DNA from: Flavobacteriales bacterium
GTDB lineage: Bacteria > Bacteroidota > Bacteroidia > Flavobacteriales > TMED113
Assembly (NCBI GenBank): GCA_002718035.1
Contig: PBCX01000011.1
Location: forward strand, 142,064-186,885
Direction of reading: 5' to 3'
DNA length: 44,822 bases
The notes beneath the pieces were generated by a model, which saw only the letters and a list, made by a program, of their open reading frames with translations, was not told the origin of the DNA and did no database searches. Position 1 is the stretch's first letter. Each line of letters begins with the position of its first letter. The position numbers and the translations under genes are program-made. This document shows, piece after piece, positions 1 through 44,822 of this stretch.

Positions 1-976
1 TCATTCCGTCTTTATTATTTGTATATGGATCATCTCCCCAAACTGTTATAGCTAAATTTTGATTTTCAAAAACTTCAACACCAACTATATTATTGTTTTT
101 ATCAAATACTGCTATTTCATCTCCACTGTTCATTATTTGGCTTAATAAATTTTTCGAAAAACCTATTGTCATATTGTTATTTGTAAATTTAGGTGCTAGA
201 AAGTGAAATGGTTGATTTCTTGAATTATCATAAAAATATCTATTGTTCTCCTCATTTATATTTTGAAATGTAAAATTAAAATCTGAGTTTGATTTTACTG
301 CATAAGCTTCACCTGGCTCAAAATACTGAATAGTATTGATTGATAAAAATGGCCAAAATACATTAGCATTCTCATCCTTGACTAGAATAATATTTTCTAT
401 AACAGGAGAGAAATTTTCTTCGATCAGTTTTGGCTCATGATACAAACAACCTAAAATATTCCAATCCTCATATATTGTAACTGTAGGATTTATTTGTTTG
501 TATCCTTGAATATTTAAAGTTTGACTTGAGTTCATTTTAATTTGATAACCTTCTCCAAGTGTGTGGGTATTAACTCCGTTTATGCCGAAATAAGGCCAAT
601 ATACTTCTCCATATTGATCCTTTAAAATTATAACTTCGTTATTAATGGCTTCAAAAATCTCTTCCATCTCAGAGTTTTTTGGTGATAGATATGTTGACCA
701 ATAACTCCATCCCTCTGGAAGGTCTATTTGTTGATTAAATAATACACAATCATAATGACAATATAATTCTGATGCAATATTTTGAAATCCTTGATATAAA
801 AAATGGTTTTGTTGTTCATATGGATATACAATAACTTCTCCAATTGTATATGAAACTGATTTATCATTTAAAAAAAAATTTCCAGAAGATCCCAAAACAT
901 TAGCATCAAGAGTTTGTGAGAAAATAAATAAAGGAAAAGAAAGGAAACCTATAATTAGGTTAGTATATAATTTCAT
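1..976 (-). CDS. Secreted surface protein with a duplicated domain (C-terminus outside window)
   Basis: The frame is open from an ATG at 974-976 to the window edge, about 325 residues with no stop. It begins with a signal peptide (MKLYTNLIIGFLSFPLFIFSQ). Next comes a short segment of the 'SYTIGEV...LYQGFQ' kind, common at the N-terminus of T9SS cargo in Bacteroidota. Two copies of one roughly 75-residue domain follow. Copy 1 contains LPEGWSYWSTYLSP, VIILKDQYGEVYWPYFGING and GEGYQIK; copy 2 contains YEDWNILGC, IILVKDENANVFWPFLSIN and PGEAYAVK. A sorting domain would lie beyond the edge and cannot be seen. The start codon overlaps the stop of the preceding gene (ATGA), so the two are probably co-transcribed and translationally coupled. 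I recognise the domain type from marine flavobacterial surface proteins but know no function for it. Confidence 0.8.
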   Translation of the reverse strand, partial: MKLYTNLIIGFLSFPLFIFSQTLDANVLGSSGNFFLNDKSVSYTIGEVIVYPYEQQNHFLYQGFQNIASELYCHYDCVLFNQQIDLPEGWSYWSTYLSPKNSEMEEIFEAINNEVIILKDQYGEVYWPYFGINGVNTHTLGEGYQIKMNSSQTLNIQGYKQINPTVTIYEDWNILGCLYHEPKLIEENFSPVIENIILVKDENANVFWPFLSINTIQYFEPGEAYAVKSNSDFNFTFQNINEENNRYFYDNSRNQPFHFLAPKFTNNNMTIGFSKNLLSQIMNSGDEIAVFDKNNNIVGVEVFENQNLAITVWGDDPYTNNKDGM

Positions 977-1986
977 TGTTGTGAAATTGTTTCCTGAATT
1001 TGCGAAATTAAATTAGTAAGATTTATAATTTGATTTTGCATTGATTCTAATTGAGTTTGCAAACTTATATTTTCATATATGGTTTCTTCAAGTGCTGATA
1101 ATACAGTATTAATTATATCAATTTGATTTTGCATATTTCCGTTACTTGTATTCACAATATCTTGTAGAACATAATAAGCATCAGAGTTTAAATTGACATT
1201 ACTTTGTAAGTTTGAAATGTCAGTTAATATATTATCAACTTCAGATTGAAAATAATTTATATTTTCAGTAAATGCTGAATTCATTTGAAGAACAACATCA
1301 TCATCTCTTGAATCTACATAATTTTTAGTTGTTAGATTTGATGGTTCGTTTGGCTCAAGACTATTTATTCTACCTTGAATATTTAACTGATCTGAAGTCA
1401 TTTCTAAGAATAAATTCTGATTATTATAAAACTTTAAATCTTGATAATTGAATTGAACAATACTATTTTGGGTCCCAATTTCAATATCATCTGACGATAA
1501 ATCAATTTCACTAGATGTTATATTTATTCTATTTTGAGGGTTTGCAGGAGATATACTATTATTTTCTTCCACCCACCTATTATCTGCTGACGAATTAGAA
1601 TATAAAGCATAAGGAACACTCAATAATTGAGACTCACCAAAATCTATTGGAGGCTGAGGTCCGTCGTTATCAAAATCAATATCAACTGTCACAAAAATAG
1701 TTCCTTCGCCCCAATTAATATCTGAAAATAAATTATCACCTAATGATTGACCTTGACCAATAATAGAATTAAATAGTCCAAATTCATTAGTTTGAACCAT
1801 ATGACTCTCTTCCCAAGTGACATTTCCAGTTTCTAAAACTATCAATTTAAAAATAACTGTTAATTCTTGGTTGTCATACAACTGACCACCAGCATCTCTA
1901 ACAACAGCTTGATAATTTATACCCTGAGGGGCTTGTGAAAATATGAGAGAAGAAACAAAAAAAAATATTAATATTATTTTATTCAT
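973..1986 (-). CDS. Secreted protein with Bacteroidota N-terminal surface domain and coiled-coil tail
   Basis: 337 residues. Residues 1-18 form a signal peptide ending ...LIFSQ. Residues about 19-130 match a domain very common in Bacteroidota surface proteins: it opens with APQGINYQAVVRDAGG, has an NEFGLFNSIIGQG strand and closes with ESQLLSVPYALYS. The middle (about 130-225) is Asn/Ser-rich and ends in NLTTKNYVDSRDDDVV, which resembles the start of a trimeric phage-tail-like stalk. The last 110 residues are Gln/Asn/Leu-rich with heptad-like spacing and are probably coiled coil. There is no C-terminal sorting domain, so anchoring must be by another route or through the overlapping downstream gene at 1-976. 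It is probably an exposed stalk or adhesin-like protein; the function is unknown. Confidence 0.8.
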   Translation of the reverse strand: MNKIILIFFFVSSLIFSQAPQGINYQAVVRDAGGQLYDNQELTVIFKLIVLETGNVTWEESHMVQTNEFGLFNSIIGQGQSLGDNLFSDINWGEGTIFVTVDIDFDNDGPQPPIDFGESQLLSVPYALYSNSSADNRWVEENNSISPANPQNRINITSSEIDLSSDDIEIGTQNSIVQFNYQDLKFYNNQNLFLEMTSDQLNIQGRINSLEPNEPSNLTTKNYVDSRDDDVVLQMNSAFTENINYFQSEVDNILTDISNLQSNVNLNSDAYYVLQDIVNTSNGNMQNQIDIINTVLSALEETIYENISLQTQLESMQNQIINLTNLISQIQETISQQ

Positions 1987-2004
1987 ATCTAATTATTCAA
2001 AGTG

Positions 2005-2012
2005 CAAAAATA
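2005..2012 (-). promoter_or_regulatory. Candidate -7 promoter box for the surface-protein pair
   Basis: On the minus strand this reads TATTTTTG, a full match to the Bacteroidota -7 consensus TAnnTTTG, 18 bases before the ATG at 1986. No clear -33 TTG lies at the usual distance. The same octamer occurs just upstream of two other minus-strand transcription units here (12436-12443 and 30300-30307), which raises confidence a little; in such AT-rich DNA chance matches are still expected. Confidence 0.35.
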
Positions 2013-2127
2013 TCTCATAAATAGTTTTTAATTTTGTTTACCGATCTTAAGTTTTTAACATTTGATTATGAACAAATTTGATTTAATTATCTATTTGGAG
2101 TAACTTAAAAAAATATTATATATCAAC

Positions 2128-2535
2128 ATGAAGCATCTTAAGTATATTGTTTATTTATTTTTAATTTTTATATCATCATCTTGTGATAAAGAAAAAGAAG
2201 AAAAAATTAAACCAAATATAATCGTTGAAAATCCATCAAATGATTATTATTTAATTGGAGAAAGTATCCCTGTATCAATTACAATTAACCATGAAGAAAA
2301 TATAGATAACATAACCTATTATGAAATATTAAATTGTTCTGATGATAAATTTGATAGCTTCAATTTACTTGAATGGAAAAATGTTTACGAAACTAATTGG
2401 AGCTACTCTAAGACAATAGAAACAAATAAAATGTCAGAAAATATTGCTTGTTCTTGTAGAATACAAATTGAAGCAACTGCATTAAATAATACTGAAAGTA
2501 AAATTGATGTAAATTTTGAAATTTCTGTGTTGTAA
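2128..2535 (+). CDS. Small lipoprotein with an Ig-like domain
   Basis: 135 residues. The N-terminus is a lipoprotein signal (MKHLKYIVYLFLIFISSSC) with the lipobox Cys at residue 19 followed by a charged linker (DKEKEEKIKP). The rest alternates hydrophobic and polar residues as beta strands do: an opening strand IIVENPSNDYYLIGESIPVS and a closing ALNNTESKIDVNFEISVL. This suggests one Ig-like or cadherin-like sandwich of the kind found in small Bacteroidota lipoproteins. Three internal Cys (LNC, ACSC) could form disulfides. It is divergent from the secreted pair at 973-1986 and convergent with the photolyase gene. I do not recognise a family with a known function. Confidence 0.75.
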   Translation: MKHLKYIVYLFLIFISSSCDKEKEEKIKPNIIVENPSNDYYLIGESIPVSITINHEENIDNITYYEILNCSDDKFDSFNLLEWKNVYETNWSYSKTIETNKMSENIACSCRIQIEATALNNTESKIDVNFEISVL

Positions 2536-2569
2536 AACTGAATTAATTAATTGAAAACTAGATTGTATT

Positions 2570-4027
2570 TCATGATAATTTTCTAGGCCTAACATGAACT
2601 TTTAAAATCCGATTTGACTCCTCTTTTACATATTTATACTTACGAAATGACCAAAGGTTCTTAACCGTTTGCGTTCGCTTCAATTCAGGAGAGATGATTG
2701 GGTTAATGTAATGTTTAGGTATTTTTTCTCCACTTAAATCAATTTTTGTTAATTTCCATGGCTCATGTAATAAACTATTATTAATTTTCGCTAACTCTGG
2801 AACCCATTTTTTAATAAAAATTGAATCTGGATCTTTTTCTTTAGACTGCTTAATTGGATTATACACTCTAATTGAATTTATTCCTGTAACACCGGCCTGC
2901 ATTTGGAATTGCGTAAAATGAATGCCCGGCTCATAATCTAAAAAAAACTTAGATAAATGATGAACTCCTCTCCTCCAATCTTGTTCTAAATAATGACATA
3001 AAAAGGAAACTAGCATTGCCCTCATTCTAAAATTTAACCAACCTGTTTTTTTCAAGCAATTCATACAAGCATCAATAATTGGAAAACCTGTTTTTGCAGA
3101 AATCCACGACTCTAAATATATATCATTATTTGGATAAATTAGTTTTTCATATCCGCTATTAATACAAGTATGTTCATATGAACAATCAACCTCAAATTTT
3201 TGAATAAAATGTGAACGCCATTTAAGTCTAGCTAAAAAAGAATCAAAAGGCCTTTTATTTAGAAGGTAATTTCTTGAATTTTTAATTGATTGATAGACGT
3301 ACCTCATGCTCAAGTTCCCCCATGACAGATATGTAGATAGTCTACTACAAGAATATCTACTTTTTTCAGGAATAGAAATGTGATTATTATAATTAATAAA
3401 TCTTTTATTAATAAAAGAAGACAAATATTTCTTTGCAAACAATTCTCCGGCAGGCTGATAATAAGTGTTGTAATTCTTGTAGTTTGAAAAATCATCAATA
3501 CAGAATTGAAATTTTTTATAATCTAAATCAAAATTATTTACAGTAAAGACATTATTTATTACTTGAGAATTAACATATGTAAACCAATTTTTATCCCAAT
3601 TAATTCTATTGTCAATTCCCCTACAAACTCCTTGATTTTCAAATTCGACCCATTTAATATTTTTACTAATTAATGTTTTATGTAATTTTTTATCTCTATA
3701 CCAAGTAATGTTAATTCCTGTTTCCTGATAAGAAAAAATAATATTAATTTGATATATAGAAGTGATATGTTCAAAAAAAGCATTTGCATCGCTTTTAAAA
3801 ATATGTACTTTTCTTCTATACTTTTTTAAAGACCTGTTGATTTCTAAAATTGAATGATAAATAAACTGTTGATGCCTCAGGCTAGAGTCAGAAAAATTAA
3901 TAATCTTTGGCTCAAATAAATATACAATGATATAGTCTGTTTTCGCCTTTTCAGCTTCAAATAAAGGTTGATGATCAGTTGTTCTTAAATCTCTTTTTAA
4001 CCAAACTATATTTAACTTTTTTTTCAT
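2570..4027 (-). CDS. Photolyase/cryptochrome-family flavoprotein with divergent FAD-site motif
   Basis: 485 residues, normal length for the DNA photolyase/cryptochrome superfamily, whose members use FAD and light to repair pyrimidine dimers or to sense light. The alpha/beta antenna domain begins with WLKRDLR (residues 9-15). The helical FAD-binding domain includes TGWLNFRMRAML (about 328-339), DWRRG, and VYNPIKQS...FIKKWVPEL (about 396-412), matching the family's TGW..NR.R and NP..Q...FI..W.PEL blocks. The classical CPD-photolyase stretch ANNGGWQW is replaced by PGIHFTQFQMQAG (about 367-379). I recall this variant from a Bacteroidota/cyanobacterial branch often labelled only 'cryptochrome/photolyase family', so repair activity is inferred, not certain. 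The gene lies just after a tRNA-Val and its terminator, with no visible promoter. Confidence 0.88.
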   Translation of the reverse strand: MKKKLNIVWLKRDLRTTDHQPLFEAEKAKTDYIIVYLFEPKIINFSDSSLRHQQFIYHSILEINRSLKKYRRKVHIFKSDANAFFEHITSIYQINIIFSYQETGINITWYRDKKLHKTLISKNIKWVEFENQGVCRGIDNRINWDKNWFTYVNSQVINNVFTVNNFDLDYKKFQFCIDDFSNYKNYNTYYQPAGELFAKKYLSSFINKRFINYNNHISIPEKSRYSCSRLSTYLSWGNLSMRYVYQSIKNSRNYLLNKRPFDSFLARLKWRSHFIQKFEVDCSYEHTCINSGYEKLIYPNNDIYLESWISAKTGFPIIDACMNCLKKTGWLNFRMRAMLVSFLCHYLEQDWRRGVHHLSKFFLDYEPGIHFTQFQMQAGVTGINSIRVYNPIKQSKEKDPDSIFIKKWVPELAKINNSLLHEPWKLTKIDLSGEKIPKHYINPIISPELKRTQTVKNLWSFRKYKYVKEESNRILKVHVRPRKLS

Positions 4028-4030
4028 TTA

Positions 4031-4056
4031 AAATAAAAACCTCACAATTTGTGAGG
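4031..4056 (-). terminator. Intrinsic terminator after tRNA-Val(GAC)
   Basis: Read on the minus strand, a hairpin CCTCACAAATTGTGAGG (6-8 base pairs) is followed by TTTTTATTTT. It begins 7 bases after the tRNA's CCA end and its T-run stops only a few bases before the photolyase ATG at 4027. It therefore terminates the CNNM-tRNA transcript and at the same time sits in the photolyase leader. Confidence 0.85.
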
Positions 4057-4063
4057 CTAATTT

Positions 4064-4141
4064 TGGTGGACCATACTGGATTCGAACCAGTGACTTCTAC
4101 CCTGTCAAGGTAACACTCTAAACCAACTGAGTTAATGGTCC
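4064..4141 (-). tRNA. tRNA-Val(GAC)
   Basis: The minus strand folds into a full cloverleaf: acceptor GGACCAT/ATGGTCC, D arm around CTCAGTTGGTTTAGAG, anticodon stem TTACC/GGTAG with loop TTGACAG (anticodon GAC), and T arm ACTGG-TTCGAAT-CCAGT. The 3' CCA is encoded. The mature 5' end lies one base after the stop codon of the upstream CNNM gene, so it is very likely processed from that mRNA by RNase P. Confidence 0.95.
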
Positions 4142-4142
4142 T

Positions 4143-5198
4143 CTAATTTCTAAATTCACTTAATATATTTTCTTTTTTTTGCCTTTTTTTCCATCTTTCT
4201 TTAGCATACTCTTGCATATCAACAATCTCATCATTTTCATCAGTAATTTCCAAACCTAGCAAAGTCTCAACTACATCTTCCATTGTAACAACACCATCTA
4301 GTCCGCCATATTCATCAAGAACAATAGCAATATGCTCTTTATTTTCAACAAGTTGGTCCCAAAGATTTAATAATGTTACGTTATTTGGAATCTTTAAAAC
4401 TTCACGCTTAAAACTTTTAATTAATAAATTATTTTTTTCTTTTTTTGACAATTCTTCTAAAATATCTTGTAGGAGAATATACCCAGTAATTTTTTCATTT
4501 TGAATTGAAAATGTTGGAATTCTAGAGAAATTTAAATACTTACTTTGATTTTTAAAATCTTCTAAAGAAATATTTTCATCAACAGATTTAACAACAACTC
4601 TAGGTGTCATAATTTGAGTAACTTTTATTTTCTGAAGCTTTAATATATTTTGTATTATTTTATTTTCTTTTTCTGAAAAAACACCTTCATCTACACCAAT
4701 ATTCGCCAATGCTGCTATTTCTTCTCTACTTGTTGTATCCTCTTTTTTTTCCTTAGAAATAATATCCATTATTTTTGTAGAAAATATGACTAGTGGGTAA
4801 GTTAAAAATAACATTATTTTAATTATATGATATGTTACTTTCGACAAAGTCCTCCAATATCTCGCCCCCATTGTTTTGGGAATTATTTCTGTAATTACAA
4901 GAATTAAAATTGTTAGTATAACCGAAACAAGACCCAAAGAAGTATCTCCCCAAATCTTTACAGCTTGAGCGCCAACTCCTGCTGCACCAATTGTATGAGC
5001 TATTGTATTTAAAGAAAGTATAGCAGATAACGGCTTATCAATATTTGATTTTAGATCTAAAAAAGAATTTGCCCAATTTTCTTTTTCTTTAATTGTTGTT
5101 AAATATGTCTGAGGAGTAGATAATAAAACAGACTCTGTTAAAGAACATAAAAAAGAAACAATTAATGCAAGAAACAAATATGCTAATAATACACCCAT
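4143..5198 (-). CDS. CNNM/DUF21-CBS membrane protein (hemolysin C / CorC-related)
   Basis: 351 residues. The N-terminal half is a CNNM (DUF21) transmembrane domain with hydrophobic segments near residues 1-25, 55-75, 85-110 and 125-145, plus the typical SLTESVLLSTP and LSLNTIAHTIGAAGVGAQA. Then come EEIAALANIGVDEGVFSEKE and a pair of CBS domains (about 190-320), with TPRVVVKSVDE and AIVLDEYGGLDGVVTMEDVVE. Relatives are implicated in magnesium or other divalent-cation transport. The C-terminal CorC_HlyC domain of longer relatives is missing; the protein ends in a charged tail soon after the second CBS, which is normal for short flavobacterial forms. The tRNA-Val(GAC) starts one base after its stop codon. 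A 62-base gap separates it from crtZ upstream. Confidence 0.88.
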   Translation of the reverse strand: MGVLLAYLFLALIVSFLCSLTESVLLSTPQTYLTTIKEKENWANSFLDLKSNIDKPLSAILSLNTIAHTIGAAGVGAQAVKIWGDTSLGLVSVILTILILVITEIIPKTMGARYWRTLSKVTYHIIKIMLFLTYPLVIFSTKIMDIISKEKKEDTTSREEIAALANIGVDEGVFSEKENKIIQNILKLQKIKVTQIMTPRVVVKSVDENISLEDFKNQSKYLNFSRIPTFSIQNEKITGYILLQDILEELSKKEKNNLLIKSFKREVLKIPNNVTLLNLWDQLVENKEHIAIVLDEYGGLDGVVTMEDVVETLLGLEITDENDEIVDMQEYAKERWKKRQKKENILSEFRN

Positions 5199-5260
5199 GT
5201 TCTATAAAATTACAATTTCTTTGAAACTAATTACAATTATAAACTTAAGCAAACTCATGA

Positions 5261-5713
5261 TTATGAATTAAACCAATATTTTATTGGGAAAAATAACATA
5301 CCAAAATTTTCACCATTTTTTTTACCAATATTTTTATGATGAATTTTGTGCGCTCTTCTCAAACCATTTAAATACTTGGATTTAGTATTTCTAAATATTT
5401 TTGATCTTTGATGAATAAATAAATCATGTATAACAAAGTATGCAAATCCATACAAAGTAATACCTAACCCAACCCAAAACTCCCAACTGTAATCTGGCAA
5501 ACCCAATATAATTGTAGTTATACCTGGGACAGCAAATATGAAAAAAAAGCTATCATTTTTTTCAAATATTCGATTTTTCATAGGAAGATGGTGGTCTTTA
5601 TGTAAATACCATAGAAAACCATGCATTATATATTTGTGGGTAAACCATGCAACGAACTCCATAAACAAAAACGAAATGATAGTTATAATTATATTTAATA
5701 AAAAATCAGGCAT
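5261..5713 (-). CDS. crtZ: Beta-carotene 3-hydroxylase (CrtZ)
   Basis: A membrane di-iron hydroxylase of the fatty acid hydroxylase superfamily that adds 3-OH groups to beta-carotene rings, giving zeaxanthin. All His clusters are present: HKYIMH (26-31), HKDHH (38-42), HDLFIH (96-101) and HKIHH (122-126), with hydrophobic helices between them. It is 150 residues from the ATG at 5711-5713; a TTG directly before it, adjacent to the previous gene's stop TAA, would add one residue, but the ATG is the simpler start. It is the last gene of the crtI-crtB-unknown-crtZ operon. No lycopene cyclase (crtY), needed to make its substrate, is found in this window. Confidence 0.93.
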   Translation of the reverse strand: MPDFLLNIIITIISFLFMEFVAWFTHKYIMHGFLWYLHKDHHLPMKNRIFEKNDSFFFIFAVPGITTIILGLPDYSWEFWVGLGITLYGFAYFVIHDLFIHQRSKIFRNTKSKYLNGLRRAHKIHHKNIGKKNGENFGMLFFPIKYWFNS

Positions 5714-5716
5714 CAA

Positions 5717-6124
5717 TTATTTTAATACTTTTTTTTGAAAATCATCTCCATACTTACTTATATATAAACTATCCTTAATTAAGTTTCGATTATAATTTAA
5801 AAAAACAGGTGCATTCTTCTGTAAACTATAACGCAACCACCTACATTCAACAAAGTTAGGATTTTTATTAATAACATCATCTAACTTTTTACGTCCCTTT
5901 CTAAAAAAAGAAATCTTAGAAATTGGAGAATTAGCATATTTGGCCTTCAAAATTAAAGCTGCCCCTGAGTAAGCCTCACACTTTTTACTAATCTTTCCTT
6001 CACAAAAATCAATTAAAGAATCACACGAAACTTCTTGAATTACAGCTCTTTCAAAAATTTTTCTAAATTCGGTTTCTTGGGAATATATTAATGTAGATAA
6101 AATCGAAAAAAATAAAAGCCTCAT
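5717..6124 (-). CDS. Small secreted protein of unknown function in the carotenoid operon
   Basis: 135 residues with a probable signal peptide (MRLLFFSILSTLIYSQ). The mature part is about 120 residues, mostly helical in character, with three Cys (SCDSL, DFCEG, KKCEA) plus one in VECRWLRYSLQ. The segment KLDDVINKNPNFVECRWLRYSLQ looks like a tetratricopeptide-type helical repeat. Its ATG overlaps the crtB stop (ATGA) and its TAA directly abuts crtZ, so it is made together with the carotenoid enzymes. I recall similar small proteins between crtB and crtZ in other flavobacteria, but no experimental function. A structural or accessory role in carotenoid handling at the envelope is a guess from context. 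Confidence 0.8.
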   Translation of the reverse strand: MRLLFFSILSTLIYSQETEFRKIFERAVIQEVSCDSLIDFCEGKISKKCEAYSGAALILKAKYANSPISKISFFRKGRKKLDDVINKNPNFVECRWLRYSLQKNAPVFLNYNRNLIKDSLYISKYGDDFQKKVLK

Positions 6125-6960
6125 ATTGCACCAAATTTATTTAAAACAAAGGCCTTAATCATTAAAACAATTTTTTTAAAATTAGAAATTCTAATACGTT
6201 TTTCTAATATAACTTTAAAATCTAAAGATTTAATTTTATTAAATAAATTAAGGTAATATATATAAGCTATAAAAACTCCTAACTTAGAGCCTTCTGGCAA
6301 CATTTTGATTCCTAAATAACCTTTATCAAAATCTTTTTTAATGTCAGACTCAATTTCTTTTTTTTGACTGGTTGTGAAATTACTTAAATCAATATTTGGA
6401 AAATATGTTCTTCCTAAATCTTTATAGTCAGCTCTTATATCTCTTAAAAAATTTATTTTTTGAAAAGCTGATCCTAAACTTTTAGCATATGGGTAAAGTT
6501 TCATGTAAAGATTTTTATCCCCTTCAACAAAAACTTTAAGACACATTAACCCAATTACCTCAGCAGAACCTAAAATATATTTTTCGTACTCTTTTTGATC
6601 ATATATTTTGTTTACTTCTAAGTCCATTTTCATACTATGAATAAATTGATGTATTAAAATATGATCAATTTCATACTTATTTACAACATTTTGAAAACTA
6701 TTTAAAATAGGATTCATGCTTACTCCTTCTTCAATGGAATCAAAACAATTTTTTTCAAATCTATTTAAAATTTTAGATTTATTATATCCATGAAAACCAT
6801 CAACAATTTCATCAGCAAATCTTACAAATCCGTAAATACTATAAATAGGTGAATGGAATTTTTTTGATAACATTTTTATACCAAATGAAAAGCTAGTACT
6901 ATAACTTTTAGTTGTTAACTCACTACACTTTTTAGAAAGATTATCGAATTTTGATTTCAT
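6121..6960 (-). CDS. crtB: Phytoene synthase (CrtB)
   Basis: Condenses two geranylgeranyl diphosphates to phytoene, the first committed carotenoid step. 279 residues, normal for bacterial CrtB. Both Asp-rich, Mg-diphosphate-binding motifs are present: RFADEIVDGF (D50/E51...D54) and FLRDIRADYKDLGRTYFP (D174, D178). The squalene/phytoene synthase hallmarks YSTSFSFG (about 20-27) and LGSAFQKINFLRDI are also clear. The start overlaps the crtI stop by four bases (ATGA), and its own stop overlaps the next gene's start in the same way, giving a tightly coupled operon. Confidence 0.95.
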   Translation of the reverse strand: MKSKFDNLSKKCSELTTKSYSTSFSFGIKMLSKKFHSPIYSIYGFVRFADEIVDGFHGYNKSKILNRFEKNCFDSIEEGVSMNPILNSFQNVVNKYEIDHILIHQFIHSMKMDLEVNKIYDQKEYEKYILGSAEVIGLMCLKVFVEGDKNLYMKLYPYAKSLGSAFQKINFLRDIRADYKDLGRTYFPNIDLSNFTTSQKKEIESDIKKDFDKGYLGIKMLPEGSKLGVFIAYIYYLNLFNKIKSLDFKVILEKRIRISNFKKIVLMIKAFVLNKFGAI

Positions 6961-8429
6961 GATAACGGAAAATTTTCACTAATATGTTTTGCAACAATTT
7001 GACCTGAAATTAAAGACGGAGGCACACCTGGTCCAGGGACAGTTAATTGCCCAGTATAAAATAAATTAGGAAGTTTTTTATTTATAATACTTGGTTTAAA
7101 ATTAGCAGTTTGAAAAAGTGTATTTGCTAGTCCATATGCATTTCCTTTATAAGCATTATAGTCATGTATAAAATCATTTATACAATAATCTTTTTTATAC
7201 TCAATAAAATCTGAAATATTTTCTCCGCAATAATCCTCCAACCTCTTAAGAATTATATTAAAGTAATGATCTCTTAAATCTTTACTATCATCTAATCCAG
7301 GGGTTATTGGTATGAGTAAGAAAATATTTTCCTTATTTTGAGGTGCAGTAAATGGATCGGTCTTTGACGGGCAACAAGCATAAAATAAAGGATTTTTTGG
7401 CCAAATTTTTTTGGAATAAACTTCATCAATATGTTGTTCTATATTTGCATCAAAGAATAAATTATGGTGTATTATTTTTTTTAACTTTTTATTTATTCCT
7501 AAATAAAACAATAAACATGAAGGCGAGAAAGTTTTTTTTGACCAATAATTTTCTGAGTAATTTCTAAAATTTTTAGGTAATAAATTATTCTCAATGTGAT
7601 GATAATCAGCCGATCCAATTAGAATATCTGTTAAATATGATTTTGTTTTTGTTTTCACTCCATAAACCTTACTGTCCTTAATTTCAATTTCTTCAACATT
7701 TTGTCCTAAATTAAAAGAAACACCCAAATCAACACATAATTTTCCCATTCCTTTTATTACCTGATGAAAACCTCCCATTGGATAAAAAGTTCCTTGAATT
7801 AAACCAGAATACGCCATTAAACTATAAAGTGCTGGAGTATCTTTAGGCGCTGTCCCTAAAAATAAAACTGGAAACTCTAATAAGGCTCTTAACTTAGGAT
7901 GTTTAAAATACTTTGCAACGTGTGATTTATATGATGATAAAATTTGAAGTCTAAATACATTTTTAAATAAATCTAGTTTACAGAACTCCATCCACGAAAT
8001 TCCAGGTTGAAAAACGACTGAGCTCATTCCAAAACTATACTTAAATTCAGCTTCTTTCATGAATTTTTTGAGCATTTTTGATGAACCAGGTTCTATTTCA
8101 TTGAATAAAGATTCTAACTTTTCAAATTGAGCTGGAACAACTAAATTTTTTTGATCTTCGAAAATTATTTGAAAACCAGGATCTAATTTTAACAATTCAT
8201 AATAATCTTTTGTTGATTTTTGAAATTGATTGAAAAATTGATCAAAAACATCCGGCATCCAATACCAACTTGGGCCCATATCAAAGTTATAGCCTTTCTT
8301 GTTAAATTGTCTAGCCCTTCCACCTATTTGATTATGCTTTTCTATAACACGGACATTATAACCTTTACTAGCTAAAATAGCCGCAGAACTTAAACCTGCA
8401 AATCCGCTTCCAATAATTATTACGTTCAT
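6957..8429 (-). CDS. crtI: Phytoene desaturase (CrtI)
   Basis: FAD-dependent desaturase/isomerase converting phytoene to lycopene. 490 residues, the family's usual size. The N-terminal Rossmann fold reads VIIGSGFAGLSSAAILASKG (5-24) with EKHNQIGGRAR after it. The substrate-pocket signature FDMGPSWYWMPDVFD is typical of bacterial CrtI. The C-terminal FAD signature LPNLFYTGQLTVPGPGVPPS (about 455-474) is intact. It is the first gene of the crt operon. Only about 30 bases separate its ATG from the T-run of the terminator that closes tRNA-Val(UAC), so a normal promoter can hardly fit unless it overlaps the tRNA or terminator. Confidence 0.95.
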   Translation of the reverse strand: MNVIIIGSGFAGLSSAAILASKGYNVRVIEKHNQIGGRARQFNKKGYNFDMGPSWYWMPDVFDQFFNQFQKSTKDYYELLKLDPGFQIIFEDQKNLVVPAQFEKLESLFNEIEPGSSKMLKKFMKEAEFKYSFGMSSVVFQPGISWMEFCKLDLFKNVFRLQILSSYKSHVAKYFKHPKLRALLEFPVLFLGTAPKDTPALYSLMAYSGLIQGTFYPMGGFHQVIKGMGKLCVDLGVSFNLGQNVEEIEIKDSKVYGVKTKTKSYLTDILIGSADYHHIENNLLPKNFRNYSENYWSKKTFSPSCLLFYLGINKKLKKIIHHNLFFDANIEQHIDEVYSKKIWPKNPLFYACCPSKTDPFTAPQNKENIFLLIPITPGLDDSKDLRDHYFNIILKRLEDYCGENISDFIEYKKDYCINDFIHDYNAYKGNAYGLANTLFQTANFKPSIINKKLPNLFYTGQLTVPGPGVPPSLISGQIVAKHISENFPLS

Positions 8430-8456
8430 ATTAAAAATATATACATATTTAGTTTC

Positions 8457-8490
8457 AAAAAAAAAACCTCACTATCTGCAAGGTTTTTTT
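8457..8490 (-). terminator. Intrinsic terminator after tRNA-Val(UAC)
   Basis: On the minus strand, ACCTTGC and GTGAGGT arms (two G-U pairs, loop AGATA) are flanked by an A-run before and a run of about ten T after. It starts one base after the tRNA's discriminator region. The 3' arm plus T-run, GTGAGGTTTTT, is identical in sequence to that of the terminator at 4031-4056. The A/T arms make it potentially active on both strands. Confidence 0.75.
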
Positions 8491-8491
8491 G

Positions 8492-8566
8492 TGGGCGATA
8501 CTGGATTCGAACCAGTGACCCCCTGCTTGTAAGGCAGGTGCTCTGAACCAACTGAGCTAATCGCCC
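8492..8566 (-). tRNA. tRNA-Val(UAC)
   Basis: Minus-strand cloverleaf: acceptor GGGCGAT/ATCGCCC, D arm GCTCAGTTGGTTCAGAGC, anticodon stem CCTGC/GCAGG with loop CTTACAA (anticodon UAC), T arm ACTGG-TTCGAAT-CCAGT. CCA is not encoded, unlike in the tRNA-Val at 4064-4141. It lies 34 bases downstream of folC, so it is probably processed from the folC transcript. It shares a 22-base identical stretch (8498-8519 and 4073-4094) with the other tRNA-Val. Confidence 0.95.
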
Positions 8567-8600
8567 GTAAGAGTATGCAAATATAAAAATCTTTATCTTT

Positions 8601-9827
8601 TTATCTAAAAATAGACAAAACATCTGCAACTATAAATGTACTCCCAGCCACAAAAACCATCTCATCTTTAGAAATCTTATCTGTTATTGACCTTACAGCA
8701 TCAACAGAACTATTAAAAATAAAAAAATTTCTATTTAAAGATTTTATTAAAGAAATATAATTTTCTGGCTCTAACACCCTTTGATTTGTGCTTGAACAAA
8801 AATAATATGTTGCATCTAAATTTATAATTTTAAATATTTCGTTTAAATTTTTATCAGCTGAAAAGCCTAAAACAATATGTTTTTTTCTTTTTTCTTTTTT
8901 AAGTTGTAAAAAAACTGATTTTAATCCTTGAAAATTATGAGCAATATCACAAATAATTAAAGGCTTATCATAAATTTTAGTCCATCTTCCTAAAAAAGAT
9001 GTTTTATTATAATAACTTTCTATTATTTTTTCCGATTTTCTTGATGATAATTTATATCCTATTTCAGATAATATTTTCTTTGCAGATTTAACTAATTCAA
9101 TATTAAATAATTGATATACTGGTGAATTCAAATTGCTTATTTCTTGCGTTATTTTATTCGAAATATATAAAGATGATGATAATTCGTTGGCTTTTTTAGA
9201 GAAATAATTTATTGTATCATCATTGTTTTGAGAAGAAATTAATACAGGTATATTTTTTTTTATAATTCCTGCTTTTTCTTTTGCAATTGACATAATACTA
9301 TCACCTAAAATATTACTATGGTCAAGTGAAATACTTGTAATTATAGAAAGTAATGGTTTAATTATATTCGTTGAATCTAACCTTCCACCTAATCCACATT
9401 CAATAATCGCAATATCAACTTTTTTTTTAGCAAAAAACCAAAACGCCATAGCTGTTATAAATTCAAAAAAAGAAAAATTTATTAACCTATTTAATGATTT
9501 ATATTTTTTGACAAAATACACAACAGATTCTTTATCTATATAATTATTATTTATCTGTATTCTTTCTCTAAAAGTTAATAAATGAGGGGAAGTAAAAAGA
9601 CCAACATTATAACCTTCATTTTTTAATAAATTGGATAACATAAATGAAACAGAACCTTTTCCATTAGTGCCAGCAACATGAATAAATTTTAAATTATTTT
9701 GAGGGTTTTTAAGTTTTTTTAATAAAACTTTAATATTATCTAAATCTTCTTTATAAGCTTTTGAACCTTGATTTTGAAAGAAAGGTAACTCATTACATAA
9801 CCAGTTTTCTACTTTTTCATATTTCAT
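8601..9827 (-). CDS. folC: Bifunctional dihydrofolate/folylpolyglutamate synthase (FolC)
   Basis: An ATP-dependent Mur-ligase-fold enzyme that adds glutamate to dihydropteroate and to folates. 408 residues. The P-loop is HVAGTNGKGSVS (GTNGKGS at 53-59). Further Mur/FolC signatures are FTSPHLLTFRERI, IECGLGGRLDSTN, SLDHSNILGDS and AKEKAGIIKKNIPVL, and a C-terminal DIAHNFQGL (DxAHN). The family's C-terminal domain is complete. It starts 17 bases after nhaD ends and is followed by tRNA-Val(UAC), so the dehydrogenase-nhaD-folC-tRNA run is likely one transcript. Another folate gene, pabB, lies at 20900-22186. Confidence 0.95.
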   Translation of the reverse strand: MKYEKVENWLCNELPFFQNQGSKAYKEDLDNIKVLLKKLKNPQNNLKFIHVAGTNGKGSVSFMLSNLLKNEGYNVGLFTSPHLLTFRERIQINNNYIDKESVVYFVKKYKSLNRLINFSFFEFITAMAFWFFAKKKVDIAIIECGLGGRLDSTNIIKPLLSIITSISLDHSNILGDSIMSIAKEKAGIIKKNIPVLISSQNNDDTINYFSKKANELSSSLYISNKITQEISNLNSPVYQLFNIELVKSAKKILSEIGYKLSSRKSEKIIESYYNKTSFLGRWTKIYDKPLIICDIAHNFQGLKSVFLQLKKEKRKKHIVLGFSADKNLNEIFKIINLDATYYFCSSTNQRVLEPENYISLIKSLNRNFFIFNSSVDAVRSITDKISKDEMVFVAGSTFIVADVLSIFR

Positions 9828-9844
9828 TTATACATTTAAACAAG

Positions 9845-11188
9845 CTAAAATTTACAAGTGAACAAATTGTCCTTTTTTGAACACTTTTTATATAATCTAG
9901 ATTTTAATTTTACATCAGATTCATTTTTATTTAAAATCCAATAAGTAAACGCACCAGAGAGATATCCGATAAATGCTAAAAAAGTAATTCTTCTCAAATA
10001 CCAGAAAAAATCAATTTTTAATATACCCATAATTGCAACACCAGCAGCTGAACCAATTATTAAAACACTCCCACCTGTACCTGCGCAATAAGCCAAAAAT
10101 TCCCAAAATGAAGAATCTATGATTTCTTTTGGATACATCTCTATAGCACCTGCAACTAAGGGAACATTATCAACAATAGCAGATAAAAGTCCAATAATAA
10201 AATTAATAATAAAAATGTCACCATTAAAAGTTGACCTTAGGTAATTAGCAACATTATCCAAAGTTCCTATAGTTTGCAGACCGTGGACTGATAGTAAAAT
10301 ACCCAGGAAGAAAAATATTGTTAGTATATCAATTTTTTTAACTGCACCTATAACAGTTAGTTTTTTTCTTTTATCATAACTTTTTTTTCTGTGTAAAAGT
10401 TCTGTTGTAATCCAAATAATACCTAAACTAAATAACATACCCATATAAGGGGGAAGGTCAGTTATTAATTTAAAGACAGGTACAAATAATAGACCTAAAA
10501 CACCTATTAAAAAAATGAAATTTCTTTCAGAGGAAGAAGTGATATCTTCATCTGATTGAGAAGAATTATTATTTATTGAAATATTTCCTTTTAACTTGAA
10601 AGAAACATACAGCAAAGGTATTAACATACAAATTATACTAGGTATAATTGTAGATTGAATAATATTAATCGCTGAAACTTTTCCCTTGATCCACAACATT
10701 ATTGTAGTCACATCACCAATTGGAGACCATGCACCTCCGGCATTAGCTGCAATTATTATCATTCCACCAAAAAACCACAAATCATTTTTATCCTTCATAA
10801 TTTTACTTAATAGAGCCCCCATGACAATAGCAGCTGTTAAATTATCCAAAACAGCTGAAAAGAAAAATGCTATAATTGATAGAATCCATAATAACTTTAC
10901 ACGATTTCTAGTTTTAATACTATCAGTAATTATTTTAAATCCTTTATGATTATCAACCAACTCAACAATTGTCATTGCACCAAGCAGAAAAAATAAAATT
11001 TCTGAGATGTGACCTACGTGTTCATGTAATTGGTACTTAAAGTCTGGTATGTTCATACCTAAGGCTATTAAAGCCCAACAAATAACTCCGGTCACTAGTG
11101 CGGTAGAAGCCTTATCAACACTTACAACATGTTCTAACGTTATAAAAACGTAACCAATTATAAATACACCTATAATAAAAATTTCCAT
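9845..11188 (-). CDS. nhaD: Sodium:proton antiporter of the NhaD family
   Basis: A 447-residue inner-membrane protein with about a dozen hydrophobic segments. Diagnostic NhaD stretches are LEHVVSVDKASTAL at the N-terminus, HISEILFFLLGAMTIVELVD, SAVLDNLTAAIVMGALLSK, ANAGGAWSPIGDVTTIMLW and, in the second half, GLLSAIVDNVPLVAGAIEMY with a TGGSVLIIGSAAGVA helix. The two Asp-Asn pairs (LDNLT and VDNVP) lie at the broken helices of the ion-transporter fold. NhaD extrudes Na+ in marine and alkaliphilic bacteria, in keeping with a saline habitat. The C-terminal tail KLKSRLYKKCSKKDNLF is polar and probably cytoplasmic. It starts 4 bases after the dehydrogenase stop. Confidence 0.93.
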   Translation of the reverse strand: MEIFIIGVFIIGYVFITLEHVVSVDKASTALVTGVICWALIALGMNIPDFKYQLHEHVGHISEILFFLLGAMTIVELVDNHKGFKIITDSIKTRNRVKLLWILSIIAFFFSAVLDNLTAAIVMGALLSKIMKDKNDLWFFGGMIIIAANAGGAWSPIGDVTTIMLWIKGKVSAINIIQSTIIPSIICMLIPLLYVSFKLKGNISINNNSSQSDEDITSSSERNFIFLIGVLGLLFVPVFKLITDLPPYMGMLFSLGIIWITTELLHRKKSYDKRKKLTVIGAVKKIDILTIFFFLGILLSVHGLQTIGTLDNVANYLRSTFNGDIFIINFIIGLLSAIVDNVPLVAGAIEMYPKEIIDSSFWEFLAYCAGTGGSVLIIGSAAGVAIMGILKIDFFWYLRRITFLAFIGYLSGAFTYWILNKNESDVKLKSRLYKKCSKKDNLFTCKF

Positions 11189-11192
11189 AATT

Positions 11193-12422
11193 TTATTTTA
11201 ATAATTTTTTCAAAGCTAATTCAAGCGCAAAAGAGTTAATTTTTGTTTTTTTTGAGCTTAAATTATAACAATCTTTCAGAGCTTTTTTAATAGTGAGAGA
11301 ACAATCTTTAAATACAGAGTCATCGGTTATTTCTTTTTTTCCAGACATGAAATAATCAAATGCTCTTGCCATTCCGCAATTGGAGATAAAATCTGGGATA
11401 ACACTTATTTTTTTATCACAATAATCTGTTGTGGGACCATAAAAGACCTCATCATCAGCGAATGGAATATTTGCTCCAGCAGAAACTAGCTCAAGACCAG
11501 ATTCAATTAGTCTTGATATTTGATTTTTAGTCACAATTCTAGATGCAGCTCCAGGAATAAATATATCAGCTTTCAAATCCCATATATTTTTATTTATTGA
11601 CTGAAAAGACTTCATATCATTACTAAAAAACTTATTTCCTTTTTTATCTAAAAAAAACTTTCTAATTTCTTCAAATGAAAAACCATTTTCATTTATTTGA
11701 CCAGAATTTTTGTCAATAATGCCAATAATTGAAGCACCCATTTGAGATAAATAATATGCTGCTGAAGATGCTACATTCCCCCATCCTTGAATTACTACTT
11801 TTTTTTGCATCAAATCACCCCCCCAAATATTATAATAATGCTTTACAGATTCAGCAACACCATATCCTGTAATCATATCAGCAATTACATAATTTTTATT
11901 TAAATCAGGTGAATATTTCTTATTATCAATTCTTTTTTTTACTCCATACCTTAATTGACCAATTCTATTAATTTTTTCAGCAGAATTAGGTGAATAATGG
12001 CCTGAAAAAACCCCTTCTTGTGGGTGCCAAACTCCGCAATCTTCAGTCATAGGAATAACCTCATGTACCTCATCAACATTTAAATCACCTCCTGTTCCAT
12101 AATAAGATTTTAATAATGGAGAAACTGCCTTAAACCATCTTTTTAATACATCTTTTTTTCTCTTATCTAACGGATCAAAATTTATACCAGATTTAGCTCC
12201 ACCAATTTGTGGTCCACAAACTGAAAACTTAACTTCCATAATTTTTGCTAGCGAAAGCACTTCATACTTATTTAACCCCTTTCTCATTCTTGTTCCACCA
12301 CCACACGCTCCTCCTCTCAAAGAATTAATTACAACCCAACCTTCTGCGTCTGTCTCTTTATCCTTCCATTCGAAGACAATTTCAGGTGGATTATTTTCAT
12401 ATTTTTTTAATAAATTCTTCAT
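11193..12422 (-). CDS. Glu/Leu/Phe/Val-type amino-acid dehydrogenase
   Basis: An NAD(P)-dependent oxidative deaminase, 409 residues. The dimerisation/substrate domain contains EVKFSVCGPQIGGAKSGI, with the two conserved lysines at K65 and K77, and GTGGDLNVDE with the catalytic-region Asp near 113. The Rossmann domain has VVIQGWGNVASSAAYYLSQMG (around 210-230; GxGxxA-like). The glycine-rich lysine loop reads IGGAKSGI where glutamate and leucine dehydrogenases usually read GGGKGG, so I do not assign the substrate; glutamate and branched-chain amino acids are both possible. C-terminal NCGMARAFDYFMSG is also family-like. It is first in a run with nhaD and folC and is preceded by a good -7 box. Confidence 0.88.
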   Translation of the reverse strand: MKNLLKKYENNPPEIVFEWKDKETDAEGWVVINSLRGGACGGGTRMRKGLNKYEVLSLAKIMEVKFSVCGPQIGGAKSGINFDPLDKRKKDVLKRWFKAVSPLLKSYYGTGGDLNVDEVHEVIPMTEDCGVWHPQEGVFSGHYSPNSAEKINRIGQLRYGVKKRIDNKKYSPDLNKNYVIADMITGYGVAESVKHYYNIWGGDLMQKKVVIQGWGNVASSAAYYLSQMGASIIGIIDKNSGQINENGFSFEEIRKFFLDKKGNKFFSNDMKSFQSINKNIWDLKADIFIPGAASRIVTKNQISRLIESGLELVSAGANIPFADDEVFYGPTTDYCDKKISVIPDFISNCGMARAFDYFMSGKKEITDDSVFKDCSLTIKKALKDCYNLSSKKTKINSFALELALKKLLK

Positions 12423-12435
12423 TTAAAAATTTTGA

Positions 12436-12443
12436 CAAAAATA
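12436..12443 (-). promoter_or_regulatory. Candidate -7 promoter box for the dehydrogenase-nhaD-folC-tRNA unit
   Basis: The minus strand reads TATTTTTG (TAnnTTTG consensus), 13 bases before the ATG at 12422. The same octamer precedes the units at 1986 and 30268. No -33 TTG is visible at the expected spacing, and a very short leader would result. Confidence 0.35.
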
Positions 12444-12487
12444 ATAAGATTATTATTTAAGATTATGTAATAATTGTTTTTTTTTAA

Positions 12488-13546
12488 TTAAGGATATATT
12501 TCTCCCGTACTATGATCGGTTGAAGAACCTGTAATTTCAGACAAGCAATTAATTTCATTTCTAACTCTTAACAATCCTAGAAAAGCAAAAATAATTGCTT
12601 CTTTAAAATTAACAATATCTTTGGATGGAATAATTATTTTAGTTTCAGTTTTACTTTTAATTTGTGAAATTAAAAATTTATTAAATACACCTCCGCCAGT
12701 TACAAGACAATTGCTAATTTCAAAATCAGAAAATATATTTGAAATTTGTAAAGAAAAATGCTCTACACAAGTTCTCAATAAATCATCAACACTTAATTGA
12801 AAACTATTTAATTCACATAAAAAATATTGATCCAACCATTCTTTAGCTAAAGATTTTGGTGGAGGAAGTTTGTAATAATGAATTGAATTTAATTTTTTTA
12901 ATAAATAATGATCTATTTTTCCTTTAGAAGAAAAATAGCCATCTCTATCAAAAGTCATATTTTTTTTCTCAGCTAAATAATTTAAAACAATATTTAAAGG
13001 ACAAATATCAAATGCTGTTATTTTGTTATTTTTTTTAAACGAAATATTTGAAAAACCACCTAAGTTTAAACAAGAATCATAATTACTAAATAAAACAGAA
13101 TCACCATAAGGAACTAATGGTGCCCCCTCACCTCCTAATTTTACATCTTGTTCTCTAAAATTATAAATTACAGGAATTTTAGTTCTTTCAAAAATTATAT
13201 CTCCTCTTCCAATTTGTTTTGTAATTCCTTTATTGGGTTCATGAAATATAGTGTGTCCATGAGAAGATATGTAATCTACGTTCAGGTTATTATTTTTAAT
13301 AAATTTATTAATAGATTTTGAAATAAATTCAGAGTATTCTAAATCAATTTTTTGAAAATCTTGATTACCATAAAACAAATCTGTAATTTTCTTTTTCCAC
13401 AACAAGTTATACTCAATAAACTCCATGAACTTTAATTCAAATATCCATGAATTGTTTTTTTTTATAAAAATACAATATACTAAATCAAGACCATCTAATG
13501 ATGTGCCAGACATTAAACCTAAAACACAATATTTTTTAACATTCAT
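12488..13546 (-). CDS. anmK: Anhydro-N-acetylmuramic acid kinase (AnmK)
   Basis: Phosphorylates 1,6-anhydro-MurNAc with hydrolytic ring opening, recycling cell-wall sugar to MurNAc-6-phosphate. 352 residues. The N-terminal ATP/phosphate loop GLMSGTSLDGLDL (10-22) is diagnostic. HGHTIFHEP, GRGDIIFERTKIPVIYNFR, QDVKLGGEGAPLVP, NLGGFSNISF, FDICPLNIVLNYL and CLVTGGGVFNKFL follow in family order. No MurQ etherase or other recycling gene is adjacent. It is divergent from the acyl-CoA dehydrogenase, with about 50 bases between. Confidence 0.94.
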   Translation of the reverse strand: MNVKKYCVLGLMSGTSLDGLDLVYCIFIKKNNSWIFELKFMEFIEYNLLWKKKITDLFYGNQDFQKIDLEYSEFISKSINKFIKNNNLNVDYISSHGHTIFHEPNKGITKQIGRGDIIFERTKIPVIYNFREQDVKLGGEGAPLVPYGDSVLFSNYDSCLNLGGFSNISFKKNNKITAFDICPLNIVLNYLAEKKNMTFDRDGYFSSKGKIDHYLLKKLNSIHYYKLPPPKSLAKEWLDQYFLCELNSFQLSVDDLLRTCVEHFSLQISNIFSDFEISNCLVTGGGVFNKFLISQIKSKTETKIIIPSKDIVNFKEAIIFAFLGLLRVRNEINCLSEITGSSTDHSTGEIYP

Positions 13547-13596
13547 TAATTTAAAATAGAAAAAAAGAATTAATTTTATTACGAAAAAATAAACAA

Positions 13597-14736
13597 ATGA
13601 AATTCAATTTTTCTGAAGAACATCTTATGATACAGAAGTCTGCTCGAGACTTTGCACAACAGGAACTTTTACCTGGAGTAATTGAAAGAGACGAGTTACA
13701 AAAATTTCCAAAGGAAGAAATAAGTAAAATGGGACAAATGGGATTTATGGGTATGATGACATCTCCAAAATACGGAGGAGGAGGTATGGATACTGTTTCT
13801 TACATTCTCGCTATGGAAGAAATTTCAAAAATAGACGCATCATCATCTGTTATAATGTCCGTAAATAACTCATTAGTTTGTTGGGGTATTGAAAAATATG
13901 GTACTGAAGACCAAAAGCAAAAATACTTACCTAAGCTAACCTCAGGAGAAAATATTGGAGCCTTTTGCTTATCAGAACCCGAAGCTGGTTCAGATGCAAC
14001 ATCACAAAGAACAACAGCAATAGAAAATAAAGACCACTATGTTCTGAATGGAACTAAGAATTGGATAACAAATGGAAATTCTGCTTCTATTTACCTAGTA
14101 ATTGCTCAAAGCGATGTTGAAAAAAAACATAAAGGAATTAATGTATTCATTTTAGAAAGAGATTGGGATGGGATTTCTATTGGAGCCAAAGAAAACAAGC
14201 TAGGAATAAGAGGTTCTGATACCCACTCAGTTATGTTTTCAGATGTTAAAATTCCTAAAGAAAATAAAATTGGAGAAGATGGTTTTGGATTTAAATTTGC
14301 AATGCAAACACTTTCTGGTGGAAGGATTGGAATTGCCGCGCAAGCACTGGGTATTGCTTCTGGGGCCTATGAACTTGCATTAAAGTATTCTAAAGAAAGA
14401 AAAGCATTTGGAAAACCAATTTGTCATCATCAGGCAATTGCATTTAAATTAGCAGATATGGCTACAGAAATTGAAGCTGCTAGATTATTATGCCTTAAAG
14501 CAGCCTGGGATAAAGATAATGGTCGTGACTACAGTCTTTCTGGTGCGATGGCAAAACTATATTGTGCTGAAAGAGCTATGCAAATATCTATTGAAGCCGT
14601 TCAAATTCATGGTGGCTATGGTTATGTCAAAGAATATCACGTTGAAAGATTAATGAGAGATGCAAAAATCACGCAGATATATGAAGGAACATCAGAGATT
14701 CAAAAAATTGTAATTTCAAGATCTATTATAAGTTAA
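13597..14736 (+). CDS. Acyl-CoA dehydrogenase
   Basis: An FAD-dependent alpha,beta-dehydrogenase of fatty acyl-CoA or branched-chain acyl-CoA, 379 residues, the standard soluble ACAD length. Visible motifs: FCLSEPEAGSDA (FAD/substrate loop), NGTKNWITNG, LGIRGSDTHSVMFSDVKIP, GRIGIAAQALGIASGAYE, YSKERKAFGKPI, and the C-terminal IHGGYGYVKEYHVERLMRDA plus QIYEGTSEIQ, in which the Glu of YEGTSE is the catalytic base of short/medium-chain types. The closest named class is butyryl/short-chain-like, but chain length cannot be fixed from sequence. Its 3' end overlaps the convergent T9SS gene by 11 bases. No electron-transfer flavoprotein gene is nearby. Confidence 0.93.
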   Translation: MKFNFSEEHLMIQKSARDFAQQELLPGVIERDELQKFPKEEISKMGQMGFMGMMTSPKYGGGGMDTVSYILAMEEISKIDASSSVIMSVNNSLVCWGIEKYGTEDQKQKYLPKLTSGENIGAFCLSEPEAGSDATSQRTTAIENKDHYVLNGTKNWITNGNSASIYLVIAQSDVEKKHKGINVFILERDWDGISIGAKENKLGIRGSDTHSVMFSDVKIPKENKIGEDGFGFKFAMQTLSGGRIGIAAQALGIASGAYELALKYSKERKAFGKPICHHQAIAFKLADMATEIEAARLLCLKAAWDKDNGRDYSLSGAMAKLYCAERAMQISIEAVQIHGGYGYVKEYHVERLMRDAKITQIYEGTSEIQKIVISRSIIS

Positions 14737-16870
14737 AGTTTATCTCTTTAGTAAAAGATCCATCCTCATATAATTTAATATAAAAATATTCATTTGTAAC
14801 AGTTTCTATGGACCTGCCCAATAAGTCAAATAAACCAATTAATTTTTTGTCAAAATAATTTTCATTTAAATTAGTGTTATGAATATTAATATTAATTTCT
14901 ACCGAAGGACTAGAACAAGTTTCATTTAAAGTTTCTATCTGCCAATCGTAAAAATAATAATAATATTGAGTACTAAAACCAGCACTATTTTCATTTTCAT
15001 AGTCATTAAAATATGCTTGATTTATACTCAAAATTTGATCAACTAAATAAGGATAATTTGTAATGCCCCCAGTTGTTCTTTTAAACATTGGATTATTACC
15101 TCCAAAATTATTATTATTTAAATTTTCATCAGTTGTGATTATATATTCACCTGTTGGAATAATCCAATTAAGTTCTATATTAAATCCATTTTCATCACTT
15201 TGAGGGACATCAATAGTATAAGATTGTAATAAATTATCAAAATTTGAGTCATATAATTGAATGGTTCTTGCTCCAGATTCACTTGCGTATACTTTAACTG
15301 ATTTTAAAGTAAATTCTTCAAATGACTGAAATTGTAAACCACCATTATAATTAATTCCACTATAATCACAGTATGAACCACCATCGCAAATATGATTTTC
15401 TTCACCTAAAGAAAATATTTCTCCTTCACTAACTACTTGTTCTTGAAAAACATAAAAAGTACTATTTTGTTCGATTGGGTCAGTGATAAAAACCGGACCA
15501 TTGTAAATTATATTTTGGTTTTCGTTAATCCAAAAAATATCACCATCACCTAATGCTTCAATAGTTAATATCTCTCCAAAATTTACAACTAGATCGGTTT
15601 GTACCGTAGGTGGGGTAATAAAGAATTGATCGCATAAATATTCACAACTCTCATTATATTCCACATTAGCTTCCGGATTGTAGTTTTCGGCTACTGGATC
15701 TGTACAACCAACAATTAAACATGATCCATCATCTTGATTTGCATCAGGATTATAATTCGAAGCATCTTCATTAGTACATCCTAAAATTGGACCAGCAATT
15801 TCTAAAATATGTAAACCAGTTTGTTGATCACTAGCTAAAATTAGTCCTGATGGAAGATAGGGATAGGCTCCCCAGCAACCTTCAAATTCAGAACCACTAT
15901 AGTTTGGTGATGTATCAAAAAAAGCAACTTCTTGTAAATTATAAGGATTTGATGCATCAATGACCGTAACACCAGAGGTGTAATAGGAAGTAACTAAATA
16001 ACTAGATGTTGTTGGATTTAAATACTCATAAGTGGTGGAAATAAAATGGGTATTATGAGGAATAACACCATCTTGACTATCATCATTCCATGATTGGATT
16101 TGATCAGTTTGCTGAATATCTGAAATATTTGACACATCATAAGCTCCAATATAACAATTTGCTTGTTCATCAGTTGTAAATACATAATTACCATCATCAG
16201 AAACCCAAGAATTATGTGTAAAATTACATGATGTAGGTGTTGAGCCTAGAATAACAGGGTTTGATTTATCAGAAACATCAATTGCCGACATTACTCCCTC
16301 ATAAACGGCTGATCCCCACAAAGTATCACCTCTAACCATACCATCATGTAAATAATAATCATCAAATAAACCTGCAATAGATGGATTCATTGGATCATTA
16401 TTTAAGTCTAGGATTATGGCACCGTTTGCAGGACCATCTTGAGATCCAAAAATATAAGCAAATCCATTTTCATCAATATAAATATTGTGAGCTCTCAAAA
16501 AATAATCAGTCCAATATGTATAACTTTGGCCACTCAAATCATTCAAATCAACAATTAGCAACCCATCTTCAGCCTCTGTTGTTATATATGCATAATTATT
16601 CCATGTTTTAAGATCTCTCCATATAGAATTAGAGCCTGGAATAAAAAATACTTCTTGTGGATTAGATGGAATAGAAATGTCTACATAAGAAAATCCATTA
16701 GCACAACCAACTAAAGCATGTTCTTTTCCTTCATGGTCAACATATCCCCAAATATCATTTAAATCCTGATTATATGTTAAGTTTCCTACTTGAACCATAT
16801 TTAAAATTTCTTGAGCTTGAAATAGATTGGAAATAAAAAGAAAAAGAAAAAATAAAATATTTTTTTTCAT
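14726..16870 (-). CDS. T9SS-secreted choice-of-anchor B protein with GCTD repeats
   Basis: 714 residues from the ATG at 16868-16870. An ATG 17 codons upstream would bury the signal peptide, so the MKKNILFFLFLFISNLFQAQ start is preferred. Residues about 20-370 are a beta-propeller-like choice-of-anchor B domain: WGYVDHEGKEHALVG, FSYVDISIPSNPQEVFFIPG, TEAEDGLLIVDLNDLSG, YVFTTDEQANCYIGAYDVS and LILASDQQTGLHILEI. Two GC[TN]D...DDGSC-type Cys repeats follow (GCTNEDASNYNPDANQDDGS, then GCTDPVAENYNPEANVEYNE). A second sandwich domain comes next, and the end (KKLIGLFDLLGRSIETVTNE...YIKLYEDGSFTKEINFNL) is the short 'LLGR...YEDGS' sorting tail. Probably surface-attached or released; ligand unknown. Confidence 0.88.
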   Translation of the reverse strand: MKKNILFFLFLFISNLFQAQEILNMVQVGNLTYNQDLNDIWGYVDHEGKEHALVGCANGFSYVDISIPSNPQEVFFIPGSNSIWRDLKTWNNYAYITTEAEDGLLIVDLNDLSGQSYTYWTDYFLRAHNIYIDENGFAYIFGSQDGPANGAIILDLNNDPMNPSIAGLFDDYYLHDGMVRGDTLWGSAVYEGVMSAIDVSDKSNPVILGSTPTSCNFTHNSWVSDDGNYVFTTDEQANCYIGAYDVSNISDIQQTDQIQSWNDDSQDGVIPHNTHFISTTYEYLNPTTSSYLVTSYYTSGVTVIDASNPYNLQEVAFFDTSPNYSGSEFEGCWGAYPYLPSGLILASDQQTGLHILEIAGPILGCTNEDASNYNPDANQDDGSCLIVGCTDPVAENYNPEANVEYNESCEYLCDQFFITPPTVQTDLVVNFGEILTIEALGDGDIFWINENQNIIYNGPVFITDPIEQNSTFYVFQEQVVSEGEIFSLGEENHICDGGSYCDYSGINYNGGLQFQSFEEFTLKSVKVYASESGARTIQLYDSNFDNLLQSYTIDVPQSDENGFNIELNWIIPTGEYIITTDENLNNNNFGGNNPMFKRTTGGITNYPYLVDQILSINQAYFNDYENENSAGFSTQYYYYFYDWQIETLNETCSSPSVEININIHNTNLNENYFDKKLIGLFDLLGRSIETVTNEYFYIKLYEDGSFTKEINFNL

Positions 16871-16935
16871 AACTGTGAATTTAAATGTTTGTTTTTTAAA
16901 GTATACAAAAATTGTTCCCAATAAAATAAATTTTG

Positions 16936-17502
16936 CTACAAATTTAACTTTTGTTCAATACTAGAAACAATAGAATGAATTATTATTATATGTAATTCCT
17001 GACACCTTTCTGTAATATTAGTGTCAACACATATAGAAACATCAGAGTGATTTAATAAATCGCTCTTATTTGATGAAGTCAATGCTATAACATTCATATT
17101 CTTTTTTTTTGCTTCTTTAGCTGCATTGATAATATTAACTGATTTTCCACTTGTGCTAATTGCTAGAAGAACATCATTTTCACTTGCATTAGCCTCTAAA
17201 TATCTTGAATAAATATAATCAAACTTTGTATCATTTGAAACACAAGTAATATAAGAGGAATCTGAAATACATATAGAAGGTAAAGGCCTTCTTTTTTTAT
17301 TAAAATAACCTGATAGTTCCTGAGAAAAATGCATAGCGTCACACATTGAACCACCGTTACCACAACTAAATATTTTTCCACCTAAATTCATTGATTTAAT
17401 AATAATTTCTACCGCATGATTAATTTTTTTAATGTTTTCATCATTATTTATAAATGAATTAACAATTTTTTGATGAGTAGAGAAATGATTTTTAATATTC
17501 AT
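16936..17502 (-). CDS. gmhA: Sedoheptulose 7-phosphate isomerase (GmhA-type SIS protein)
   Basis: 188 residues, one SIS (sugar isomerase) domain. Family features: KIFSCGNGGSMCDAMHFSQEL (about 43-63; phosphate-binding loop and His/Glu near the active site), SICISDSSYITCVSND, VLLAISTSGKSVNIINAA (second phosphate loop), and the C-terminal ELHIIIIHSIVSSIEQKL with the conserved H. GmhA makes D-glycero-D-manno-heptose 7-phosphate for LPS core or other glycans. It lies 9 bases after dsbD. The other heptose genes (hldE, gmhB) are not in the window, so DiaA-like or another sugar-isomerase role is a minor alternative. Confidence 0.85.
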   Translation of the reverse strand: MNIKNHFSTHQKIVNSFINNDENIKKINHAVEIIIKSMNLGGKIFSCGNGGSMCDAMHFSQELSGYFNKKRRPLPSICISDSSYITCVSNDTKFDYIYSRYLEANASENDVLLAISTSGKSVNIINAAKEAKKKNMNVIALTSSNKSDLLNHSDVSICVDTNITERCQELHIIIIHSIVSSIEQKLNL

Positions 17503-17511
17503 TATTATTAT

Positions 17512-19602
17512 TTATTCTGAGTAAAAGTCATTTAAGCCTTGTTCCAACCATTTTTTATAACTATTGATGTCATTAGCATCTTTATACGCTTTAGGTTGAA
17601 AATATTTTCCTTTCTCATCTTTCAAAAGCTCTTCTTGAAAATCAGGATCAGAGCTAGGCTTAAGAATTATATGTAAAGGTTGTGTGTTTTTTTCAAATGT
17701 TAAAGTTTGTAACGTACTCCATTGTTTCCCTGTTGTATTGATAATCTTAGATTTCTTCCAAGTACCATCTACATAACATTCATCTATTGAATGCTCTTCA
17801 ACTTCTTTTCTAACATCAACATATAATTGAGTAAGTATATACTTACCTATTAACCTATCAACTTCTTTATCATTCCATACTTGATTTTCTAATTTTCTAC
17901 AGTTAACACAAGCCATACCAGTAAAGTCCACTAATATCGGCTTATTAAACTTTATTGATAAATCAATTGCTTCAAAATAATCTTTAGTTACAATCCTATC
18001 AATATTCTTATCAGAAAGTTCTGCCGGATCTTCATTACAGTATGAATATGTTTTGGGAGGGGGAAGTCCAAATAAAGTATGAGTAAAAACATCTTGATAT
18101 TTACATGTAACTCCTGGAATTAAGTATACAACAAAAAAAAGAGTTAAAATACCAAAAGCAATTCTTGATTTACCTATTTTTTTTCCTTTTGAATCATGCG
18201 GAAATCTAATAACTCCAAATAAGTACAAAGCAAGAGCTAAAAAGGTAATAGTCCATAAAATAAAAAATATTTCATACTTTATTATTCCTAGCTTATAAAC
18301 CATATCAGCGTTAGATAAAAACTTAATTGCTAATGCTATTTCTAAAAATCCAATGAAAACTTTAAAAGTATTCATCCATCCTCCGGACCTGGGAAGAGAT
18401 TTCAACCACGTTGGAAATACAGCAAATAACGTGAAAGGTATTCCCAAGGCTAACCCAAAACCTAGCATAGCTGAACTTAATTGAAATGCAACTGCTGATC
18501 CAGAACCTGATGCAGTCAATCCGGTCTTAGCTAAAGCCGCGCCTAAGACGGGACCTGTACAAGAAAAAGATACTAGAGCCAAAGTTAGTGCCATGAAAAA
18601 AATTCCTAATATACCACCTACATTAGAAGCAGAATCCACTTTATTTAACAATCTGCTAGGAAGGCGTATCTCAAAATATCCAAAAAATGATATTGCAAAA
18701 ACAGTAAACACAATAAAAAATATCAAGTTTAACCAAACATTTGTAGAAATTTGATTTAATATCTCTGCATCAAGTGAAAAAAAATGAAAAGGTAAACTAA
18801 GTAACAAATAAATTAAAACAATAAAACCGCCGTATAAGGATGCTCTAAAAATTGCTTTTCTTCTAACTTCAGAGCCTTTTAAAAAAAAACTAACTGTTAA
18901 GGGAATCATAGGGAAAACACATGGCGTAACCAACGCTATCAAACCAGCAATAATACCAGCGATTAAAGCCTCTATAAGCTTAAATGTTAAAGAACTTTCT
19001 TCTTCAATAATCAAGGACTCTAATCCTTTAATACTTCTTTTGTATTCATTTGAACAGTTGAAATCATCATTAGAGCTAATTTTATCAACATCTTGTTCAA
19101 TTAAGTCTTTTTTTTTTAAGTAAAAAACAATATCAATAATTTCGGGAGGCAAACATTGTTGATCATCACAAACCATAAACTCATACATTGCTTCAATTTT
19201 TTCAACTCCTTCATCGACAATTATTAACTGATTGAAATTAGCTTTTTCTTCAAAATACCTTGCAATTTCTTCTTGGATTGGAACATATTTTTCAATCGGC
19301 TTATCTTCTTTAAATAAAACCTTAAATCCATCAACAAAATCTACTCTTTCAGGCTTAGCATCAATAAAATCCAAACCATCTATATTTTTAAAATAAAAAC
19401 TTGTGGATACAATAAAACTTTCTGGATTTTTATACTGAGAATAAATATGCCAACCATCTTCTATTAGAACATTAGCAGATAATTCATATTTACCTTTACC
19501 CAATTCATCTACGTCAAAAGACCAAGTAGTTGGATCTTCAATTTGTGACAAACCCAAAAAAGGAAAAATCAAACAAAAAATAGAAAGAATTATTTTTTTC
19601 AT
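17512..19602 (-). CDS. dsbD: Thiol:disulfide interchange protein DsbD
   Basis: Moves reducing power from cytoplasmic thioredoxin across the inner membrane to periplasmic partners. 696 residues with three parts. A signal peptide (1-19) and N-terminal beta domain with CDDQQCLPP (Cys pair) come first. A polytopic DsbD core follows (about 205-500), with TPCVFPMIPLTVSFF and FSCTGPVLGAALAKTGL carrying the two membrane cysteines. The C-terminal thioredoxin domain has C565-V-N-C568 in FTGMACVNCRKLE. The domain order is the full-length one, not the short CcdA form. It follows tilS by 3 bases and precedes gmhA by 9, so it sits within the pabB-tilS-dsbD-gmhA run. Confidence 0.94.
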   Translation of the reverse strand: MKKIILSIFCLIFPFLGLSQIEDPTTWSFDVDELGKGKYELSANVLIEDGWHIYSQYKNPESFIVSTSFYFKNIDGLDFIDAKPERVDFVDGFKVLFKEDKPIEKYVPIQEEIARYFEEKANFNQLIIVDEGVEKIEAMYEFMVCDDQQCLPPEIIDIVFYLKKKDLIEQDVDKISSNDDFNCSNEYKRSIKGLESLIIEEESSLTFKLIEALIAGIIAGLIALVTPCVFPMIPLTVSFFLKGSEVRRKAIFRASLYGGFIVLIYLLLSLPFHFFSLDAEILNQISTNVWLNLIFFIVFTVFAISFFGYFEIRLPSRLLNKVDSASNVGGILGIFFMALTLALVSFSCTGPVLGAALAKTGLTASGSGSAVAFQLSSAMLGFGLALGIPFTLFAVFPTWLKSLPRSGGWMNTFKVFIGFLEIALAIKFLSNADMVYKLGIIKYEIFFILWTITFLALALYLFGVIRFPHDSKGKKIGKSRIAFGILTLFFVVYLIPGVTCKYQDVFTHTLFGLPPPKTYSYCNEDPAELSDKNIDRIVTKDYFEAIDLSIKFNKPILVDFTGMACVNCRKLENQVWNDKEVDRLIGKYILTQLYVDVRKEVEEHSIDECYVDGTWKKSKIINTTGKQWSTLQTLTFEKNTQPLHIILKPSSDPDFQEELLKDEKGKYFQPKAYKDANDINSYKKWLEQGLNDFYSE

Positions 19603-19605
19603 ACC

Positions 19606-20910
19606 TTAATTTATTCGGCAAATATATGCCTTTTCTTCACCCTCAACAAATTTATATCGCTCATCAACTCTATGACCTACTATCCAAACTATGCTTTTAT
19701 TTGAACACAATACATAGCATTTTTGTTTTTCTATTAAGGAAAATTTATTGTCAATAAAATAATCACTTAACTTTTTTTTTCCTTTCATTCCAGACGGAAT
19801 AAACCAATCACCACTTTCCCAATTTCTTAAAGTAAGTGGAAATTTTAATTTATTATAACTTAAAATCGCTGAACTCTTAATCTTTTCATCTTTCAAATTA
19901 AATTTATGAGCCAACTGTAAAGTCATTTTAACAGGGTGATTAATAAATATACATGAATCGGTTATATTAATACTTTGTTTTGAAAATAATTTTGAAATAC
20001 AAATACTATCTCTGTCTCTAATTAGTACATAATTTTTAGAGTAAAATGATTTACCTGGCTGTGAATCAATTACATTGTATACACTATCAATATCTTTAAA
20101 TCCATAATCATTAATTATTTCAAATAAAAGAGTTTTAGGTTCAATTGAAATCATTAGTGCTTTAATATTAATAATAAGAGTATCATCATTGTGATTACAA
20201 CATCTTATCTTTTCATTATTTATGAAATTAGAATAGATGTTTTCAGCACTTTGAAAATTATTTATTGTGGATTTAATTGATTCGAAAAAACCAGGATTTA
20301 AATTTTCAAACTCTGGAATAATAAAATTTCTCACTCTGTTTCTTCTATATTTTACATCATTATTAGAATTGTCATTTCTAAATTTTATTCTATTTTTTTT
20401 AGCAAAGTCAGAAATTTCATTCTTAGTAAATTTAAGAAGTGGTCTAATTATCTTATTTTCTTTAGTTGGAATTCCTTTTAAACCAGAAACACCAGTTCCC
20501 CTTGCAATATTTAACAAAATTGTTTCTACAGAGTCATTAAAATGATGAGCTGTAACTAAATAATCAAATTTATACTTTTTAAGAATATTCTTGAACCAAT
20601 TATATCTTAATTTTCTTGCGGCCATTTGAATTGAAACAGAGCTCTCTGATGCTATTTTTTTTGTCTCAAATTTTTTTAAATAAAATTTATGATTAAATCT
20701 TTCACAAACTTCTTTAACAAATATTTCATCCTCATCAGATTCATTTCCTCTTAATAAAAAATTACAATGAGCAACCGAAAAATTTAAAGAATATTCTTGA
20801 AATAATTTAAATAAAACCATACTATCAACTCCTCCACTAACTGCCAATAAAAAAGAAGAATTTTTATAATCAACAATTTCTTCAAGATATTTTATAAACT
20901 TATTTTTCAT
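19606..20910 (-). CDS. tilS: tRNA(Ile)-lysidine synthase (TilS)
   Basis: Converts C34 of the CAU-anticodon tRNA-Ile to lysidine, so that it reads AUA, a frequent codon in such AT-rich genomes. 434 residues. The N-type ATP pyrophosphatase loop is AVSGGVDSM (SGGVDS 25-30). FLLRGNESDEDE, YLVTAHHFNDSVETILLNI, RGTGVSGLKGIP, RPLLKFTK, and NDNSNNDVKYRRNRVRNFIIP are all TilS signatures. The C-terminal LRNWESGDWFIPSGMKGKKKLSDYF domain is present. The start overlaps pabB by 11 bases. Essential in most bacteria. Confidence 0.95.
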   Translation of the reverse strand: MKNKFIKYLEEIVDYKNSSFLLAVSGGVDSMVLFKLFQEYSLNFSVAHCNFLLRGNESDEDEIFVKEVCERFNHKFYLKKFETKKIASESSVSIQMAARKLRYNWFKNILKKYKFDYLVTAHHFNDSVETILLNIARGTGVSGLKGIPTKENKIIRPLLKFTKNEISDFAKKNRIKFRNDNSNNDVKYRRNRVRNFIIPEFENLNPGFFESIKSTINNFQSAENIYSNFINNEKIRCCNHNDDTLIINIKALMISIEPKTLLFEIINDYGFKDIDSVYNVIDSQPGKSFYSKNYVLIRDRDSICISKLFSKQSINITDSCIFINHPVKMTLQLAHKFNLKDEKIKSSAILSYNKLKFPLTLRNWESGDWFIPSGMKGKKKLSDYFIDNKFSLIEKQKCYVLCSNKSIVWIVGHRVDERYKFVEGEEKAYICRIN

Positions 20911-22186
20911 TGCTTAATACATTAAGAATTGATTTTGCTTTAATTAAACATTCTTCGTATTCTTTATTTGGGTCAGAGTCAATTGTTATAGCACCTCCAA
21001 CAATAAAGGAAAGATAATTACTTTTTTGATTAAATAACAAAGATCGAATAACAACATTGAAATCAAAATCTAAATCTGGGTTAAAAAAACCAATAGAACC
21101 CGAATACAAACCTCTTTTAATATTTTCATACTTTTCAATTAATTCCATTGACCTTAATTTTGGAGCACCCGTCATTGAGCCCATTGGAAATGAATTTTTT
21201 ATTACATCTAAAGGATGGTATTCATCTTTGATTCTAGAAGATATAGTAGAAATTAAATGATGAACATTCTTGTAACTATATAACTTAGCAAGCTCTTCAA
21301 CTTTTACAGAATTTTTCTTGGCCGTAATTGAAAGATCATTTCTTACCAAATCAACAATCATAACATTTTCTGAAAAATCCTTTTCACTTTTTAATAAATT
21401 TTTTTTACTGTCATCATCAATACGTAAATTAGTAGTCCGTAGAGCTGTTCCTTTTATAGGTTGGGAAATAACCTTATTGTTCTTATGTCTGATATATCTT
21501 TCTGGACTTGAACACAAACAATATTTATGATTTACTTTATAGAATGAAGCAAACGGTGATTGAGAATAATTGTTAAGAATAAAAAATAAATTTGAGGGAC
21601 TAAAATCATTAAACTCCACCTTAAATTCTTGGCAAAAATTCATTTCATATATATCACCTTTTTGAATATGATTTTTTATTAAATTAATAATAGATAAATA
21701 TTTTTTTTTTGAAATATTAGGTTTAACTGAAAATTTACCTTTAACGATTTTTGAATGATTTTGATTTAATATTTTGTTGTAAATTGAAACAGTATCCTTT
21801 TTTGAATCATCATAAATTATCGTAAGAGTTTTATTTTTAACTTTAAAAATGTAAAATGGAATGAAAAAATTTAATTTATCAAATTCAAAAAAATCCATAT
21901 TCTCTGATTTTAAATCTTCTATTTCATTTTTCAAATCATAACTAAAATGACCAAAAACCCAATCTTTATTATCATCTAAAAATTTTTGAAAGGATTTAAA
22001 AATATTTTTTTTGGGACAACAATTTTTTTTAACTCCAAATGCAGCTAAATAATCAAAAGAATTTCTGGAACTATTATTACTATCCAGAAAACAAAATCTT
22101 GATTTTTTTTCAAGAAAAAAAATTAATTTTTTTTTAAAAGAATTAGGACAATCAAGAATAAATGTTTTTTTCTTTCTCATAAACAT
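20900..22186 (-). CDS. pabB: Aminodeoxychorismate synthase component I (PabB)
   Basis: Makes 4-amino-4-deoxychorismate from chorismate, on the way to p-aminobenzoate and folate. 428 residues. The C-terminal chorismate-binding domain has GDIYEMNFCQEF, SSPERYIR, SQPIKGTALR, MIVDLVRNDLS, SFPMGSMTGAPKLRSMELIE and GGAITIDSDPNKEYEEC. The PIKGT motif, with Lys rather than Ala, separates PabB from anthranilate synthase TrpE. The N-terminal domain is short and divergent. Two starts are possible, the ATG at 22186 and one two codons downstream at 22180. No pabA amidotransferase is adjacent, so it must be encoded elsewhere. It opens the run with tilS, dsbD and gmhA. Confidence 0.9.
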   Translation of the reverse strand: MFMRKKKTFILDCPNSFKKKLIFFLEKKSRFCFLDSNNSSRNSFDYLAAFGVKKNCCPKKNIFKSFQKFLDDNKDWVFGHFSYDLKNEIEDLKSENMDFFEFDKLNFFIPFYIFKVKNKTLTIIYDDSKKDTVSIYNKILNQNHSKIVKGKFSVKPNISKKKYLSIINLIKNHIQKGDIYEMNFCQEFKVEFNDFSPSNLFFILNNYSQSPFASFYKVNHKYCLCSSPERYIRHKNNKVISQPIKGTALRTTNLRIDDDSKKNLLKSEKDFSENVMIVDLVRNDLSITAKKNSVKVEELAKLYSYKNVHHLISTISSRIKDEYHPLDVIKNSFPMGSMTGAPKLRSMELIEKYENIKRGLYSGSIGFFNPDLDFDFNVVIRSLLFNQKSNYLSFIVGGAITIDSDPNKEYEECLIKAKSILNVLSNEK

Positions 22187-22219
22187 TGTTAAATTAGTGA
22201 ATTATTAATCAAAAAAATA

Positions 22220-22783
22220 ATGATGGAAAATTTAATTAAAACAGTTGTTTCGATGCTAATTATATTAATATTAGTAACTGTTATTTGGGTTATGATGTGT
22301 GGTAAATCAGGAAATAGGACACTTGAATTATATAATCATAATGTAAAAAATTTAAAAAAATTTTGGATGCATTATGAAAATGAAGACTTAGAAAAGATTG
22401 AAGATATGATGGCTGAAAATTATGAAAGTTATTTTTATCCAATTAACAAACCAAAAGGAGTTAAATCCAGTAAATATGAAGAATTGGAACGAATGAAAAG
22501 ATTTTTTGAAATAGTTGATAACATTTCTTTAGATCACATTATTATGTTACCAGGAATAGACACCACCAATCTCATGTTAGATGGAAGTGTAAGAATGTAT
22601 TCAGGTTGGTCATTTGATGTAAATGATATAAAAATCAAGTTATCAAGTTATGGTTTTTATGATTTTATTGAAAATAAAATACAATTATCACATGAGTGGT
22701 ATGATAGAAGTGGTGTTGGTCTAGAAATAAGAAAGGCCTTTCAAATAAATGAAAATTTTTCTGAAGGAAAACCTAATGAATAA
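22220..22783 (+). CDS. Membrane-anchored protein, possibly NTF2-like, unknown function
   Basis: 187 residues. A single N-terminal transmembrane segment (TVVSMLIILILVTVIWVMMC, about 8-27) is followed by a polar domain of about 150 residues. The pattern LYNHNVKNLKKFWMHYENED, then IEDMMAENYESYF, and later a run of beta strands (DGSVRMYSGWSFDV, IKIKLSSYGFYDF, KIQLSHEWYDRSG) resembles the cone fold of NTF2/SnoaL-like proteins. The Cys after the hydrophobic run lacks a good lipobox, so I favour a membrane anchor over lipidation. It stands alone on the plus strand between the divergent pabB and the convergent lpd, 3 bases from the lpd stop. Function not recognised. Confidence 0.75.
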   Translation: MMENLIKTVVSMLIILILVTVIWVMMCGKSGNRTLELYNHNVKNLKKFWMHYENEDLEKIEDMMAENYESYFYPINKPKGVKSSKYEELERMKRFFEIVDNISLDHIIMLPGIDTTNLMLDGSVRMYSGWSFDVNDIKIKLSSYGFYDFIENKIQLSHEWYDRSGVGLEIRKAFQINENFSEGKPNE

Positions 22784-22786
22784 TTA

Positions 22787-24187
22787 TTAAAAATTTAATG
22801 ATCTTTTTTCTGTTGCATCTAAGGCTGCTTCTTTAAATGCTTCAGAAAATGTTGGATGAGCATGACAAATTCTTGCAATATCCTCAGCAGAAGCTTTATA
22901 TTCCATTGCGACAACTGCCTCAGATATTAAATCAGCACACCTAGGCCCGATCATATGAACGCCTAAGATCTCATCAGATTCAGAATCGCATATTACTTTT
23001 ATAAAACCATCCAAATCCATTGAAATTCTTGCTCTACCATTTGCCTTAAATGGAAATTTACCAACTTTGATTGATCTACCCTCATTTCTCAATTCTTTTT
23101 CTGTCTTTCCAACAGAAGATACTTCAGGCCAAGTATAAATTACACTAGGGACTAAATTGTAATCTATATGTGGGATTTGACCAGCTATAGTTTCAGCTAC
23201 AAAAACACCTTCTTCCTCAGCTTTGTGAGCTAACATTGGACCTTGAATAACATCACCTATAGCATATATATTAGGGATGGAAGTTTGTAACTTTTTATTT
23301 ACTTTAATTCTTCCTCTCTCATCAAGATCAATAGAAAGGTTCTCTAAACCTAAACCTTCTGTGAAAGGTTTTCTTCCAACTGAAACTAAACAATAATCAG
23401 AAACATCTTTAATTTCAGCGCCTGTCTTGTCGCGTGAGATAACTTCAACTTTTTCTCCAACTTTTTTTACTGATTGAACTTCATTTGATAAATTAAATTC
23501 AAAATTTAAGTGATTTGTGAGTACTTTTTTTAATTCATCGCTTAAGCTTTTATCCATAAAAGATATAATTGAATCTGAATAATCAAAAACTTTGACCTTA
23601 GTTCCTAACCTTGCAAAAACAGAGCCTAATTCTAAACCAATAACACCTGCACCTACGATAGATAATGTTTTTGGACACTCTTTTAACGATAGAGCTTCAG
23701 TAGAAGAAATAACTCTTTTTTTATCAAAATTAATAAAGCTTGGTATAATTGGTTTTGATCCAGTTGCAATAACAACATTTTTTGATTTCAATATTTTTTT
23801 ATTTTCATCACTTAAAATTTCAATATCTCCTGCTTTTGTTAATCTACCCAAGCCATGAAAAACAGAAATTTTGTTTTTTTTCATTAAAAAATTTAAGCCA
23901 TCAGAATTCTCTTTAACTACTTTTGATTTTCTAGTTACCATTTTAGGAAAATCAAACTTTGGCGTAGCTTTTATGCCATGTTCCAAAAACTCAGTATTAG
24001 CTTTGTGATAAAGCTCAGAAGATTCTAATAATGATTTAGAGGGAATACAGCCAACATTTAAACATGTTCCGCCAAGGTTACTATATTTCTCAATTATCGC
24101 TACTTTCATTCCAAGTTGAGAAGCCCTAATAGCACAAACATAGCCCCCTGGACCAGAGCCAATAACAACCAAATCAAATGAAACCAT
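22787..24187 (-). CDS. lpdA: Dihydrolipoyl dehydrogenase
   Basis: The E3 component of 2-oxoacid dehydrogenase complexes and of the glycine cleavage system, whose P-protein gene gcvP is also in this window; it reoxidises dihydrolipoyl groups with NAD+. 466 residues, typical. FAD fold IGSGPGGYVCAIRASQLG; redox disulfide GGTCLNVGCIPSKS (C42, C47); NAD-binding SIVGAGVIGLELGSVFARLG; IYAIGDVIQGPMLAHKAEEE; C-terminal HAHPTFSEAF with the His-Glu pair (H444, E449). The start lies inside the end of lnt (14-base overlap), so the two are probably co-expressed, an unusual partnership with no obvious pathway link. Confidence 0.95.
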   Translation of the reverse strand: MVSFDLVVIGSGPGGYVCAIRASQLGMKVAIIEKYSNLGGTCLNVGCIPSKSLLESSELYHKANTEFLEHGIKATPKFDFPKMVTRKSKVVKENSDGLNFLMKKNKISVFHGLGRLTKAGDIEILSDENKKILKSKNVVIATGSKPIIPSFINFDKKRVISSTEALSLKECPKTLSIVGAGVIGLELGSVFARLGTKVKVFDYSDSIISFMDKSLSDELKKVLTNHLNFEFNLSNEVQSVKKVGEKVEVISRDKTGAEIKDVSDYCLVSVGRKPFTEGLGLENLSIDLDERGRIKVNKKLQTSIPNIYAIGDVIQGPMLAHKAEEEGVFVAETIAGQIPHIDYNLVPSVIYTWPEVSSVGKTEKELRNEGRSIKVGKFPFKANGRARISMDLDGFIKVICDSESDEILGVHMIGPRCADLISEAVVAMEYKASAEDIARICHAHPTFSEAFKEAALDATEKRSLNF

Positions 24188-25730
24188 AATCTTTATTTTT
24201 TCTATTTATTATTATACTTAAAACTAAAACGATAGCAAGATAAATGAAAATTAAAATATTTCCATGTTTAACATAAAATGTTTTAGAAGACAATAAAATA
24301 ATTGAATTTATAAAACTTTCTGTTTTATTTGGATCAATAATTTTTTCAAAGTATCCTAAAGGGTTAATCACACTAGATATACCTGTATTTGCTGATCTAA
24401 CTACGTATCTTCTATTCTCTATTGCTCTGATGCGTGCATAAGAATTATGTTGTTTTCTACCTTGAGAATCACCCCACCAACCATCATTTGTAATAATAAA
24501 AATAGCTTGAGCACCTTTGTCAATAAATTCTCTTACGTGATTTGGAAAAACAGACTCGTAACAAACTAATGATGCAATTTTATTATCATTAAATTCAAGT
24601 AGTGATATTGAATCTAGAACTGATAAATTACCCGCACCACCTGCAAGACTCAAAAAATTATCTTTAAAAAAATATTTCAAGTAATCTCTAAATGGCAGTT
24701 GTTCAGCTCCCGGAACCAATTTTGATTTATGGTGAAAACTTAAAGATTTTGAATTTAACTGTAAAACAGAGTTATACTTTTTGATTTTTTGATCATCTAA
24801 GTACTGATCAATTGTCGCTCCTAAAATTATATTGAGATTTTTATACTTTTCAACTACTCTAAGAATATGGGCAATTTGATTTCTATTATATTGAATAGGA
24901 TTATCATTTATTAATGTAAACTGAGTTGATAAATAAGTTTCTGGAAAAATAACATAATCAATACTATCAGAAATATTATTTGTTAAATCATAAAATAACT
25001 TTTTTTCAAATTTCCAAGACTGATTCTCAAATTTAGCATTTGGATCCAGATTAGTTTGAGCAACCAAAACATTAATTTTCTTTCCAGAGTATTTATAACT
25101 ATATGATAAAATCAAAGAACATGTGATTGGAATAAGTATTGTAAATGAAATAAAAATTAATTTCTTTATTTGAATGTAATTAAAATTTAAATAAAATATA
25201 CAAACATTATAAATACAATAATTAATCAATATAATCCATAAACTCCCACCTAACACGCCAGTAAAAGAAAACCACTGTATCCAACTTGGAAGTTCTGAAA
25301 AAACATTTCCTAGTGTTAACCAAGGCCAATTTAAATCCCAATTAAAATGAAGAATTTCAAATAAAACCCAAAAAAATGACAAGAAAAATAAAGGACTAAT
25401 AAATTTTATATTTTTTTTACATATGTGAAAAAAATATAAAACTATAGACATAAATAAAGAATTACAAAGAACTGCAAAAAGACCTTCCCCAAAAGCAGGA
25501 GAAGCCTTTTCAACCCAAAATGTTGTAGTGAAATTGAAAATCAAAAAAGAAATGTAACAACAAATAAAAAAAATAATGCTACCATTTTTTTTTGTTTCAA
25601 CTTCTTTTTGAATCAGTAATAAAGGAACAAAGGCAATAAATATAAGTGGAGTTAAAATAGTAAACTTTGTTGGCCAACTAAAATAAAATAATAGTCCAGA
25701 AATAAAGGATTTAGAAATAAACTTAAACAT
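24174..25730 (-). CDS. lnt: Apolipoprotein N-acyltransferase (Lnt)
   Basis: Adds the third acyl chain to lipoproteins in the inner membrane. 518 residues from the ATG at 25728-25730, which shares a base with the previous gene's TAA (TAATG); an ATG two codons upstream is the alternative. The first about 210 residues hold several transmembrane helices. The nitrilase-like domain has the catalytic triad in DYVIFPETYLS (Glu), HKSKLVPGAEQLPF (Lys) and ASLVCYESVFP (Cys), followed by IFIITNDGWWGDSQG and RAIENRRYVVRSANTGISSVI. The window encodes at least two likely substrates (lipoproteins at 2128 and 42215). Confidence 0.94.
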   Translation of the reverse strand: MFKFISKSFISGLLFYFSWPTKFTILTPLIFIAFVPLLLIQKEVETKKNGSIIFFICCYISFLIFNFTTTFWVEKASPAFGEGLFAVLCNSLFMSIVLYFFHICKKNIKFISPLFFLSFFWVLFEILHFNWDLNWPWLTLGNVFSELPSWIQWFSFTGVLGGSLWIILINYCIYNVCIFYLNFNYIQIKKLIFISFTILIPITCSLILSYSYKYSGKKINVLVAQTNLDPNAKFENQSWKFEKKLFYDLTNNISDSIDYVIFPETYLSTQFTLINDNPIQYNRNQIAHILRVVEKYKNLNIILGATIDQYLDDQKIKKYNSVLQLNSKSLSFHHKSKLVPGAEQLPFRDYLKYFFKDNFLSLAGGAGNLSVLDSISLLEFNDNKIASLVCYESVFPNHVREFIDKGAQAIFIITNDGWWGDSQGRKQHNSYARIRAIENRRYVVRSANTGISSVINPLGYFEKIIDPNKTESFINSIILLSSKTFYVKHGNILIFIYLAIVLVLSIIINRKNKDYGFI

Positions 25731-26770
25731 TACCATTTATATTTAATTGTAAATACATTGGAGTATAATACGGCAGAAGCGTTCCCTAGGTCAGTAAGAG
25801 AATAATCAATGATGAAAGACCAAATATTGACACCAATTCCAAAATTAGGTTGGAATGATATTTTTTCATCAATAGAATCAATTAATTGTTCTTGTTGAAA
25901 ATTCCCAATACCAAGTCTTAAAAAACCAATTTTTTTATAATCAAACTCTAATCCAAGCGAAGGATCAATACTAAATAAATTTGTAGAAATAACTGTATTT
26001 CTTTTCCCATCCCAAGTGACATTGAAATCAGCCTCAGATAAGAGAGAAAAATCCTTATATAATGAAAAAGTTCTAGAAACACCGATTTTTACTTTTGGAG
26101 TAGTAAGTTCTATTCCATCTTCAGGTATATAGTTTCCAGACTCTAAATATTGTTCAGAATATTCATCTTGATTTATGTTCCAAAAATTTAAAGTACTTGT
26201 AAAATCATTTAAAAACAATCCTAAATTCCAATTTTTAATTGAGTATTGTAAACCTAAATCTAATCCAAAGCCCCATGAACTTGCAAAAGGACCAATTTTT
26301 CTATGAATTATTTTTGTACTTAAACCATATTTAAGATTAAAAATTGTAGAGTTAGCAAAACTAAAAATAGCGGCAAAATCAGAGGATGAAAAAGTTGAGA
26401 TATTATTATAATTTATATTACCATTTTGATCCAACAGCTCAGTGGTATTTAGAATATCATCTACTCCGAATCTAATCAAAGCAACACCCAAAACAAAAGA
26501 AGAATCAACAGGCATTGCAAAGCCAACATAATCAAAATCAGCAATTCCAGCAAAATAGGATGAATGCATTATTCCAAATTCATATTTTGAAACATTATTT
26601 AAACCTGCAGGATTATAAAATACAGATGTTAAATCATTAGTACTTGAAACTACAGAATTGGACATAGATATTGATCTTGAATCTAAACCAATTGATAAAA
26701 AGTCATTACTATATTTTGACTGAGAATAAGTAATTAAAACACCAAATAAAAAAAACTTAAAAACCTTCAT
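25730..26770 (-). CDS. PorV/PorQ-family outer-membrane beta-barrel protein
   Basis: 346 residues. A short signal peptide (MKVFKFFLFGVLITYSQS) is followed by a FadL-like barrel. The opening FLSIGLDSRSISMSNSVVSS...TSVFYNPAGL is the hallmark of PorV/PorQ proteins, in which 'GA/SRS.AMGNA...D..A..YNPAGL' is typical. Alternating strands run to the C-terminal aromatic ending VFTIKYKW, as expected for an outer-membrane barrel. PorV shuttles T9SS cargo to the attachment complex; PorQ and its paralogues are less understood. This is a shorter, divergent member and cannot be pinned to PorV or PorQ by eye. It heads an overlapping run with lnt and lpd. T9SS cargo genes occur in the same window (14726, 38679, 43368). 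Confidence 0.83.
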   Translation of the reverse strand: MKVFKFFLFGVLITYSQSKYSNDFLSIGLDSRSISMSNSVVSSTNDLTSVFYNPAGLNNVSKYEFGIMHSSYFAGIADFDYVGFAMPVDSSFVLGVALIRFGVDDILNTTELLDQNGNINYNNISTFSSSDFAAIFSFANSTIFNLKYGLSTKIIHRKIGPFASSWGFGLDLGLQYSIKNWNLGLFLNDFTSTLNFWNINQDEYSEQYLESGNYIPEDGIELTTPKVKIGVSRTFSLYKDFSLLSEADFNVTWDGKRNTVISTNLFSIDPSLGLEFDYKKIGFLRLGIGNFQQEQLIDSIDEKISFQPNFGIGVNIWSFIIDYSLTDLGNASAVLYSNVFTIKYKW

Positions 26771-26858
26771 TAATTAATACCTTCATTAAAGATAAGCTAA
26801 ATGTTATTATTTGGTAAACGATTTTTTAAATAATATATTACCGTAATTATAAGATACT

Positions 26859-27545
26859 ATGTACTTTAAAAAACATTTAGCTAATATATTAACGTTAATA
26901 AATTTATCATTAGGGTTGACTGCTATATTCATTGGCTTAATATCGTCCAACGTTATATTATCATCAATACTAATTTTGACTGGAGTTTTATTTGATTTTT
27001 TAGATGGAAAAGTTGCAAGATTTTTTCAAATTAATAATGAATATGGGAAACAACTTGACAGTTTCGCAGATATGATTACATTTGGCATTGGTCCATCAGT
27101 AATAATTTTTTTATTAATTAGTGAGCACGATATTTATCTTGCCTGCATTGCATTTATTATTCCAATATTTTCTGCTTTAAGATTATCAAAATATAATATA
27201 GACAATAGACAAGGTGATTATTTTATTGGACTCACAACCACTACAAATGCTATTTTATTTAGCTCCATTCCTCTTATTAGAAAATATAGCAATATTGAAA
27301 TAATTAATAGTCTAATTGACAATAAATATTTTTTGTCATTAATAACAATTTTTTTTTCTTTTTTATTAGTCTGTAAAATAAAAACATTTTCTCTTAAATT
27401 TAATAACTCCAGCAAGTTTGAAAAAAAAATCAAAACTTCATTTTTAATAATTAGTTTTATTTTAATTATTGTCTTAAAATTTTTATCAATACCAATAATT
27501 ATTTTTTTTTATATGCTTTTATCTATTATATTTAAAACAAAATAA
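26859..27545 (+). CDS. pssA: CDP-diacylglycerol-serine O-phosphatidyltransferase (PssA)
   Basis: Makes phosphatidylserine, precursor of phosphatidylethanolamine, in the inner membrane. 228 residues with about six to eight hydrophobic segments. The CDP-alcohol phosphotransferase motif DGx2ARx8Gx3Dx3D is perfect: D49 G50 KV A53 R54 ... G63 KQL D67 SFA D71. The tract MITFGIGPSVIIF right after it and YFIGLTTTTNAI are characteristic of the type I Ser transferase subgroup in Bacteroidota. purS follows after 5 bases. The serine assignment over glycerol-phosphate or inositol rests on overall similarity and length. Confidence 0.88.
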   Translation: MYFKKHLANILTLINLSLGLTAIFIGLISSNVILSSILILTGVLFDFLDGKVARFFQINNEYGKQLDSFADMITFGIGPSVIIFLLISEHDIYLACIAFIIPIFSALRLSKYNIDNRQGDYFIGLTTTTNAILFSSIPLIRKYSNIEIINSLIDNKYFLSLITIFFSFLLVCKIKTFSLKFNNSSKFEKKIKTSFLIISFILIIVLKFLSIPIIIFFYMLLSIIFKTK

Positions 27546-27550
27546 ATTTT

Positions 27551-27805
27551 ATGAATTTTATTGCAAAAATAAACATACTCCCAAAAGAAGCGTTGCTTGA
27601 TCCACAAGGTAACGCTGTAAAAAAAGCCATGAATAATCTAAATTTGTCAAGTCAAAAAGTTAGAATAGGAAAACACATTATCATAGAGCTTTCATGTAAC
27701 GATAAAAAGGAGGCTTCCCAAATTATTGAACAGTCTTGTAAAAAGTTATTAGCAAATCAAATAACTGAGGAATATTCTTATAAAATTGAAGAAGTTACAG
27801 ATTAA
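27551..27805 (+). CDS. purS: Phosphoribosylformylglycinamidine synthase subunit PurS
   Basis: 84 residues, the normal size. PurS is the small bridging subunit that pairs the PurL and PurQ parts in step 4 of purine synthesis. The sequence has the standard opening strand FIAKINILPKEALLDPQGNA followed by the helix KKAMNNL, the VRIGKHIIIEL strand, and a helix KKEASQIIEQSCKKLLANQI before the final strand YSYKIEEV. It lies 5 bases after pssA and overlaps the convergent lptB by 11 bases. A separate PurS implies the three-subunit form; purL and purQ are not in the window. Confidence 0.92.
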   Translation: MNFIAKINILPKEALLDPQGNAVKKAMNNLNLSSQKVRIGKHIIIELSCNDKKEASQIIEQSCKKLLANQITEEYSYKIEEVTD

Positions 27806-28514
27806 AATTCTTTCCTAAGTATAGTTTTTTAACTTCTTCATCTTTTGCTAACTCATTCGATGTTCCTGCTTTTAAAATTTTACCATCATATAATAAATAT
27901 GATCTATCAGTTATTGATAAAGTTTCTCTTACGTTATGATCAGTTATTAATACCCCTATGCCTTTACTCTTCAATTTATAAATCATTTGTTGTAGTTCTT
28001 GAATTGCAATTGGATCTACACCAGCAAAAGGCTCATCTAATAAAATAAAACTCGGGTTAACAGCTATTGATCTTGCAATCTCAACTCTTCGTCGTTCTCC
28101 CCCTGAAAGTAAATCACCTCTATTTTTTCTAATTTTATTTAATCCAAACTCATTAATAAGTTGATTTAAAATTACTTCATTTTCTTTTTTATTATTATTT
28201 AAATACTCAAGAATACATAAAATATTATCTTCTACTGACATTTTTCTGAAAATTGATGGTTCTTGAGCTAAATAACTAATACCTTTTCTTGCTCTTATAT
28301 ACATCGGATTCTTAGAAATATCTTCTCCATTCAACAAAACTTTACCCTCGTTGGGATTAACTAATCCAACTAAGATATAGAATGAAGTAGTCTTACCAGC
28401 ACCATTTGGACCCAACAAACCAATTATCTCCCCTTTATTAATCTCAAATGATACATCATTCACAACTTTACGTTGATTGTATTTTTTTGTAATATTTAAA
28501 ACTTCTAATTTCAT
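27795..28514 (-). CDS. lptB: LPS export ABC transporter ATPase (LptB)
   Basis: Powers extraction of LPS from the inner membrane into the Lpt bridge. 239 residues. Walker A GPNGAGKTTSF (about 35-45), Q-loop region SYLAQEPSIFRKMSVEDNI (a strong LptB signature), ABC signature LSGGERRRVEIARS, Walker B FILLDEPFAGVDP, H-loop ITDHNVRETL. The ATG at 28512-28514 shares its A with the tatC TGA (TGATG); the GTG just before it would lie within the tatC stop region and is less likely. Part of kdsD-tatC-lptB, a grouping I recall as conserved in Flavobacteriia. Confidence 0.94.
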   Translation of the reverse strand: MKLEVLNITKKYNQRKVVNDVSFEINKGEIIGLLGPNGAGKTTSFYILVGLVNPNEGKVLLNGEDISKNPMYIRARKGISYLAQEPSIFRKMSVEDNILCILEYLNNNKKENEVILNQLINEFGLNKIRKNRGDLLSGGERRRVEIARSIAVNPSFILLDEPFAGVDPIAIQELQQMIYKLKSKGIGVLITDHNVRETLSITDRSYLLYDGKILKAGTSNELAKDEEVKKLYLGKNFNL

Positions 28515-29299
28515 CACCTTTTATTTTTCTGAACAAATTGGACAACCAGTACTGAAAACTCATATAAAATAATTAACGGAAGAGAAATTAATAGTTGACT
28601 TAAAACATCTGGGGGTGTAATTATTGAAGCCAGAATTAACACCAATACAAATGCATGCTTTCTATGATTTTTTAAAAACTTACCTGTAACCAAATTGAAT
28701 TTTGCTAAAAAAAATATTATGAGTGGAAATTGAAAAGTCAACCCACAAAGAATTATAAATTTTGTTATTGTTTTAACAAATGAAATAAAATTTATATCAT
28801 TTACAATTATATCACTCACATTAAAACTAGAAAGAAAATTTAAGGATAAAGGAGTTATAAAAAAATAGCCAAATAAAATTCCTAAAACAAACAAAATTAC
28901 AGAGATGGAAATTAAAAGCTTAGCATATTTTCTTTCATCAATATACATAGCAGGTTTAATAAACATCCAAAATTCCCACATTAAATATGGAAAAGAAAAA
29001 ATTATACCAGAGATTACTGAAACTAATAAAGACATATTGAATTGCCCTGCTAAGTCTATATTTTGAAACTGCAGAGTAATAGGATTTAAACATAAATTTT
29101 CAGAAATTGAACAAAATAATTTATATGTTGGAAAATCAGGATCTATAAAAGAAAATATAAATTTATCGAAAATAATCTTAATGTTTACGAAGGAAATAAC
29201 AGTGAATAAACATATAGCTAAAAAACTATACGCTAAATGCCACCTAAGCTGTTCAATATGACTTAGAAAGTTTGTTTTTTTTAACTGCTCTTCTTTCAT
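28514..29299 (-). CDS. tatC: Sec-independent protein translocase subunit TatC
   Basis: The receptor and pore-forming subunit of twin-arginine translocation. 261 residues with six predicted helices. N-terminal NFLSHIEQLRWHLAYSFLAI is the cytoplasmic HxxELR-type motif (here HIEQLR). PYLMWEFWMFIKPAMYIDERKYA, then LFVLGILFGYFFITPLSLNFL, GLTFQFPLIIFFLAKFNLVT and FVLVLILASIITPPDVLSQLL are TatC hallmarks, including the F-P and the TPPD loop. It lies 6 bases after kdsD and shares TGATG with lptB. Confidence 0.95.
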   Translation of the reverse strand: MKEEQLKKTNFLSHIEQLRWHLAYSFLAICLFTVISFVNIKIIFDKFIFSFIDPDFPTYKLFCSISENLCLNPITLQFQNIDLAGQFNMSLLVSVISGIIFSFPYLMWEFWMFIKPAMYIDERKYAKLLISISVILFVLGILFGYFFITPLSLNFLSSFNVSDIIVNDINFISFVKTITKFIILCGLTFQFPLIIFFLAKFNLVTGKFLKNHRKHAFVLVLILASIITPPDVLSQLLISLPLIILYEFSVLVVQFVQKNKR

Positions 29300-29305
29300 T
29301 TATTA

Positions 29306-30268
29306 CTATATTATTTTTTCATTTAAAATATCATGTAAATGAATAATGCCTGAATACTCATTATTACTTAAAACTAATAATTGGGTTATATTATTTTTTT
29401 TCATTTTATTAAGTGCACTAAAAGCTAGTTCATTTTTATCAATTGTTTTTGGTTTTCTTGTCATCAAGTTTTCTGCAATAGTATTTGAAATATCCTGATT
29501 TTTTTGAAGATATCGTCTTAAATCACCATCTGTAATAATACCTAAAATTTTACTATTCTCCACTACACAAACAGCACCCATTCTTTTAGATGAAATTTCT
29601 ATTATTACCTTTTGAAAGGAATCAAGCTTACTGACTTTGGGATTTAATTTTTCATTATAAATATCCGATACTTTCATAGTTATTTTTTTTCCTAAGATTC
29701 CTCCAGGATGATATCTTGCAAAGTCATTCTTTGAAAATCCTTTTAGCTTTAATAAACAAATTGCCAAAGCATCCCCCATAACTAATTGAGCAGTTGAGCT
29801 TGTTGTAGGGGCTAGATTGTTTGGACACGCTTCTTTTTTTACAAAAGTGTTGAGGAAAAAATCAGAATTTTTTGACAAATATGAATCTTTATTTGCAGTC
29901 ATGGCAATTGTTTTATTTTTCTGACTCTTAATAACAGAAAAAATTTTTTTTAATTCATTTGTATTTCCACTTTTTGAAATAAATAAAATAACATCATCCT
30001 TCTTTATACTACCTAAGTCTCCATGGATAGCCTCTACACCATGAATAAATATTGAAGGTGTACCTGTAGAATTTAAAGTTGCTACAATTTTTTTTCCAAT
30101 TATTGCACTTTTACCTATTCCAATTACTATTAAATGACCATTAATGTTCTTCAATAAATTAACAACGTTTTGAAAATTTTTGTCAATAAATTTTTCTAGG
30201 TTAGCAATAGTGTTAGATTGTAATTCTATTACTTCTTTAGCAGTCTTAATAATATCAACCTTTTTCAT
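29306..30268 (-). CDS. kdsD: Arabinose-5-phosphate isomerase (KdsD/KpsF)
   Basis: Interconverts ribulose-5-P and arabinose-5-P, the first step to Kdo for LPS. 320 residues from MKKVDIIKTA; an ATG seven codons upstream exists, but the shorter form matches the family's usual length. The SIS domain covers about 35-170: LIVIGIGKSAIIGKKIVATL, GVEAIHGDLGSI, DVILFISKSGNTNELKKI, and NLAPTTSSTAQLVMGDALA. RYHPGGILGKK follows. Two CBS domains complete the protein (about 210-320), with GIITDGDLRRYLQ and a final HLHDIL. First gene of kdsD-tatC-lptB, in keeping with an LPS role. Confidence 0.93.
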   Translation of the reverse strand: MKKVDIIKTAKEVIELQSNTIANLEKFIDKNFQNVVNLLKNINGHLIVIGIGKSAIIGKKIVATLNSTGTPSIFIHGVEAIHGDLGSIKKDDVILFISKSGNTNELKKIFSVIKSQKNKTIAMTANKDSYLSKNSDFFLNTFVKKEACPNNLAPTTSSTAQLVMGDALAICLLKLKGFSKNDFARYHPGGILGKKITMKVSDIYNEKLNPKVSKLDSFQKVIIEISSKRMGAVCVVENSKILGIITDGDLRRYLQKNQDISNTIAENLMTRKPKTIDKNELAFSALNKMKKNNITQLLVLSNNEYSGIIHLHDILNEKII

Positions 30269-30299
30269 CAAAAAAAAATAAAATATCAATAGGGGAATA

Positions 30300-30307
30300 C
30301 AAAAATA
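30300..30307 (-). promoter_or_regulatory. Candidate -7 promoter box for kdsD-tatC-lptB
   Basis: The minus strand reads TATTTTTG (TAnnTTTG consensus) with the start at 30268, 31 bases downstream, a sensible leader. It lies in the 81-base gap to the M20 gene. No -33 TTG is seen at the usual spacing. Confidence 0.4.
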
Positions 30308-30349
30308 GTCTAATTATTGTTATTTATATTATATAAAAAATAAAAGTTG

Positions 30350-31522
30350 TCATAATTCAAATGCAAAGTATGACATTAAATTCAAACCTATTCTAATTGA
30401 TTCTTGATCAATATCAAAATTAGATGTATGAACTAAACTATTAATTCCTTTACTTGTATTTGAAACTCCAATTCTAAAAAAAGAAGATGGACAACTTTGA
30501 CTAAAAAAAGAAAAGTCTTCCGAAGCCATTCTTATTGGCAGTTTGTGAACATTTTTTTTGTTTAAAATATCGTAACTCAAATTAATACATTTTTTAGTTA
30601 CATCTGGGTTATTAATTAATGAAGGATAGCCCTTTATAATTTCAAAATCACAACTTACTTTATACTTTTTTTCTATTTTTTTTACCTCGTCTAGTAATAT
30701 AATATGAACCTTATTTCTAAACTCTTCATTGATTGTTCTCAGAGTGCCTTCAACATAAGATTTTTCCGGAATAACGTTTGAAGCTCCAAAAGATCTAAAA
30801 TCACCATACTCTAATATGTACTGAGTCTTTGTGTTGATTTCTGAAACTTTTTTTCTAGTGTTTAATATTAATTCTGATGCTACTATAATTGGGTTTTTAG
30901 TTTTTTCTGGTAAAGCAGCATGCCCTCCTTTACCATTAATTACAAATTTCAAATCATCACAAGCAGCCATGTATTGACCACTTTTAAATCCTATATTTCC
31001 TACCTCCATCTCAGGATAGACATGCAAAGCTATCATTTTATTTACTTTTGGATTTTCTAAAACCCCGTTTTCAATCATTAATGATGCACCACCTGGTAAT
31101 TTTTCTTCTGCGGGTTGAAAAATAAATTTAATTGTTCCTTTTAAGTTATTTTTTAACTTATTAACAATTATTGCAGTTCCTAATAATATTGAACTATGTA
31201 CATCATGCCCACATGCATGCATAACTCCATCGTGTACGGATTTATAACTTACATCATTTTCTTCTTGAATTGGTAAAGCATCCATATCTGCTCTCAATCC
31301 AATTACTCTAACCCCTGGGTCTTGCCCTTTAATCATTGCTATAACTCCAAAACCAGCTATATTTTTTTTATAATTAATTTTGTTTTTATCTAAAATCGAG
31401 CAAATGAATTTAGAAGTTTTTTCTTCCTTGTAAGAAAGTTCAGGATACTTATGGATTATATTTCTAAATGAGACTACATCATCAAATATGATGTTTACCA
31501 GAGATTCGATTTCTTTTATAAT
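30350..31522 (-). CDS. M20-family amidohydrolase (N-acyl amino acid / hippurate hydrolase type), start unclear
   Basis: A zinc-dependent deacylase of N-acyl amino acids, M20D-like. Motifs: GLRADMDALPIQE, MHACGHDVHSSILLG (metal-binding His/Asp), FIFQPAEEKLPGGASLMIENG, IALHVYPEMEVGNIGFKSG, MASEDFSFFSQSCPSSFFRIG. The first ATG in frame (31336) would cut off about 65 residues of the catalytic domain. The frame upstream stays open and encodes the conserved N-terminus: SLVNIIFDDVVSFRNIIHKY, then PELSYKEEKTSKF and NIAGFGVIA. No ATG, GTG or TTG exists in that frame before the stop at 31541. The boundary given uses an ATT codon (31520-31522, 390 residues). A TTG at 31534-31536 would fit perfectly if the A10 run after it had one more A. 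So the start is non-canonical, or the A-run carries an indel or slippage site. Confidence 0.85.
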   Translation of the reverse strand: MIKEIESLVNIIFDDVVSFRNIIHKYPELSYKEEKTSKFICSILDKNKINYKKNIAGFGVIAMIKGQDPGVRVIGLRADMDALPIQEENDVSYKSVHDGVMHACGHDVHSSILLGTAIIVNKLKNNLKGTIKFIFQPAEEKLPGGASLMIENGVLENPKVNKMIALHVYPEMEVGNIGFKSGQYMAACDDLKFVINGKGGHAALPEKTKNPIIVASELILNTRKKVSEINTKTQYILEYGDFRSFGASNVIPEKSYVEGTLRTINEEFRNKVHIILLDEVKKIEKKYKVSCDFEIIKGYPSLINNPDVTKKCINLSYDILNKKNVHKLPIRMASEDFSFFSQSCPSSFFRIGVSNTSKGINSLVHTSNFDIDQESIRIGLNLMSYFAFEL

Positions 31523-31586
31523 CTTTTTTTTTTCAAATTTTTACTGATTTAATTTTTAAATTTATAACAAAGAATTATTTATAACA

Positions 31587-32225
31587 ATGAAAATAAAAAA
31601 ATTTACATTTAACAGTTTCCAAGAGAACACATACATAGTTCAATCTGATAAAAAATGTATGATAATAGATCCAGGATGTAATAACGAATTTGAGGAAAAA
31701 ATCCTTGATGAATATATAAATAGTAATAATTTAAAACCAATTCATTTAATTAACACTCATTGTCATTTAGATCATATTTTTGGGAACCGATACATTTCTG
31801 AAAAATATAACTTAAAAGCAAAAATGCATAAACTTGATTACCCATTGTTAACTAACTCAATGATGATTGCAAATAATTACGGAGTTAATTTAAAAGAACC
31901 TTCGTTTGAAGTTGATTTTATTGATGAAAATACTTTAATTTCACTTGGATCAACTAAATGGAATATCATTTTTACTCCTGGTCATGCTCCTGGTCATATT
32001 TGTCTATGGAATAAAAATGAAAAAAAAATTATTTCTGGAGATGTATTATTTAAAATGAGCATTGGTAGAACTGACTTACCAATGTGTAATTATAATGATT
32101 TAATAGATAGTATAAAAAATAAATTATTTTGTCTTGAAGATGAAACAGAGGTTTTCTGTGGTCATGGAGAAAATACTACCATAGGATTTGAGAAAAAAAA
32201 TAATCCATTTTTACAATCATCATAA
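31587..32225 (+). CDS. Metallo-beta-lactamase-fold hydrolase (glyoxalase II-like)
   Basis: 212 residues. The zinc motif THCHLDH (57-63; H58, H60, D62, H63) is complete. The later metal ligands follow: TPGHAPGHICLW (His), IISGDVLF (bridging Asp) and VFCGHGENTTIGFE (final His). N-terminal NSFQENTYIVQSDKKCMIIDPG is the standard start of this family. Size and motifs fit the short GloB-like hydrolases of hydroxyacyl thioesters, but lacking the C-terminal glutathione-binding domain, the substrate is open. Divergent from the M20 gene and overlapping the 3' end of kmo by 6 bases. Confidence 0.9.
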   Translation: MKIKKFTFNSFQENTYIVQSDKKCMIIDPGCNNEFEEKILDEYINSNNLKPIHLINTHCHLDHIFGNRYISEKYNLKAKMHKLDYPLLTNSMMIANNYGVNLKEPSFEVDFIDENTLISLGSTKWNIIFTPGHAPGHICLWNKNEKKIISGDVLFKMSIGRTDLPMCNYNDLIDSIKNKLFCLEDETEVFCGHGENTTIGFEKKNNPFLQSS

Positions 32226-33551
32226 TAAAGAAAGAATTTTATCTTGTATTTTTTGACTATCCCATATAAGGTCAATATTTTTAATTTCCATAATTTCCCT
32301 CATTATTTTTTCTTGTTTTTTTCCTATTATTAATGCATCATTATAGTCAATATGACTAAATGTAACCATTGAATAAAGAGGTGTCCATTTAGTTGGATTT
32401 TTTTCAGCAAATAATGCTTCAATTTTTTTTTGTAATAAAAATTTATCATCACCTGTTTTATCTCTCATAACAATAAAATTATGCATAGATAAATCTTGCA
32501 TAGCAGTTGTATTGAGTCTTCTTTTATTTAGAAATTCATTAACTGGTGTTTTAAATAAACTTGATTTTGATGAATCATTAATGATTTCATTAATTAAGTT
32601 ACAGTCTTCAAAACCCGCATTCATTCCTTGACCATAAAAAGGTACCGTAGCATGGCAAGAATCTCCAATTAACATAAAATTATTGACCTTCCAAGAATCG
32701 CATCTAATTATACCCAAAGATGAAACTGGATTATTAAAATACTGATCGGAAAGATTAGGTATTAAAGGAACTAGATCTGGAAATTTTGTTGAAAAAAAGT
32801 CATTAACATCACTATTTGTTTTAAGGTTTTCAAAGGAGTTTTTTCCTTTTAATGGAAAAAATAATGTAATTGTAAATGAGCCATCTTGATTTGGTAGCGC
32901 CATAACCATGTAGGATTCTCTTGGCCAAATATGTAATGCATCTGAATCAATTATCCATGCACCTTTATTGGATGGAGGAATTGTTAGTTCTTTATACCCA
33001 CAATCTATTATATTAGTATAAACATTTAAATCAGAAAATAAATTCATTTTTTTTCTAACAATAGAACCAGCCCCATCAGATCCAAAGACAAAATCAAATT
33101 TTTTTCTTTCTGAATTTTTAAATTTTAATTCGGTGTTTTCGAAGTCGATATCAATACATTTGTTAGAAAAATTTATTTTAACTCCATTTTCCTCGGCTAA
33201 ATCCATTAACATACAATTAAGCTCTTTCCTTGGTACCGAATATATTGCTTGATTTTTTTTTCCGTAATACTGCTCAGTTAAATCTCCAGAAATTGAATGC
33301 ATTAACCTCTTGTGAACTGGCACTGAAATAGACATAATTTTATTTTCTATACCTACCTCTCTCAAAGCCTTTCTTCCCCTGTTGGAGAGAGCAAGATTAA
33401 TTGACCTACCTGCACTAAAAGCTTCTTTTCTCATATCATCCCTACTTTCAAATATTTCAACTATGTAACCCTTTTTAGAAAGATAAATTGATAATAAACT
33501 TCCTACTAAACCGCTACCAACAATAGCTATTTTTTTCCTTTTTATAAACAT
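32220..33551 (-). CDS. kmo: Kynurenine 3-monooxygenase (KMO)
   Basis: An FAD/NADPH hydroxylase making 3-hydroxykynurenine from kynurenine. 443 residues. FAD fold IAIVGSGLVGSLLSIYLSKKG (8-28). AGRSINLALSNRGRKALREVG is a strong KMO signature. DG motif FDFVFGSDGAGSIVR; second FAD motif FMLIGDSCHATVPFYGQGMNAGFEDC. The extended C-terminus (SMHNFIVMRDKTGDDKF) is also KMO-like, where the mammalian enzyme carries a membrane anchor. It starts inside kynU (10-base overlap), so both are translated together. With kynureninase it yields 3-hydroxyanthranilate, precursor of quinolinate and NAD. Tryptophan dioxygenase and 3-HAA dioxygenase genes are not in the window. Confidence 0.95.
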   Translation of the reverse strand: MFIKRKKIAIVGSGLVGSLLSIYLSKKGYIVEIFESRDDMRKEAFSAGRSINLALSNRGRKALREVGIENKIMSISVPVHKRLMHSISGDLTEQYYGKKNQAIYSVPRKELNCMLMDLAEENGVKINFSNKCIDIDFENTELKFKNSERKKFDFVFGSDGAGSIVRKKMNLFSDLNVYTNIIDCGYKELTIPPSNKGAWIIDSDALHIWPRESYMVMALPNQDGSFTITLFFPLKGKNSFENLKTNSDVNDFFSTKFPDLVPLIPNLSDQYFNNPVSSLGIIRCDSWKVNNFMLIGDSCHATVPFYGQGMNAGFEDCNLINEIINDSSKSSLFKTPVNEFLNKRRLNTTAMQDLSMHNFIVMRDKTGDDKFLLQKKIEALFAEKNPTKWTPLYSMVTFSHIDYNDALIIGKKQEKIMREIMEIKNIDLIWDSQKIQDKILSLL

Positions 33552-34804
33552 TTTTTTAATATTAAACTGAGATTATAAATATCTAAGTATGAGTTATATA
33601 AAGGCACTGGAGCAAATCTTATGACATCAGGCTCCCTCCAATCAACAATTACCCCATTCTCATTTAATGTTTCATAAACTTTTTTTCCAGAATGATTTAC
33701 TAAGACAGAGAGTTGACAACCTCTTTCTTTAGGAGTGATGATATTAAATTTTATATCATTAGAATTATTATTGAAATTAATTAAAATATATTCTAATGCA
33801 CATACTAAATTTTTAGATTTTTCAAATAAATTTGTAATTCCGGCTTGAGAAAATATATCAAGAGAGGCCTTATGTGCTGCCATTCCAATTACTGGAGCAT
33901 TAGAAAGTTGCCAACCTTCAGCACCATTAACAGCTTTGAATTTCTTGTTTTTATCGTATACAAACCGATTATTTTCATCATGGCCCCACCATCCTTTTAA
34001 TCTAAATGGATTTTTTTTACTTTGATTTTCATGAATAAAAACTCCTGAAACATTACCTGGTCCTGAATTTAAATACTTGTAAGAACACCATGCAGCAAAA
34101 TCTACGTTCCAATCGTGTAAACTTAAACTTATATTTCCAACTGCATGCGCTAAATCAAATCCAACAATAGAACCAACTTCTTTACCCTTTTTGGTTATTT
34201 CATACATATCAAAAACTTGACCAGAATAATAATTTACACCTCCTATAAAAACTAGCGCCAGCTCTTCACCAATTTGCTCAATTTTATTTAAAATTTCTTG
34301 TTTTTTTATTATACCATTTGGTCCTGTTGGAATTTGAACAACAGCATCTTCAAAACTATAGCCATGTAGTTCAACTTGTGATTGCAAGACATATAGATCT
34401 GAAGGAAAAGCGTTAGATTCACATAAAATTTTATAACGTTTTTTAGTAGGTCTATAAAATGACATGAGTAACAAATGAATATTGGTAGTTAATCCATTCA
34501 TAATTACAACTTCATTGTCATTAGCGCCAACTAATTCAGCAGATTGTTTTGTTAAAATTTTGTGATATTCATACCAAGGATTATTGGCTTGAAAATGACC
34601 ATTAACTGCCAAACTAGCCCAATCATTTAACTCATCATTAATATAATCTTTTGTGGTCTTTGGCTGTAAACCTAAAGAATTACCACAAAAATATAGACAC
34701 CTTTTATTCTTATGTTCTGGAAACAAAAAAAGGTCTCTAAATTTAGATAATTTATCTTCTTTATCTAATCTTTCCGCAGTATCAAGGTTAAACTTTTCAA
34801 ACAT
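33542..34804 (-). CDS. kynU: Kynureninase
   Basis: A PLP enzyme cleaving (3-hydroxy)kynurenine to (3-hydroxy)anthranilate and alanine. 420 residues, typical. LYFCGNSLGLQPK (substrate loop), NEVVIMNGLTTNIHLLL, ESNAFPSDLYVLQSQ, VGFDLAHAVGNISLSLHDWN and WCSYKYLNSGPGNVSG with the PLP-binding K243 are all diagnostic. GVIVDWREPDVIRFAPVPLYNSY closes the protein. It lies 15 bases after the UbiA-like gene and overlaps kmo. The operon order is UbiA-like, kynU, kmo. Confidence 0.95.
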   Translation of the reverse strand: MFEKFNLDTAERLDKEDKLSKFRDLFLFPEHKNKRCLYFCGNSLGLQPKTTKDYINDELNDWASLAVNGHFQANNPWYEYHKILTKQSAELVGANDNEVVIMNGLTTNIHLLLMSFYRPTKKRYKILCESNAFPSDLYVLQSQVELHGYSFEDAVVQIPTGPNGIIKKQEILNKIEQIGEELALVFIGGVNYYSGQVFDMYEITKKGKEVGSIVGFDLAHAVGNISLSLHDWNVDFAAWCSYKYLNSGPGNVSGVFIHENQSKKNPFRLKGWWGHDENNRFVYDKNKKFKAVNGAEGWQLSNAPVIGMAAHKASLDIFSQAGITNLFEKSKNLVCALEYILINFNNNSNDIKFNIITPKERGCQLSVLVNHSGKKVYETLNENGVIVDWREPDVIRFAPVPLYNSYLDIYNLSLILKKCL

Positions 34805-34819
34805 AAAAAATAATATTTT

Positions 34820-35641
34820 CTAAAAAATAATAGTTGCAATATAAACTAATATAAACATCAAAATTGATAAACTTTCAATATAGAAACTAAAATACAACTC
34901 TTTACTGTTTTTATTAATAAAATAAGTTAAAATTAAACCTATTTCAAAAGTTAGATACAAAGCTAAGAAACACAAAAAATTTAAGGAATGAAATATAAAT
35001 AAATAAAGGGCTAAAAGCTCACAAATTAATAATAAGGAACAAGATAATATTTTGGATTTTTTCTGGCCTAAAAAAGTAGGAATTGTTACAATCAAATCAC
35101 TTTCTTTATCCCTGATGTCAAAATTAATTGCAATAGAAAACAAAAAAAGAGATCTAATTATTAAATGAATTATTACATTAACATCAAAATTTAAATCATT
35201 GTAAAATATTGGAAATAAATAAGTGAGATAAGTCCAGCAAAAAACAATAATAAAAATTTTTAAAAATGGAATCTTCCTTAAATTTTTTTTAAAATTTAAC
35301 AACTCAATTATTGGATAATTATAAAAAAGAGATAGAAAAATAACAGGGGATAATAAAGTAAATAAATTTAATTTTATTATTAAAAGGATTGAGATAATTG
35401 CAGTTAACAAAGTACTCATTTTAATAAAATTAAAATTATTTAAAATCCATTCCCTCTTTATATCTATCATATTATTTACAGATTTTAAACTGATTAAATT
35501 ATAGAATGAAAATGTAGAACAAAAAACAATCAATATCAACTCATTTAAAATTTTCAAATCAAAAAATAAACATGATATTGAATATAAAAAAGAAGCACTT
35601 AATGACACTAATAGATTGCTGAAAACAATATTTTTAATCAC
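34820..35641 (-). CDS. UbiA-superfamily-like integral membrane protein, degenerate
   Basis: 273 residues with about eight or nine hydrophobic helices. SIAINFDIRDKESDLIVTIPTFLG matches the second Asp-rich motif of UbiA prenyltransferases (DxRDxExD region), and LFYNYPIIELLNFKKNLRKIPFLKIFI matches the family's segment before it. The first motif, NDxxDxxxD, is not present: the corresponding area reads FYNLISLKSVNNMIDIKREW. I recall similar proteins as widespread 'hypothetical' UbiA-like genes in Flavobacteriia. A catalytic prenyl transfer role is doubtful without the first motif. The start codon is GTG (35639-35641). It leads the run with kynU and kmo; whether it is linked to kynurenine metabolism is unknown. 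Confidence 0.75.
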   Translation of the reverse strand: MIKNIVFSNLLVSLSASFLYSISCLFFDLKILNELILIVFCSTFSFYNLISLKSVNNMIDIKREWILNNFNFIKMSTLLTAIISILLIIKLNLFTLLSPVIFLSLFYNYPIIELLNFKKNLRKIPFLKIFIIVFCWTYLTYLFPIFYNDLNFDVNVIIHLIIRSLFLFSIAINFDIRDKESDLIVTIPTFLGQKKSKILSCSLLLICELLALYLFIFHSLNFLCFLALYLTFEIGLILTYFINKNSKELYFSFYIESLSILMFILVYIATIIF

Positions 35642-35746
35642 TTAAATTTCAAGTTTAATTATTTTAAATATAAATGTAAATTTTTCCATTAAAACATTAA
35701 ATAATTTGATAGTAAAATGATAAATTAGATGTATTATTTTTTAACT

Positions 35747-38608
35747 ATGAATTACTCAAATGATTTTATAAATCGACATGTTGGAATCAACAAGCAAGAT
35801 GCTAAGGAAATGCTAGAATATTTGGATGAAAAAAATCTTTCAGCTCTAATTGATAAAACTATTCCTGAAAAAATTAGATTAAAAAAAGATCTTGATTTAA
35901 GTGATGGAATCAGTGAGCCTAGATATTTAGAACTTATTCAAACTTTAGGTAAAAAAAACAAAAACTATAGAAGTTATATTGGACTAGGTTATTATAATAC
36001 TGTTCTTCCAAGTGTTATTAAAAGAAATATTTTGGAAAATCCAAATTGGTATACAGCCTATACTCCTTACCAACCAGAAATTGCGCAAGGAAGATTAGAG
36101 GCTTTATTTAATTTTCAAACTGTAATTACAGAACTTACTGGTATGCCAATTGCAAACGCATCACTGTTAGATGAAGGGACAGCTGCGGCAGAAGCAATGA
36201 TTCTTAGCTATAATAATAGATCAAATAAAAAAGAAAATCAACAAATCACTTTTTTAGTTTCAAAAGATTGTTTTCCTCAAACAATCGAAGTTCTAAAAGT
36301 TCGAGCTAATCCAATTGGTATAAAAATTAAAATTGTAGATGAGTTTAATTTAACTGATGATGTTTTCGGTATTATTTGTCAATATCCATCAAAATATGGT
36401 TCAATTAATAATATTGAAGAAATTATAAAAAAAGCAAGTGAAAAAAATATAATTTCAACAATTGCCGCCGATTTACTAAGCCTTACTCTTTTAAAGCCGC
36501 CTGGAGAATTCAATGCGGATATAGTTGTAGGATCATCACAAAGATTTGGAATCCCCATGGGTTATGGCGGGCCTCATGCTGCTTATTTTTCCACAAAAGA
36601 AAAATATAAAAGAAGTGTTCCAGGTAGAATAATTGGAGCATCAAAAGATATAAATGGAAAATTAGCATATAGAATGGCCTTACAAACAAGAGAGCAACAT
36701 ATAAGAAGAGAGCGTGCAACATCCAATATATGTACCTCTCAGGTGTTATTAGCTGTAATGGCTTCAATGTACGCAGTATATCACGGACCCAAAAAATTGA
36801 AAAATATTGCTAAAACTATTCATCAAAAAACCTCAATATTATCATTTGGATTAAAAGAGTTAGGATTTAAACAATTAAATGAATTCTTTTTTGACACTCT
36901 ACTAGTTGATTTAGGAGATTTTTCTATGGATGCTTTAAAAGTTTTTGCTCATGACGCAAAAATGAACTTCAATTTTATTAATAATAAATTATTATCAATT
37001 AGTATCGACGAAAAAGACGATAATAAAAACATCTTAGACATCTTAACGGTTTTTGCTAAAATTCAAAATAAGGATCTTGGCGATGAGCTTACTAAAAAAG
37101 TAAATCAACCAAATTTAGATTTAAATAATATTCCTAAATCTCTTTATAGAAATTCTAGCTTTTTAGAATATGAAACTTTCAAATCTTATCATACTGAAAC
37201 TGAATTGATGAGGTATATAAAAAAACTTGAAAAAAAAGATTTATCATTAACATATTCAATGATTCCTCTCGGCTCATGTACTATGAAATTAAACGCAGCT
37301 GTCCAATTATTACCACTTAGTTGGTCAGAATTCTCTAACATGCATCCCTTTGCTCCTCTTGATCAAGCCAGAGGTTATCAAATTATGTTTAGAGAGCTCG
37401 AAGAAGATCTTTGTGAAATCACCGGTTTTGATGCCGTTTCTTTGCAACCCAACTCAGGTGCACAAGGTGAATTTGCCGGATTAATGGTAATTAAAAAATT
37501 TCATGAAACTAACGATGAAAGTCATAGAAATATTTGTTTAATTCCTTCATCTGCTCATGGGACTAATCCTGCTAGCGCTAAAATGGCAGGTATGAAAATA
37601 ATTATAATTAAATGCGATGAACAGGGCAATATTGATTATGAAGACTTAAAAATTAAAGTTCTTGAGCACTCTCGTTTTTTAAGTGCATTAATGATAACCT
37701 ACCCCTCTACTCACGGAGTGTTTGAAAGTAATATTCAAGAAATTACAAATTTAATTCATCAACATGGAGGTCAAGTATATATGGATGGTGCTAATTTAAA
37801 CGCTCAAGTAGGGTTAACAAGCCCAAGTATCATTGGCTGTGATGTTTGTCATTTAAATTTACATAAAACATTCGCAATTCCTCATGGCGGAGGTGGCCCT
37901 GGAATGGGACCGATAGGCGTAAAAAAACATCTCAAAGAATTTTTACCAGGAAATCCTGTTATAAACTGTGGCGGAAATAATCCTATATCTTCTATATCAT
38001 CAGCTCCCTGGGGAAGTGGATTAATTCTAACTATTTCTTACGCATATATTAAAATGTTGGGTAAAGAAGGATTGAAAAAAAGTACAGAAATTGCAATTCT
38101 TAATGCTAATTACATGAAAAAAAGATTAGAAAAAGATTTTAAAATACTCTACACTGGAGAAAATAATACAGTCGCTCATGAAATGATTATTGACTGTAGG
38201 GTGTTTAAAGAACAAAATATTGAAGTCACTGATATTGCAAAAAGATTAATGGATTATGGATTCCATGCTCCTACTGTAAATTGGCCAGTCGTTGGTACAG
38301 TCATGATAGAGCCAACTGAAAGCGAAAGTAAAAAAGCTCTAGATCTTTTTTGCGACTCATTAATAATGATCAAAAATGAAATTGAAAAATATAAAGATCA
38401 AGAAAATAATATTTTAAAAAACGCACCTCACAATCACGAAATGCTAGTTATTGATAAATGGGATTATCCATACAGTAGAAAAGAAGCATTTTTCCCAACT
38501 GATTTTGTGAAGCAAAATAAATTTTGGCCCACTGTCAGAAGAATTGATGAAGCAGGCGGAGATAGAAACCTGGTTTGTTCTTGTGCTTCAACTGATGAAT
38601 ATATTTAA
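35747..38608 (+). CDS. gcvP: Glycine dehydrogenase (decarboxylating), P-protein of glycine cleavage
   Basis: A PLP enzyme that decarboxylates glycine and passes the aminomethyl group to lipoylated GcvH; Lpd (22787-24187) reoxidises the lipoate. 953 residues, the fused full-length type. MNYSNDFINRHVG is the standard N-terminus, so the ATG at 35747 is chosen over one six codons upstream. N-terminal half: IGLGYYNTVLPSVIKRN, YTPYQPEIAQGRLEALFNFQ, MPIANASLLDEGTAAAEAM. C-terminal half: PLGSCTMKLNAA, QPNSGAQGEFAGL, PSSAHGTNPASAKMAG, and LHKTFAIPHGGGGPGMGPIG with PLP-lysine K707. Monocistronic by context, in a 105-base divergent gap with the UbiA-like gene. Confidence 0.96.
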   Translation: MNYSNDFINRHVGINKQDAKEMLEYLDEKNLSALIDKTIPEKIRLKKDLDLSDGISEPRYLELIQTLGKKNKNYRSYIGLGYYNTVLPSVIKRNILENPNWYTAYTPYQPEIAQGRLEALFNFQTVITELTGMPIANASLLDEGTAAAEAMILSYNNRSNKKENQQITFLVSKDCFPQTIEVLKVRANPIGIKIKIVDEFNLTDDVFGIICQYPSKYGSINNIEEIIKKASEKNIISTIAADLLSLTLLKPPGEFNADIVVGSSQRFGIPMGYGGPHAAYFSTKEKYKRSVPGRIIGASKDINGKLAYRMALQTREQHIRRERATSNICTSQVLLAVMASMYAVYHGPKKLKNIAKTIHQKTSILSFGLKELGFKQLNEFFFDTLLVDLGDFSMDALKVFAHDAKMNFNFINNKLLSISIDEKDDNKNILDILTVFAKIQNKDLGDELTKKVNQPNLDLNNIPKSLYRNSSFLEYETFKSYHTETELMRYIKKLEKKDLSLTYSMIPLGSCTMKLNAAVQLLPLSWSEFSNMHPFAPLDQARGYQIMFRELEEDLCEITGFDAVSLQPNSGAQGEFAGLMVIKKFHETNDESHRNICLIPSSAHGTNPASAKMAGMKIIIIKCDEQGNIDYEDLKIKVLEHSRFLSALMITYPSTHGVFESNIQEITNLIHQHGGQVYMDGANLNAQVGLTSPSIIGCDVCHLNLHKTFAIPHGGGGPGMGPIGVKKHLKEFLPGNPVINCGGNNPISSISSAPWGSGLILTISYAYIKMLGKEGLKKSTEIAILNANYMKKRLEKDFKILYTGENNTVAHEMIIDCRVFKEQNIEVTDIAKRLMDYGFHAPTVNWPVVGTVMIEPTESESKKALDLFCDSLIMIKNEIEKYKDQENNILKNAPHNHEMLVIDKWDYPYSRKEAFFPTDFVKQNKFWPTVRRIDEAGGDRNLVCSCASTDEYI

Positions 38609-38678
38609 AAATTATAAATTGTATCATAAATTTTTGTAAATTACTTCTTCAAAATTTAATGAATACTAATATAATTAT

Positions 38679-40634
38679 ATGAATATGAAAAATTTTACTA
38701 TTTCTATGGTTATTATTTGTCTTTGCATTAGTTTTTCTTTTGCTCAGACAAGTAATAAAATCAATTTTAAAAAAGCTAAACAAGAAAATTCAGTAAAGAG
38801 TTTTGAGGTTTCTAATGAAATTCAACCTAGATCAGGTGGGGATTGTATATTTTCAGATGATTTTTCTAATCCATCAACATGGACTACGGGTTACGATCCA
38901 AGTGCTTGCACTCTTGAGTGGGAAATAGGAACTGGACTATCTACCGGAGGATTTTTCCCTATTTCTACTATTGAATCTACAACTGCGGATAATGGTTTTG
39001 CAATGATAGACTCTGATGAATATGGGGGAGAAGAAGGTGGAACAGAAGTTGAAGACTCATGGTTCACAACTGCATCACCAATCAATATGGCTAACTACCC
39101 AAACGTAGTACTAGAATTTGAAACGTGGTACAGAAGCTATAATTCTGAAAAATGTTGGGTTGTCGTTAGTACAGATGGTGTTACTTGGCCAGAATTAACC
39201 CCTAACGATGAAGCAAACCCTTCTGAAGGTATTTATGAAGTATTTCCAAATATTTCAAGTGACGTAGGAGCTGATGTTGGGAACAATCCAACAACTTGGA
39301 GAATAAATATTTCTGAGTCTGCTGGTGGTCAAGAGAATGTTTGGATTAGGTTTCATTGGACAGGTACTTGGGGTTATGCTTGGTTTGTTGACGATGTGTG
39401 CGTTATTGAACAACCTGCAGATGACTTAGTTCTTAACTACGGTGTAGTTTCTCACACTGGAACTGGTGAAGAATATGGAATGGTCCCCAAAGATCAAGTA
39501 GGTGGAACAATGGCATACGGAGGAGATGTCTTCAATTTTGGTATTAACAACCAAAGCGATGTTGAATTAAGCATGGATTTATCAAAAGATGGTAATGTTA
39601 TAATGTCCGGAGAAACTGATTTTACAATGTATTCGGCAGATGCTGATGGTTTTTACAGTGTAGTAGAAACAGACGGAATGATTGATAATGACGAATCAGT
39701 ATACTTTGAAATGATGGATGAAAATCCATCTACTGAAATTGGTATGTATACAGCTGACTTTACAGTTAACTCAATGGCTGAAATGGATGGATCCGCTAAC
39801 TTTAGTAACAATATTTCTTCTAGAGAGTTTATGATTTCTGAAGATCTATACTCATTAGATGGAATTGATGTTTATACTGATTCTGATGTTACCAGAATTG
39901 GAACTGGCTCATTTACCGATGGAACAGATGGTTTTATGATGATGGCTTATTATGAGATTGCTCAGGAAACAGATGTTGCAGGCTTACAAATTATGCTTGA
40001 TTCATATTTATATGGAGAAAATGCATTAACTGTTAGTGGTGGAGAGATGATAATTTCTTTGAGAGATACAGCGGCAGTTTTTGCAGAAACTTTCTCACCA
40101 AGTGAAACTATAGTAGAATCTGATTTCTATATGCTTACTGAGCAAGATGTTAGTAATGGTTATGTGGAAATTGCTTTTGATTCTCCATATACTCTTTCCG
40201 CAGGCGGATATTATGCATGTGTAGAAATGTATAGTAACAACAACGATACGGACATGTATATATTAGATGATGAAACTGTACCTCAACCTGCTGGCGCAAG
40301 TGTAATCTTTATCCCAGGCGATCAAGTATATACTAATGGTACTGCCGCAGGTATAAGAATGAAATTAGGTAGTGGACAAGGATTTAATGTTGCAGAAGAT
40401 TTAGTTAGTGAAATTTCTGTATACCCTAATCCTTCAACAGGAATATTAAATATTGATTTTGAAACTAACGATAGTTTCTCAGTTGAAGTTACCAATATTA
40501 TTGGTGAAATAGTTCTTGTGAAAGAAGTAGAATCAAACACTTCTATTGATTTATCTAACTTTGATAAAGGAACATACCTTGTAAAGGTTTCTAATTCAAA
40601 CTTAAGTAAAACAGAAAGAATTGTTATTGAGTAA
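38679..40634 (+). CDS. T9SS-secreted protein with a choice-of-anchor J/MAM-like domain
   Basis: 651 residues. Signal peptide MNMKNFTISMVIICLCISFSFAQ (a start two codons on is also possible). Residues about 55-245 form a jelly-roll of the choice-of-anchor J type: CIFSDDFSNPSTWTTG, NGFAMIDSDEYGGEEGGTEV, EDSWFTTASPINMANYP, WVVVSTDGVTWPELT, WIRFHWTGTWGYAWFVDDV. Residues about 250-560 are Asp/Met-rich beta domains of unknown type, unusually acidic. The end, VYPNPSTGILNIDFETNDS then IIGEIVLVKEV and FDKGTYLVKVSNSN, is a standard type A sorting domain, so it should pass the outer membrane through T9SS. Codon use and composition look more GC-rich and acidic than the neighbours, as in many highly expressed secreted proteins. 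Confidence 0.9.
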   Translation: MNMKNFTISMVIICLCISFSFAQTSNKINFKKAKQENSVKSFEVSNEIQPRSGGDCIFSDDFSNPSTWTTGYDPSACTLEWEIGTGLSTGGFFPISTIESTTADNGFAMIDSDEYGGEEGGTEVEDSWFTTASPINMANYPNVVLEFETWYRSYNSEKCWVVVSTDGVTWPELTPNDEANPSEGIYEVFPNISSDVGADVGNNPTTWRINISESAGGQENVWIRFHWTGTWGYAWFVDDVCVIEQPADDLVLNYGVVSHTGTGEEYGMVPKDQVGGTMAYGGDVFNFGINNQSDVELSMDLSKDGNVIMSGETDFTMYSADADGFYSVVETDGMIDNDESVYFEMMDENPSTEIGMYTADFTVNSMAEMDGSANFSNNISSREFMISEDLYSLDGIDVYTDSDVTRIGTGSFTDGTDGFMMMAYYEIAQETDVAGLQIMLDSYLYGENALTVSGGEMIISLRDTAAVFAETFSPSETIVESDFYMLTEQDVSNGYVEIAFDSPYTLSAGGYYACVEMYSNNNDTDMYILDDETVPQPAGASVIFIPGDQVYTNGTAAGIRMKLGSGQGFNVAEDLVSEISVYPNPSTGILNIDFETNDSFSVEVTNIIGEIVLVKEVESNTSIDLSNFDKGTYLVKVSNSNLSKTERIVIE

Positions 40635-40652
40635 TTAATAACATATTTTCAT

Positions 40653-40682
40653 AAAAAAGCCCGATTTAATCGGGCTTTTTTT
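40653..40682. terminator. Strong bidirectional intrinsic terminator
   Basis: A perfect 13-base-pair hairpin (AAAAAAGCCCGAT, loop TTA, ATCGGGCTTTTTT) lies between the convergent genes ending at 40634 and 40681. It works on either strand: T-run on the plus strand, and the A-run becomes a T-run on the minus strand. Its right arm and T-run reach into the stop codon of mlaF (40681-40683). Confidence 0.93.
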
Positions 40683-41433
40683 ATGAAAGACTTTTTAATC
40701 TTTTGAAAACTTCTGAGGCAAAAATAAATTTATTCAAATCTTTATTTTCAGAATCCATAATTTCATTTTTTGAACCCTCCCATTTTTTTACCCCTTCTTT
40801 GATAAATATAATATGGTCACCTATTTGCATAACTGAATTCATATCATGAGTATTTATAACAGTAGTTATTTTATATTCATAGGTTATCTCCTTCAACAAC
40901 TCATCAATAACTGTTGCAGTATAAGGATCTAGTCCAGAGTTGGGCTCATCACAAAATAAGTACTTAGGCTTCAGCACTATTGCTCTAGCAATAGCAACTC
41001 GTTTTTGCATACCACCACTTAAATCTGATGGATACAAATGATTTACATTTTCTAAATTGACTCTTTTTAAACAAAAATTTATTCTGTACTTCATTTTTTC
41101 TTTACTCATATTAGAAAACATAATTAAAGGTACCATTAGATTATCTTCAATTGATTTTGAGTCAAACAAAGCACCTCCCTGAAAAACCATCCCAATTTCC
41201 TTTCTGATTATCTGGCGATCTTTGTTTTTCATACTAGAAAAATCTCTTTGATCATAAAAAATAGTACCTGAATCAATTTCATGTAAACCTAACATAGACT
41301 TAATAGCTACAGTTTTTCCAGAACCACTTTGACCAATTATTAAATTAACTTTTCCAGATAAAAAAGTTGCCGATATATTATTCAAAACCAAGGTTGAACC
41401 AAATTTTTTAGTTATGTTTTTAACTTCAATCAT
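40681..41433 (-). CDS. mlaF: ABC transporter ATPase, MlaF-type
   Basis: The ATPase of the MCE/Mla phospholipid transporter that keeps outer-membrane lipid asymmetry. 250 residues. Walker A GQSGSGKTVAIKS (about 34-46), GMVFQGGALFDSKSIEDNL (MlaF-typical 'FQ.GALFDS.T..EN' Q-loop stretch), signature LSGGMQKRVAIARA, Walker B YLFCDEPNSGLDP, H-loop VINTHDMNSV. It follows mlaE by 4 bases. The MCE-domain subunit (MlaD) that normally follows is not there: the next gene is convergent, so mlaD must be elsewhere. Its stop codon overlaps a strong terminator. Confidence 0.92.
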   Translation of the reverse strand: MIEVKNITKKFGSTLVLNNISATFLSGKVNLIIGQSGSGKTVAIKSMLGLHEIDSGTIFYDQRDFSSMKNKDRQIIRKEIGMVFQGGALFDSKSIEDNLMVPLIMFSNMSKEKMKYRINFCLKRVNLENVNHLYPSDLSGGMQKRVAIARAIVLKPKYLFCDEPNSGLDPYTATVIDELLKEITYEYKITTVINTHDMNSVMQIGDHIIFIKEGVKKWEGSKNEIMDSENKDLNKFIFASEVFKRLKSLS

Positions 41434-41437
41434 AAAA

Positions 41438-42178
41438 TCAATTTAAGAGTAATTGAGTAATTAAATAATTAAAAATAATAATCAAAATACTAGAATTTAC
41501 AACTCCCTTAGTGCTAGCTTGCCCAACTTCTAAAGCTCCACCTTTAGTGAAATAACCATAAAAAGCTGGTAAAGTAGCGATAATTAGTGCAAAAAAAATA
41601 GTCTTAATATATGCATATATTACATTAAATGGAATGAAAAAATACTGAACTCCATCTAAAAACTCTGTTGTACTACATAAACCTGTAAATTCTCCAAAAA
41701 ACCACCCCCCTATTATTGCCAAGAACATACTAAATGTAATTAAAATTGGATTAAAAAAAACTAAGGCGAATATCTTTGGTAAAACTAAGTAAGAGGCAGA
41801 ATTTATTCCCATCATTTCTAAAGCATCAATTTGTTCAGTTACTCTCATAGTACCAATAGTTGAAGCAATATTAGATCCCATTTTTCCAGCAAGAATTAAA
41901 CTAACCATAGTAGGTGAAAACTCTAGAATAATTGAATCCCTAGTTGCCAAACCAATTAAATAACTTGGTAATAAAGGATTTTCTAAATTATAGGCTATTT
42001 GTAATGTAACTACAGCTCCTACAAATAATGAAATAAATGCAACGAAACCAATAGAAGAAACACCTAATGAAAATACTTCATCAATAAAGCTTTTATAAAA
42101 AACTGAAAAGCTAGATGGTCTTGAAAAAACCTTCCTTATAAAAATAAAATATTTTCCAATTAGAATAAAAATCTTCAT
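41438..42178 (-). CDS. mlaE: ABC transporter permease, MlaE-type
   Basis: Integral membrane permease of the MCE/Mla lipid transporter, 246 residues with about five helices. Family signatures: SSIGFVAFISLFVGAVVTLQ, VSLILAGKMGSNIASTIGTMRVTEQIDALEMMG (a near-invariant MlaE block), and YLVLPKIFALVFFNPILITF. The C-terminal ALEVGQASTKGVVNSSILIIIFNYL is also typical. It is paired with mlaF and divergent from the small lipoprotein gene at 42215, with only 36 bases between them. Confidence 0.93.
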   Translation of the reverse strand: MKIFILIGKYFIFIRKVFSRPSSFSVFYKSFIDEVFSLGVSSIGFVAFISLFVGAVVTLQIAYNLENPLLPSYLIGLATRDSIILEFSPTMVSLILAGKMGSNIASTIGTMRVTEQIDALEMMGINSASYLVLPKIFALVFFNPILITFSMFLAIIGGWFFGEFTGLCSTTEFLDGVQYFFIPFNVIYAYIKTIFFALIIATLPAFYGYFTKGGALEVGQASTKGVVNSSILIIIFNYLITQLLLN

Positions 42179-42214
42179 ATTGTGGTTTAAAAATAATTAT
42201 ATTTATTTAATAGT

Positions 42215-42346
42215 ATGAAAAAAAAATTAATAACTATACTTTTATTCATTTTATTTACATGTTGTTTAAGTTCGTGTAAATTATTAAAAAAAGACTGTGA
42301 CTGCCCTCCAACTCCAGCAAAGATTCCATTAAAAATAATTAAATGA
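42215..42346 (+). CDS. Very small lipoprotein, 43 residues
   Basis: An ATG at 42215-42217 opens a 43-codon frame: MKKKLITILLFILFTCCLSS then CKLLKKDCDCPPTPAKIPLK and IIK. A short positively charged start, a hydrophobic run and the lipobox LSSC (Cys at 21) make a complete lipoprotein signal. The mature peptide would be only 23 residues, with a DCDCPP motif. Its TGA overlaps the ATG of the mannose-1-phosphate guanylyltransferase gene (ATGA), the same coupling seen in the crt operon, which supports real translation. Function not recognised. Confidence 0.65.
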   Translation: MKKKLITILLFILFTCCLSSCKLLKKDCDCPPTPAKIPLKIIK

Positions 42347-43365
42347 AAGACTTTTTTTGCATCATTTTAGCAGGCGGGGTTGGAAGCAGATTCTACCCTC
42401 TCAGTAATAATAGGGAACCAAAACAATTTTTAGATTTCTTTAATGAAAAAGAATCATTAATTCAAAAAACCTATCTTAGGGTCTCTAAATTCATAAAAGA
42501 CGAAAATATATATATTCTTACAAATAAAAATTATTTAAAACTTACAATTAAGCATTTAAAAAAAATTCCAAAAAAAAACATTCTTTGTGAGCCTCAAAAA
42601 AAAAATACTGCTGCCTCAATTGCATACGGCTCATTTACTATTCATAAAAAAAACAAACATGCAAAAATTTTAGTTTGCCCATCCGATCATTTAATTGAAG
42701 AACATAAAAAATTTCAAAGCACTTGTATTAATGGTTTTGATTATTTAAATAAAAATAAACAGATTTTAACAATTGGAATAAAACCTACAAAAGCTCACAC
42801 AGGATACGGATACATAAAAACAAAAGAAAGTATCTCAAAAAAAATTACAATTGTTGAAGATTTTAAAGAGAAGCCTGATGAAAAAAGAGCTGCTGAATTT
42901 TTTGAAAGTAAAAATTACCTATGGAATTCAGGTATGTTTATTTTCACTTCAAATCAAATAATTAATGAGTTTAAAATCCTTCAGAAAAAAACACATGATC
43001 TATTTAACAAAATATTAACCGATGAAAATTTTGATATTAACACGTGTTTTTCAAATTTAAAAAACATCTCTTTTGATTATGCAATCTTAGAAAAATCAAA
43101 AAATATTTCTGTAATACGCTCAAATATAAAATGGAACGACCTTGGCAGTTATTCTTCACTTTATAGTGAAATGAAAAAAAATAAGTTAAAAAATGCAGCT
43201 AATTCAAAGGATGTAAAAACAATTAATTCAAAAAATAATTTAATTATTCTTCCAACCGGTAAAAAATTAATTGTAAATGGATTAAATAATTATATAATTG
43301 CTGAAAAAAATAATACTCTGCTAATCTACCCTATGGAAAAAGATCAAGAAATTGGTAATTTATAA
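42343..43365 (+). CDS. manC: Mannose-1-phosphate guanylyltransferase
   Basis: Makes GDP-mannose from mannose-1-P and GTP for polysaccharide and glycan synthesis. 340 residues, i.e. the short form without the C-terminal phosphomannose isomerase domain. IILAGGVGSRFYPLS (about 7-21) is the nucleotide loop, followed by PKQFLDF. Then NTAASIAYGSF, ILVCPSDHLIEE, KPTKAHTGYGYIKT, EDFKEKPDEKRAAEFFES, YLWNSGMFIFTS, SFDYAILEKSKNISVI and KWNDLGSYSSLYSEM, in the usual order. GSRFYPLS differs slightly from the common GTRLWPLS. It is translationally coupled to the small lipoprotein and ends 2 bases from the convergent repeat protein. Confidence 0.92.
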   Translation: MKDFFCIILAGGVGSRFYPLSNNREPKQFLDFFNEKESLIQKTYLRVSKFIKDENIYILTNKNYLKLTIKHLKKIPKKNILCEPQKKNTAASIAYGSFTIHKKNKHAKILVCPSDHLIEEHKKFQSTCINGFDYLNKNKQILTIGIKPTKAHTGYGYIKTKESISKKITIVEDFKEKPDEKRAAEFFESKNYLWNSGMFIFTSNQIINEFKILQKKTHDLFNKILTDENFDINTCFSNLKNISFDYAILEKSKNISVIRSNIKWNDLGSYSSLYSEMKKNKLKNAANSKDVKTINSKNNLIILPTGKKLIVNGLNNYIIAEKNNTLLIYPMEKDQEIGNL

Positions 43366-43367
43366 AC

Positions 43368-44822
43368 TTAATTTAAAAAAACTTTTCGCACTATAACTTT
43401 TTCACCATCTAATAAATATATTTGATAAATACCTTTTCCAAAACTTGCTATATCAACAGAGTAGTTAATGTATGAATCAATAGTATTGAGTTCTACTACT
43501 TCAATTATTTGCCCAATAGTATTCATAATTTTTAATATTAAAACATCATTTCTTTTAGATAGATACTCAATATTAACTATGTCATTTGTTGGGTTTGGAA
43601 ATACTAGTAGTGAATGCTCTACTTGTTCATTTAAGGAAAGACCATCATCAGAATCACAAACATCACCTTCATCATCTCCATCTAAATCTTCTTGTCCAGG
43701 GTTAAAATCATAAAAACAATTATCGATATAATCACAAATACCATCTCCATCAAAGTCATCAGGCAAACCATCTGCATCATCATCAGAACAATTACCATCA
43801 CAATCAAAACCAGTTTCAGGATAAGTACATAAGTCATCGTCCTCTGTTGCATTCGGGTCATAGTTACATGCTGTATCTTCTGTACATCCAGCAATTTCTT
43901 GTTCATCACAAACCCCATCTCCATCAGTATCATTTATACAAGTCCAATCACAATTTAAATAGGTTTCATAAGGATACGTACATGAACCATCATCAACATT
44001 CGCATTTGAATCATAATTACACGCTGTTTCATCAGTACAGCCTAAATAAAAACATGATCCATCTTCTTGAGTAGATTCTAAGTTAAAATTATCTGCTTGT
44101 GGATCAGTACAGCCAAAAATCTCCAATTCATCGCAAATTGCATCACTGTCTAAATCGTTAATACAATCACCATCACAATCTAAATATGTTTCATCTGGAA
44201 AAACACAAGAACCATCGTCTATATCAGCTGATAAATCATAATTACAAGCTGTAATTTCAATACAACCTAAATATAAACAAGAGCCATCATCTTCATCAGC
44301 TAGTGAATCATAATTATATGCTAATGGGTCTGTGCAAGCACCAACCTCATCTTCATCGCAAATACCGTCTCCATCTAAGTCATTAATACATTCACAATAA
44401 CAGTCTTCTGTTGTTGTACAAGTACTTTGATCCAATTCAGTTGTAAATACAACATTTTCATTTTCTAAACATAGACATTCAACAACAATTGTAAATGTTT
44501 CTAAACAGTTTCCGTTACAATCATAACCTTCTTCGGCAAATTCACATGAACCATCATCAAATGAGGCATCTGAGTCATAGTTACATGCGATTTCATCTGT
44601 ACATCCAAAATCATTACCTATACAATTTATTGACCATGTAATACCATAACCATAATCTGCTGCAATAGAACCATCTGAAATAATTTGAATAACTATAACA
44701 TCGTCTGAAACTATTGTTTCATTAATAGTGCCAGCATATGAACCTAAAAGATCACCAGAACCATTAAAGACATTAATATCATCACAACAAGATTCAGCAG
44801 AACCACCTAATATAAGTTCTAA
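43368..44822 (-). CDS. Large T9SS-secreted protein with Cys-rich GCTD repeats and calcium-binding segments (5' end outside window)
   Basis: Open from the window edge to TAA at 43368, at least 484 residues. It does not begin at the internal TTG near 44435. The visible N-terminal part has CCDDINVFNGSGDLLGSYAG followed by a strand-rich stretch ending GYGITWSINC, reminiscent of a CUB domain. Six repeats of about 21 residues follow (GCTDExACNYDxxAxxDDGSC type), alternating with DLDGDGICDEDE-like Asp-rich segments that resemble thrombospondin type 3/dockerin calcium loops. The C-terminus LLVFPNPTNDIVNIEYLS...MNTIGQIIEVVEL...SFGKGIYQIYLLDG is a T9SS sorting domain. Probably a cell-surface or secreted adhesive or calcium-dependent protein; ligand unknown. 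Confidence 0.9.
   Translation of the reverse strand, partial: LELILGGSAESCCDDINVFNGSGDLLGSYAGTINETIVSDDVIVIQIISDGSIAADYGYGITWSINCIGNDFGCTDEIACNYDSDASFDDGSCEFAEEGYDCNGNCLETFTIVVECLCLENENVVFTTELDQSTCTTTEDCYCECINDLDGDGICDEDEVGACTDPLAYNYDSLADEDDGSCLYLGCIEITACNYDLSADIDDGSCVFPDETYLDCDGDCINDLDSDAICDELEIFGCTDPQADNFNLESTQEDGSCFYLGCTDETACNYDSNANVDDGSCTYPYETYLNCDWTCINDTDGDGVCDEQEIAGCTEDTACNYDPNATEDDDLCTYPETGFDCDGNCSDDDADGLPDDFDGDGICDYIDNCFYDFNPGQEDLDGDDEGDVCDSDDGLSLNEQVEHSLLVFPNPTNDIVNIEYLSKRNDVLILKIMNTIGQIIEVVELNTIDSYINYSVDIASFGKGIYQIYLLDGEKVIVRKVFLN
43650..44606 (-). repeat. Tandem Cys-rich / Asp-rich coding repeats
   Basis: Within the T9SS protein, six units begin GC[TI][DE] or AC[TD]D and end DDGSC or DDDLC, with CNYD or YNYD in the middle. 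Examples are GCTDETACNYDSNANVDDGS and GCTEDTACNYDPNATEDDDL. Three Asp-rich linkers of the type D[LT]D[GS]D[GA][IV]CDExE alternate with them. Two related units occur in the protein at 14726-16870. Confidence 0.85.

Follow-up and report, generated by a model that had tools for sequence, protein, structure and literature searches.

X, as the product of the gene between crtB and crtZ is called here, is proposed to be exported, TPR-like and a dedicated helper for polyene pigments, carotenoids and flexirubins alike, a reading to which we give a slightly better than even chance. The reading is favoured by the adjacency of X to crtB, by its fusion to CrtB and by its presence in flexirubin clusters. 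The first-pass annotation of this DNA had suggested an undescribed carotenoid accessory factor. The crtB adjacency, the TPR-like model and the fusion in three genomes support that suggestion, which is here widened to polyene pigments in general. In the open-licence literature, no paper was found that names the X family or links its carotenoid and flexirubin copies, and older cluster papers may list X as hypothetical.

X in the carotenoid operon

The window, meaning the whole stretch of DNA that was analysed (44,822 nucleotides from a Flavobacteriales bacterium), carries the genes crtI-crtB-X-crtZ in this order on the minus strand, and every adjacent pair overlaps or nearly touches (Table 1). 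The plus strand of the X region contains many stop codons. The crtB frame ends at 6121, so that its overlap with X is exactly four nucleotides (ATGA), as had been annotated. Translational coupling of crtB and X is a probable consequence of this arrangement. The description of X as stoichiometrically tied to the carotenoid enzymes was overstated, since a 4-nt overlap suggests translational coupling and not equal protein amounts. X was also said to touch crtZ. The stop codon of X (TAA) is followed by TTG and then by ATG; the TTG start of the mechanical ORF list does abut X, but the start of crtZ is, from the codons present, most likely the ATG, 3 nt past the X stop. The PF04116 protein encoded behind X is taken by us to be CrtZ.

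A GldE/CorC-like CBS membrane protein is encoded about 60 nt behind crtZ on the same strand (4143-5198, minus). It matched the CNNM family PF01595, with TIGR03520 below its cut-off, and the gene may be on one transcript with crtZ. A microbial rhodopsin is present in the window's own genome (L194, G000:C1:30064-30732). No CarR-type lycopene cyclase was found in that genome, which is 86.8% complete.

Table 1. Positions of X, its parts and its operon neighbours in the window, and of one gene recurring in other carotenoid operons
Feature	Position	Strand	Basis
X, 135-aa protein of no named family, predicted to be exported, helical and TPR-like	5717..6124	-	ORF with ATG start; no family match; AlphaFold2; 64-row alignment
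Signal-like N-terminus of X, MRLLFFSILSTLIYS	6080..6124	-	By eye and hydrophobicity
Residues 93-118, the core of X with the highest conservation; candidate interaction or binding site	5771..5848	-	Invariant columns of 64-row alignment; helices H92-104 and H115-125 in model
ATGA overlap, crtB stop/X start	6121..6124	-	Sequence; recurs in 41/69 crtB-X pairs elsewhere
crtB, phytoene synthase	6121..6960	-	PF00494, E 1.8e-38
crtI, phytoene desaturase	6957..8429	-	NF058655, 690.8 bits against a cut-off of 640
crtZ, carotene hydroxylase (presumed name)	5261..5713	-	PF04116 (fatty acid hydroxylase), E 2.6e-13; ATG at 5713
Polyketide cyclase/lipid transport-like gene in other loci	L090 4273-4734; L091 4840-5310; L101; L155 6430-6894; L164 6394-6861; L168 6385-6843		

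X as an unnamed sequence family

The signal peptide annotated earlier for X (MRLLFFSILSTLIYS, ending in LIYS before QE) was recognised again by eye and by hydrophobicity, without a dedicated predictor; beyond this short hydrophobic start X is otherwise soluble. At the threshold used, a hydrophobic N-terminal stretch was present in 79 of 84 carotenoid-type rows and in 96 of 110 X rows overall, three fusion rows having been trimmed beforehand. A few Cytophagales relatives (L128, L147 and L149), located away from pigment genes, have no signal sequence.

No Pfam family matched X at E<=1, and therefore no TPR, LolA or enzyme model. NCBIfam gave just two matches, both at E ~0.1, far under cut-off and meaningless; the earlier statement that X has no enzyme motif is borne out by these searches. 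X matched none of the CrtB, CrtI, CrtZ, CruF or lycopene cyclase models of Pfam and NCBIfam, and LolA models matched neither X nor appeared among the families listed for its relatives. When 64 relatives were scanned singly, no common Pfam or NCBIfam family emerged; weak TPR matches were limited to TPR_11 in two relatives and TPR_8 in two (best E 6.2e-4). A profile of the 64 relatives found no PDB sequence at E<=1. On these comparisons, X is proposed here as a family without an existing name.

Six residues (E93, R95, R98, Q102, P106 and D118) are invariant in all 64 alignment rows, including the window, and give the signature E-x-R-x-x-R-x3-Q-x3-P plus an Asp. Conservation of this kind could be read as catalysis, such as the isomerisation or processing of an intermediate in pigment synthesis, via the conserved charged residues, as five of the six (E93, R95, R98, Q102 and D118) are charged or polar and the mean column identity is only 35%. 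We consider this improbable, because X matched no enzyme family, carotenoid operons without X are common, and we know of no chemical step that carotenoid and flexirubin synthesis have in common.

X had been annotated as a Cys-containing protein. Four Cys are indeed present (34, 41, 49 and 94), but they are not conserved: a Cys occupies position 34 in 16 of 63 rows and position 41 in 10 of 64, and positions 49 and 94 in just one row of 64 each, the window itself. A disulfide or other Cys-based function of X was rejected for this reason.

Predicted structure of X

The structure prediction that had been suggested as a check of a TPR fold was carried out. The AlphaFold2 model of X was all-helical, with seven helices (pLDDT 90.1, pTM 0.81), and that of a longer Pedobacter relative was also all-helical (pLDDT 91.6). 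Both models had fold neighbours that were largely TPR and 14-3-3 chains, with Z up to 10.5 for X and 11.3 for the longer relative, a range common for helical proteins. No PDB chain was matched by Foldseek at E<=0.001 with either model. The predicted fold can be called TPR-like, and no more than that.

The first Foldseek match for X was BstC (7t1s), merely at E 0.22, and BstC was outside the top 50 for the longer model. Neighbours of the longer model included the haem-binding, TPR-like HusA (6bqs, Z 10.0) and TatT (3u64, Z 9.8 over 152 residues), the latter level with many others. The occurrence of BstC and HusA, both TPR-like proteins of hydrophobic ligands, among the fold neighbours of the models would fit a pigment helper, with no ligand data on X. 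In the model, the six invariant residues are placed on helices 92-104 and 115-125 and on the intervening loop. That this site is a binding site is plausible, again without ligand data.

Distribution of X in the order

Of 60 related genomes, 22 proved to contain X in a protein search. When a profile was run against 196 genomes of the order, 78 matches in 71 genomes were obtained; CrtB, sought in the same genomes, was found in 131. The same set was searched for the FabZ-like dehydratase of a flexirubin-type cluster, and the 50 rows with E no higher than 7e-14 were retained. Twenty-seven of the 78 X matches follow crtB immediately on its strand (gap 0-39 nt), and 46 come immediately after the FabZ-like dehydratase (gap 8-108 nt); of the five located elsewhere, one (L076) adjoins DarA/DarB-like genes. 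The crtB-adjacent copies came from 17 genera in 8 families. Flexirubin-type copies came from nine genera in two families, and a single genus (g12) contributed 25 of the 46 genomes. Both kinds occurred together in four genomes. The first-pass annotation would have regarded homologues lying mostly away from carotenoid genes as a refutation, and the counts at crtB and in flexirubin-type loci formally meet this description. Flexirubin-type clusters are polyene pigment loci too, so the accessory-factor claim widens rather than falls.

No crtB-adjacent X was detected in 104 of the 131 crtB genomes of the order sample, and no X at all in 63. Presence of X was scored among the best 19 candidates per genome in this sample (best 12 in the phylum sample described below) and is therefore at least that stated; both samples are rich in near relatives. 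Carotenoids are made without X in many crtB genomes, so X is accessory.

Two other relationships were tried and dropped. A link to rhodopsin antenna pigments gained no support: rhodopsin was present in 12 of the 27 genomes with crtB-adjacent X and in 32 of the 104 crtB genomes lacking such an X (Fisher p 0.25). A crtB-adjacent X occurred in 4 of 43 crtB genomes with a flexirubin X and in 23 of 88 without one (p 0.037). Replacement of one X kind by the other was not retained as a reading, as this value is weak and not corrected for relatedness.

X in flexirubin-type clusters

X was directly behind the dehydratase in all 46 genomes of the order sample with a FabZ-like dehydratase at E<=1.8e-35. 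Only the FabZ neighbour was recorded for 43 of the 46 flexirubin-type matches, and full readings were made for L035, L039 and L040. LolA-like and MMPL-like genes were present in these three clusters; family searches on L035 gave LolA PF03548, and MMPL with HpnN/BstA-like scores below cut-off. Four further loci (L076, L182, L183 and L184) have X next to DarA/DarB-like genes, which encode enzymes for the resorcinol half of flexirubin. The labels DarA, Idi, IspH, ketosynthases, deacetylase and LolB2 are names that we presume; the L183 copy of DarA had no NCBIfam match at 1e-5.

In a tree of 110 X sequences, rooted at the midpoint, the flexirubin-type sequences (6 of the 46 FabZ-type and all four known Dar-type) grouped together with one orphan, with support 83/84. 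This group sits inside a background of carotenoid-type X, and its support falls short of what the program requires for a firm branch; the Dar-type sequences alone formed a firm clade (100/99). The midpoint root and the wider spread of the carotenoid type would suggest that carotenoid-type X came first. With flexirubin X placed among carotenoid X at 83/84, the role of X cannot depend on CrtB alone.

According to the published work, which for every paper cited in this text was available to us only in part, flexirubin is located in the outer membrane and carotenoids in the inner membrane (PMC5932025), and flexirubin is exported "by yet unknown mechanisms" (PMC3992019). The LolA/LolB-like and MMPL genes of the flexirubin cluster have been proposed as pigment movers (PMC3992019, PMC11885536, PMC5932025), LolA2/LolB2 of the flexirubin locus being proposed transport candidates (PMC11885536). 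An aryl polyene cluster was reported to include an unannotated group, 08XF1: NA, in the part of PMC5932025 that was accessible. This eggNOG group could be X.

Neighbours of X in carotenoid operons

The gene-neighbourhood search proposed with the first annotation showed that throughout the phylum relatives lie behind crtB and mostly precede crtZ. The loci described here are the best 80 of 117 relatives from a collection scan with the carotenoid-type alignment, which leans towards crtB neighbours. With one exception these were labelled as Bacteroidota, including Pedobacter, Mucilaginibacter, Sphingobacterium, Chryseobacterium, Crocinitomix, Salinimicrobium, Flexithrix and many MAGs. The exception (L096) was a MAG labelled Euryarchaeota archaeon NAT68 with a flavobacterial crtI-crtB-X-crtZ operon, and this MAG is probably mis-binned.

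Among these best 80 of 117, X was directly behind crtB in 69. CrtZ was the next gene after X in 18 of the 69, the next but one in 33 and further away in 4; in 14 it was off the stretch or unrecognised. That the adjacency of crtB and X exceeds chance rests on its recurrence across the order sample (17 genera, 8 families) and on the overlap of exactly 4 nt in 41 of the 69 pairs. L173, counted outside the 69, likewise has crtB immediately ahead of X, the two ORFs sharing a longer overlap. X was beside an IspH-like gene followed by CrtZ in L157 and L171, and beside CrtZ in L163. No carotenoid gene was beside X among the genes read in L128, L133, L144, L147, L149, L161 and L165. In genome G021 (L038/L137), the X frame is broken by a TAA and the adjacent crtB and crtZ are open; judged from this frame, X is degraded or mis-sequenced there.

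The position between crtB and crtZ bears on the possibility that X senses light or regulates the operon. In Chryseobacterium lacus, a hypothetical gene at this position, RS06200, was light-induced together with the crt genes, and its product was proposed to act like CarA/LitR, so far as the accessible text of PMC7064467 goes. Co-induction is however to be expected of any operon gene, and X is predicted to be exported, with no DNA-binding or chromophore domain found in it. Moreover, RS06200 shares its position with X but may be either X or the SRPBCC-like gene that also occurs at that place. We regard a sensory or regulatory role as improbable.

Two other genes were noted in these operons. A lipocalin gene is located behind the lycopene cyclase in carotenoid operons of Chryseobacterium and Sphingobacterium (L155 7960-8598, L164 7928-8566 and L168 7891-8556). 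The L155 copy matched PF08212 at E 6.7e-40, and the copies in L164 and L168 were identified by sequence. It is possible that this lipocalin is another pigment- or lipid-binding envelope protein. A polyketide cyclase/lipid transport-like protein of about 155 aa also recurs in carotenoid operons (Table 1), the L155 protein matching PF03364 at E 3.6e-4, below the cut-off.

X across the phylum and its fusion to CrtB

In 296 genomes of the phylum, 62 X matches were found in 58 genomes, and CrtB was searched in the same set. By coordinates, 26 of the 62 were directly behind a strong CrtB match. Three others were fused to CrtB, 3 were behind a CruF-CrtB gene, 3 were beside CrtI/lycopene cyclase only, 18 were beside FabZ, 3 were beside DarA/DarB, 3 were in LolA_like operons and 3 were elsewhere. 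One of the last three was weak (E 1e-4), and its neighbourhood was not read. The tally over neighbourhoods placed 56 of the 62 matches within pigment loci. It is very doubtful that X is a general envelope TPR protein merely riding along in pigment operons, even though three of the 62 phylum matches and seven of the best 80 of 117 loci were outside recognised pigment loci and some relatives have no signal; against these stand the 56 matches in pigment loci and the independent placements of X behind crtB, beside FabZ, DarA or CrtI/lycopene cyclase, and by fusion.

One open frame of 810-853 aa comprises, in this order, PF04240 (CruF-like), PF00494 (CrtB) and X in three genomes of different families (L174, L175 and L176). 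Between CrtB and X, a hydrophobic stretch and small residues were seen by eye (ATFA/T, MTMA/QP and LAA/QP), which suggests, without a prediction, that fused X may retain something like its own signal. The nearest tree neighbours of the fusions, L177 and L178, have X as a separate gene directly behind a CruF-CrtB gene. No CruF homologue was reported in Rhodothermus marinus, at least in the available part of PMC5822342, and the missing hydratase of this species may be the CruF-like domain fused to CrtB.

The fusion is equally consistent with a different role, and this was the main rival explanation considered: that X is an assembly or scaffold protein which holds the membrane-bound enzymes of pigment synthesis together as one complex from the periplasmic side. 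TPR-like surfaces commonly bind proteins, and the 4-nt coupling to crtB and the TPR-like model would suit a scaffold as the CrtB fusion does. It is difficult, however, to point to an enzyme partner common to both pathways, as flexirubin X is beside the dehydratase or DarA/DarB with no crtB there, and many crtB operons are without X. A scaffold remains credible but unlikely.

The genes for more remote X-like TPR proteins (L180, L181 and L198) keep a conserved arrangement with those for a LolA_like protein, an ABC ATPase and a permease of the FtsX/MacB type. By its gene content, this set is an uncharacterised Lol-like operon. If the relationship holds, these remote proteins in operons with FtsX/MacB and LolA_like genes would favour the helper role proposed for X.

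Proposed role of X

The helper reading is developed as follows, each step being an inference. X would cross the inner membrane, at or in which CrtB, CrtI and CrtZ act, and contact the pathway from the periplasmic side. It would act not on an enzyme but on what both pathways share, a rigid polyene synthesised at the inner membrane, and would receive or shield this rigid and very hydrophobic molecule as it leaves the membrane enzymes. Contact might be made by the E-x-R-x-x-R-x3-Q-x3-P and Asp site on the helical surface. X may then help to place the polyene in the envelope, spanning the inner membrane or passed on to the outer membrane. In flexirubin clusters X would work beside the LolA-like and MMPL-type exporter genes, and in carotenoid operons it is usually the sole gene of this kind. 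Since the two pigments differ in location, flexirubins being placed in the outer membrane and carotenoids in the inner one in the accessible portion of PMC5932025, a single export step for both is not given, and X might orient or buffer carotenoids rather than export them. Pigment placement is the likeliest mechanism, inferred without phenotype, ligand or transport data.

The weak fold matches, the crtB genomes without X and the signal-less Cytophagales relatives speak against the helper role, and the ligand, phenotype and localisation of X are unknown. A more specific form of it would make X the founder of a family dedicated to handling polyenes. Such a protein, a TPR-like carrier or receptor in the periplasm, would have arisen with CrtB, to which some lineages still have it fused, would take carotenoids from the site of the inner-membrane enzymes and would have entered flexirubin clusters by a single recruitment, there to serve aryl polyenes. 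We put this forward only tentatively, and it is more probably wrong than right in this full form.

If it is true, one family serves two chemically unrelated pigments that are alike only in their rod-like polyene shape. X is a further candidate for how polyene pigments reach and settle in a given membrane. It is the sole candidate seen here that links the isoprenoid (carotenoid) and non-isoprenoid (flexirubin) pathways, and the CrtB fusion is a physical clue. X might also be relevant when carotenoid or flexirubin pathways are moved to other hosts, where it is left out.

Comparison with known systems

As modelled, X would share with the proteins of the Pfam TPR clan an all-helical hairpin arrangement, and its best fold neighbours were largely TPR chains. 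It differs from them in that no TPR model matched it and in having its own invariant signature and a fixed pigment context. LolA2/LolB2, as described in the available part of PMC11885536, and X would be envelope proteins from the same kind of cluster. LolA and LolB are beta-structured, whereas X is predicted to be helical and is also found in carotenoid operons, usually without LolA2/LolB2. In the CruF-CrtB fusions of Rhodothermus-like genomes (L177, L178 and L197) X is the next gene, and in L174-L176 it is the C-terminal domain; the fusion proteins are enzymes, to which X adds a helical domain of unknown role.

BstC of Methylococcus capsulatus is a TPR-like, sterol-binding, outer-membrane-associated protein encoded in an operon for sterol synthesis and transport, according to the accessible text of PMC10942540. 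BstC and X would both be exported, all-helical, TPR-like proteins encoded with genes for the synthesis of a hydrophobic lipid, accompanied by transport genes in the case of BstC (PMC10942540, partial text). BstC is longer (230 aa against 135), was matched at E 0.22 only and has no sequence match to X. By analogy, BstC and HusA are leads on how X might work and not evidence of family membership. As an exported helper of TPR-like type, X would fall within a known kind; what is unusual is its reach, a single family without a name in two pigment pathways.
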